Positions 1 through 39,863 of a stretch of 39,863 nucleotides of DNA are shown one piece after another. This stretch comes from Methanosarcina spelaei. Lineage in GTDB: Archaea > Halobacteriota > Methanosarcinia > Methanosarcinales > Methanosarcinaceae. The stretch spans positions 1-39,863 of the forward strand of contig NZ_LMVP01000190.1 of assembly GCF_002287235.1 (NCBI RefSeq), read 5' to 3'. How positions within the stretch are numbered: the first letter of the stretch is position 1; every line of letters begins with the position of its first letter. A program made the position numbers and the translations under genes. A model generated the notes under the pieces. The model ran no database searches. It saw nothing but the letters and a program-made list of their open reading frames with translations, and was not told the DNA's origin.

Positions 1-153
1 CAAAATATGATAAGGGAAAATGGAAAAACTATTATATTTTTTATGCGGTTGAAAAACCATTGAATTTGAAGAGGATACGATAAACTTATTATCCTCTTTC
101 TAAACTGGAAAAATATGAAACAGTAACGTTATTATGCTGTAAAACAATTTCTA

Positions 154-1218
154 ATGGGGATAGATGTGATAAAAGAAGCCATGTTATACGAGAAAATTGG
201 AGATAATAAAGTACACTGTAATCTCTGCGCCCAGAGCTGTAAAATTTCCCAGGGAAAAAGGGGCTTTTGCGGAGTCCGGGAAAACAGGGACGGAGATCTA
301 TATACTCTTATCTACGAAACCGTTTCAAGCGAGGCAGTTGACCCAATCGAAAAAAAGCCGCTTTATCACTTTTATCCGGGTTCTTATGTTTATTCAGTCG
401 GATCAATAGGATGCAATTTCCACTGCAAACACTGCCAGAACTGGTCTATTTCCCAGGCATGCCTGGAAGATGCTTACACAATGGATATTCCATCTGACGA
501 ACTTATTCAAAGGGCACTTATCTCACGCTCAAGCTCAATTGCCTGGACCTATAATGAGCCCACAATCTGGCATGAGTATACTTACGAATGTGCAAAACTA
601 GCAAAAGAGGCAGGGCTTGGGACCGTATATGTGACAAACGGATATATGACGCCTGAAGCCCTCAGGAACATAGCGCCTTATCTGGATGCTGCCAATATTG
701 ATATCAAGGCATTCAATGAAAAGTTCTATCACGATGTCGCCAGTGCAAAACTCGCTCCTGTACTCGAGGCTTCTGCCCTTGCAAAACAACTGGGAATCCA
801 TGTTGAGATTACAAACCTCATTATTCCCGGTGCAAACGATTCTCTTGATGAGCTAAGGGAACTTTCAAAATGGGTGTATAAAAATCTGGGGCCTGAGACC
901 CCCCTGCATTTTACCCGTTTCCATCCCCAGTACAAAATGCAAAATATCTCACCGACACCTGTCAAAACAATGCAGGAAGCCTGTAAAATTGCAACCGAAG
1001 AAGGGATAAAGTATGTTTACATGGGCAATGTCCCTGGCAGTGACCGCAACAACACTTTCTGCCCGAACTGCGGAAAAATGTTGATCAGGCGTGGCTATTT
1101 CGATATTGAAAAATATGAGATCACGCCTGAGAAAACCTGTCCGATATGTGGAGAACATATTCCAATTGTAGGTGAGTACGAAGGCCCAAAACAGGTAACG
1201 GATGAATACGAGTATTAA
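154..1218 (+). CDS. AmmeMemoRadiSam-type radical SAM enzyme (PflA-like)
   Basis: A 354-residue protein. The radical SAM motif CxxxCxxC is visible at C87, C91 and C94 (CNFHCKHC), which would hold the 4Fe-4S cluster that cleaves S-adenosylmethionine. An N-terminal cysteine cluster (CNLCAQSC, then GFCG) and a C-terminal zinc-ribbon-like pair (CPNCGKM, CPICGEH) flank the barrel. This layout is that of the AmmeMemoRadiSam radical SAM family, related to pyruvate formate-lyase activating enzyme. The family occurs beside AMMECR1 and Memo homologues in many genomes, but neither partner is in this window, and the substrate is unknown. The start is uncertain: the ATG at 154 has no clear ribosome binding site, a GTG at 166 follows GGGGA, and an ATG at 181 is also in frame. 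Confidence 0.9.
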   Translation: MGIDVIKEAMLYEKIGDNKVHCNLCAQSCKISQGKRGFCGVRENRDGDLYTLIYETVSSEAVDPIEKKPLYHFYPGSYVYSVGSIGCNFHCKHCQNWSISQACLEDAYTMDIPSDELIQRALISRSSSIAWTYNEPTIWHEYTYECAKLAKEAGLGTVYVTNGYMTPEALRNIAPYLDAANIDIKAFNEKFYHDVASAKLAPVLEASALAKQLGIHVEITNLIIPGANDSLDELRELSKWVYKNLGPETPLHFTRFHPQYKMQNISPTPVKTMQEACKIATEEGIKYVYMGNVPGSDRNNTFCPNCGKMLIRRGYFDIEKYEITPEKTCPICGEHIPIVGEYEGPKQVTDEYEY

Positions 1219-1295
1219 GCCTTGAAGTACTTGCCATATAAGAAGAGAAAAGAAATTCAGGGCAAAATCGCAAATGTACAAGTTAGGTATTTCTT

Positions 1296-1403
1296 ACTGA
1301 ACCAACAAGGATTCTCTACTGAACCAACAAGGATTCTCTACTGAACCAATAGGGTTCTCTACTGAACCAATGAGGATTCTCTACTGAACTAATAGGATTC
1401 TCT
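1296..1403. repeat. Five-copy 21-22 bp tandem repeat
   Basis: Five head-to-tail copies of ACTGAACCAACAAGGATTCTCT and close variants (21 or 22 bp each) lie in the spacer between the convergent radical SAM and NUDIX genes. The first two copies are identical; the last three diverge at two or three bases. There are no spacers between units, so it is a minisatellite and not a CRISPR array. No function is evident. Confidence 0.9.
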
Positions 1404-1425
1404 ATAAGGAGAACTTCTATTAGTC

Positions 1426-1995
1426 TCAAAAAATATATTTTTCGTATCCTTCCTGGAAAATTTTTAGAATTCCGACCCGCAGAGAAGGCGTATATTTCTC
1501 AGGCTCATTTTTGACGGCCTCATGAAGTTCTTCAAGTTCGATCCATTCTACGGATACGGCTTCTTCCGGGTCAGGCCGAATTAAACTTGCAGTTTTTTCA
1601 GAACAAAGGCCTGAAAATACCGTGTGGAAGGCTCCTTTGTTTTCGACGATGCAAGAAATTTTAAATAACTTTCGAAATGGAACCGAGATTCCTATTTCTT
1701 CAAGCATTTCCCGTTCCATGCAGGCTTCGTAAGATTCATTCGCCACAGTGCCGCTTACCGAGTATGTATAGCGGCCCGGAAACCAGCGCTTTTGAGGTGA
1801 CCTTTTCTGGATAAGCATCTTATTTTCAGGGTTGAGAAGGATAAGTTGGGCAGCCCTGTGAATATGCATTCCCGAATAAAACTCCTCTCGTTCGCGCAGC
1901 CGAAGATAGTTATCGTTTTTGTCAACTTCAGTGATTAGCTCTGTCACAAAAGCACTCCTATTAAGTTGTTTCACTATCCTATTCGGATGTGACAA
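1426..1995 (-). CDS. NUDIX hydrolase, IPP-isomerase-like
   Basis: A 189-residue protein with a Nudix box around residues 82-103: SGTVANESYEACMEREMLEE followed by IGI. The RE, EE and G positions that bind metal and shape the loop are kept, but the first glycine of GX5EX7REUXEEXGU is Ser, with Gly one place later. The GMHIHRAAQLILLN entry to the fold resembles type 1 isopentenyl diphosphate isomerase and YfcD-like NUDIX proteins. Archaea usually make IPP isomerase of type 2, so a general nucleoside-diphosphate-derivative hydrolase is more likely than an isoprenoid enzyme. The longest frame opens with TTG at 1993-1995 and no ribosome binding site; an in-frame ATG about 42 codons in would keep the core fold. 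It converges on the radical SAM gene. Confidence 0.8.
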   Translation of the reverse strand: MSHPNRIVKQLNRSAFVTELITEVDKNDNYLRLREREEFYSGMHIHRAAQLILLNPENKMLIQKRSPQKRWFPGRYTYSVSGTVANESYEACMEREMLEEIGISVPFRKLFKISCIVENKGAFHTVFSGLCSEKTASLIRPDPEEAVSVEWIELEELHEAVKNEPEKYTPSLRVGILKIFQEGYEKYIF

Positions 1996-2099
1996 AAAAT
2001 AAAAATTTCGGTTGAAATAAAAATGGCAGGCTTCACTAAAAAAGGTTAAACCTAGAGTAATGCCATGAAAAGAAAAAAGAATTTAACTTTTCAGGGTTT

Positions 2100-2405
2100 T
2101 CAGGGCTCTGAAACCTCTTTTGGCTTTTCTGCGGCTTTCTGGATGAGATCCAGAAGCTGATCATCGGTCTTGCCTCTTATGTCAATCCCGAGTTTCTGGG
2201 CAGTTTCCTGTACCTTACTCTTTGGAGTTACGGGTTCCTTTATAGACTTCTCAAATTCCTTAAGGTTTAGTTCGGATTCCTTCTGAGCTTTCTTGAACTC
2301 GCCCACTGAACTTCCCATGGATCTGGCCAGCTCCGGAAGTTTAGTTGCCCCGAAAAGGAGTATAACTACTGCAAAAATCATTATAAGTTCTTGTGTGCCT
2401 ATCAT
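2100..2405 (-). CDS. tatA: Sec-independent translocase protein TatA
   Basis: A 101-residue TatA/E protein: a short periplasm-facing start (MIGTQE), one transmembrane helix (about 7-17), the FG hinge at 18-19, and an amphipathic helix (TKLPELARSMGSSVGEFKKA). TatA oligomers form the passage for folded twin-arginine substrates once TatC binds the signal. Glu6 sits 12 residues before the hinge, where E. coli TatA has Gln8 and TatB has Glu8, so the protein may combine both roles. A GAGGT ribosome binding site sits nine bases before the ATG. It lies downstream of a second tatA and tatC on the same strand, 232 bp after the second tatA, so it may be co-transcribed or have its own promoter in the AT-rich gap. 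Confidence 0.93.
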   Translation of the reverse strand: MIGTQELIMIFAVVILLFGATKLPELARSMGSSVGEFKKAQKESELNLKEFEKSIKEPVTPKSKVQETAQKLGIDIRGKTDDQLLDLIQKAAEKPKEVSEP

Positions 2406-2637
2406 GGCTTAACCTCAAGCTTTTCGTTTTCTTAAACAAATATAATCAGCAGGTGATAATGATCTGAAAATTGTAAAGATCTATAAATTAAGCTAAGATT
2501 TTTTATGTTATATAAAGCTTTTATTTATGTTATATAAAGCTTTTATTTTTGATTACTATTTTGGAGATTTTATATCTTTAATTGTTTTAGTTTTCTACTA
2601 AGATTTGTCTTCTTTTATCCCGACTCGATCCTGGATT
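2406..2637. other. AT-rich spacer between the two tatA genes
   Basis: It carries a direct repeat of TTATGTTATATAAAGCTTTTA at about 2503-2545 in two near-identical copies. Read on the minus strand this offers TATA-like boxes that could drive the downstream tatA on its own. No coding signal was seen. Confidence 0.5.
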
Positions 2638-3054
2638 TCAGATTTTTCGGGGCTCTTCCTGTTCAGGGACAGATTTTTCGGCTTCCGGCTTATTTTCCAG
2701 ACCTGCGTCGTTTTTCAGTTCTGTACCGATTTTCATTTCCGCCTCGGTTTTCATTTCCGTATCGGTTTTCATTTCCGTGTCGGTTTTCATTTCCTTATCG
2801 GTATTTGTTTCGTTATTGCTGCTTGGAGTATCTTTTTGTTCCTTCTCCTTCTCTTTTTCCTCAGAAGCAACTATATTCGCAGCCTTTCTGGTGTAGGCAT
2901 CGAATTGATTGAGCTCAAGCTCAGAAGCACGCTGAGCTTTTTTAAATTCTCCCATTGCACTCCCTAAAGATCGTGCAAGCTCAGGAAGCTTCTTGGGCCC
3001 AAAGAGAAAGAGAGCTACAATAAGAATTACTATTAATTCCTGTGTGCCTATCAT
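2638..3054 (-). CDS. tatA: Second TatA-type protein with repeat-bearing tail
   Basis: A 138-residue TatA/E paralogue. The first 50 residues match the neighbouring TatA almost position by position: MIGTQELIVILIV, FG hinge at 18-19, KKLPELARSLGSAMGEFKKA. It again has Glu6 in the transmembrane helix. The tail differs: it is highly charged and holds six-residue repeats of the form TDTEMK, encoded by four 18-bp units at 2730-2801, before a Glu/Pro-rich end. TatA tails are generally tolerant of length change, so the repeat is probably a neutral expansion. It lies 129 bp downstream of tatC on the same strand, which suggests one transcription unit. No strong ribosome binding site is seen before the ATG. 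Confidence 0.92.
   Translation of the reverse strand: MIGTQELIVILIVALFLFGPKKLPELARSLGSAMGEFKKAQRASELELNQFDAYTRKAANIVASEEKEKEKEQKDTPSSNNETNTDKEMKTDTEMKTDTEMKTEAEMKIGTELKNDAGLENKPEAEKSVPEQEEPRKI
2730..2801 (-). repeat. 18-bp coding minisatellite in tatA tail
   Basis: Four 18-bp units based on TTTTCATTTCCGTATCGG (plus strand) encode TDTEMK-type hexapeptides on the minus strand. As the unit is a multiple of three, gain or loss of copies keeps the frame. Confidence 0.85.
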
Positions 3055-3183
3055 TGTTGGTTATTATCAACAATCAAATATAAAAGTTCTTGTAATCAGA
3101 TCGGTGAAATGGCCTATTCGCAGATTCTTTTAAGAACACCTGTTTTTAAAAATAAAGAATTCCATAAATAGGCAAATTGACTC

Positions 3184-3969
3184 TCAAAATAGCCGGATAA
3201 GTAACAGGCTGAACTCAAAAAGAACTCCCAGTAAAAACGCCACAACGATCTGGGCAATAAATGTAGGATCAGGTGAAAGGAAAAGTGAAACTGCCATAAT
3301 CACACTGTAGACCAATACCCTCTGCTTTTTAAGAGTCTGGTATTCTACAAGCCCCATTTTCACGGCAAGAACCACAAGCAGGGGGAGCTGGAACACGATT
3401 CCGAAACCTGACAGGATTGTGGTTACTGCTGAGAGAGTATCCTGAACGGAAAGTTGCGCTGTAGCCATGTCTCCAGAATAAAATAGAATATATTTGAACA
3501 TAACAGGCAGGACGATAAAGTAACCTATAGAGGCCCCAAAGACGAAAAGCAGGAAAGATACAGGAATGACCTTGAGGAAAAAACGCTTCTCATGTGGATA
3601 AAGTCCTTTGCCTGTGAACCTGTAAAGCTGGTAGAAGAGCAATGGGATTGAAGTACCCAGAGCAAAAACGAAGCAGAGCTTGAGGCGAGCAAAGGTCCAT
3701 TCGAGAGGTGAGTAAGCTGTCATGTAAATGTCAGTATTTATAAATTCCTTCCAGACAATTAACATCCCTTTTGCTGAAAACGGGAAAGCGATAATTATTC
3801 CCAGACAGAGCCAGATCAAAACTATTGCCAGCCGGTTTCTGAGCTCTAACAGGTGGACCATGAGAGGTTCTTCGGTATCTCCTGGGACACCGGAAGTATA
3901 GGAGGAGTTAATCCCCGAGTTTTTTCCGGTAGAAGCTGTTGTTCCGTTGCCTGTGTGCTGTGAGTTCAT
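3184..3969 (-). CDS. tatC: Sec-independent translocase protein TatC (canonical)
   Basis: A 261-residue six-span TatC, the receptor for twin-arginine signal peptides. After a Ser/Thr/Gly-rich N-terminal extension of about 35 residues comes HLLELRNRL, matching the HLIELRKRL of E. coli TatC with its signal-contacting Glu15. The first cytoplasmic loop has GLYPHEKRF, matching ALYKHERR with Glu103. The last loop has SPDPTFIAQ in place of the usual TPPDVFSQ, followed by a kept Phe-Glu pair (LLGVLFEFSLL). Both signal-recognition glutamates are present, so this is likely the active receptor. It heads a minus-strand cluster with two tatA genes. A TATA-like box (AATATATTAATAT, about 3996-4008) lies upstream. 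Confidence 0.93.
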   Translation of the reverse strand: MNSQHTGNGTTASTGKNSGINSSYTSGVPGDTEEPLMVHLLELRNRLAIVLIWLCLGIIIAFPFSAKGMLIVWKEFINTDIYMTAYSPLEWTFARLKLCFVFALGTSIPLLFYQLYRFTGKGLYPHEKRFFLKVIPVSFLLFVFGASIGYFIVLPVMFKYILFYSGDMATAQLSVQDTLSAVTTILSGFGIVFQLPLLVVLAVKMGLVEYQTLKKQRVLVYSVIMAVSLFLSPDPTFIAQIVVAFLLGVLFEFSLLLIRLF

Positions 3970-4926
3970 TTTTTCCGCTCTTACATGTATCTAGGTAAAT
4001 ATATTAATATCGGAACATAATATAAAATGTAAATCTACAACTCTTAGGAGGTATTTTGATTTCCTGATGCAAGAGATTTTCACAATCCATTTTGCGATCC
4101 CTCTTCAGAATATCTTTCTACTATATATTTGCATACTTGAGAGTTGCATATTTGAGAGTTGTATACTTGAGAGTTGCATATTTGAGAGTTGTATACTTGA
4201 GAATTGTATACTTGAGAGTTGCATACCTGAGCATTTATGGCACTGAGTCATTAATAATGCAATAATAAAACGATAATATAATTACTTAAAATGATTAAAT
4301 TAAATCAGATTAGGAAAATCTGTATAATACATTCTTGTAATTAATATGGCTTGATTAAAATAATTTATATATAATAGTTATTCCATTAATATAAATTTAG
4401 TTATAACAAATACTTAAACCGAATTTAGAGTCACGCCTGTAAATGTTGCAACAAAAGACTTCATCTTACCATATTGAGTAGTTGCATTATTTAGCCTCGT
4501 GACTATAGATAATTAATAATGGTCATATAAGTAAACTAAGTTAATTTATGAGAATATAAATAAATTAAGAGAATTAACTAATGACTACATAAATGAATTA
4601 AGATAATTAATATAATATACTCGTAATAAATATTACAACCTATTAAAATTAACTGCTATTTCCCGGTTCTCAATACCTGAACCCACTGTTTCCGTACTCG
4701 TATTTAGTGACTCTCATCAATTGAATCTCTGAATAGTTTGAAGTCTCAGGAAAATTTGAAGGATTCCATGAAAAGAGCCGAAAAAACCTGAATCGAAAAA
4801 ACAAAATAGGTAAAAAGAAAGTTGATTAAAAATCCCTGCATGAATATACCTCACTGCAGTGAATAATAAGAATTCTTTTAAATAGGAAAAATAACTTTCT
4901 TTTGCTTTTCCGGATAGGTATTCATT
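3970..4926. other. Long AT-rich spacer between divergent tatC genes
   Basis: This 957-bp region separates the divergently read tatC genes. It holds a seven-copy 15-bp tandem repeat (4132-4236), A/T runs with several TATA-like boxes, and no coding frame of note. Promoters for both directions should lie here: a TATA-like box sits near 3996-4008 for the minus gene, and TTTTAAATAG at about 4874-4883 for the plus gene. Confidence 0.6.
4132..4236. repeat. Seven-copy 15-bp tandem repeat
   Basis: Seven head-to-tail units of CATACTTGAGAGTTG with alternating C/T at two positions (catactt, catattt, tatactt); the last unit is degenerate. There are no spacers. It lies in the divergent spacer of the two tatC genes. 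Confidence 0.92.
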
Positions 4927-5712
4927 ATGTCTGAAGCGATTGAAAATCTCAGTGCAATTCTGCTGACCCTGCGAAATAAGTTACTTGTGATTGCTGGGGT
5001 CCTTATCACAGGTATTATTCTCTCTTTCCAGTTTACCAGTCCTTTAATCGAGAGAATGAAGATTGATCTTCTCCCTGAGGGCGCAAAGCTGGTGTATGTA
5101 TCTCCCCTTGAGGTAATGATGCTGGAGCTGAAGCTCTCTATAATAATAGGAATTCTTATCACTCTGCCTATTATTGCATTCTATATTTATAGGGCAATCT
5201 CGAAAAGGTACTCAATTAAAGTTCCGATATCTATTGGAAAAGGCCAGTTTGTTTTCCTGAGTTTAGCAGTCATTATCATGTTCGTCCTTGGAGCTTCGTA
5301 TTCTTATTTCCTCATGCTGCCTCTCTTTCTTAAGTTCCTCTACATGGACGCAGCAGAGTCAGGGGTGACTGCGACTTATTCGGTTTTTAAATTTATTTCA
5401 TTTATAGCAACAACTACAGCAGTGTTTGGTCTGGTCTTTGAACTTCCTATAGTGCTTACTTTCCTTACTCGAAATGGGTTTGTAAAATATAGTACTCTTG
5501 TGACTTACCGCAAGCATATTTATGTCCTTGTCGTATTTATCGCAGCCGTAGTTACCCCTGGAGCAGATGTCTTCAGTCAGATGATGGTTGCCGTACCCAT
5601 GGTAATTTTCTTTGAGATAAGTATGATAATTGTAAGGTTAATTGGAGTAAAAAACAAGCTTTCCAGGCCTGACTCGTCAGCAACTGCAGTAGGGATTACG
5701 AGAAGGAACTAA
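4927..5712 (+). CDS. Divergent TatC paralogue lacking signal-binding glutamates
   Basis: A 261-residue six-span protein of the TatC family. The last periplasmic/cytoplasmic region has TPGADVFSQMMVAVPMVIFFE, as in E. coli TatC ([20 protein letters not shown]), so family membership is clear. The two glutamates that contact the twin-arginine motif are missing. The N-terminal motif reads ILLTLRNKL, with Thr14 where Glu15 sits in E. coli, and the first cytoplasmic loop reads SIGKGQF where ALYKHERR holds Glu103. The neighbouring minus-strand TatC keeps both. I infer that this copy is a structural or regulatory partner, or recognises a different signal. An AGGT ribosome binding site lies eight bases before the ATG. 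Confidence 0.88.
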   Translation: MSEAIENLSAILLTLRNKLLVIAGVLITGIILSFQFTSPLIERMKIDLLPEGAKLVYVSPLEVMMLELKLSIIIGILITLPIIAFYIYRAISKRYSIKVPISIGKGQFVFLSLAVIIMFVLGASYSYFLMLPLFLKFLYMDAAESGVTATYSVFKFISFIATTTAVFGLVFELPIVLTFLTRNGFVKYSTLVTYRKHIYVLVVFIAAVVTPGADVFSQMMVAVPMVIFFEISMIIVRLIGVKNKLSRPDSSATAVGITRRN

Positions 5713-5769
5713 AAGAAGAAACTAAAAGAAGAAACTAAAAAAAGAAACTAAAAAAAGAAACTAAAAAAA
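5705..5769. repeat. Five-copy 13-bp A-rich tandem repeat
   Basis: Five units of GAAACTAAAARAA begin inside the last codons and stop of the divergent tatC gene and run downstream. Copies of the unit therefore include the stop codon sequence itself. Confidence 0.85.
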
Positions 5770-5953
5770 GAAAAAAGAAGAAAAAGTAATAGAATAGCAA
5801 AAGATGCTGGGAATGATGCGTATTTGGGATGAGAATCACAGGCTTGTTTGAGTGATGCGATGAAGGTTAAGAAATAACCCAAACAAGTCTCTCATTATTC
5901 TTTTCCGCACTTGCTTATCCGTTTATTATTCTGTCCTGAGAGCACTTAAGATT

Positions 5954-6043
5954 ATCAAGATCACTTTTATCAAGACCACTTTTATCAAGATCATTTTTAT
6001 CAAAATCATTTTTATCAAGATCACTTTTATCAAGATTACTTTG
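5954..6043. repeat. Six-copy 15-bp tandem repeat
   Basis: Six units of ATCAAGATCACTTTT with one to three changes each, between the divergent tatC and the EamA transporter gene. The last unit forms one arm of a perfect inverted repeat (next entry). Confidence 0.9.
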
Positions 6044-6050
6044 ATAAAAG
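6024..6050 (+). terminator. Hairpin followed by a T run, possible terminator
   Basis: CTTTTATCAA (6024-6033) pairs perfectly with TTGATAAAAG (6041-6050) around a seven-base loop, then TTTTTTA follows. It lies downstream of the plus-strand tatC paralogue. The stem is AT-rich, so it would be weak; archaeal termination often needs only the T run. Confidence 0.35.
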
Positions 6051-6173
6051 TTTTTTACTATTTCTGAACTACTATTCACAGAATGCCGACTGCTAATAGT
6101 CCGATTATCTGGATATTACTTTCAACATACTCAAGATAATCTTATTTAACAGAAACCCTTATTTGAAGATGTC

Positions 6174-7100
6174 ATGGAGCCGCAGCACATAAAAGCAAAT
6201 ATCCAGATAATTGCCGCATCCGTTATCTACGGATTTTCAGGAATTTTTTTCATGTATGTAAAGAACATGGCCGCAGGAACTGTTGTGTTTTACCAGCTTC
6301 TTTTCGGGCTTCTTGCACTTGCAGGTTATCTGGTAGTTACCGGAAAACTGTCAGGAATCAGGCTCCGAGGAAAAAGAAAAAACTTAATACTGCTTGGAGC
6401 TTTCAATGCAGGCGCAATGGTTTCTTATTACATGGCTGTGGATTTTACTAATGTCTCAATATCCGTACTTTTGCTCTATACGGCTCCGTTTTACGTTTTA
6501 CTTCTCGCTCCTGTCTTTTTAAAGGAAAAACATAACAAAAAGAGCCTTCTTGCCCTTGTTCTTTCTCTTACGGGTGTAGTAATGGTAATTGGCCCTGAAA
6601 ACCTTGTTTCTGGACCGGGAATTGAGCCAGCATATCTTTATGGGGTGCTTATGGGCCTTTTTTCAGGCCTTTTTTATGCCTGCGTTACCATCACCTCACG
6701 TTCTCTCAGGAACGAGTATTCAGGTTTGGAACAACTTTTTATCTCAACCTTAGTAATGCTTTTATTATTGCTTCCTTTTGCAAAACAGGCTCCAATAACA
6801 ACCCTTGTTCAAAATCTGCCTGTTCTCCTCTTTCTAGGGGTAACAATTACTTCAGTAGGTTCCATTCTTTACTTTACAGGGCTTTTGCACGTCAAAGCTC
6901 AGAATGCAAGTATACTTTCCCTGCTTGAACCTGTTAGTGCGATTTTTTTTGCGTACCTACTCTTAAAAGACCCCATATCCACTGAAACCCTGTTTGGCTG
7001 TGTCCTTATCCTTTCCAGCTCTTTCCTGGCAAGCCTGGAGGAAGAAAACAAAACCGAAAACGAACCCGTTTTCAAGGAAAAACTGCCTGCAATCCCTTAG
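6174..7100 (+). CDS. EamA (DMT) family transporter
   Basis: A 308-residue membrane protein with about ten hydrophobic segments in two similar halves, each an EamA-type unit. The first half has SVIYGFSGIFFMYVKNM and later LLYTAPFYVLLLAPVFLKEK; the second has LFSGLFYACVTITSRSL and LLEPVSAIFFAYLLLKD. The ending ALLEPVsa..llGE-like segment (here SLLEPVSAIFFAYLLLKDPI) is the signature of drug/metabolite exporters of the RhaT/EamA group. The protein probably exports or takes up a small metabolite or amino acid at the cell membrane; the substrate cannot be told. No strong ribosome binding site precedes the ATG. A run of tandem repeats and a hairpin separate it from the upstream gene, so it is likely its own transcription unit. 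Confidence 0.88.
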   Translation: MEPQHIKANIQIIAASVIYGFSGIFFMYVKNMAAGTVVFYQLLFGLLALAGYLVVTGKLSGIRLRGKRKNLILLGAFNAGAMVSYYMAVDFTNVSISVLLLYTAPFYVLLLAPVFLKEKHNKKSLLALVLSLTGVVMVIGPENLVSGPGIEPAYLYGVLMGLFSGLFYACVTITSRSLRNEYSGLEQLFISTLVMLLLLLPFAKQAPITTLVQNLPVLLFLGVTITSVGSILYFTGLLHVKAQNASILSLLEPVSAIFFAYLLLKDPISTETLFGCVLILSSSFLASLEEENKTENEPVFKEKLPAIP

Positions 7101-7506
7101 CTTACCGAAAGCGGGAAAAAGTAAAGTAAACGTTCCGGGTCCACCAATCTTTTTCAAAAAAGGCTTGAGCGAAAACCCAGTAACATTTGGATTTGAGAAT
7201 TATCCTCAAACCCTATCGGCGTGATAAACCGGCGCAACGGTTTGTATGAATAATCTTAATTTTCAGAAAAATTCTAATAGTAGGTAAATAGTTTTCAAAT
7301 ACAACAAAAAAATATTCTTAGATATGTTATTCTTAAGTATGTGATTCTTAAAGAAACTCTCCGCCATCCGGATTGTGTTTTTTTCTTTATTTATAGTTCT
7401 GTTTCCGGCTGGACAGAATAAAATTTATTAGTAAATAACCTTTGTTCTATTAGTCTTAAATGTTTCATATATTTCATTAATTGTTTCAAAAGTGCCTGGT
7501 ATTCTT
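7101..7506. other. Spacer upstream of the giant helicase gene
   Basis: No gene is seen. It contains a small hairpin (AAACCG at 7226-7231 with CGGTTT at 7238-7243), three loose copies of an ATTCTTAgatatgtt-like motif at about 7311-7349, and AT-rich stretches with TATA-like boxes closer to the helicase. Confidence 0.5.
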
Positions 7507-10500
7507 ATGGTAGACGTAGTTAAGGAATTGGAAGCCCTTAGGCAGAATTTGCTTGATCTGTCCCTTCGAAATAATCTTCTCAATTACCGCCCTTCCCAGA
7601 AGAGGACCATCTCGATTACAGGTAGGAAGCCAGAGGAAATTTACGCGCTCTTTGTTCTTCAGGAAAAATCAATGAGGTTCAGGGCAACAGCCCAGTTAAA
7701 AAAAGGCAGGAAAGCTGAAAATGAGGTTGAAGATGAAGCCTCAGAAAAGGAAAAACGGCTTTTGAAAACAATAGGAAATATTCTTGTCTCGGAAGATAAA
7801 CCTCAGACTTCCCGCTCCGAAACTTTTCTGGAAACCCCGGATGATATCGAAATTCTTGATAAAAAGCTTTTTTATGTTTTTAACCAGGCAAACTCCATAT
7901 TTGAAGAACAGGGATATCCTGTGCTCTATCTTGCGCTGGGTTTTCTGCAGTGGAGTGACAGCAGATCGACTATAAAATTCACGAAAGCCCCTCTGCTTCT
8001 TATTCCCGTTGAACTCAAACGCATAGGAAAAGGCCGAATTTTCAGTATACAGTGGACAGGAGACGAAATCTTCACTTCAATTACTCTCCAGGCAAAAATT
8101 AAAGAGTTTGGAATTGAGCTTCCTGAATTTGAAATGCCAGAGGATGCTGCAGGAGTAGAAAAATATTTCAGGGCTGTATCCAGAGAAATCCATGGAAAGA
8201 GAGACTGGAAGCTCCTGCCTGAGATCTGCCTTGATCTTTTTAATTTTAAGAAATTTGTTATGTATAAGGACCTGGACCCTGCAACCTGGCCTGAAGACAT
8301 GTCTCCTGCCAACCATCCATTGATCCAAAAAGTCTTTAATCCTGAAGACCCCAAATGTGAGATTTCCGGTTTCCTGGAAGAAGAAGTTGACCTGAAACTT
8401 CCAGTAAAGGACACTTACCAGATAATGGATGCCGATTCTTCCCAGATTGCAGTCATTGAAGATGTGAAAGCCGGGAAAGACCTGGTTGTTGAAGGGCCTC
8501 CAGGAACCGGCAAGTCCCAGACGATTGCAAATACAATTGCAGAACTTATAGCCCAGGGGAAAAGCGTACTTTTCGTAAGTGAAAAAATGGCTGCCCTTCA
8601 GGTTGTAAAAAGCAGGCTGGACTTTGCTGGCCTTGGAGAACTCTGCCTGGAGATTCACAGCAACCAGACCCGTAAAAAAGCCGTGCTTGAAGAACTGGAA
8701 AAGACCCTGAACCGCGAAGCTCCTGCCCCAGTACGTCCTGACAGGGATATTAATGAACTCGAAAAGTTAAAACATGAGCTCAACCAGTATGCACTGTCTC
8801 TTGGAGAACCTGCTGGAAAAATCTACCCAAGTCTCTATACTCTCTATGGTATAAGGGAAAAGACAAAGGCTTATTTTGAATCAAAAGGCCTGAAAATGCC
8901 CTTATATAAATTTCAAGAACCTGAAAGCTGGGATCCTGAAGCCTGGGCTAATGCAGAAGCTATTCTGGAAAAACTAAGTCCGATTCTTTCTTTTCTCGGT
9001 CCAGTCCGGAAAAATCTCTGGTACGGCTGCGATCCAGGGCTTGTACTGCCCTCGGATCTGGGAGAAATCGAAACTTTTACAGACGAATGCGCTGCGGCTT
9101 TTGAGACTCTCGAAGCAGCCATGAAAACCCTTAATGACCTTTCTGCAACCTCAAAGCCCGATACTCTCGAGGGAATTGCAACCGTAATTAATGCCGCAAA
9201 ATTCCTTGGAAACTCAAAACCCTTGCCTGAGAAAACTATTCAGAATTCGAAATGGGAACCCGAAAACTCAAAAAGCGAATCAGAAGCTCTGATTTCAAAA
9301 CTCAGAAAATACCTTGAGCTCAAAACTTTTGTGGACAAAACTTTTCGCCCTGAGATCTATGACCTTGATACTCCTGAATTCGAGGAACTTTCCGGTAGTC
9401 TCCTCAAACTTTTAAATTCGAAGTACAGGAAGCTCAAAAAAGAGATTTCAGCCTGTTATATCTCAAGAATGCCTTTCTGGGATAGTAAAATCCTGCTTGA
9501 CCTGAACAGCTTTTCAGAATATAAAACTCTAAGTCTGGAACTTGAAAATTCGAGTTCAGAAGGGAAGAAGTACTTTGGAGATTACTGGAAAGGTTTTGAA
9601 AGCAATCCTGCCCTGCTGGACGAGTACAGCCAATGGACAATTCTTTTCCGGCAGTACTTGAAAGAAGGCACTCTCACAGATAGGAGTTTCAGGCTTTTAG
9701 AAACCGGAATTGACAGCCTGGCCATCAAGTCTGCAGCCGACCATGTACTGACCGCAACGCAGGAGTTCCTGGAAGCATTTAAAAGAGTTGGAACTCGCAT
9801 AGGCGCAGATTTTGGAAAAATGTATCCAAAAGGCCTGGAAACTGCAAATCTAAATTCATTAAAAACCCAGGTAACCAGCTGGAAAAACGAGGCATCTTCC
9901 CTGGTGCTCTGGAGCCAGTATCTTGGTTATAGGCAGGCCTGTCTGGAAACAAAGGCAGCCCCGATAATTGAAGACCTTGAATCCGAAAAACTCGAAGTTT
10001 GTGATGCAATTCCTGCTTTTGAAGGCAACTACGCAGAGGTCTTGCTGAATCACGCCTTCAGAGAGAGACCTGCACTTTCAACTTTTATCCGGGAACTCCA
10101 CGAAGGCAAACTTGACAAGTTCAGAAAACTTGACAAAAAGGTCCTTCTGGAAAACAGAAAAAGGATAACATGTTCGGCTTATAAAGAAACCCCAAAATTG
10201 ACCTCAGGCGCGTCAAGAGCCTCGGAAGCGGGCATTTTGCTTAATGAGTTCAACAGGAAAAGGGGACATATGCCTATCCGTACCCTTATGAAAAAGGCAG
10301 GCGACCTGATCCAAAAAATCAAGCCATGTTTCCTGATGAGTCCACTCTCCATTGCCCAGTACCTTGATCCTAGAAGCACCCGTTTTGATGTGATTATCTT
10401 TGATGAAGCCAGCCAGGTCAGACCCGAAGATGCAGTTGGAGCTCTCCTGCGCGGAAAGCAGGTCGTAGTAATGGGAGACTCAAAACAACTTCCCCCAACC

Positions 10501-13191
10501 GATTTTTTTGATACCGTACTTGATTCTCCGGAAAGTGAGCCTGATGACTGTGTTACAGCCGGGGATATGGAGAGTATCCTGAATGTGTGCAAACGCAGTT
10601 TTCCGGTAAAGACCCTGCGCTGGCACTACAGGAGCAGGCATGAGTCCCTGATCGCAATCTCAAACCAGGAATTTTATGATAACCGTCTCTATGTTTATTC
10701 CTCACCCATGCAAAAGGACGAAAAACTCGGGCTGAAATTTATGCATCTTCCGGATGCGGTTTATGACAGAGGCAAAAGTGGAGTAAACCGGGTAGAGGCA
10801 AGAGCTATTGCAAGGGCGGTTTTCGAACAATTGAGCAGATATCCTGATAAAAGCCTGGGTGTCGGGACTTTCAATATAAAACAGCAGGAAGCTATTCAGA
10901 AAGAAATCGAGGCTCTACTTAAAGAAAATCCTGGACTTGATCTTAATTCGGGAAACGGAAAAGGTGAACACTTCTTTGTTAAGAATCTTGAGACCATCCA
11001 GGGCGATGAAAGGGATGTTATACTGTTGAGTGTAGGCTTTGGCTTTGACGGCAACCGAAAGCTTTCCCTTAACTTCGGCCCGCTTAATCGTGAGGGAGGG
11101 GAAAGGCGTCTGAATGTTCTTATCACAAGGGCCAGAGAAAAATGCGTTGTTTTTGCAAATTTTACATCAAGGGACCTGAAACTTGATGAAAACTCACCTT
11201 TCGGGCTTCGGGCACTTAAGGCTTTCCTTGAGTTTGCAGAGAGTGGCAGGCTTCCCTTACCTGCATACATTAGAGAAAAACTCGATTCACCTTTTGAAGA
11301 GACAGTTTACGATTTCCTGGTAGAAAACGGCTGCGAAGTCCACAGGCAGATCGGCTGTGCAGGGTACAAACTTGACCTTGCAGTTCCTGACCCATCCCAT
11401 CCAGGGAGGTACTTGCTTGGAATTGAGTGCGATGGAGCAAGCTATTATTCTCTGCATGTCGCACGGGACCGCGACCGCCTGCGCCAGCAGGTGCTTGAAG
11501 GGTTGGGTTGGAAAATTTACCGGGTATGGTCAACGGACTGGTACTTACATCCGAAAGAGAGCAGGGAAAAGCTGCTTAAGGTTGTGAAAATAACTGTAAA
11601 ACAGGCAAAAGTGCAGGCAAAAAACGATATAGTATCCGAAACTTCAAGGATTAAAGATCCTTCTGCCTGGGCTGAGTGTGTGAATCGAAGTCCTGTAGGT
11701 AGGCCTTCCGGAAAATTTTCCAGTTATCCTGCAAATCAGGTTTTGTCCCCAGTTCCTGCTTTGCCTGCAATGAATGCGGAGAGTAAAGACGGAGATGAAT
11801 TCGAAGGTGGGGATGAATTTGAAAATCAATTTTATAATAGATCCTGTTTTTCGGAAACTTTTGATGCTGAACTTCTTCCAGAGCCCTCCTTTGAAGTCGA
11901 AGCTGAAGAGCCTTATCCAGTTTTTAAACTGGAGGAAGGACTTACAACCTTCTCAGATATAGATTTCCTTCCAGAAATGGATATAAGAGCCAGGTCAATG
12001 GCTCTGGTAGCCGATGAAAATTCCTGCAAGAAGCCTGTAAGAAGATCAAAAAAATCAAAGATCCTCAAGTTCAGTGTAGATTCCCGCTATAAGGGAAACA
12101 AAGCCAAACTGATACCTGAACCAGAACCTGAGAAAATGAGTTTTTATCAGGCTTATCCTGAGATCGACTTCAGTGCAGTCCGTGAAAATAAGAAAAAACG
12201 CAGGCGACTTAATGAGTTTGCGTACATTTACGGCTCAGAAAGCTATTTTGAATCCGAGCCGGAATTCGAGGAAGAAGATTATGCAGATGGAAATAACAGT
12301 TACCCAGGGACATGGGACTCAGAAACTCAAAGTGAGCATGAAGCCGAGCCTGCAATTGAGCACGAAATAAAAAGGAAAACTGAAACCCGGTTAACTGAGC
12401 CTGCTCTCGGACATACGTTTGAAATCGAGGCCAGAACTCCAAAGACACCCCTATCTTTAATCCCGGCTGAAAAAACAGGGAAATTCTCTGAAAAACCTGG
12501 TATCGAAAGCTCCTTAGAACTCAGAGCCTGTAATACAGGGCCCGGAATTGTCGAAATCCTGGAAATTCCAGGAAAAAAGTCTGAACCGGATAATTCAAAA
12601 AAAGAAGATGAAAAGCTATCCGAAAAAACCAGTTCATTTGAAGCTTCCGTACCTCTTTACCAGGCCTGTCTTTCCTCAGGACTTACGAAAACCAGTGATC
12701 TTTCTGAGGTTTCGGATAAGCAGCTTGAAGAGGCAATTCTGCGAATTGTAGCGTGTGAAGGTCCCATTCACGCGCAACTCCTGCAGCAGCGAATAAAATC
12801 GAATACAGGAGTTTCCCGTATGCTCGGAAAAACCAAGCAGCGCATAGTTGATGTTGCAGCTCTTGCCGAAAGTTCTGGGAAAATCAGGGTCAAAGGTGAG
12901 TTCTACTGGCCGGTTTCGGAACCTGCCTGTCTTCTGCGCAGACGTGAGGGAGACGAATTTGCAAAAATCGAGTGGATCTGTGATGAGGAAATAAAAGAAG
13001 CTATCCGTTTTGTGCTATACAACCAGTATTCAACTCCTCTTGAAGATCTTATTGTCCAGACTTCGAGAGTGTTAGGGATAAAAACCACACGTCGAAACAC
13101 AAAGGAACGAATCGAAAAGCTTGTACAGGCAGGAATAAAGAATGAGGAGCTAACTATCATGCCTAATGAAATGATTTATTTCTTTGAATAA
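7507..13191 (+). CDS. DUF4011 SF1 helicase with PD-(D/E)XK nuclease and DUF3320-like domains
   Basis: A protein of about 1,894 residues. An N-terminal DUF4011-type region opens with LRQNLLDLSLRNNLLNYRP. The SF1 helicase motifs follow: Walker A GPPGTGKS at 330-337, motif II DEAS at 966, motif III MGDSKQLPP at 989, ETIQGDERDVILLS at 1162 and NVLITRAR at 1203. Motifs I and II are over 600 residues apart, so a long helical insert sits inside the motor. Residues 1260-1342 look like a Vsr/MTES_1575-type PD-(D/E)XK nuclease (FEETVYDFL, KLDLAV, GIECDG, then GWKIYRVWSTDW). About 400 acidic, repetitive residues follow, then a DUF3320-like end (1738-1805). This architecture is known from large helicases of prokaryotic genomes, some in defence islands; the role here is inferred. 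The ATG at 7507 is preferred over GTG at 7492, without a strong ribosome binding site. Confidence 0.88.
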   Translation: MVDVVKELEALRQNLLDLSLRNNLLNYRPSQKRTISITGRKPEEIYALFVLQEKSMRFRATAQLKKGRKAENEVEDEASEKEKRLLKTIGNILVSEDKPQTSRSETFLETPDDIEILDKKLFYVFNQANSIFEEQGYPVLYLALGFLQWSDSRSTIKFTKAPLLLIPVELKRIGKGRIFSIQWTGDEIFTSITLQAKIKEFGIELPEFEMPEDAAGVEKYFRAVSREIHGKRDWKLLPEICLDLFNFKKFVMYKDLDPATWPEDMSPANHPLIQKVFNPEDPKCEISGFLEEEVDLKLPVKDTYQIMDADSSQIAVIEDVKAGKDLVVEGPPGTGKSQTIANTIAELIAQGKSVLFVSEKMAALQVVKSRLDFAGLGELCLEIHSNQTRKKAVLEELEKTLNREAPAPVRPDRDINELEKLKHELNQYALSLGEPAGKIYPSLYTLYGIREKTKAYFESKGLKMPLYKFQEPESWDPEAWANAEAILEKLSPILSFLGPVRKNLWYGCDPGLVLPSDLGEIETFTDECAAAFETLEAAMKTLNDLSATSKPDTLEGIATVINAAKFLGNSKPLPEKTIQNSKWEPENSKSESEALISKLRKYLELKTFVDKTFRPEIYDLDTPEFEELSGSLLKLLNSKYRKLKKEISACYISRMPFWDSKILLDLNSFSEYKTLSLELENSSSEGKKYFGDYWKGFESNPALLDEYSQWTILFRQYLKEGTLTDRSFRLLETGIDSLAIKSAADHVLTATQEFLEAFKRVGTRIGADFGKMYPKGLETANLNSLKTQVTSWKNEASSLVLWSQYLGYRQACLETKAAPIIEDLESEKLEVCDAIPAFEGNYAEVLLNHAFRERPALSTFIRELHEGKLDKFRKLDKKVLLENRKRITCSAYKETPKLTSGASRASEAGILLNEFNRKRGHMPIRTLMKKAGDLIQKIKPCFLMSPLSIAQYLDPRSTRFDVIIFDEASQVRPEDAVGALLRGKQVVVMGDSKQLPPTDFFDTVLDSPESEPDDCVTAGDMESILNVCKRSFPVKTLRWHYRSRHESLIAISNQEFYDNRLYVYSSPMQKDEKLGLKFMHLPDAVYDRGKSGVNRVEARAIARAVFEQLSRYPDKSLGVGTFNIKQQEAIQKEIEALLKENPGLDLNSGNGKGEHFFVKNLETIQGDERDVILLSVGFGFDGNRKLSLNFGPLNREGGERRLNVLITRAREKCVVFANFTSRDLKLDENSPFGLRALKAFLEFAESGRLPLPAYIREKLDSPFEETVYDFLVENGCEVHRQIGCAGYKLDLAVPDPSHPGRYLLGIECDGASYYSLHVARDRDRLRQQVLEGLGWKIYRVWSTDWYLHPKESREKLLKVVKITVKQAKVQAKNDIVSETSRIKDPSAWAECVNRSPVGRPSGKFSSYPANQVLSPVPALPAMNAESKDGDEFEGGDEFENQFYNRSCFSETFDAELLPEPSFEVEAEEPYPVFKLEEGLTTFSDIDFLPEMDIRARSMALVADENSCKKPVRRSKKSKILKFSVDSRYKGNKAKLIPEPEPEKMSFYQAYPEIDFSAVRENKKKRRRLNEFAYIYGSESYFESEPEFEEEDYADGNNSYPGTWDSETQSEHEAEPAIEHEIKRKTETRLTEPALGHTFEIEARTPKTPLSLIPAEKTGKFSEKPGIESSLELRACNTGPGIVEILEIPGKKSEPDNSKKEDEKLSEKTSSFEASVPLYQACLSSGLTKTSDLSEVSDKQLEEAILRIVACEGPIHAQLLQQRIKSNTGVSRMLGKTKQRIVDVAALAESSGKIRVKGEFYWPVSEPACLLRRREGDEFAKIEWICDEEIKEAIRFVLYNQYSTPLEDLIVQTSRVLGIKTTRRNTKERIEKLVQAGIKNEELTIMPNEMIYFFE

Positions 13192-13315
13192 ATTAAGTTT
13201 TTCAGAAAATTGAAATTTCTAAAGACTATCGTTTTTAAAAAGCTTATTATCTGTTTCATTGCCGTTTCATTGCCCGTTTCATTGTCCGTTCTATTTTCTA
13301 TTCTTATTTCCATGC

Positions 13316-13508
13316 TTCGATTTAATGTTTCGATTTAATGTTTCGATTTAATGTTTCGATTTAATGTTTGGTTTAATGTGTTTTGATTTAATGTTTATGT
13401 TTCTCATTTTTTATCATATTCTCATTTTTTTCATGTTCTCATTTTTTTCATATTCTCATTTTTTTCATATTCTCGTTTCTTTTTCGTATTCTCGTTTCTT
13501 TTTCATAT
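13316..13508. repeat. Two adjacent T-rich tandem repeat arrays
   Basis: Four exact copies of TTCGATTTAATGT (13-bp unit, 13316-13367) plus degenerate copies are followed by five or six copies of a 17-19 bp unit of the form TTCTCATTTTTTTCATA (about 13401-13508). They follow the helicase gene, and T-rich runs here could end its transcript. Confidence 0.88.
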
Positions 13509-13841
13509 TTCTAGTTTTTCGTTTTTCCCTACTGTGTTAGTTTTATATACTTTACAATTTTCTGACATTGAAATTTTCGACTCGATAACAAAATGTATAA
13601 TCTCGTCTCAATAACCAAAGATGTTATTTTAGCAAAAGTAATTTTTGCGAGATTATAATTAAACCTTAACTTTTATATGAGAGTAATTTTATTTCTTTTT
13701 AGATAATTTTAATGAGAGACTTTTGGTAAAGTTAAAGATTGTTTTTACGCCAGTAATCTTTATTTAGGTTTATTTTATAGAACAAGAAGCTTCGGAGATA
13801 ATAGATAAATTAGTTTGAAAACATAAAAATCAAACTGCAAG
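13509..13841. other. AT-rich spacer
   Basis: No coding frame or RNA gene is seen. The stretch is AT-rich, with several TATA-like boxes, ahead of the element remnant that starts near 13842. Confidence 0.4.
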
Positions 13842-14102
13842 CGGTAACCCTACCCTTAAGGATGAGGCATGCTTCAGGTTGCCCGCCCTGTTACTTGGAG
13901 ACAAATGATAAGTACCCTTTAACAAAGTTTCTTTAACATCAGTGATTGAAATTTTGACCTCGGTTTTCTATCCGATTTACGATCTCTATAAAAGGAAGCT
14001 ATGGTTTAGATATTTGAAGAGAAAAACAAAGAGGCAAGAGTTCACTTCATCCTCGGCCTTAAAGTTGGGTATTCGTGACCCTCTGCGCTTCCGTTGTAAT
14101 AA
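13842..14102. mobile_element. Remnant or short derivative of an IS200/IS605-type element
   Basis: The segment 14064-14102 (GTTGGGTATTCGTGACCCTC, then TGCGCTTCCGTTGTAATAA) matches, at nearly every base, the reverse complement of 39810-39848 at the end of the window, where it is preceded by a perfect GC-rich hairpin. Such a hairpin followed by TTCGTGACC-like sequence is typical of right ends of IS200/IS605-type (TnpB) elements. At 13848-13867 lies an imperfect palindrome (CCCTACCCTTAAGGATGAGG) beside a GC-rich patch that stands out from its AT-rich surroundings; it may be the other end. If so, this is a 260-bp element with no transposase gene. The right end is well supported by the second copy; the left end is a guess. 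Confidence 0.5.
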
Positions 14103-14318
14103 GTTTTATAGAAACTTTGACTCGGCTTAAAAACATATTTAGCTTAAAAATATAGTTATAAAAAGGTTTTATTTCAATCCGTTTCCAATCTCAAATCAAA
14201 TTTTCCTCTATTATTGAAACTAGATCTAAATTAAATTCTGATGAATATTCGTATAGTTTCTGAATCCTTAAGTTGCAATTTTATTGATAAAATGAAACAC
14301 TTTAGGAGAAAACGGCAA

Positions 14319-15260
14319 ATGTCTGATAAACTGGATCTCTCAATTGTAATCCCGGTTTTCAATGAAGGTGAAAACGTAGGGGAACTATATAATCAATTGA
14401 ATGTGGTTCTTTCCAGGCTTGGAAAGACATCTGAGATCATTTTCGTAGATGATGGGTCTATAGATGATACTTTAAAGAAGTTAAAGGCAATTAAAGATAA
14501 CAGAGTTAAGATTGTAGGATTTCAGAGGAATTATGGAAAAGCTGCGGCTCTCTCCTGCGGATTCAAGAAATCACAGGGAGATTTTGTTATTACCATGGAC
14601 GGAGATTTACAGGACGACCCTAAAGAAATCCCGAGATTTTTTGAAAAATTAGAAGAATATGATATGGTTTCAGGCTGGAAGAGTAAAAGACAGGACCCTA
14701 TATCAAAGACTATTCCTTCAAAGTTTTTCAATGCATTGACTCGATATATCACAGGAGTCAAAATTCACGACTTCAACTGTGGATTCAAAGGTTATAGAAA
14801 CTATGTCGTAAACAATGTAAGACTATATGGAGAATTTCATCGCTATATTCCAGCTCTAGCTCACTGGAGAGGATACACTGTTGGAGAAATCGAAGTCGAA
14901 CACCATCCCAGAATACATGGAAAATCAAAATATGGAGTTGAAAGGCTTTTTAAAGGCTTTCTGGATCTGATTACAGTCACATTCTTGAACCTATACAAGA
15001 AAAGACCCCTTCATATCTTTGGAGGTATGGGCCTCTTATTAATATTCTCAGCAGTAATTATAAACCTGCACCTTGTCTCTCTATGGCTCAGGGGCATCAG
15101 GATAGGAGACAGACCTCTGTTGATGTTGAGCATATTAATCACGGTTCTTGGAGCTCAATTCATATCCCTTGGCCTTATAGGAGAACTGATCACAAATTCG
15201 AGAAACAATGACGACTATATTATAAAGTACGATAGTTATGAACTGGAAAACGGCATGTAA
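14319..15260 (+). CDS. GT2 glycosyltransferase, dolichol-phosphate sugar synthase-like
   Basis: A 313-residue family 2 glycosyltransferase with a GT-A fold: LSIVIPVFNEGENV at 7-20, VDDGS at 43-47, and the metal-binding MDGDLQDD at 93-100. Two transmembrane helices close the protein (about 225-250 and 265-290), as in GtrB/ArnC-like and dolichol-phosphate mannosyltransferase relatives. It likely moves a sugar from a nucleotide donor onto a polyprenyl phosphate at the inner face of the membrane. I chose ATG 14319 because AGGAGA lies nine bases upstream and the fold starts right after it; an ATG at 14241 would add 26 unlikely residues. The stop overlaps the next gene by 23 bp, so the two are translationally coupled. 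Confidence 0.92.
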   Translation: MSDKLDLSIVIPVFNEGENVGELYNQLNVVLSRLGKTSEIIFVDDGSIDDTLKKLKAIKDNRVKIVGFQRNYGKAAALSCGFKKSQGDFVITMDGDLQDDPKEIPRFFEKLEEYDMVSGWKSKRQDPISKTIPSKFFNALTRYITGVKIHDFNCGFKGYRNYVVNNVRLYGEFHRYIPALAHWRGYTVGEIEVEHHPRIHGKSKYGVERLFKGFLDLITVTFLNLYKKRPLHIFGGMGLLLIFSAVIINLHLVSLWLRGIRIGDRPLLMLSILITVLGAQFISLGLIGELITNSRNNDDYIIKYDSYELENGM

Positions 15261-16131
15261 AATCATTGTCACTTCGGGTTTAATGCTTTACCTCATAGCC
15301 AAACTTGACCTGAGGACAATCTACGAGACTTTTACCCAGATGAATCTGGCGTTGCTTTCTCTCTCATTACCTTTTATTGTTCTGATGTACCTGATGAAAG
15401 GGATAAAATGGCAGGCTCTGCTCAGTTGTATAAATGTTCAAATCCCAGTAAAACGATCACTTGAAATAATATTGATAGGTAATTTTTACGGAGCTCTTAC
15501 TCCAGGCAGGGCAGGAGAAGTTTCAAGAGCTTTTTACTTAGATGCTGAGAGCTCCAGAAGCATACCAACCGTAGTAATGGACAGAGTTATAGATATGATC
15601 TGTCTTCTGGTTTTAAGTGTACTATCCATAGTTTTCTTTTTCAAAGATAGAAATTTAGTCTATATAATGACGCCGATGATAATGATTTTTATCGCTGGCA
15701 TGTTCGTTATCACAAATGAAAAGGTCGTAACTCTTATTTTCGGGTTATTTTCTAAAAAAAGCGAATTCAAAGAAAATTATATTAAAACAATAAAAGAGAT
15801 TACTCGAAATAAAAAAGCTATTTTTTCTGTTTCTGCATTAACTCTTGTATATTATTTACTGAATCTACTTGTATACTGGATAGTTATAAAATCCTTAAAT
15901 CCCGAATTAAACGGTTTGTTGACATTTTCCCTTCCAATAGTAGTAGTTTTGGGAAATTTTCCAATTTCAATATCAGGATTTGGAGTTAGAGAATTTGTAA
16001 GCGTCACTATATTCAAGTTGTTGAATGAAAGTTCTGCATATGGATTTTCCTGCTCTATAGTTCTATATCTCTTAACTACACTATTACCAGCAGTATTTGG
16101 GTTCATGCTCACTTTAAGAAAAAAGCCCTAA
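15238..16131 (+). CDS. Flippase-like membrane protein (lysylphosphatidylglycerol synthase TM / AglD-type, UPF0104)
   Basis: A 297-residue integral membrane protein with about eight hydrophobic helices. Recognisable family features are YLMKGIKWQALL near residue 52, GNFYGALTPGRAGEVSRAF near 81-99 and a VVMDRVIDMICLL helix. This is the lysylphosphatidylglycerol synthase transmembrane (UPF0104, COG0392) group, whose archaeal members are linked to lipid-linked sugar assembly and protein glycosylation. It overlaps the upstream glycosyltransferase by 23 bp, a pairing that is common and suggests that one loads a sugar on the lipid and the other handles the product. No aminoacyl-transferase domain is attached, so it is not a full MprF. 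Confidence 0.85.
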   Translation: MNWKTACKIIVTSGLMLYLIAKLDLRTIYETFTQMNLALLSLSLPFIVLMYLMKGIKWQALLSCINVQIPVKRSLEIILIGNFYGALTPGRAGEVSRAFYLDAESSRSIPTVVMDRVIDMICLLVLSVLSIVFFFKDRNLVYIMTPMIMIFIAGMFVITNEKVVTLIFGLFSKKSEFKENYIKTIKEITRNKKAIFSVSALTLVYYLLNLLVYWIVIKSLNPELNGLLTFSLPIVVVLGNFPISISGFGVREFVSVTIFKLLNESSAYGFSCSIVLYLLTTLLPAVFGFMLTLRKKP

Positions 16132-16286
16132 AATTTCAAGACATATTGAACTGTTATAAAAAGGGTATCGAGAACGTGTTAAGAAAAAATACTGAAAAAG
16201 GGAATTGAATAAGGATAGATATTGAGGATAGAGTTGGGGAATTAAAGATGGAATTAACGAATTAAAGACGGACATTGAGGATGGAT

Positions 16287-16538
16287 CTCACTTTCCGCAG
16301 ATGTCTTCAAAAAAATAACATTTTTCCTGCTATCGTTTTTGGAAAAATTATTCTAAAATTTGCATTTATCATCTCAACTGAAACCTAGGAAAATAGTTGC
16401 TGGAAGTTTTCAATGAAGGCAAAAGGTCGAAAATTTGGGAAAATTTCAAAAGCACACTTTTGAGTAACAAGGACGATTTTCAGAGAAAACGATAGCAAGA
16501 AAAATTATGAAAATTGAAAGGACATCTGCGGAAAGTCT
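16287..16538. mobile_element. MITE-like element, copy 1 of the ACTTTCCGCAGATGT family
   Basis: Perfect 16-bp terminal inverted repeats: ACTTTCCGCAGATGTC (16290-16305) and its complement (16521-16536). The pairing continues imperfectly inward (TGCTATCGTTTT on the left, AAAACGATAGCA on the right). GATGGAT flanks both sides (16280-16286 and 16539-16545), a candidate target duplication. No coding frame lies inside. A second element with the same ends lies at 30020-30161. It sits between the flippase-like gene and the methyltransferase gene. Confidence 0.8.
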
Positions 16539-16685
16539 GATGGATAGGTTGAATACGAATATTAAGAATTAAGTCAAAGTAACTGACAAGAATTCAAAAT
16601 AACCGGGCTATTAAGAATAAAAAATTAAAACTGAATATTAAGAAGAAATAAAACTAAAAACGCATTTTAATATAGGTGTGGCTAG

Positions 16686-17270
16686 ATGGACCAGAACCAG
16701 AGTAGAAATTACAAAAAATACAACTCTAAAAATCCGCTGATGGGTATAGTGATATCCAATTTTATGAATAACTTAAAGGAAGCTTCCGCTACTTTAAAAA
16801 ATATAAATAGTGTTATTGATATAGGCTGTGGGGAAGGATTTGTTATTAATTGCCTTGATTATCCGAAAATAACAGGCGTTGATATCTCCAGGAATGCTTT
16901 GAGAATTGCAAAGGAGAAAAATCCAGAATGTGAATTTTGTTCAGGCAGCATATATGAAATTTCGTTTAAAGAAAACAGTTTTGATCTTGTTATAGCAACC
17001 GAAGTACTGGAACACCTTGAAAGACCTGATTTAGCTCTTCGGGAAATAAGACGAATAACTAAAAATTACTGTATTCTTAGTGTTCCCAATGAACCTTATT
17101 TCCGTGCAATGAACTTTTTTAGGGGTAAAAACTTAGCACGTCTGGGGAATGACCCTGAACATGTCCAGAATTGGAGTTCAGGAAAGTTCGTGAGTTTAAT
17201 AGATACTTATTTCGATGTGCTGGAAGTTCGAAGACCATTTCCCTGGACTATGGTTCTGTGCAAAAAGTAA
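16686..17270 (+). CDS. Class I SAM-dependent methyltransferase
   Basis: A 194-residue methyltransferase of the Methyltransf_11 type. Motif I is DIGCGEG at 45-51, an acidic residue follows in GVDIS, and motif IV-V reads FDLVIATEVLEHLERP. The small size and lack of a second domain fit methylation of a small molecule, a sugar or a lipid-linked precursor. Its place between a flippase-like gene and a large envelope membrane protein suggests a role in glycan or lipid modification; that is inference. AGGTG lies eight bases before the ATG. The spacer to the preceding gene is over 500 bp and carries an inserted MITE, so it probably has its own promoter. Confidence 0.88.
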   Translation: MDQNQSRNYKKYNSKNPLMGIVISNFMNNLKEASATLKNINSVIDIGCGEGFVINCLDYPKITGVDISRNALRIAKEKNPECEFCSGSIYEISFKENSFDLVIATEVLEHLERPDLALREIRRITKNYCILSVPNEPYFRAMNFFRGKNLARLGNDPEHVQNWSSGKFVSLIDTYFDVLEVRRPFPWTMVLCKK

Positions 17271-17366
17271 GTATTAACATTTACTTTTTATTAATATTCA
17301 CTTATCATTCTAGATTTATTTTAAAAAGATTAATAATAAATGTTCAGAAAGACGGGAGATAATTTC

Positions 17367-19586
17367 ATGGAAATAAGAAAAACATCTAACCCGGAAAAAA
17401 ATCGAAGTTTTAAGAATAAACACTTTAACAATTTAAGGGAGTTTTCTCTAGTAGGAACCTCGTATACTCTTTTGACAATTATTCTTACTTATCCTGTCTT
17501 TTTTAAGATAAAAACCGATATTCCTGGGACGGGAGCGGACTCGTTTCAGTGGATGAGAATCTTATGGTACACAAAAATAGTAATAAAGGAAGCTGATTTA
17601 GCGGCTTTGACGCATGACAATCTTCTTTTTTATCCGAATGGGATAGAATCAATGCCCTTTTCATCAGCCTTCAATCAAATTCTCTACGTATTGATGTCAC
17701 CCTTTTTGGAACTTCACGTCATATACACGATATTATGGCTCTTAACTTTTATAATAGGAGCTATCGGTTCGTATTTTCTGGTAAAATATCTTACGGACAA
17801 TAAATATGCTGCCTTTATTGCAGGAATTGTATTCGCATTTTCTCCATACCATTTTTCCAGAGGACTATACTTTTTTGGAGCAGCGACGGTTGAGTGGATA
17901 CCCTTCTGTGCGCTGTATCTCATGAAAACAGTTAAAGAAGAAGGGGTCAAGAACCCAATCATTGCAGGGATCTTTTTTGTTCTGGTAGCAATGAGCGATC
18001 TGCAGTATCTGATCTTTATGGGGATCTTTGCAGGATTAGTATTTTTCTATGATTTTTACCTGACTCTAAAAGCCGGAAAAAATTTTACTTATTCTATGAA
18101 ACAAATAATTGAAAAATATTTCTTTTTTGGTGGGGTCGCTTTTATCGGAGTATTGCCTTTGACCATTAACGAGATACTTATTGCTCTTTCGGACCAGAAC
18201 TACTTAAAGCCAAGTGTCTCTGAGATTCCGAACTTATCAAATGATTTAATGAGCTTTTTCCTGCCTTCGCATTTACATTCGTTTCTCGGTCAGTTTACCT
18301 TAGACTTATATTCCAATATACCAAGCTGGTTTGCTGAAAAAGTGAACTTTATAGGATATATTGTTCTCGGGCTTTCAGTTCTTACACTCCTGAAATCAAA
18401 GAGAAAGCCTGACGTAAAGTTCTGGTTAATATCTACATTTTTCTTTACAATAATTAGTTTAGGACCCATATTACACTTTAACGGAGCAGTTACCTTCACG
18501 GACTCAAACCTGAAAATTCAGCTTCCATATCAGATACTATACAATACGATTCCTTTCCTGAAAAACTGCAGGACAGTTGGCAGATTTTTTGTTATTGCAA
18601 CCCTTGGGTATTCTGTCCTGGCAGGGTACGGTTTTTCGGAATTATTGAAGTATAAACCTGAAAGAAAAAAACTTATCTTTACAATAGTAGGTTTCCTGCT
18701 AGTTTTTGAATACCTGTCTATTCCGTATCCGACCGCGCAGGTAAACGTTCCTGACTTTTACTATAAAATTAGTAACGATAAGGATAACTACGCAGTACTG
18801 GAAGTCCCGCAAAATTCTAACGCAGGATATATGGATTTTCAGTACCTGTACTATCAGACAATTCACAATAAAGCTCTTGTCGGTGGATATGCAGCAAGGT
18901 ACCCGCCTAATGTAAATAACTTTCAAAGCGAGACCCCGCTTATTAAAGAATTGAAATATTATTCCCTTGGGACTAAAAACGTTTTACAGGAAGATGTTAA
19001 TGATATAGGCACTTCGGTCTTGAATGCCTATAATATAAGGTATGTCATTGTCCACAAAAATCAATTGTCCGGTGAGCAGCTCGAGTTTGTAAGCGATCTA
19101 CTGAATAAGACCCTTAAAACCGAACCTGATGTATATGCTGAAGACGAACTTATTGTTTACCGTGTTCCAGGTGAAACAATCCGGCCCTTTATGCTTTTAG
19201 GTGATGGATGGAATAACCCGGAGAATTGGGAAGGCACAATAACCAGATGGATATCAAACAAGGCTACCTTATCGGTTTATTCAGGGGTTGCTGAAAATGC
19301 AGTATTAAAACTCAGCGCATGCAGTTTGCATTCACCAAAAACACTCGAGGTGTATAACGGCAAAACTCTCCAGAGTAAACAAATTATCAACTCTAGTTTA
19401 AGCACAGTAGATATCCCGATTACCTTAAACAAGGGGAAGAATACAATTGCTTTAAACGTACCTGAAGGCACTGAAAGACCATGTGATTTTCCGGAGCTGA
19501 AGAATAATAATACAAGAGGATTAAGTATAGCAATTCAAAAAATTCAGTTAATTGATTCACATGAAAATATATCATCAAGAGAATAA
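17367..19586 (+). CDS. Large multi-span membrane protein, possible GT-C glycosyltransferase
   Basis: About 739 residues: roughly a dozen transmembrane helices up to about residue 445, then a soluble C-terminal part with beta-rich sequence (FMLLGDGWNNPENWEG, later TLEVYNGKTL). The first loop has IPGTGADSFQWMR, an acidic loop after the first helix as in GT-C glycosyltransferases of the PMT/YfhO type. SPYHFSRG and FLKNCRTVGRFF are further typical patches. I infer a membrane glycosyltransferase that uses a polyprenyl-phosphate sugar, in line with the GT2 and flippase genes upstream, but no exact family can be named. ATG 17367 is chosen because GGGAGAT lies six bases upstream; an ATG at 17340 would add nine residues. 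It follows the methyltransferase by 96 bp. Confidence 0.78.
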   Translation: MEIRKTSNPEKNRSFKNKHFNNLREFSLVGTSYTLLTIILTYPVFFKIKTDIPGTGADSFQWMRILWYTKIVIKEADLAALTHDNLLFYPNGIESMPFSSAFNQILYVLMSPFLELHVIYTILWLLTFIIGAIGSYFLVKYLTDNKYAAFIAGIVFAFSPYHFSRGLYFFGAATVEWIPFCALYLMKTVKEEGVKNPIIAGIFFVLVAMSDLQYLIFMGIFAGLVFFYDFYLTLKAGKNFTYSMKQIIEKYFFFGGVAFIGVLPLTINEILIALSDQNYLKPSVSEIPNLSNDLMSFFLPSHLHSFLGQFTLDLYSNIPSWFAEKVNFIGYIVLGLSVLTLLKSKRKPDVKFWLISTFFFTIISLGPILHFNGAVTFTDSNLKIQLPYQILYNTIPFLKNCRTVGRFFVIATLGYSVLAGYGFSELLKYKPERKKLIFTIVGFLLVFEYLSIPYPTAQVNVPDFYYKISNDKDNYAVLEVPQNSNAGYMDFQYLYYQTIHNKALVGGYAARYPPNVNNFQSETPLIKELKYYSLGTKNVLQEDVNDIGTSVLNAYNIRYVIVHKNQLSGEQLEFVSDLLNKTLKTEPDVYAEDELIVYRVPGETIRPFMLLGDGWNNPENWEGTITRWISNKATLSVYSGVAENAVLKLSACSLHSPKTLEVYNGKTLQSKQIINSSLSTVDIPITLNKGKNTIALNVPEGTERPCDFPELKNNNTRGLSIAIQKIQLIDSHENISSRE

Positions 19587-20033
19587 CTATCGGACAGAGT
19601 CCCAGTGTAGAGAAACCAAAATCCCAGTGTAGAGAAACAAAAAAATATTAGAGAATCGGGGCAACTTTTTTCAGCCCCGCACTTCTATGAGACCAGGAAA
19701 GCAGGATTTCTTCCCCTTAACTCAATTAAAGGTGTTTAACATAGTTTTTTAACAAGTTTATTTATTTAACTTGTTTTTAACTAATTTTTCCTTTTTTAAT
19801 TATTGTACTTGTTTTTTAATTATTTTGTTTGTTTTTTAATTATTTTCCTTGCTTTTTAATTACTTTCTTTGTTTTTTAATTAACTACTTTTTCAACTAAC
19901 ATTTTTTAATTAATATTTTATTTTTAACTAACATTTTTTTAATTAATAACTTTGTTTTTTAATTAATTAATTAATTAATTTTTATTTTGCGCGATTAATT
20001 TTTATTTTGCGTGATTAATTTTTATTTTGCAAC
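19587..20033. other. Spacer with T-rich tandem repeats
   Basis: Two copies of CCCAGTGTAGAGAAAC lie at about 19600-19637. From about 19740 to 20033 come many loose copies of TTTTTTAATTA with changing linkers, then three copies of GATTAATTTTTATTTTGC. The T runs on the plus strand follow the membrane protein gene and may end its transcript. No gene is seen. Confidence 0.75.
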
Positions 20034-20579
20034 TTATTTTGTAATAAAAACCATTGCAGCTACAACTGTGGTCCATTTTCCGTCTTTGTCACCGTTTGCG
20101 GTCTGGCACATATGGAAAGTATCAAAGATATGCCCGCTTGCTTTGTACACCTGTTCTCTCTCATGCCAGGCCATTTCCGCGTCAAACTCTATGCCAAGGG
20201 TGGTCGCAAGCATTGTTGCTGCCAGGTCCTCAGCATATTCTCCTGCAATAATTTCTTCTTCTCCAAAAGAGTGATGTTCGGAGATATACCCGTAGTTTTC
20301 TTCATTTACAGGAACCGCAGTTCCTATAGCTGAAGCCATTAAACGATGAGGTTCGTTAGTATCATTCCTTGCAAGTACACAATGGACAATGGCACCGGGT
20401 TTTAATTCTAAAAGTCCTTCTTCTCTGGGTACGAGTTTGCAATTTGGGGGCAGAATACTTGAAACACTTACAAGATTGTATTTCTCTATTCTTGCAGCCC
20501 GTAGTGCAAGTTCAAAGGATGCTAATCGGTCTTTGTGTACCCCGGTACCCTTTGTCAAAAATGCTTTTCTCGGGATCAT
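20034..20579 (-). CDS. pdaD: Pyruvoyl-dependent arginine decarboxylase
   Basis: A 181-residue PdaD homologue, which turns arginine into agmatine, the first step of polyamine synthesis in methanogens. The self-cleavage site is visible as VSVSSILPP: by analogy with the M. jannaschii enzyme (Ser52-Ser53), cleavage falls between Ser40 and Ser41, leaving a pyruvoyl group on the larger chain. Glu101 in GYISEHHSF matches the catalytic acid of the family. Length and motifs are intact, so the enzyme should be active. AAGGAG lies seven bases before the ATG. It is the last of three minus-strand genes, 225 bp after a HyuA-like gene; a TATA-like stretch at about 20655-20665 suggests its own promoter. Confidence 0.95.
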   Translation of the reverse strand: MIPRKAFLTKGTGVHKDRLASFELALRAARIEKYNLVSVSSILPPNCKLVPREEGLLELKPGAIVHCVLARNDTNEPHRLMASAIGTAVPVNEENYGYISEHHSFGEEEIIAGEYAEDLAATMLATTLGIEFDAEMAWHEREQVYKASGHIFDTFHMCQTANGDKDGKWTTVVAAMVFITK

Positions 20580-20701
20580 GTTAACTCCTTAAGGGATTTA
20601 TGCATTTGCTGTGCGGTTTCCATTGTATGAGTAACCGATACACATATGATACAGATATAATAACTTTAGAGTCATTTTAAGTTTTTTAATTGTAGCAAGC
20701 T

Positions 20702-20752
20702 GGACTATTAGGGTGATTGGACTATTAGGGTGATTGGACTATTAGGGTGATA
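20702..20752. repeat. Three-copy 17-bp tandem repeat
   Basis: Three units of GGACTATTAGGGTGATT, the last with one change, in the spacer between pdaD and the HyuA-like gene. Confidence 0.92.
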
Positions 20753-20804
20753 ATTCTATCTCTCATTTCTGAAACGTATACCAGAGTTATGAACCTTATC
20801 CTTT

Positions 20805-22874
20805 TCACTTATAATTCTCAGAGATAGAGAGATCTCTATGAGAATTACAGTCCAGCGAATGAAACTGCTCGGTTAGTTCTGTAAAGCCTTCATCTTTTTT
20901 CTTCTGTCCAGAGAGAGCTTTTTCATATACGTTGGAATTTGCAACTCCTTCAAAGATAAATCTGGTCTCTATCGGAATTTCACCTGCATGGACTTTTATA
21001 TCCTTCTTCTGTACACTAACTGTAACCTGGTCAGGGAGAAGCCCGGACTCAGCCATATAATCAAGAATCAGCTTTCTCCCGAATGCCTCAGCAAACTCCA
21101 GGGCTTCACTCCGGACTATGAAATGCCTCCTTCCTACAGGCGTGTATACAAAGATCCCTTTTGTTTTAAGGTCATACTTGGACTCACTATAAAGCGTACG
21201 CACCGTTATCTCAATACGTTTTGTCCCTTTTCCTGCAAGAGCTCCGACAGCGTTTCCAACCTCTGAGTATTCGGGAACAAAGACTTCTGCATCTACAAGT
21301 TTCTTCAGTTCGTCCACATACGCCTTTACCGGACCCCCTAGCAGGACAACAGGAATATCCACTTTAAAGCGAGCGAAGAAATTGCCATCGAACATTTTTT
21401 CAATTTCGGCTCTGTCCACTCCTTCCATCAGAAAAGAAATGAGATCTCTTGCCATATTCCTTGCAAAGAGCCGCTTCACATTTAGACAGAACTCATGCCT
21501 GTCAATTCCTATGAAATTTGCAAGCAGAGTAGCTCCGATTTCCGAAGCTTCGACATTCCATTCAGTATACTCCCCAAGTACATGCAGGGCATCGGTTGGG
21601 GTAAAACCGATTACCTGAACAAGCCGCTTCTGGATTAGAGAATCCATTACTCTCTTTGAAGGAAGAATGTTTTTGTCCCAGTAGACATCTTTGAGGGAAA
21701 GCGGTTCATCCCGTATAAGAGCAAGTAGCTCTTTTTCTTCACGATTCAAATTGACAGGTTTCTGTTCTGTCCGGACAAAGAACTTTGTTGCCTGGATATG
21801 TTCATCCAGCTTGAGCCGGTCGGGAATCCAGCGTTTTTTCAGAGTGCTCATGAAATCGGGGTACAGAACTGCTGCCCTGCAGAGAGGAATAACCCGCCTG
21901 GGGCCTATGTGTATATTGCCACTCTTGACCCAGATATGACTATCCCCACCCATAGCCGAGGTCTCCATACGCAATGCTCTTACTTTTGTTTGCCAGCCAC
22001 CTACAACTGCTCCTGCCTCACTGAGGTATGGAAGCCCTTTATGGACCAGGGAAACATCTGTGCTTGTTCCTCCAACATCAATTACAATGCAGGTCTCATG
22101 CCCGGACAGATAGGAAGCTCCAAGAAGACTTGCTGCAGGGCCTGAAAAGACCGATTCTATGGGTTTTTTCATGGCCTCAAGCATGCTTACTACAGAGCCG
22201 TCGCAACGGAGCATAGCAATTCTCGGGTTGAGATCTCTTCTTTCGATCTCACTAACTACCGTCTTTAAGAAGCCCTCTGCTACAGGCAAAAGCTGGGCAT
22301 TAAGGTAGGCAGTAACTCCCCTTTCATAAGCTCCAAGTGACTGGGCCAGTTCATGCCCGCAGACAACAGGCAGCCCTGTAAGTTCCTGGATCAGGGTTTT
22401 TACCTGCAGCTCATGCTCCGGATTTCGCACACTGAAGTAAGAAGAGACTGCAAAAGCCGAAACCCTGTTTTTTATTTCAAGTACGAATTTCTCTACTGCT
22501 GACAGGTCAAGGGCTGTGACTTCCTCACCATTACTGTCATGTCCTCCCTTTACCATAATCCAGTTTTCAATTCCCGAATCTTCAGGGATATCATAATTTC
22601 CGATAAGAATGAGCCCAACAGGGTATCCTGTTCCCTCGAGAATAGTATTGGTGGCAAGAGTAGTTGAAACCGAAACTACAGTCACTAATTTTAGCTTTTT
22701 CGGGTCAAGTCCGTCAATTGACTTCTTTATTCCTTCGAGAGGATCAGGATAGGTTGTGAGGGCCTTGTTTGAGCATACAACTCTTCCGTCCGATTTCCGA
22801 ATTAAAACCGAATCAGTATAAGTTCCACCTGCATCAATACCCAGATCATATGCTATTTTCGAATTATGTACCAT
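20805..22874 (-). CDS. Hydantoinase/oxoprolinase A-like protein, copy 1
   Basis: A 689-residue protein of the HyuA/oxoprolinase group (ASKHA ATPase fold). The first phosphate loop is GIDAGGTYTDSV at residues 12-23, and the second reads VIDVGGTSTDVSLV near 265-278. Family members hydrolyse ATP to open a hydantoin or oxoproline ring, usually with a HyuB partner. No hyuB is present here. The core between the loops reads SAMGGDSHIWV and IGPRRVIPL, unlike the glycine-rich VGAGGGSI segment of common HyuA, so the substrate may differ. A start at 22874 is chosen because GGAGGT sits six bases upstream; a longer frame to 22982 lacks such a site. The neighbour at 23312 is a close paralogue on the same strand. 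Confidence 0.85.
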   Translation of the reverse strand: MVHNSKIAYDLGIDAGGTYTDSVLIRKSDGRVVCSNKALTTYPDPLEGIKKSIDGLDPKKLKLVTVVSVSTTLATNTILEGTGYPVGLILIGNYDIPEDSGIENWIMVKGGHDSNGEEVTALDLSAVEKFVLEIKNRVSAFAVSSYFSVRNPEHELQVKTLIQELTGLPVVCGHELAQSLGAYERGVTAYLNAQLLPVAEGFLKTVVSEIERRDLNPRIAMLRCDGSVVSMLEAMKKPIESVFSGPAASLLGASYLSGHETCIVIDVGGTSTDVSLVHKGLPYLSEAGAVVGGWQTKVRALRMETSAMGGDSHIWVKSGNIHIGPRRVIPLCRAAVLYPDFMSTLKKRWIPDRLKLDEHIQATKFFVRTEQKPVNLNREEKELLALIRDEPLSLKDVYWDKNILPSKRVMDSLIQKRLVQVIGFTPTDALHVLGEYTEWNVEASEIGATLLANFIGIDRHEFCLNVKRLFARNMARDLISFLMEGVDRAEIEKMFDGNFFARFKVDIPVVLLGGPVKAYVDELKKLVDAEVFVPEYSEVGNAVGALAGKGTKRIEITVRTLYSESKYDLKTKGIFVYTPVGRRHFIVRSEALEFAEAFGRKLILDYMAESGLLPDQVTVSVQKKDIKVHAGEIPIETRFIFEGVANSNVYEKALSGQKKKDEGFTELTEQFHSLDCNSHRDLSISENYK

Positions 22875-22986
22875 TTTTATACCTCCACTTTCACTTTCTG
22901 ACGTTTTTGCATTACCCTTTCCTTGCCATTTGTAATGCTGTTCCTTTATGCCATTTTTAATTATTTTCTGATTTCTGACCATGAAA

Positions 22987-23095
22987 TCTGGACAGTTTAA
23001 TTCATTTTTGTCAGTTCAGTTCAATCTGGACAGTTTAATTCATTTTTGTCAGTTCAGTTCAATATGGCCAGTTCAGTTCAATATAGTCGGTTCAA
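22987..23095. repeat. 38-bp direct repeat and shorter derivatives
   Basis: Two near-identical 38-bp copies (22987-23024 and 23025-23062) begin TCTGGACAGTTTAATTC and end CAGTTCAGTTCAA. Two shorter partial copies follow. They lie between the two HyuA-like genes. Confidence 0.9.
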
Positions 23096-23149
23096 TCGAA
23101 TTTGGTAAGTCCCGTTCAGCCCACCTGACATCTTTTTTTAGAATAAGAA

Positions 23150-23180
23150 GTTTGTTTCGGATATAATTCTGGAAACAAAC
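23150..23180 (-). terminator. Perfect 9-bp hairpin between hyuA-like genes
   Basis: GTTTGTTTC (23150-23158) pairs perfectly with GAAACAAAC (23172-23180) around a 13-base loop. It lies about 130 bp past the stop of the upstream minus-strand gene (23312), so it may end or stabilise that transcript. No long T run follows on the minus strand. Confidence 0.35.
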
Positions 23181-23311
23181 AGCTATTCAGGAACAGATGA
23201 TAGATTCTAGAACAGGTGAGAGATTCAAGAACAAATATTGAACTCAGCAACTATATTATTTGCACTATTGGGGAAAAATATATAAAAGTTCCGGGAGCGA
23301 TTATCCGGAAC

Positions 23312-25222
23312 TCAGACTTTTGGCATCCCTACCCCGACAAAAACAAGCTTTGTCTCTATGGGTATGGTCCCTGCTTCACTCAAGGAGATATCTTTTTTAT
23401 TTACCTCGATCCGGACCTGTTCTTTATCAAGGCCTGCTTCGGTCATATACTCCATGATGAGTTTTCTTCCCAGGGTTTCTGCATATTCGAGAGCTTCAGG
23501 ATAGCTTCCGAAGATTTCCCTGCCTTGAGGCGAAAATAAAAGAACGAGTCTTTTCTTGTCTTTTGAGTAGGCATTTTTGATCAGGATTTCAATCCTTTTT
23601 ATGCCCTTGCCCACAACGGCTCCGACAGCGTTGCCTACTTCAGCATGCTCGGGGATTATGATATCGGCATCGAGAATTTGCTTCAACTCCCGGGTGTATG
23701 CGACTACAGGGCCTCCTATCAGTACAACAGGGATTTTCATTCTGAACTGTGTAAACCTGTTGGAAAGCAGGATTTTTTCGATTTCGTGAGAAGGCACATC
23801 CTTCTGGATGAAAGATACCAAATTTAAGGCCATATTCCTTGCAACGTCCTGTTTTATCTGTTTGCAGAGCTCGATATGGTCGGTCTGGGTATAACGTTCC
23901 AGAAGTTTTGCTCCTATCCTTGAAGCTTCTTGATCCCAGGCTGTATACTCTTCGAGAACGTGAAGTGCATCGGTTGGAGTAAAACCTATTGCCTGGATCA
24001 GGCGTTTTCTTATTAGGGAATCAAGCAAACCAGGAGAAATAGTTTTTTGGGTCTCCCAGAAAATATCGTTAAGCGATACAGGAAAATCTCCTATCCTGCC
24101 AAAGAGTTCTGTTTCAAATTTTCCTAGATTCGAGGGCTCAACACCGGTCCTTACAAAAAACTTAGTAGGTTGCACATTTTCATCAAGATGCATAGTCCCG
24201 GAGATTCTCCCTTTTCTCAGGACTTCGAGAAAACCAGGGTATTTGACCGCTGCAACGCAGAGTGGGATAACTCTCCTTGGGCCGATGTTTATTTTCATGT
24301 TCCTGACCCAGATATGGCTGTCTCCTCCCATTGCCGAGGTTTCCATTCGAATAGCTTTAACCTTTGTCTGCCAGCCTCCGACTACAGCTCCATCAATACA
24401 GAGTTCAGGAAGCCCGTTTTCGAGCATGGAAACATCCGTACTTGTCCCGCCTACATCAATAACCGCACAGGTTTCAAGCCCTGAAAGATAGGACGCTCCT
24501 ATAAGACTTGCTGCAGGGCCCGAAAAAATAGACTCGATTGGTTTTTCCAGGGCTTCGTTAATGCCCACGACCGAACCGTCGCATTTGAGCATCAGCAGCC
24601 TGGAACTCATTCCCCGCCTGGAGATTTCTTCCCTGATTGCGCGAATAAACCGGTTTGCAACAGGAATTAACTGAGCATTCAGGTAGGCTGTAATCCCTCT
24701 ATCGTAGGCCCCAAGGTCAAGGGAAAGTTCGTGCCCACAGACCACCGGCATCCCGGTAAGCTCCTGGATGCGGGTTTTGACTGCCAGTTCATGGGCAGGG
24801 TTTCGGATACTGAAATAGGAAGAAACTGCAAAGGCCGAAACCTTATCCTTAACCTTGCTGACAAAAGCTTCTACAGCTTCAATATCAAGTGAAACAAGTT
24901 CGGCTCCGTGATGGTCATGTCCTCCTTTTACTACAGTATAAAATTCAACGTCCGCTCTTTCCGGAATTTCATAATTTCCTACGAGGATCAAACCTACAGG
25001 ATAGCCATTTTTTTCAAGGATTGTGTTTGTGGCAAGTGTTGTTGAGACTGAAACCATTTTTACATTTTTTAAATATTTTTCATCCAGGCCGTCTATGGAA
25101 TTCCTGATTCCTTCAAGCAGGTCGGGATAAGTGGTAAGCGCCTTGTTCGAGTCCATCACTTTGCCATCTGAGTCCCGAATGATGACCGAATCAGTGTAGG
25201 TGCCTCCTGCATCAATGCCCAT
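23312..25222 (-). CDS. Hydantoinase/oxoprolinase A-like protein, copy 2
   Basis: A 636-residue paralogue of the HyuA-like protein downstream; most motifs match closely, including GIDAGGTYTDSV at residues 2-13, VIDVGGTSTDVSML, SAMGGDSHIWV and IGPRRVIPL. The C-terminus is about 40 residues shorter. The frame opens right at the first phosphate loop, so it lacks the 10 residues that precede this loop in the paralogue. The only strong ribosome binding site (AGGAGG) lies 22 bases before the ATG and four bases before an in-frame TAG. The natural start may therefore be damaged, or translation begins at a less usual place. The two genes look like a tandem duplication followed by divergence. Confidence 0.83.
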   Translation of the reverse strand: MGIDAGGTYTDSVIIRDSDGKVMDSNKALTTYPDLLEGIRNSIDGLDEKYLKNVKMVSVSTTLATNTILEKNGYPVGLILVGNYEIPERADVEFYTVVKGGHDHHGAELVSLDIEAVEAFVSKVKDKVSAFAVSSYFSIRNPAHELAVKTRIQELTGMPVVCGHELSLDLGAYDRGITAYLNAQLIPVANRFIRAIREEISRRGMSSRLLMLKCDGSVVGINEALEKPIESIFSGPAASLIGASYLSGLETCAVIDVGGTSTDVSMLENGLPELCIDGAVVGGWQTKVKAIRMETSAMGGDSHIWVRNMKINIGPRRVIPLCVAAVKYPGFLEVLRKGRISGTMHLDENVQPTKFFVRTGVEPSNLGKFETELFGRIGDFPVSLNDIFWETQKTISPGLLDSLIRKRLIQAIGFTPTDALHVLEEYTAWDQEASRIGAKLLERYTQTDHIELCKQIKQDVARNMALNLVSFIQKDVPSHEIEKILLSNRFTQFRMKIPVVLIGGPVVAYTRELKQILDADIIIPEHAEVGNAVGAVVGKGIKRIEILIKNAYSKDKKRLVLLFSPQGREIFGSYPEALEYAETLGRKLIMEYMTEAGLDKEQVRIEVNKKDISLSEAGTIPIETKLVFVGVGMPKV

Positions 25223-25929
25223 GCTGTATTGTATCTAAATGCCTCCTACTTATTTTTTAGAATTGGGGTTCACGAATTGGGGTTCATGATATAGTTTGGA
25301 TAGTTAAAATTGCCGGGCATATATTATATTTAAAAGTATTTTATTCATGTGCATAATATGCGATTGGAAAAGTTTAGGGAAAATTTAGTGATTTTTTACG
25401 AATAGAAAGAAAAAGTCTAAAATGATTTTAATGCAAGCAATATGATCGATTATTAAAGATTAGGATTCGAAAAAAATTGTGAAACCAAAGCCAATTAGTA
25501 AAAACATTTGAGCATGTGTTTATAAAGCTCATTCAAAAACTTGAAACTTACCTCTTGAGCCTCGTATTTCTAACAATCAATCAAGCTCATGATCATGAAA
25601 ACAATTCTGAAAATTCCAACTTAAGAATAAAATGGATTTTAGGATGAGCTCATAATTAATTATTGGCCTATTCCGAGACTCAAAATTAATTTTGTATTCC
25701 AATCCTGAAATAGCACTCTGAAATGACAATAAAGAAGGTAAGAAGGCAAGTAATTGTGAGACATCTATAAGTTTGGAAAAAGTTGGTTTTGGAATAGGCT
25801 CATACTTTTGACTAAATCTTGGATTAAAAAGTACTTTATCATTCGACATCCAATAAGCAATAGAAGAATTGAATCTAATAGAAGAACAGAGTTGAATAGA
25901 AATCGTAATTTTAGGAGTTGGTGAACTTT
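25223..25929. other. Spacer with a possible gene remnant
   Basis: The first 350 bp are AT-rich with a short direct repeat (GAATTGGGGTTCA, twice, at about 25261-25287) and no gene. On the minus strand, 25577-25849 encodes a 90-residue frame beginning MSNDKVLFNPRFSQKYEPIP that has a protein-like composition but no ribosome binding site and no family I recognise; it could be the decayed front of a transposase. I do not call it as a gene. Confidence 0.35.
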
Positions 25930-26313
25930 ATGGGAGATCAAAATGACGAAATGTATCTTGCAGAGTTGCAAGCATGCAAACTGGACTTTTTAGAATGGAC
26001 ACCTGAGAAGGGAGTGAATGTTAGTGAAACATCAAAACAGTTTGCAAGGGAGTTTCTGAACTTATCAGGCACAGAAGACTACAGTGAGACAAAAAAATTT
26101 AATGGGGCTAAAAAGATATTCAATGAAATAGCTTCATTGCTGGTCCAGTGTAAAGCAAGGAATGACGGAATAATCCCTAAAGCAGCCATAGATGAGATAG
26201 CAGAACAAAGCGGAACCACAGATCGCAGAGTTTATACAGTACTGGAAGCATTAGTAACTGAGGGATGGAAGCCATCAAAGGGCTATGAAAAAAGAACTAA
26301 CGATCAGCTTTGA
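25930..26313 (+). CDS. Small hypothetical protein with HTH-like C-terminus
   Basis: About 127 residues, soluble, with a charged N-terminus (MGDQNDEMYLAELQACKLDF). The second half, AAIDEIAEQSGTTDRRVYTV followed by LEALVTEGW, has the length and pattern of a winged-helix recognition unit, so DNA binding is plausible. I do not recognise the family. AGGAG lies 12 bases before the ATG at 25930 and three bases before a GTG at 25921, so the start may be three codons earlier. The gene stands alone, upstream of a toxin-antitoxin pair by about 380 bp. Confidence 0.6.
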   Translation: MGDQNDEMYLAELQACKLDFLEWTPEKGVNVSETSKQFAREFLNLSGTEDYSETKKFNGAKKIFNEIASLLVQCKARNDGIIPKAAIDEIAEQSGTTDRRVYTVLEALVTEGWKPSKGYEKRTNDQL

Positions 26314-26692
26314 TTTATCACGGGAAAGTCGGTTAAGTTCAGGATGATTAAGAAAAGAATTGATGTGGTTTATGGAAAGGGAGCAATACCTTTTCAAAAC
26401 CTATTACAATTAAAAATGCTACAGCTCATGGGAAATTAACACTAACCCTAAGCTGCGAAAAATAGCACTAATTTAAGATTATGAAGTAAAATTCTGAAAT
26501 TTAAAAACATTTTGAGAACTAATTTTAATTTCGTTTCTGAGTTCAATTTTCAAATTTAAAGTTAGACAATTTATATAAACCGTTATATTAAAGTATGTCT
26601 TTAAACATAGTTCTAAGAATACTTTAAGTACCTTGGAATTAAAAGAAAATTTCTAAAATTTTTATATTTATAAACCGATTGAGCTGGTGGGT
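26314..26692. other. AT-rich spacer with promoter-like boxes
   Basis: No gene is seen. A TATA-like box (TTTATATTTATAAA, about 26661-26674) lies only about 20-30 bp before the antitoxin ATG, which would give a nearly leaderless transcript. Another, TTTATATAAA, lies at about 26570-26579. Confidence 0.5.
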
Positions 26693-26881
26693 ATGACACT
26701 TGCAGAAATCTTCAACCAGCTAAAAGAGCTTGAGAATAAATTTAATGAGATCAAGTATCCGCCTGAAGCTGCTTTTCAGCCATCTTTTTCTTTTAAAATC
26801 CGTAAAGCGGAGCAGGATAGTTTGATCCATCAGATGCCTGCTTATGAGCTTGACGAACTCTTCGAGAAGGTAGAGGAATGA
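26693..26881 (+). CDS. Antitoxin of a RelE/ParE-type pair
   Basis: A 62-residue acidic protein (MTLAEIFNQLKELENKFNEI, ending LDELFEKVEE) placed directly before a RelE-type toxin; its stop overlaps the toxin ATG (ATGA). Size, charge, and coupled translation are those of the antitoxin in type II systems, where it binds and silences the toxin. No DNA-binding motif is obvious. A GTG six bases upstream is an alternative start. GGTGG sits very near the ATG. Confidence 0.75.
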   Translation: MTLAEIFNQLKELENKFNEIKYPPEAAFQPSFSFKIRKAEQDSLIHQMPAYELDELFEKVEE

Positions 26882-27159
26882 CATATAAAGTAGCCCTTCA
26901 TCCCTCAGTCCGCAAAAACCTTCAAAATTTGTATAGGCTTGACAGGCCAGGTTACGATTACGTGAAACATCGTCTTCGCTTTCTGGCTTACAGGCCGGAA
27001 ATTGGCATTCCCTTTGAAACCGATTTTGAAGACAAATGGAGAATTCATATTGGGTCCTTTGTGCTGGTTTACACTTTTGACCGTGATGCAAACATTCTTA
27101 CCATGCTAGTTTTTGAGCATTACACGAAGGCATATAATATGTACACCGCTTATGCATAA
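26878..27159 (+). CDS. RelE/ParE-type toxin
   Basis: A 93-residue basic protein of the RelE/ParE fold: YKVALHPSVRKNLQNL at the start, then RLRFLAYRPEIG and the C-terminal strands WRIHIGSFVLVYTF and ILTMLVFEHYTKAYN. RelE-type toxins cut mRNA in the ribosome; ParE-type act on gyrase. The sequence alone does not tell which, though the Arg/Tyr-rich C-terminal strand fits either. It overlaps the antitoxin stop by four bases. The pair lies in a region with other signs of gene transfer and loss. Confidence 0.83.
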   Translation: MTYKVALHPSVRKNLQNLYRLDRPGYDYVKHRLRFLAYRPEIGIPFETDFEDKWRIHIGSFVLVYTFDRDANILTMLVFEHYTKAYNMYTAYA

Positions 27160-27187
27160 ATAGAAGCAATAATATAAAGACAACACT

Positions 27188-27300
27188 GGTGAGTACTGTT
27201 TTTTGGTCAAGCACCGTTTTTTGGTCAAACATTATTTTTTTTCGGTTAAGCACTATTTTTTGTCAAGAACCGTTTTTAATCAAGTACTGTTTTTTTGTAA
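27188..27300. repeat. Degenerate 20-bp tandem repeats
   Basis: Five or six loose copies of a unit like GTCAAGCACCGTTTTTTG lie between the toxin gene and the ABC transporter genes. T runs within them may end the toxin-antitoxin transcript. Confidence 0.75.
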
Positions 27301-27361
27301 TCGCGTATTTTGAAAAAAAATTGTGAGAATGATTTAAGTTTTAAACGCGATATCAGGATAT

Positions 27362-28318
27362 ATGCAAGCAATTGAGGTATCTCATCTAATCAAGAAATTT
27401 GGTTCTCTTACTGCACTTAATGATATTACTTTCTCGGTTGGTGAGGGAGAAACATTTGGTTTTTTGGGTCCCAACGGTGCTGGCAAGACTACTACCATTC
27501 GTATTTTGACTGGAGTCTCGAGACCGACATCTGGAACAGCAACTATTTTTGGCCATGATATTGAGCATGACACTATTGCCGCACGGCAGTCAATGGGCAT
27601 AGTGTCCGAGAATTCAAACGTTTATGACGACCTTACTGCATGGCAAAACATGATGTTTTCCGCCGAACTTTACCATGTGGGACGAAAAGAAAGAGAAAAA
27701 AAGGCAGAGGAACTGCTCAAAAAGTTTGAATTATACAACCGGCGCAATGATAAAGTGCATGGTTTCTCAAAGGGAATGAAGCGGCGTCTAACACTCGCAA
27801 TGGGACTGGTCAATAGCCCACGTTTGTTGTTTCTGGATGAACCAACTTCGGGGCTCGATGTACAGAGCAATATCATCATTCGGGATGTAGTTGCCGATCT
27901 TGTTCTCGAGGGTGTAACTGTTTTTTTAACGACGCATAATATTGAGGAGGCAAATGTTATGTGTGACAGGGTAGCGATTATCAATAAAGGACATATTGTT
28001 GCAATTGATGCTCCTGAGTCCTTGAAAAAAACCATACAGAGCGTACAGTCGATAGAGGTCTCTTTTGATCATAATTCGGCAGATCAGCTTGATGAGCTTA
28101 GCCGCCTTTCAGTGGTAAATAGAGCACAAAAATCAGGCGATAAGTTTAAGCTCTATACCGAAGATCCCTCTGAAGTTATCAATGCAGTGACGGCTTATGC
28201 TAATACACATAACCTTAAAGTTATCAGTATAACAACTCTTGGGCCCAGTCTTGAGGATGTTTTTATACACTTGACAGGTCTGCAGCGGACAGGTGAGATA
28301 ATCCATGCCATCGACTGA
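27362..28318 (+). CDS. ABC-2 type transporter ATP-binding protein
   Basis: A 318-residue ABC ATPase. Walker A is GPNGAGKTT at 36-44, the signature is FSKGMKRRL (a usual variant in ABC-2 exporters), Walker B is LLFLDEPTSGLD with Asp159-Glu160, and the switch histidine is in TTHN. The C-terminal 90 residues form the extra domain common in drug and antibiotic exporters of the DrrA/CcmA type. The protein powers export by the permease encoded next, whose start lies inside the end of this gene (14-bp overlap). The exported substrate is unknown. AGGA lies just before the ATG. Confidence 0.93.
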   Translation: MQAIEVSHLIKKFGSLTALNDITFSVGEGETFGFLGPNGAGKTTTIRILTGVSRPTSGTATIFGHDIEHDTIAARQSMGIVSENSNVYDDLTAWQNMMFSAELYHVGRKEREKKAEELLKKFELYNRRNDKVHGFSKGMKRRLTLAMGLVNSPRLLFLDEPTSGLDVQSNIIIRDVVADLVLEGVTVFLTTHNIEEANVMCDRVAIINKGHIVAIDAPESLKKTIQSVQSIEVSFDHNSADQLDELSRLSVVNRAQKSGDKFKLYTEDPSEVINAVTAYANTHNLKVISITTLGPSLEDVFIHLTGLQRTGEIIHAID

Positions 28319-29072
28319 TAATGAAGGATTGTTAAAGCGTCTTTCCTGCGAGATCTCTGCTGCATGGGCGATTGCCAAAAAAGACATGCGGATTTACTAT
28401 TTCAAGCCCAACATCATAGTTTCCGGCTTATTCTTCCCGCTTTTCATGTTCCTTGCTTTTGCCATTGGAAAAAACACTCCACCAGGTGCTCTCATTCCCG
28501 GATTAATCTCAATTACCCTCCTGTTTTCAGCTTCATCAATAGAACCGGTCTCAATCCCTATCGAGCGGCGGGTAAAGACCTTTGAACGTCTGCTTTCGGC
28601 ACCTATATCCTTATACTCACTGGTAACGGGCGAAAGCCTGAGCGGTTTTCTGTATAGTCTCGGCATTGCATGTTTACCGCTTACTATCGGTATTATTGTG
28701 TTTGATACGCCCATCCTGAATATACCGATCCTTGTTGTTTCCATGGTACTTACAGCATTCTGTTTTGCGACTCTTGGAACACTATTTGCCGCATATCCCA
28801 CCGAAAACGTGGGAGAGGTTATGTCGATGCTCAATACGGTCAGGCTACCGCTTATTTTTATTTCCGGTGTTTTTATCCCTATATCGGTTATGCCCAGGAT
28901 CGGACAGCAGATTGCACTGGTGTCGCCTCTTACTTACGGGAATGATATGATTGAGTATGCTTATACCGGTAAATCGCTTTTTTCACCACTGGTGGATATT
29001 CTGGCAGTCATAATATTTATCCTAATCTTTCAGGTAACGGCAAACTACCTTTATAAAAAATTCAATGAATGA
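28305..29072 (+). CDS. ABC-2 type transporter permease
   Basis: A 255-residue membrane protein with six hydrophobic helices, of the ABC-2 family (DrrB/NodJ-like). Typical patches are IVSGLFFPLFMFLAFAIG near the start, ERRVKTFERLLSAPIS in the cytoplasmic loop and LPLIFISGVFIPISVMP near residue 183. It forms the channel for the ATPase encoded directly upstream. AGGTGA sits eight bases before the ATG at 28305, within the end of the ATPase gene, so the two are translationally coupled. It is likely a drug, lipid or glycan exporter; nothing around it says which. Confidence 0.92.
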   Translation: MPSTDNEGLLKRLSCEISAAWAIAKKDMRIYYFKPNIIVSGLFFPLFMFLAFAIGKNTPPGALIPGLISITLLFSASSIEPVSIPIERRVKTFERLLSAPISLYSLVTGESLSGFLYSLGIACLPLTIGIIVFDTPILNIPILVVSMVLTAFCFATLGTLFAAYPTENVGEVMSMLNTVRLPLIFISGVFIPISVMPRIGQQIALVSPLTYGNDMIEYAYTGKSLFSPLVDILAVIIFILIFQVTANYLYKKFNE

Positions 29073-29107
29073 AAAAGGCAAATCAGGCCTGAATTTAAGG
29101 AAGTAAT

Positions 29108-29168
29108 CAAGAAAACACAAAAGAACAATAAAAGAATGATAAAAGAACAATAAAAGAACGATAAAAAA
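29108..29168. repeat. A-rich short tandem repeat
   Basis: Copies of AAAAGAACAATAAAAGAATG-type units (about 20 and 10 bp) follow the permease gene. The run is short and imperfect. Confidence 0.7.
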
Positions 29169-29206
29169 CATTGAGTTGAAAACTCGTTATAACTGAGGAA
29201 ACCGAG

Positions 29207-29944
29207 ATGAGGAAAAACGATAGAATTAGTGCCTGTGGCAGGACTATAAATTACGAGATTATATACAGTAAAAAGCGAAAGAAAGCGGCTATTTTAGTCC
29301 GTACGGATATGAAAGTCGAGTTTCGGGCGCCTCAGGGTCTGAGTGCTGATACTATACGAGGAATGGTTGAAGGAAAAGCTCGGTGGATATTCAAAAAGCT
29401 TGAATGGTTCGAGGCAAACAAGCTGCTTGATCAAAAAAAGCAATACTGTGAAGGAGAAGTTTATCTTTATCTGGGCAGAGAATACCCTCTGAGAATTACA
29501 CTAATGAATAACGTTAAAAGATCTCTGGCTTTTTTCAAGGATTCCGAACTCATGGTTGAGATTCCTGAGAATACTTCTGAAGATCAGGTTTCCTTTCTGG
29601 TGAAAAAAGCTGTCTGGAACTTTTATAGCAAATGTGCCGAAGAGGACGTTGAGAAGCTTCTGAAGATTTACTCGAAAAAACTTGATGTAACCACTCCGGT
29701 TTTTAAGGTAAAGAACCAGAATAAACGCTGGGGAAGCTGTTCTGCAAAGAATATATTAAGGATAAATTTCCAGCTTATAATGGCCCCGCCGAGACAGCTT
29801 GAGTATGTGGTAGTGCACGAACTCTGCCACGTAAAAGAGAAAAATCATTCTGCACGGTTCTGGAAACTTGTCCGAGAACTTATGCCGGATTATGAAGAAC
29901 ACAGGAATAATCTGAAAAAGGACGGCTGGAAATATGTACTTTGA
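29207..29944 (+). CDS. YgjP/SprT-like M48-type metallopeptidase (DUF45)
   Basis: A 245-residue zinc-protein. HELCH at residues 204-208, with a further NHSARFW segment supplying more ligands, is the metal site; the preceding NKRWGSCSAKNILRINFQL is the hallmark of the YgjP (DUF45, WLM-related) family. Members often lie beside restriction-modification genes and are thought to be housekeeping or defence-related proteases; the substrate is not known. No signal peptide or membrane span is seen, so it acts in the cytoplasm. GAGGA lies about ten bases before the ATG. It is preceded by the ABC transporter genes but a repeat-bearing spacer separates them. Confidence 0.9.
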   Translation: MRKNDRISACGRTINYEIIYSKKRKKAAILVRTDMKVEFRAPQGLSADTIRGMVEGKARWIFKKLEWFEANKLLDQKKQYCEGEVYLYLGREYPLRITLMNNVKRSLAFFKDSELMVEIPENTSEDQVSFLVKKAVWNFYSKCAEEDVEKLLKIYSKKLDVTTPVFKVKNQNKRWGSCSAKNILRINFQLIMAPPRQLEYVVVHELCHVKEKNHSARFWKLVRELMPDYEEHRNNLKKDGWKYVL

Positions 29945-30019
29945 AGTCGGTAAAGCGGATACTAACTTTCATCAGTTATTGCATTAAGATATTTTAAGAT
30001 ATTTTTTATGACTTTATAT

Positions 30020-30161
30020 CCCACTTTCCGCAGATGTACACAAAAATGCCACTTATTATCTCAATACGGCAATAAGCTAAAAACTTAAAATCGGATTTGA
30101 TGAGATAATATGGCAAATCGGCAAATAAATTCTACATCTGTGTACATCTGCGGAATGTAGG
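30020..30161. mobile_element. MITE-like element, copy 2 of the ACTTTCCGCAGATGT family
   Basis: Terminal inverted repeats of 20 bp with one mismatch: ACTTTCCGCAGATGTACACA (30023-30042) and TGTGTACATCTGCGGAATGT (30139-30158). TTATAT is present three bases outside each end (30014-30019 and 30162-30167), a candidate target duplication. Inside, TTATTATCTCA pairs with TGAGATAATA. There is no coding frame. The first 15 bases of the ends equal those of the element at 16287-16538, while the interiors differ. Confidence 0.8.
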
Positions 30162-30532
30162 TTATATTTAATCACTGATTATATAATGAAAACATTTTAC
30201 AAATTTGCCTAATTACAGTATAAAATTTACTAATCCTATCCTTCGAATCCTTTAAGTGATTACGCAGGTATAGTCAGAGTTAGATAATCTATAGACAAAA
30301 AACAGTCTAGATTTATTAACTAAAACAGACTTATGTATTCTAAGATTAAATAACTTTTTCTTTTATAATATTTGAGTATGAGTCGGGGCATATACTCAAA
30401 TAAATAATTTATGGCCAAATCATTAAACAGTAAAAATATGAAAAAGTAATCTAGAATTGAAATTTGTTTAAGAATCATACAGTTAGAGAAATTGGCCGGA
30501 AAAGTTATAAGGAGTTAAGTAAGGAGAAGTTT
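30162..30532. other. AT-rich spacer
   Basis: No gene or RNA is recognised. The region has several TATA-like boxes and leads into two closely spaced ribosome binding sites (AAGGAG at about 30509 and 30521). Confidence 0.4.
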
Positions 30533-30574
30533 ATGGAGTTTGAAAGTACTTACCAGAGAACTCAAACCCCATAA
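30533..30574 (+). CDS. Possible 13-residue leader peptide
   Basis: An ATG at 30533 with AAGGAGA six bases upstream opens a 13-codon frame (MEFESTYQRTQTP) ended by TAA. The start is as well placed as that of any gene here, but the peptide is too short to judge by sequence. It lies about 90 bp before the peptidase gene, whose ribosome binding site can be masked by a hairpin, so it may be a regulatory upstream frame. It could also be chance. Confidence 0.3.
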   Translation: MEFESTYQRTQTP

Positions 30575-30637
30575 AACATGCCCTATGAGGCAGTTATCAT
30601 GTTTAGCTGTGCGAATATTTAAGCTTGCCTGATTCTG

Positions 30638-30658
30638 CCTCCTGGGGTAATAAGGAGG
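30638..30658 (+). promoter_or_regulatory. Hairpin that masks the ribosome binding site
   Basis: CCTCCT (30638-30643) is the exact complement of AGGAGG (30653-30658), the ribosome binding site of the peptidase gene starting at 30665. The loop is nine bases. In RNA this would close the site unless opened by a translating ribosome, a protein or a shift in temperature. It is seen in the sequence; the regulatory role is inferred. Confidence 0.45.
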
Positions 30659-30664
30659 ATAAAT

Positions 30665-32111
30665 ATGAATCGTAATAAAATTGGAATAAGTATACTTGTT
30701 TTAGCAACTCTGCTGGTTGGTATAACATTGATACCTGCAGCAAGTGCACAGAAAGAGGATAATTACTCTGTAACTGTTGAGGAAGCTTTTAAACATGCTA
30801 ATGCAAACATGATAAGTTTTATAGCAGCCAATACACCAGGCTTTGAAAATTGGACAGGGGCATCTATTAATCCCAAACCAATTGAGCTTTATGACATAAA
30901 TGGTAAAAAATTATTTTATCAATTCTCAGTATATAAGACTCAGTACCAAAATCTAGTGATGAATGTAAAACTCAAAATCACTAGATTTTATAAATGGTCA
31001 CCATCCATGTAATACAACTTAGTGATTCAAGTCTTTAGATAGCGAATATCGATTTTGATAAAAACTGGATTCTTCTTGCTAATTAAGACTTTCTATCAAA
31101 AATGCAAAAATCACTGGATTTTGGAACAGAGTCGTATATAAAGAAAAGAAATTAACAGGTACAATCGACGTTTGTGCCGATAAAACGCTGGGACCTTCTA
31201 TCTACGATATTAAATTTGATCCTAAACCTTATAAATTGGCTGAAGCCATGAAAAAATCAATCGAAATAGCCAAAAGTGAATATTCAGATGGAAAAATCAA
31301 ATCAACCAATTTGGTTGTATACAGCTATCCGAGTATAGGTGCAATGACCATAGTAAAAGACAAGACTACTGGAGTTGAACATCGGATATTTGTAGATGCA
31401 TACACCCTTGAAGAGGTCGAAGATAAACCAGCAACTGAAACCAAACCTGGAGTTTGGTCAATGTATGACCAGATTTTGAAGTCTGGAAAGGAAAACAATT
31501 TAAAAGAATGGCAAAAAAGTGATGAACGTGCCAAATCTATAGAACAAGCAGCAACTAATAAAGGAGTTAATATTAATGCTGCAGTTACTGAAGAAAATAT
31601 TAAAAAACTCAGTAGTGATGCAATAGTTCTAAGTTCATTTACAGGTAAAATACTTGATATTAACGGTATTGGACAAGAACGAAGTGTTTTTTGTGGTCCA
31701 GCATGTATCCGAATGGTTTGTAAATATTATAATAAACCGACTCCCATCCCTACACAGGAAACAATCTATATGGGTGATGGACTGTGGAGTTGGAGTCCTT
31801 ATTCTCCTCCATATTCATCTGGGCTCTCAGCTGATGATATTGTAGAATGGGCTACATATCGATGGGAGAAAACGGGAACTATAGCTACTAGCTTTTCTAA
31901 TAGTGTCGCTATATCAGAAATTGAAAACAATAGACCATTTTTCAGTATGATTCCAAATCATTTTCGACTTTGTAAAGGATACATAGTTCAAGACGGATAT
32001 ACATATTTACGTCTTAATGATCCAGAGCCTACAGGTTCGACCTATGGTAATCCAGGGTTACTTGAACGCACATACGGCAGTTCAGAAATGAAACGTATAT
32101 ATGTAAGGTAA
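30665..32111 (+). pseudogene. C39-like secreted cysteine peptidase, split by a MITE insertion
   Basis: The gene is broken into two frames: 30665-31012 and a second part that resumes at 31134. Part one has a signal peptide (ISILVLATLLVGITLIPA, then ASAQ) and the start of a PepSY-like pro-region. Part two continues the pro-region and has a C39-like peptidase domain with the nucleophile region SVFCGPACIRMV after Gln, a likely His in PNHFRL, and RLNDPEP. Between them lies a 197-bp element flanked by GTATATAA. Removing it with one copy of GTATATAA joins SVYK to EKKLTGTIDV in one frame and gives a 413-residue protein. The present reading ends 26 codons into the insert. A TTG at 31236 could start a truncated product, but without a signal peptide it would not be secreted. 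Confidence 0.88.
30937..31133. mobile_element. 197-bp MITE-like element inside the peptidase gene
   Basis: Ends are inverted repeats of about 24 bp with three mismatches: the left starts GACTCAGTACCAAAATC and the complement of the right starts GACTCTGTTCCAAAATC, both going on to AGTGAT. The exact 8-bp target duplication GTATATAA is at 30929-30936 and 31134-31141. The interior has a further inverted copy of AAAATCTAGTGAT and no coding frame. The parent element is not in this window. Confidence 0.88.
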
Positions 32112-32123
32112 AAATTCCTCAGA

Positions 32124-32208
32124 GGAGTTCGATAAACTTCTGGTTTTCAACGGTTGCCTATGAACCTATGTAATAACCGACCAAAGATTGGGGTTTATCG
32201 AAACCTCC
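32124..32208. other. Long-loop inverted repeat ending in a T run
   Basis: GGAGTTCGATAAAC (32124-32137) faces GTTTATCGAAACCTCC (32193-32208), followed by TTTTTA. The arms are 55 bases apart. It lies just past the peptidase gene, so it may be a terminator or a further small palindromic element. Confidence 0.4.
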
Positions 32209-32270
32209 TTTTTATAGAGTACTGACAAGAACAAAATTCATGAGGAAGTCGCTGATATTGTTGCGTTTTA

Positions 32271-33521
32271 ATGAGTCCTAAGTTGGGATTTAAAATGGAA
32301 GAAATAACATATGATAAAACATATCGAAAGCATACTCTCATAAGAGTTTTGGAAATAACTTCACTTACGATTTTAGTATTGGCTGGTGTAGCAAGTGCAG
32401 CTCCATTTGCATATGTGACAAATCTGGGGAATTATTCTAACGATACAAATTATAATGGTGCTATCCCGACTCCTAGTGTCGCTGTAATTGACACAGCAAC
32501 TAACAATATTACAGCCAGAGTGCCTCTCGGCGATGGGTGGCCTGTGGGAGTTGCAGTCAACCCTGAAGGAACAAAGTTATATGTAGCGTCCGCAACTATA
32601 GACGACGTCTGCATTGTTTATGTAATTGACACAGCCGCAAACACGGTCAATACCAAAGTGAATATCAGAAGTAGTTATCCTTCGGGAATTACATTTAACC
32701 CTGCAGGAACAAGAGTTTATGTGACGAAGCAGCGAGACAACACCGATATCTCTGTAATCAACCCAGCGACAAATACCTTAATGGCACCGATTATTGTGGG
32801 GCCGAGTACTTATGATATTGCATTTACACCGGATGGAAAAAAAATCTATGCTGCAAACAGTCACAACAACACTATTTACATAATTGATGCGGCTACAAAC
32901 AAAGTTACAGCCAATATACCTGTAGGAGACAGTCCTTATGAAGTTGTAGTCACACCGGACGGAAAAAAAGTATACGTACCTAACTATAACAGCAGCACTG
33001 TGTCTGTAATTGACACCGCCACTGATAATGTTACAGCAACCGTACCTGTAGGAGACTCGCCTCATCGTGTTGCAGTTACTTCTGATGGAAATAAAGTATA
33101 TGTAGCTAACAACGACACTGTCTCTGTAATTGATACAGCCACAGATACTGTAATAGCCACCGTGCCTGTAGGAGCTTTTTCTCGTGAAATTGTAATCAGT
33201 CCAGATGGAAGTAAGGTATATTTAGGAAACTTATACAATAATAGTGTCACTGTAATTAATACAAAAACAAACACCGTCACAGCCAGAGTGCCTGTAGGAG
33301 AATGGCCCATGGGAATTGCAGTCACACCGGACGGAACAAAGGTATATGTGGCAAACGCCGAAAGTGACAATGTCTCAGTGATTGACACAGCCACAGACAC
33401 TGTTATAGCTACGGTGAATGCAGGAATCTATCCTACTGGAGTTGTAATTGTGCCTTTTATGGACTCTAATATGAGTGCTCAAAGCACAGAGGCAGTCTCA
33501 AATGCAACTGAAGATACATAA
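32271..33521 (+). CDS. YVTN beta-propeller surface protein, cut short before its anchor
   Basis: A 416-residue exported protein made of about nine YVTN beta-propeller units of some 42 residues (PDGKKVYVPNYNSSTVSVID, then TATDNVTATVPVGDSP). An N-terminal hydrophobic segment ends ASAAPFA, as in signal peptides. Archaeal YVTN proteins are surface-layer or adhesion components. The frame stops at TAA (33519-33521) just after a Thr/Ser-rich linker. In the same frame, past the stop, lie 48 more codons that hold a Ser-rich spacer and a PGF-CTERM-type anchor. The present protein should be exported and lost from the surface. The start may be ATG 32271 or ATG 32295, which has GGGA upstream. The preceding spacer holds a long inverted repeat. 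Confidence 0.85.
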   Translation: MSPKLGFKMEEITYDKTYRKHTLIRVLEITSLTILVLAGVASAAPFAYVTNLGNYSNDTNYNGAIPTPSVAVIDTATNNITARVPLGDGWPVGVAVNPEGTKLYVASATIDDVCIVYVIDTAANTVNTKVNIRSSYPSGITFNPAGTRVYVTKQRDNTDISVINPATNTLMAPIIVGPSTYDIAFTPDGKKIYAANSHNNTIYIIDAATNKVTANIPVGDSPYEVVVTPDGKKVYVPNYNSSTVSVIDTATDNVTATVPVGDSPHRVAVTSDGNKVYVANNDTVSVIDTATDTVIATVPVGAFSREIVISPDGSKVYLGNLYNNSVTVINTKTNTVTARVPVGEWPMGIAVTPDGTKVYVANAESDNVSVIDTATDTVIATVNAGIYPTGVVIVPFMDSNMSAQSTEAVSNATEDT

Positions 33522-33668
33522 GTTGAAAGATCTAATCTATCATCTTCTGAATCTGATAATGATAGCAGCTCAAGTGGAAACGAATCAAGTAAAAACTTTA
33601 CACCAGGCTTTAGTTTATTGGGAGGCTTGATCTGTCTTTATGGAGTGTGGAAGTTCAGGGAGAAGTAA
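33522..33668 (+). pseudogene. Detached PGF-CTERM-type surface anchor
   Basis: Directly after the TAA of the beta-propeller gene, in the same frame, 48 codons run to a TAA at 33666-33668. They read as a Ser/Asn/Asp-rich stretch, then FTPGFSLLGGLICLYGVWKF and REK. The TPGF motif, hydrophobic helix and basic end are those of PGF-CTERM tails that archaeosortase A processes and anchors. It is a remnant cut off by one nonsense change: a C-to-T change from CAA would give this TAA. Confidence 0.8.
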
Positions 33669-33799
33669 TACAGGGCTTGGATTGCCAGACAGCTGAATGG
33701 CATAATGTCTTTTTGCTTGTTTGTTTTCAGCCTCTTGAAGAAAAAAGAAGGGCTAATCCCGCCATTTTAATGCTGTTATCAAAATTCTCAGTCTAGTCT

Positions 33800-33846
33800 A
33801 GAAATAAATGAATAAATAAATGAATAAATAAATGAATAAATAAATA
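33800..33846. repeat. AATAAATG/AATAAATA 12-bp repeat
   Basis: About four copies of AATAAATGAATA lie just ahead of the next gene, ending about 28 bp before its start. Their TAAATA content could also serve as a weak TATA box. Confidence 0.85.
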
Positions 33847-33874
33847 CTGTTGCATCCATTTTTACTGGAGTTTT

Positions 33875-34396
33875 ATGAAAGATCTGAGCAAAAATGCCAA
33901 AAAATATGCAACATTCTTTTTTATTGGAATTTTTACTTTTTACTTGAGTGGTTATATACTTAGAGGAATACATCCTCCTAAATCAATTTATCTAATGTTT
34001 CTGGTTTACTGGACCCTTTTTGCTATCGGAATACTGGTTTTAAGGGACTATTCTCCTGGTTTTATTCTTAAAGGATTTGCTATATCTTTAGGAGCTCTCT
34101 TTCTAATCTCTGCTGGTTTTTTTGCTCTTGGGGCCTATAACCATATGAACTCAGATGAATACTGGATCGAAACCGAAAAACTCGAAACATCACCCGATGA
34201 ATTTGCTGTTGTTACCGAAAGTGAAATAGAAGAGTATCCTGCTTTGAGGAGAGCACTCAAGAATGCAGGAGAGGGCTTTACAGTTGATTCTGCTGAATGG
34301 AAAGGGATAGAAGAATTTCTTCGTTTAAAAGGGTCAAACGTAATTAAAGTGAATAACGATTACTATCAGGTACGCCTATCAATGTCCGTTGCTTGA
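33875..34396 (+). CDS. Hypothetical membrane protein
   Basis: A 173-residue protein with three hydrophobic helices in the first 90 residues (ATFFFIGIFTFYLSGYIL, SIYLMFLVYWTLFAIGILVL, GFAISLGALFLISAGFFALG) and a charged soluble domain of about 80 residues behind them (TVDSAEWKGIEEFLRLKGSN, ending YYQVRLSMSVA). I recognise no family. The small soluble domain, with a mixed alpha/beta pattern, may face the cytoplasm or outside. GGAG lies four bases before the ATG. The gene is intact and stands alone between the cut-off surface protein and a broken hepT gene. Confidence 0.65.
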   Translation: MKDLSKNAKKYATFFFIGIFTFYLSGYILRGIHPPKSIYLMFLVYWTLFAIGILVLRDYSPGFILKGFAISLGALFLISAGFFALGAYNHMNSDEYWIETEKLETSPDEFAVVTESEIEEYPALRRALKNAGEGFTVDSAEWKGIEEFLRLKGSNVIKVNNDYYQVRLSMSVA

Positions 34397-34677
34397 ATAA
34401 TTAAAGCAGTCAGCTTATGTAGACACGATTTTATACTCCTGTGATTTTATGTTCAGAGCAAATGCTCCGACAGAGGTTCCCAGCAGATTTATTATTTTCG
34501 ATCAGAGTTATTTTGGATAACTGACCGTAAATTGGCTGGAGAGTTAATTACAAGGATAGTTTTAAGGATAGTTTTTCTTATCCCGATCCTCTTTTAACAG
34601 ATTGACAGTAGAAAATAACAAATAGATAAGAAACATATTCCGCTATTGAGATTTAACTTCTTAATGAGGTATGGCTT
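34397..34677. other. Spacer upstream of the broken hepT gene
   Basis: No MntA-type antitoxin gene is seen here, where it would normally be. There are two copies of AAGGATAGTTTT at about 34551-34573 and otherwise nothing distinctive. Confidence 0.4.
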
Positions 34678-35215
34678 ATGCAAGCCGAAGAGAGAGACCC
34701 AGAGGATTTCTTGATTGATATTCTTGATTCAATCGAGAAAATCGAGAGTTTTATTGAAGGATTTGAATTTGAGGATTTTTCCATAGACGATAAAACCATA
34801 TATGCTGTCATTGGTCATCGGTTAAGGAAAAATCGTTATCAATTGCATTGATTTTCATAAAATTTGTTAAATTATTCATCAAATGCAAAACTGGAATCTG
34901 ATATCGATTTCAATTTAAACACTAAACATTTGGGTTTGAGTTTTTCCGTCGAAATCGAGATCAGCAGCTCAAAATCCTTAACCGAATACAAATGTATATG
35001 CTGTAATCCTTGCTCTTGAGATTATTGGAGAAGCAACGAAAGGTCTGCCGGATTCCCTAAAAATGAAGCACCCGGAGATTCCATGGAGAGAAATGTCCGA
35101 TCTGCGCGACAAAATGGTACATGGCGATTTTGGTCTTGATCTTGAAGCCATCTGGAACATAGCAGTAGAGGATATTTCATCCTTAAAACCATTGATTATT
35201 AAAATTTTAAGTTAA
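34678..35215 (+). pseudogene. hepT: HepT-type toxin gene (DUF86), split by a MITE insertion
   Basis: Two pieces of a HepT/DUF86 protein: 34678-34808 (IEKIESFIEGFEFEDFSIDD, then KTIYAV) and 35005-35215 (ILALEIIGEATKGLPDSLKM, later HPEIPWREMSDLRDKMVHGD, then FGLDLEAIW). Between them is a 186-bp element flanked by TATATGCTGT. Removing it with one flank gives KTIYAVILALEIIGEA in one frame and a 113-residue protein, the normal HepT size. HepT is an RNase whose RX4HXY site is silenced by AMP added by MntA. Here the site reads RDKMVHGD, with Asp where the Tyr should be, so it may have been impaired before the insertion. No mntA partner is seen. The ATG has GAGGT about ten bases upstream. Confidence 0.88.
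34809..34994. mobile_element. 186-bp MITE-like element inside the hepT gene
   Basis: The left end is CATTGGTCATCGGTTAAGGA and the complement of the right end is CATTTGTATTCGGTTAAGGA (four mismatches in 20). The exact 10-bp target duplication TATATGCTGT is at 34799-34808 and 34995-35004. No coding frame lies inside. Its ends are unlike those of the other elements in this window. A 10-bp duplication is in the range of IS4-type elements, but the family is not settled. Confidence 0.88.
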
Positions 35216-35370
35216 AAGCAGTTGTCTCCAATTTTTAACTTGGGTTTTTATTCTTGTTTCATCTTACACAAGAACTATAAGGGTATTTCCCGGACAATAT
35301 TAGACTTTGCACCGGTTTATTTGTTATAAATTTTGACTATGCTTAGCCAATGTGCGATTAAATCTTTAAG
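35216..35370. other. AT-rich spacer after hepT
   Basis: No gene is seen before the TATA box at 35371. Confidence 0.4.
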
Positions 35371-35379
35371 TTTATATAT
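35371..35379 (+). promoter_or_regulatory. TATA box of a candidate RNA gene
   Basis: TTTATATAT is a clear archaeal TATA box. A start about 25 bases further on falls at the first arm of the stem described next, at about 35396-35400. Confidence 0.45.
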
Positions 35380-35395
35380 CATGAAGTACTCTAGG

Positions 35396-35490
35396 CTATT
35401 GGGCATCTGGGAAGGTCATAAGAGACCTTTTAACTCTTTTTAATAACCCCCCCATACCCCCCAACTCCCCAATAGCCAGATGCCCAATCC
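35396..35490 (+). ncRNA. Candidate structured RNA with a C-rich loop
   Basis: ATTGGGCATCTGG (35398-35410) pairs perfectly with CCAGATGCCCAAT (35476-35488), a 13-bp closing stem. Inside is a hairpin AAGGTC-ATAAGA-GACCTT (35412-35429) and then a single-stranded stretch with runs of seven, six and four C. A TATA box sits at the right distance upstream and no protein frame covers it. C-rich loops can pair with G-rich ribosome binding sites, so a regulatory small RNA is possible. A small palindromic mobile element is the main alternative. Confidence 0.45.
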
Positions 35491-35730
35491 CCATTAACGT
35501 TTGCTCATCATCTTTTGTTTTCAGTATTCTATGCCCAGAGTGCCACTTGCTTTCTCATATCGTTAGAGCATATTTCATTTTCTTCACCATGTGATTTCAC
35601 ATAGATTTTAGATTCGATCCGAAAGGGATTCTCAGGAAGATAATCAAAAGGCTTAAAACCGGTATTGGATTTTTTTTGCAATTCTTTTTTGCAATTTTTT
35701 TACAATCCTTTGCACAGTTCTTTTATGCAC

Positions 35731-35748
35731 TTCATTACATGTAATGAA
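35731..35748. promoter_or_regulatory. Perfect 18-bp palindrome
   Basis: TTCATTACATGTAATGAA reads the same on both strands. It could be a dimer-binding operator, but no gene starts close by, so the role is open. Confidence 0.35.
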
Positions 35749-36784
35749 CATCTAGTTCCTGAAAAATAAATCTCCACTTTACCTTAAAAACCGTTAACTA
35801 GCCTGTTCTCAACCAAGACTGCTGGATTTTATTAGATTTTTTACGGATATCCTATCTAAAGCGTACGTACCTGGCTATAGAAGTACATGGTACAACCTGG
35901 CTGAGGTTCTGGAACCTTACCATGTCCAGAGAATTAGCAAGAATGAAAGCCAGTTTTTAATCTCATGCTACTGGTTTTCAGTTAAGCTGCATGCCACACA
36001 GCTCTTACGCTTAAAATAATCGTCAAATGGTTTCTTATGTTTGCACTGAAAATTACCAGTAAGCAAATAAATTGCTTTTTTTCAAAATATAAGGTTATAA
36101 AGAGGCTTTTTAAGGATTGTACGAGTTAGATATAATTATATGCAGAATTTAAAGTTTTAAAAAACTTATTTTCTTGAAAAAATCCGTTAAAACCTTTTTA
36201 TCTAAAAAACCTATATCGAAGGTAAAAGTATATAATCGATACCGTAAGCAGCACTTCGAAGACAAAAACATAAATCAGATTAATATCATATTTAAGGAAA
36301 AAGTACAACCTAATTTTCTTGGAAATACTTGGGGACTTATAAACCTGAGATTTCAGCAACTTGCCTTTAAAACCCGAGTTTAAAGCGGCTTATAAGTGTC
36401 AAACGCATCATATACGGGTAAAAATAACTTTTAAATTTTAAAAACCTTTATTTTGCGAATTAAATCATTTAAAACTATTATTTGATTAATTAAACCTTTT
36501 TAAGCTATTTTTTAGTATAAGTATATTTATATTTAATCTGGCGAATTTTAGAATTGTCAAGTTGCAGGTAGTCGGCAAGACAACTGGAACTGGTAAAGAC
36601 GACTAGGTAAATTAAGCAGGTAATTAAGGTACAAAACAAAGTCGAGTAATAAGCGAGTAAAGCGAGTAATAACATAGTAAATAGAAGATTAAATAGAAGA
36701 TAGAAATTAGAAGATAGAAATAATAAAATAAATTAAATAATAAAATAAATTAAATAAATTTCTGGAGTGAGGTATGTGTTGAAA
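35749..36784. other. Gene-poor stretch with folded and protein-like patches
   Basis: At 35885-35925 ACATGGTA and TACCATGT enclose two smaller hairpins (AACCT/AGGTT and AGGTTC/GAACCT). The same patch can be read on the plus strand as a short protein-like run (YLAIEVHGTTWLRFWNL), so it could be a gene scrap. Further on the DNA is AT-rich; 36641-36760 holds short repeats (GCGAGTAA, AGAAGATAGAAAT, TAAAATAAATTAAA) just ahead of the secreted protein genes. A 69-codon frame at 36174-36383 opens with TTG and has no family or binding site; I do not call it. Confidence 0.45.
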
Positions 36785-37195
36785 ATGAAAAAGATAATGG
36801 GAATTTTCCTGGCAGTCTGTTTTGTACTGTCAGTAACAGTTGCATCAGTAAGTGCAGCGCCCTGGGACAATTTCAAATATAACAAATGGGACAACCAAAA
36901 GAACAAGTTTGACAAACAAGACAAGATTAAGTGGGGCAATTACAAGATTAACTGGAACAACGACAAGAGAAAATGGGACAACAATAAGAGAAAATGGGAT
37001 AACGATAAGAGAAAATGGGATAACGATAAGAGAAAATGGGACAATAAGAAACATGATAAAGAATACACCAAATGGTATAAAGTGTATATAAGTTGGTTTG
37101 TCAGCTATAAAACGTTCTGCGGTCAATATACTGAGTTCTACAGCTACTACTACGAATTCTACAGCAGTTATAGCAGCAACTTTGGAAGATGGTAA
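36785..37195 (+). CDS. Secreted Lys/Trp heptad-repeat protein, copy 1
   Basis: A 136-residue exported protein. A signal peptide (MGIFLAVCFVLSVTVASVSA) is followed by four or five near-exact seven-residue units KRKWDND (about residues 64-93), each encoded by a 21-bp unit, then an aromatic end rich in Tyr, Phe and Ser (YKVYISWFVSYKTFC, FYSYYYEFYSSY). Every seventh residue in the repeat is Trp and charge alternates, which fits a helical or fibrous shape. I know no characterised family; a cell-surface or envelope-binding role is only a guess. The next gene is a close tandem copy. GAGGT lies 11 bases before the ATG at 36785; TTG at 36779 is also possible. Confidence 0.8.
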   Translation: MKKIMGIFLAVCFVLSVTVASVSAAPWDNFKYNKWDNQKNKFDKQDKIKWGNYKINWNNDKRKWDNNKRKWDNDKRKWDNDKRKWDNKKHDKEYTKWYKVYISWFVSYKTFCGQYTEFYSYYYEFYSSYSSNFGRW

Positions 37196-37199
37196 GAAC

Positions 37200-37232
37200 T
37201 AGCTGTAAAATGAGATAGCTGTAAAATGAGAT
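37200..37232. repeat. Two copies of AGCTGTAAAATGAGAT
   Basis: A 16-bp unit occurs twice head to tail just after the stop of the first heptad-repeat gene. Confidence 0.85.
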
Positions 37233-37346
37233 GACAATTATCTCATATATCCTTTGGATTAAACAAGCAGCAATCTGGACTAAAAAGAGTAATTTCAATT
37301 AAACTTAGGATTTCAATTAAACTTGGGAGTGGATGATCTGTTAAAA

Positions 37347-37712
37347 ATGAAAAAAATACTGGGGATTTTCCTAGCAGTCTGTTTTGTACTGTCAGTGACA
37401 GTTGCATCAGTAAGTGCAGCATCCTGGGATAATGACAGGAACAAACGGAATGACAACAGGAACAAGTTTGATAACTACGACCGGAATAAGTGGGACAAAT
37501 GGGACAAAGATAAGAGAAAATGGGACAACGATAGGAGAAAATGGGATAACGATAAGAGAAAATGGGACAACGACAAGAGAAAATGGGACAATAAGAAACA
37601 TGATAGCGGGTACAATAAATGGTACGCAGCTTATATGAAATGGCTTAAAACGTATATGAACTGGTTTGGAGGCTATAAAAAGTTCTACGGCAATTATAAC
37701 AGGTACCGTTGA
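37347..37712 (+). CDS. Secreted Lys/Trp heptad-repeat protein, copy 2
   Basis: A 121-residue paralogue of the upstream gene. The signal peptide region is nearly identical in DNA (LGIFLAVCFVLSVTVASVSA), which points to recent tandem duplication. An Asn/Arg-rich lead (NDRNKRNDNRNKFDNYDRNK) precedes five KRKWDND/RRKWDND units. The tail is different in detail but similar in kind: KWYAAYMKWLKTYMNWFGGY, then KKFYGNYNRYR, with aromatic residues every three to four places. The tail is basic where that of copy 1 is Ser/Tyr-rich. The start is taken as the ATG matching copy 1; a longer frame opens with TTG at 37323. A structured region and repeats follow. Confidence 0.8.
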   Translation: MKKILGIFLAVCFVLSVTVASVSAASWDNDRNKRNDNRNKFDNYDRNKWDKWDKDKRKWDNDRRKWDNDKRKWDNDKRKWDNKKHDSGYNKWYAAYMKWLKTYMNWFGGYKKFYGNYNRYR

Positions 37713-37800
37713 GATAGATGGTCAGAGCTGGCTGTAAATTATGTAAATATAAACTATGGTGAAATGTAAACTATGGTGATTACTTAGCCATACACCCCTT

Positions 37801-37960
37801 TGGATTAAAAAACAATAGTCTGGATTAAAAGGATTAAAAAATAGTCTGAATTAAAAAATAGTCTGAATTAAAAATAGTCTGAATTAAAAAATAGTCTGGA
37901 TTAAAAGGATTAAAAAATAGTCTGGATTAAAAGGATTAAAAAATAGTCTGGATTAAAAAG
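37801..37960. repeat. Interleaved GGATTAAAAAATAGTCT repeats
   Basis: About eight copies of ATTAAAAAATAGTCTG-type units, some with an extra GGATTAAAA, form units of 16-17 and 25-26 bp after the second heptad-repeat gene. Confidence 0.88.
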
Positions 37961-37962
37961 CA

Positions 37963-38051
37963 GTAAGACCAAGAGCAGTGGGGTTCTTACTACCTAGAAA
38001 GTAGGGAGATTCACAAGTTCTCAACACCGAGGAACAAAGTGAACTCTCCCT
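37963..38051 (+). other. Multi-hairpin segment, possible terminator or RNA
   Basis: Two stems follow one another: GTAAGACC (37963-37970) with GGTTCTTAC (37982-37990), and AGGGAGATTCAC (38003-38014) with GTGAACTCTCCCT (38039-38051). The second encloses a smaller GTTC/GAAC hairpin. A T/C-rich run follows. It may end the transcript of the heptad-repeat genes or be a small RNA. Confidence 0.4.
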
Positions 38052-38261
38052 GATTCTCTCTTTCTCCTTGGTTCTCTTTTTCCATTATCTCCATTATCAT
38101 TACATCGTTTACATTACTAAATATTACATTATTATTGTTATGTCATTACATTATTATCGTTGTATCATTACGTCAATTACATTGCATCCTGTTACATATT
38201 ACATTGCATCTTGTTACATATTACATTACATCCTGTTACATTTTTGTTGAGTTGTATAAAC
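38052..38261. repeat. TTACAT-rich tandem repeats
   Basis: Three copies of a 22-bp unit (ATTACATTGCATCCTGTTAC, then AT) lie at 38176-38241, after a looser stretch of CATTATTAT/TACATTA motifs. The array ends about 20 bp before the stop of the convergent regulator gene. Confidence 0.9.
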
Positions 38262-39209
38262 TTAGCTTCCCCTGCGCTCCTCATCTATTAAGGTCACAAT
38301 ATTCTCACGCCCATGTTTGAACTTTTTAATTAGTCCTCTTTTTTCCAGTTCTGAAAGCAGAAGGCTGACTTTTACTTCAGAATACTCCAGCCGGCTGCGT
38401 AGTTCTTTTTGTGTAATTCTACCTCTGTGTCCTCTAATCATATCCAGGATTTCTCGCAGATCTGTGGTAAGAGGAGGTCTTTTTAAGTCAGCAGGCTCAA
38501 TTTTGGAGTTATCTGCAATTCCTATTCCTGAATCTCCGGACTCCAGTACTGCCTCCTTTGCTAAGACTGCTTCTCCGCGGTTTCCGAACTCCGGCTTCAT
38601 TCCAGAACCAGAGATTTTGCCGAGAGCATTTGCCAGAAAACCGGATATATTGACCTGCCCTGCCTGAAGCCTGTTTATTTTCATCTTACTCTGCTTTCTG
38701 GAAAGTTTATAACCTCCACCAAGCAGAATAAGAACCATAAAGGCTACTGGTAGGTAGCTTACAGTAAAAAGGTCAGTCCTTGTTTTTTTGGTGGAATTAA
38801 TACTATTGACACTACTTATTTCGTCTTCAGCTGTTTTCATTGCAGAGTTTTCGGAGACTGGATAAAGCAGGAGATCGAAGACATAGTTCCCTTCTTCTTG
38901 AATCTTCAAAGTTGTTTCTTTTAAATAAATCACGGTATTGTTTCGGTAATACCTTGCTGTAATAACGTAGTCTCCAGGACCGAGTTCAAAGGAATACATG
39001 CCGTCTTTTGCCAGTACTGACTGAGGGGGATTAGAATTGATACTAATCACAGTATCATTTAGGGGCTCAAGGGTATCCCATGCATATGTTGCCCCATGGA
39101 TTGTTGCAGTGATGTTGCTGTCTGCTAAGAAAGGTACTCCTGAGGAGGGGGAAGATATCCCTAAAGCGAGTAAAGCAGCAGTGCACAGAATATAGAACCT
39201 CAAGTTCAT
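38262..39209 (-). CDS. Membrane-anchored winged-helix regulator with sensor ectodomain
   Basis: A 315-residue protein. A signal peptide (FYILCTAALLALGISSPSSG) leads an outside domain of about 100 residues with a carboxypeptidase-regulatory-like beta-sandwich pattern (YSFELGPGDYVITARYY). One transmembrane helix follows (SYLPVAFMVLILLGGGYKL), then a variable cytoplasmic linker and a C-terminal winged helix (TTDLREILDMIRGHRGRITQ, then KELRSRLEYSEVKVSLLLSE and LEKRGLIKKF). This makes it a likely one-component signalling protein that senses something outside and binds DNA inside. Such fusions are known from Methanosarcina and other archaea with MarR-like domains. GGTAGAG lies just before the ATG. 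The likely target is not shown; the convergent secreted protein genes are the nearest. Confidence 0.82.
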   Translation of the reverse strand: MNLRFYILCTAALLALGISSPSSGVPFLADSNITATIHGATYAWDTLEPLNDTVISINSNPPQSVLAKDGMYSFELGPGDYVITARYYRNNTVIYLKETTLKIQEEGNYVFDLLLYPVSENSAMKTAEDEISSVNSINSTKKTRTDLFTVSYLPVAFMVLILLGGGYKLSRKQSKMKINRLQAGQVNISGFLANALGKISGSGMKPEFGNRGEAVLAKEAVLESGDSGIGIADNSKIEPADLKRPPLTTDLREILDMIRGHRGRITQKELRSRLEYSEVKVSLLLSELEKRGLIKKFKHGRENIVTLIDEERRGS

Positions 39210-39260
39210 CTCTACCAGTTAATCCAGTATTACCAGTTAATTCAGGATTGTGAGTTGAAG

Positions 39261-39470
39261 TTATGGGGTTTCAGCTGCTGAAAATTTTGAGCATAAATCT
39301 CTCTGAATTTTTCCGAATATAAAATTCATCCTTTTTCGGATCGTTTTAATGACTCGTCCCCATGACCCAAAATGGATTTTGCTTTTTAATAAGTACGTCT
39401 CAAAATTGCTCCTGGTAAGCCAAATATAGAACCTTAAAGCTGACTCATTGAGCACATTCCCCATGTTCAT
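39261..39470 (-). CDS. Short hypothetical frame
   Basis: A 69-codon frame beginning MNMGNVLNESALRFYIWLTR and ending FSAAETP. It has a basic, protein-like make-up, and a TATA-like box (ATATATTTATC, minus strand, about 39510-39522) lies upstream. There is no ribosome binding site and I know no family. It may be a small gene or the scrap of a larger one. Confidence 0.25.
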   Translation of the reverse strand: MNMGNVLNESALRFYIWLTRSNFETYLLKSKIHFGSWGRVIKTIRKRMNFIFGKIQRDLCSKFSAAETP

Positions 39471-39809
39471 AGAATACTACGGCTATAAATTATAATAATA
39501 ATATAGATAATAGATAAATATATCGTTTATTATTTATTTTGGATTAAATAAATCGATAAAATCAATACAGTGCTCTGACCCTGCTTTACGCAATCTTTTT
39601 TATCAAAACAGATATATATTTACAAATTCAAAAACAAGATTCCCGAAAAACTACCAGAGGATCGCAAAAGAATAATTGAGCTGGAAGACTGACAGCATTA
39701 CCAGGTAAGATCAATAAAACAGGGGTTCTTACACAAAGTCCTCCAAATAGGAGTTTTTACACAAAGTCCTCCATTCTGGCAATTTGTATCACATCAGGAA
39801 TTAACCTTT
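39471..39809. other. AT-rich spacer with a direct repeat
   Basis: CACAAAGTCCTCCA occurs twice (about 39732-39745 and 39761-39774), and GGGGTTCTTAC at 39722 repeats a motif at 37980. A plus-strand run at 39612-39689 reads like the tail of a protein (NKIPEKLPEDRKRIIELED) but has no start; it may be a gene scrap. Confidence 0.4.
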
Positions 39810-39863
39810 TTATTACAAGGGAGCGCAGAGGGTCACGAATACCCCAACCTTTAGGTTGGGGAT
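39810..39863 (-). mobile_element. Right end of an IS200/IS605-type (TnpB) element running out of the window
   Basis: At the very edge a perfect hairpin CCCCAACCT-TT-AGGTTGGGG (39842-39861) is followed, on the minus strand, by TATTCGTGACCCTCTGCGC and TTGTAATAA. The same 39 bases recur at 14064-14102. A GC-rich hairpin ahead of a GTGACCC-like end is the form of TnpB-type right ends, whose RNA carries the guide. The transposase or tnpB gene would lie beyond base 39863. Confidence 0.6.

Follow-up and report, generated by a model that had tools for sequence, protein, structure and literature searches.

In the window, the whole 39,863-nt stretch of DNA analyzed here (contig C190 of a draft Methanosarcina assembly of 5,088,600 bases in 559 contigs), a nonsense allele, probably a recent one, very likely deprives a propeller surface protein of its anchor-like tail; the protein belongs to a redundant and decay-prone family. 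On the best reading of the comparative data, the allele is species or strain specific.

The stop codon and the gene that carries it

The gene is an open reading frame on the forward strand at 32271-33521, which encodes 416 amino acids and is terminated by the TAA at 33519-33521 (codon 417). Beyond this codon, 48 in-frame codons remain open (33522-33665) and encode VERSNLSSSESDNDSSSSGNESSKNFTPGFSLLGGLICLYGVWKFREK, and the next stop is a TAA at 33666-33668. A reading made from the sequence only had reported this arrangement, and both its coordinates and its tail peptide were confirmed on the sequence. The conserved start of the gene is probably the ATG at 32295 (MEEITYDK...) rather than position 32271, because the codons upstream are not conserved as a start in relatives. 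The features of the gene are as follows.

32295..32402, forward strand: signal-peptide-like N terminus, counted from the probable conserved start; MEEITYDK...LIRVLEITSLTILVLAGVASA is conserved in counterparts, which have no upstream ATG
32403..33455, forward strand: YVTN-type beta-propeller body, about residues 45-395 (TIGR02276, PDB 1l0q, AlphaFold2 model)
33519..33521, forward strand: TAA in frame; GAA is its simplest source, by a G-to-T change
33522..33599, forward strand: severed Ser/Asn-rich spacer, frame kept, disordered in the AlphaFold2 model
33600..33665, forward strand: severed anchor-like tail with TPGF, a hydrophobic segment (predicted helix at residues 451-464), and a basic end; E of 2.4e-17 to profile A1, which was built from 11 tails including this one

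A search of 31 Methanosarcina genomes yielded 11 counterparts (L010 to L020) that could be read across the stop position and that are 77 to 94% identical to the window gene. Because several family members occur in each genome, L010 and others could be orthologs or close paralogs, and we therefore prefer the term "counterpart." All 11 counterparts run on through the stop position into the same tail, and none of these homologs ends there, an outcome on which the sequence-only reading had made its claim depend. The open 48-codon tail is beyond chance, since in the counterparts the same body continues into it in frame. The codon at the stop position is GAA in the three closest counterparts (L010, L011, and L012) and GGA or GGG in seven, while L019 has a gap. 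The ancestral change was therefore most simply GAA to TAA, a G-to-T substitution on the lineage leading to this genome. The earlier proposal of a single-base origin holds in that one substitution is sufficient, but the source codon that it named, CAA, is rejected in favor of the GAA of the closest relatives. L011 (genome G013) does contain a TAA within its match; this lies at another position, and the L011 frame continues through the tail. Two other ways of translating the tail were set aside. Pyrrolysine insertion is not the answer, as the earlier reading had already pointed out, since the codon is TAA, and independent translation of the tail was rejected, as the tail lacks an in-frame ATG or GTG and its first in-frame TTG falls within the hydrophobic part.

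The body of the protein matches TIGR02276 with an E value of 3.4e-93 and a score of 305.4 bits (cutoff, 27.85) over eight repeat stretches, and, of the solved structures, PDB 1l0q, whose deposited name is "Surface layer protein," matches its sequence best (E of 7.4e-71). An AlphaFold2 model, for which the input was the read-through translation together with eight counterparts, predicts beta strands in series at residues 46-394, mostly with pLDDT of >85, followed by disorder from residue 398 and a single helix of 14 residues (451-464) that is found in the severed tail only. The repeats above the cutoff and the predicted propeller fold place the protein among the YVTN beta-propellers. Since the stop at codon 417 lies past the strands, the model implies that the propeller would be left whole and that the spacer and the helix would be removed. 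The protein thus resembles YVTN propeller surface proteins (TIGR02276; 1l0q) in its repeat family, in its modeled fold, and in its export-signal-like N terminus, and it differs from them in that the window allele is without a C-terminal tail, owing to the stop.

The severed tail as a candidate anchor

In Haloferax volcanii, substrates of the archaeosortase ArtA carry a PGF motif, a hydrophobic domain, and positive charges (PMC7157517). The same layout of PGF motif, hydrophobic segment, and basic C-terminal end is present in TPGFSLLGGLICLYGVWKFREK, which the window allele would translate only by reading through the stop, and T, P, G, and F are invariant in the 11 tails along with several other positions. 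However, neither TIGR04126 nor PF18204 matched the window tail, the L010 tail, or a consensus-like tail at E values up to 10, and a TIGR04126 search of the window's own genome did not match the window tail. Among control tails from the same genome, one was matched by both TIGR04126 and PF18204, and another was matched by PF18204. The label "PGF-CTERM" given by the sequence-only reading therefore fits the layout of the tail, but membership is not supported by the curated models, both of which miss it.

Archaeosortase A is encoded in this genome (TIGR04125, 254.8 bits against a cutoff of 75) and in 30 of the 31 Methanosarcina genomes, whereas a second exosortase family (PF09721) was not found in this genome. 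M. acetivorans, the control genome of the archaeosortase search, has ArtA as well. The window tail thus has in common with PGF-CTERM/ArtA tails the tripartite layout and the presence of ArtA in the same genome. It differs from them in being missed by the curated models, in an invariant Cys, and in the shortness of its hydrophobic helix, and processing by ArtA is putative. The predicted helix, at 14 residues, counts against the anchor reading. Taken together, the sequence comparisons indicate that the tail is a Methanosarcina variant that is PGF-CTERM-like by layout and a candidate anchor.

Searching with profile A1 at E of ≤1e-6 recovered 10 tails in this genome and 130 tails in 26 of the 31 genomes, on propellers and on other kinds of body. 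With 130 copies on several kinds of body and tail dN/dS ratios of 0.13 to 0.31 in the pairs computed, the tail is, as judged from these comparisons, a real module. This variant occurs widely across the genus, and since the curated models fail to pick it up, anchored Methanosarcina surface proteins have probably been undercounted.

Severed tails across the genus and the origin of the allele

By manual count, 21 of the 130 tails lie in open frames of <130 amino acids. Three of these are at contig ends (G011:C5, G026:C157:27010, and G022:C182) and were set aside, which leaves about 18 severed tails among 127 assessable ones, nearly all of them in decayed genes (most of the loci were fetched). Besides the window gene, only one inspected short-frame tail has a full body. 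This locus, L101 (G013:C25:131950-134500), is a propeller paralog from a metagenome-assembled genome of another species, in which the tail is split off by a frameshift, apparently the deletion of a single A from a run of As, that falls in the spacer as the stop does in the window. The other inspected detached tails are remnants whose bodies are missing or degenerate or that carry frameshifts or insertions; a further locus from a metagenome-assembled genome, L046, has an altered tail end that looks frameshifted. No clean stop recurs among the detached tails inspected elsewhere in the genus. Detachment of the tail is thus common as decay, and a clean single nonsense codon is unique to the window in this set.

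Tails that are orphaned or degenerate, with no body next to them, were also seen at L102 (G000:C537) and L113 (G027:C67) and at L110, L115, and L120. Within each of these two groups, the surroundings look alike between different genomes.

In our preferred account, a Glu codon of the spacer that joins the propeller to a C-terminal anchor became TAA through a G-to-T change. The shortened protein would still be exported and folded, but the product would offer no TPGF, hydrophobic, and basic tail for use by archaeosortase A or the membrane and, with the tail absent, would no longer be membrane anchored. The earlier claim that the protein is released and not anchored is accordingly retained in part: anchoring would be lost if the tail is the anchor, while S-layer or other contacts could still hold the product. 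Because the family is large, partly redundant, and fast changing, with repeated loss of tails and bodies, the window gene most likely represents a loss of the anchor that is tolerated and not a regulated switch. It resembles other nonsense-truncated surface protein alleles and pseudogenes in having a single stop in one lineage with intact counterparts, and it differs from them in that only the tail is gone and the folded domain is whole.

A broader reading, which we regard as unlikely, holds that the genus has its own tail variant, unseen by the PGF-CTERM models, that serves as an exchangeable anchor on many surface proteins, that lineages repeatedly free anchored proteins by severing the tail from the body, and that the window stop is a clean recent example. 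Taken alone, the allele is a single severed connection in a single gene. It also provides a natural test of the tail variant as an anchor, in that the same propeller occurs with the tail in relatives and without it in the window genome.

An error of sequencing or assembly is an improbable source of the stop. The genome is a draft, and its fragmentation into 559 contigs leaves some room for such an error. However, the stop is a substitution, not a homopolymer indel, and it lies in unique sequence: the sequence at the stop site is present once in the whole assembly, with no second copy or mixed allele of the site in this assembly. A reported Illumina depth of 137x for the 5.1-Mb genome of M. spelaei MC-15 (PMC5563889) also argues against an error, if the assembly is that of this strain.

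The nonsense allele as a tolerated loss can also be set against selection for the shortened free form, by which an anchored protein would have turned into a secreted one. Between the window gene and L010, dN/dS is 0.50 for the body and 0.20 for the tail, ratios that rest on small counts, and the window gene and L010 differ from each of five outgroups by similar numbers of amino acids (36/33, 47/46, 66/56, 72/72, and 78/81, respectively). The body in the window lineage therefore shows no clear acceleration in these comparisons, as would be consistent with a stop of recent origin, with a body that has kept its use, or with both, the outgroup comparison being unable to tell the two apart. An intact body that has not evolved clearly faster than its closest counterpart, together with a propeller predicted to be complete, speaks for selection for release, but recency alone accounts for the intact body, and elsewhere in the genus the detachment of tails is mostly a matter of simple decay. 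We consider selected release quite improbable.

For all pairs with the window gene, synonymous divergence of the tail exceeds that of the body several-fold (0.30 versus 0.05 with L010), and the window anchor segment is closest to that of L014. Both observations may possibly reflect mosaic exchange of bodies or tails.

The sequence-only reading had further suggested read-through of the stop or phase-variation-like loss of anchoring. Programmed read-through or suppression of the TAA would leave most of the protein free and a small part of it anchored, and the severed tail is indeed open, with 3 of its 48 residues unique to the window and no clear excess of lineage-specific changes. An open tail is expected anyway if the mutation is young, and beyond it we found nothing in favor of the suggestion. 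Programmed read-through would show as a stop conserved together with its extension, but 0 of the 11 counterparts have a stop at this position, and a conserved read-through site is therefore excluded. An imperfect repeat past the stop (33537-33565) is identical in L010, in which the codon is a sense codon, and a search of the literature for UAA read-through in archaea turned up, in titles and opening parts of abstracts, nothing relevant to the site. Read-through is thus very improbable. Equally remote is a switch of anchoring between alleles or paralogs, whether phase-variation-like or recombinational. The many family members, the L101 tail split off at a run of As, and the hint of mosaic exchange in the synonymous divergence might speak for such a switch, but it is left without a mechanism by a point substitution at a single-copy site with no slippable repeat (region 33440-33680). 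Nor does the genome contain another copy that is nearly identical, the best paralog being ~51% identical over the aligned part.

Other features of the window

Upstream of the propeller gene, a neighboring C39-peptidase-like gene (about 30650-32108), whole in L014 and L017, is split by an element of ~197 bp at 30937-31133 whose terminal inverted repeats are imperfect and whose target duplication is 8 bp long (gtatataa). The 188-bp core of this element has at least 41 copies in this genome, 23 identical and 18 at 96%, and by these sequence features the element is MITE-like and recently active. Elsewhere in the window, 7492-13188 encodes a protein of 1,899 amino acids with a defense-like domain set that comprises DUF4011, AAA helicase-type domains, an MTES_1575 nuclease, and DUF3320.

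Follow-up and report, generated by a model that had tools for sequence, protein, structure and literature searches.

The named protein family closest to the two archaeal genes treated here, A and B, is YjdP, the 'DDRRRQL repeat protein' (NF041443), an E. coli protein with no known function. As its name also indicates, YjdP resembles A and B in being small, in having a signal peptide and in carrying a charged seven-residue repeat with one hydrophobic residue per unit. However, its repeat contains Leu and no Trp, it is bacterial, and its scores of 24.0 bits (A) and 21.2 bits (B) lie below the curated cut-off of 90. Spy and CpxP, two periplasmic chaperones, offer an analogy as small exported helical hairpins under the control of an envelope sensor. 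A and B differ from them in their regular Trp heptads and archaeal promoter, and no Spy/CpxP family appears among their Pfam matches at E up to 1. Within Methanosarcina, the tandem-repeat surface proteins of M. acetivorans, such as those with RIVW repeats, are likewise repetitive, but their units have 42 and 45 residues and are not seven-residue helical repeats (PMC2447325). The Methanosarcina S-layer gene slmA1 encodes a surface protein and is preceded by a TATA box and by a long, conserved 5′ leader that may be structured as RNA (PMC3361143); in these respects it resembles gene A. The DUF7343 proteins (PF24034) form a further class with a member at this locus; the difference lies in the target element and genes that we propose for the element-linked group.

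The window, that is, the whole stretch of Methanosarcina spelaei DNA analyzed, is 39,863 nucleotides long and belongs to a genome assembled in 559 contigs. A and B very probably belong to a shared regulon of extracellular proteins, and their chief interest is that this regulon comes with a promoter of its own, a leader RNA and a candidate sensor in the membrane. A new finding is that the module upstream of gene A, consisting of AT-rich boxes, a TATA box and a stem-loop, is common to other genes for exported proteins. The features are collected in Table 1.

Table 1. Features of the A/B locus (window coordinates)
Feature	Position	Strand	Basis
Weaker second element copy, boxes only	36115..36223	+	R1 16.3 bits, E 8e-4, model positions 7-119
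Shared promoter/leader element upstream of gene A	36422..36591	+	model R1 match, 128.7 bits
About three imperfect AT-rich repeats, ~29-30 bp (AATTAAACC.TTTAAAACT.TTATTTT)	36430..36515	+	by eye, alignment A5
TATA-box-like sequence TTTATATTTAA	36526..36536	+	nearly invariant in 27 elements
RNA stem-loop UUGUC-AA-GUUG-(8 nt)-CGGC-AA-GACAA	36554..36583	+	predicted transcript 5′ end
Gene A, 136 aa, secreted protein with Trp heptads, predicted hairpin	36785..37195	+	ORF read from ATG; purifying selection
Gene A signal peptide, 24 aa	36785..36856	+	by eye, with cleavage predicted after VSA
Gene A helix 1, mature residues 3-61, Trp heptads	36863..37039	+	AlphaFold2 model mc7cd7d55d917
Gene A helix 2, mature residues 68-110, Tyr/Trp/Phe heptads	37058..37186	+	AlphaFold2 model mc7cd7d55d917
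Gene B, tandem paralogue of A, 121 aa	37347..37712	+	ORF
Gene B helix 1, mature residues 7-57	37437..37589	+	AlphaFold2 model ma5553e7b7eae
Gene B helix 2, mature residues 63-96	37605..37706	+	AlphaFold2 model ma5553e7b7eae
Membrane-anchored winged-helix regulator, convergent	38262..39209	-	PF24034, E 2.5e-17

The two genes lie on the same strand, 151 nt apart, and their products are 64% identical. Alternative GTG or TTG starts up to 18 nt upstream of the ATG are possible for gene A. A sequence-only reading of this DNA had described two adjacent exported paralogues with near-identical signal peptides. Its coordinates are exact, and just one of the first 25 residues, MKKI(M/L)GIFLAVCFVLSVTVASVSAA, differs between the proteins (24/25, 96% identity). 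Its seven-residue repeat with one Trp is equally well founded: lag-7 self-identity of the mature parts is 0.419 in A (z 11.8) and 0.400 in B (z 8.6), levels reached by 0 of 2000 shuffles, and among lags 2-15 only lag 14 was likewise unmatched (0/2000). The KRKWDND unit contains three basic and two acidic residues and one Trp. Mature A (112 residues) has 27 basic, 15 acidic and 31 aromatic residues, mature B (97 residues) 30, 16 and 22, with net charges of about +12 and +14, respectively. Each has a single His; A has one Cys and B none. The same reading placed an aromatic tail behind the repeat. The aromatic end is there, but it is not a separate tail, since the Tyr/Phe/Trp-rich segment is also heptadic (Y-xx-W-xxx) and is predicted to form a second helix. 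The entire mature part of either protein is a single heptad architecture interrupted by a K-K-H hinge.

For both proteins the AlphaFold2 model is an antiparallel helical hairpin, with helices of 34-59 residues and heptad hydrophobic spacing. Mean pLDDT and pTM are 83.4 and 0.64 for A and 79.9 and 0.59 for B, values that come from shallow alignments (18 sequences) of low complexity, so that the fold may be over-confident. A and B are very probably secreted helical hairpins. In our assignment, with Trp at heptad site d, positions a to g of helix 1 read K, R, K, W, D, N and D; in helix 2, site a is occupied by Y and site d by W or F. In the models the Trp spacing is the one-per-heptad core of helix 1, i.e., a matter of helix packing. 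At the Trp site the relatives L013, L018, L020, L022 and L004 hold F, Y or L, an exchange that fits packing and speaks against a redox role. The spacing had been thought to hint at a fibre; packing within the predicted hairpin is the simpler reason. A and B are ordinary as small secreted helical proteins and unusual in the regularity of their Trp residues. Foldseek searches of the hairpin against the PDB gave no match at E up to 0.001 and two weak ones at E 8.7, and A and B have no match with E below 0.24 among PDB sequences. VIA-align scores of Z 7.8 to a designed helical assembly and Z 6.4 to an I-BAR domain were recorded, and identity with a known fold was rejected, these likenesses amounting to no more than a common arrangement.

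With B as the query, the search for relatives that was proposed with the sequence-only reading finds homologues in 24 of 30 Methanosarcina genomes (E up to 0.001). A profile built from a 24-row alignment (A1) matches 30 of 111 genomes of the family, among them 29/30 Methanosarcina, some of which rest on the signal peptide alone. Outside the genus it matches 1 of 81 genomes, in a sequence with five internal stops that is best read as chance. By eye the hairpins fall into the A/B type, a type with a longer start (MGK/MRK..., e.g., L006, L028 and L037) and a type with Leu for Trp (L004, L051, L052 and L054). The sequence-only reading knew of no such characterized family, in agreement with the finding of no Pfam or NCBIfam match above cut-off for A or B; among the titles and abstract beginnings listed in literature searches there was nothing on these proteins or this leader. 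The signal peptide, by itself, is common to many further proteins with other mature parts, including DGYNDGY repeats, His-rich stretches and KYDGK repeats with a W-I-P-G-Y-W motif at their end; its profile matches 26/30 genomes, with up to 41 matches in one of them (G017). A relative at L049:6001-6597 (+) has a long GNVGA-type pentapeptide repeat inserted between signal peptide and heptads, and a Cys-rich secreted protein with CGCGYERND repeats and a similar signal peptide is encoded at L100:3350-3667 (-) of a Methanosarcina genome.

A and B are real genes under purifying selection. Pairwise dN/dS on the mature parts (19 pairs, five saturated with dS undefined) is 0.01-0.25 in 13 of the 14 defined pairs and 0.48 in the remaining one (G006-G028). 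Between the heptad units of a gene the differences are mainly synonymous (pN/pS 0.19). The sequence-only reading had named alleles rich in stops, in closely related strains, as part of what would refute it. The A-type genes are intact in relatives, whereas the second tandem copy does look broken in three genomes: in G005 its signal peptide and mature part lie in different frames, and in G003 and G029 only pieces are left. Synonymous divergence over the first 25 codons is low (36 pairs; pS 0.23, against 0.63 for the remaining codons); the corresponding values in three control genes were 0.33/0.42, 0.35/0.58 and 0.27/0.43, and a special constraint on these codons was set aside as partly general.

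Upstream of gene A, BLAST finds a conserved non-coding block (about 36422-36590) in 10 of 10 orthologous or similar loci, nine named ones plus L088; in some loci the same block is reversed and lies upstream of the DGYNDGY gene. Used as a DNA query the element has matches in 24/30 genomes of the genus. A gene of the signal-peptide family follows on the same strand in 28 of the 30 matches fetched, with a gap of 47-267 nt between element end and start codon. The exceptions (L127 and L128) are short, weak matches with no such gene downstream by pattern search. An alignment of 27 elements (A5) brings out the AT-rich boxes, a stretch of AAGTATATTTATATTTAA that hardly varies and, some 25 nt beyond the TATA box in the downstream direction, a stem-loop. 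The AT-rich repeats are possible regulator boxes, and the TATA-like sequence presumably acts as a TATA box, as is usual in archaeal promoters. Archaeal transcripts usually start about 25 nt downstream of the TATA box.

The stem-loop is shared and covarying, and the transcript is predicted to start there. Its alignment (A4; 25 sequences, 24 distinct) is nearly gapless, with one single-base gap. Among the 24 distinct sequences 98.1% of 215 cells are paired, against at most 56.7% for slid partners, and RNAalifold returns the same helix of nine pairs. Most of the changes are G-U exchanges, and in two pairs both sides have changed; the covariation score is matched by 6 of 500 shuffles and the count of two-sided pairs by 54 of 500. 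Both the G-U exchanges and the unpaired AA on either side fit an RNA better than a DNA palindrome. In a wider set most rows keep the outer UGUC/GACA, and the inner stem takes other paired forms by eye, e.g., GCAGG/CCUGC. A structure model of 36 nt (R2) matches its own locus at 36551-36586 with 55.7 bits. In 58 sources, 200 kb in all, it has 16 matches, 14 of them within elements found by the model R1 and on the right strand; many other R1 elements in these sources were missed by R2. Folding of single sequences is only mildly better than for shuffles (mean z -1.29 over 65 sequences, a few of the folded segments being misplaced), and in the 52-nt segment from the window itself (L105) the stem-loop is not the minimum-energy fold (z 0.1). 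Rfam has no family in the window at gathering score.

R1 is a sequence-only model trained solely on signal-peptide-family genes, and it matches in 29/30 genomes of the genus (E up to 0.1). By eye 30 of 31 elements outside the training set precede a signal-peptide gene, one of these being broken by unread bases. A fixed rule finds a signal-peptide-like ORF behind 29 of these 31, as compared with 29 of 107 in a control set of ORFs of at least 170 aa from the window and L038-L054. Genes found in this way include PKD-domain proteins, one of which, at L165, has a PGF-CTERM anchor, and secreted proteins of about 300 aa, the one scanned of these (L166) having no Pfam match. A and B themselves have no match to PGF-CTERM (PF18204). 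At E up to 1e-4, R1 matches 49 of the family's 111 genomes, spread over 5 of 14 genera, and outside Methanosarcina the match is mainly to the promoter part. The 20 elements read in other genera precede a secreted protein of about 170-370 aa (15), an ABC ATPase (4) or a small membrane protein (1), with one gene of each class scanned against Pfam; the fixed rule finds a signal-peptide-like ORF behind 16/20. In another genus the same promoter type stands upstream of the ABC ATPase gene at L218, L220, L222 and L224, and G091, G089 and G076 have a second element a few kb away, before a secreted helical protein on the other strand. Unlike gene A, the 11 DUF1608 S-layer loci of the window's own genome have no R1 match even at E up to 10 (0/11), and co-regulation with the S-layer was rejected. 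On the opposite strand, 2-3 kb downstream of the hairpins, lies the gene of a conserved secreted protein with DGYNDGYNKGY repeats, preceded by its own copy of the element (L005, 282-617 -; L038:8150-8485 -; L039:8277-8612 -); in the window's genome this gene opens contig C106, probably the next contig.

The convergent neighbour of A and B combines a signal peptide, an extracellular domain, one transmembrane helix (by eye) and a DUF7343 winged helix-turn-helix, which scores 62.9 bits with PF24034 (gathering score 27.6). Full-length orthologues occur in 23/30 genomes of the genus, and these 23 are exactly the genomes that R1 matches at E below 1e-18; the remaining seven have neither, a joint absence for which loss of the locus alone is a sufficient explanation. 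Relative to a set of 129 elements, 24/24 full-length orthologues and 18/24 long paralogues lie within 6 kb of an element, as opposed to 0/26 remote DUF7343 paralogues. In single-chromosome genomes 21 of 23 regulators are near an element, 0.32 being expected under uniform placement. Adjacency is strong evidence for linkage but not for independent events, since the main locus is passed on in one piece. Of the 129 elements, 67 are no more than 8 kb from a regulator; the other 62 are farther away or on another contig and would need action at a distance. On this basis the regulator is slightly more likely than not to control the A/B regulon, presumably by binding the element.

Our explanation, to which we give a probability of about one half as a whole, runs as follows. 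The regulator would most likely sense the state of the envelope through its outer domain and act through the AT-rich boxes upstream of the TATA box. Transcripts of element-linked genes would begin with the conserved stem-loop, and their products would be exported by the near-constant signal peptide. Mature A and B would be cationic antiparallel hairpins, with helix 1 made of charged one-Trp heptads, a K-K-H hinge, and a helix 2 whose Tyr/Trp/Phe stripes pack on helix 1. Outside the membrane they would most likely coat or cross-link acidic surface polymer and envelope proteins non-covalently, although binding of A and B to such partners, a polymer among them as the sequence-only reading already suggested, is put forward only tentatively. 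Quite possibly the whole is an undescribed archaeal envelope-sensing system, in which a one-component winged-helix regulator that spans the membrane controls, by way of a promoter with three boxes and a stem-loop RNA at the 5′ end, exported proteins with a constant signal peptide and a changing payload, Trp-heptad hairpins being one prominent class of them in Methanosarcina. The promoter itself would be of greater age and occur in other genera of the family too, driving helical secreted proteins and an ABC transporter there. Regulon, promoter and stem-loop suggest an uncharacterized program of cell-surface remodeling. A recognizable promoter with leader RNA and candidate sensor provides a direct handle on Methanosarcina surface genes; if the account is true, deletion of one regulator gene should switch many of them at once. 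For protein design studies A and B offer a natural, very regular helical hairpin lined with Trp and Tyr.

Several other roles can be considered for the hairpins. They might cross-link acidic methanochondroitin and thereby control aggregation, as would suit their positive net charge and the other surface proteins encoded by co-regulated genes. A review of Methanosarcina surfaces describes this polymer as carrying negative charge and says that the genes for making it are not known (PMC12369344). Hairpins (E below 1e-19) are nevertheless present in 17/22 Rnf-negative (Type I-like) and 5/8 Rnf-positive (Type II-like) genomes, counts that give no clear link with the capsule-bearing type, and this role is somewhat unlikely. 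RnfC_N served here as the Type II marker, Rnf being presumed to mark Type II Methanosarcina. An association with capsule-bearing Type I was dropped on this marker; the disaggregatase repeat, found in 27/30 genomes, does not discriminate the types. By analogy with Spy and CpxP the hairpins could instead be envelope chaperones, made under envelope stress to hold unfolded proteins. Small, exported, cationic and predicted to be helical hairpins, they have a membrane-anchored regulator as neighbour, and outside Methanosarcina an ABC ATPase next to a secreted helical protein is driven by this promoter. Such a function is unlikely all the same, given that A and B have no Pfam match to any such family, that their heptads are far more regular than those of Spy, and that PKD proteins and further surface proteins are part of the regulon's payload.

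An electron- or heme-related surface, suggested by the sequence-only reading, would make the 22-31 aromatic residues per mature protein, with Trp every seven residues, a ladder for extracellular electron transfer, the mechanism of which in Type I Methanosarcina is described as unresolved (PMC12369344). The CxxCH heme motif of c-type cytochromes is absent, and the few Cys and His residues, the exchange of Trp for Phe, Tyr or Leu in relatives and the presence of hairpins in Type II-like genomes leave the idea unsupported; it was rejected on composition and exchange, and we regard it as highly improbable. Cationic, Trp-rich proteins whose constant signal peptide precedes mature parts that differ strongly across paralogues could also be secreted antimicrobials or weapons between strains, but purifying selection on mature A and B between species and the lack of an immunity gene beside them in the three neighbourhoods read make this very unlikely. 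Many intergenic tandem repeats occur across the window, and A and B might be 21-bp DNA repeats that are open by accident; dN/dS well below 1, the pN/pS of the heptads and the conservation of signal peptide, hinge and upstream element bring this reading close to exclusion.

Other parts of the window contain further genes and repeats of note. A predicted peptidase C39-like protein is encoded at 31236-32111 (+; PF13529, E 5e-9), just downstream of a secreted-looking ORF at 30665-31012, and a YNCE/lactonase-type beta-propeller protein, probably exported, at 32271-33521 (+). Right after gene B, at 37833-37958, the intergenic region contains tandem repeats with units of 17 and 26 bp (ATTAAAAAATAGTCTGGATTAAAAGG).
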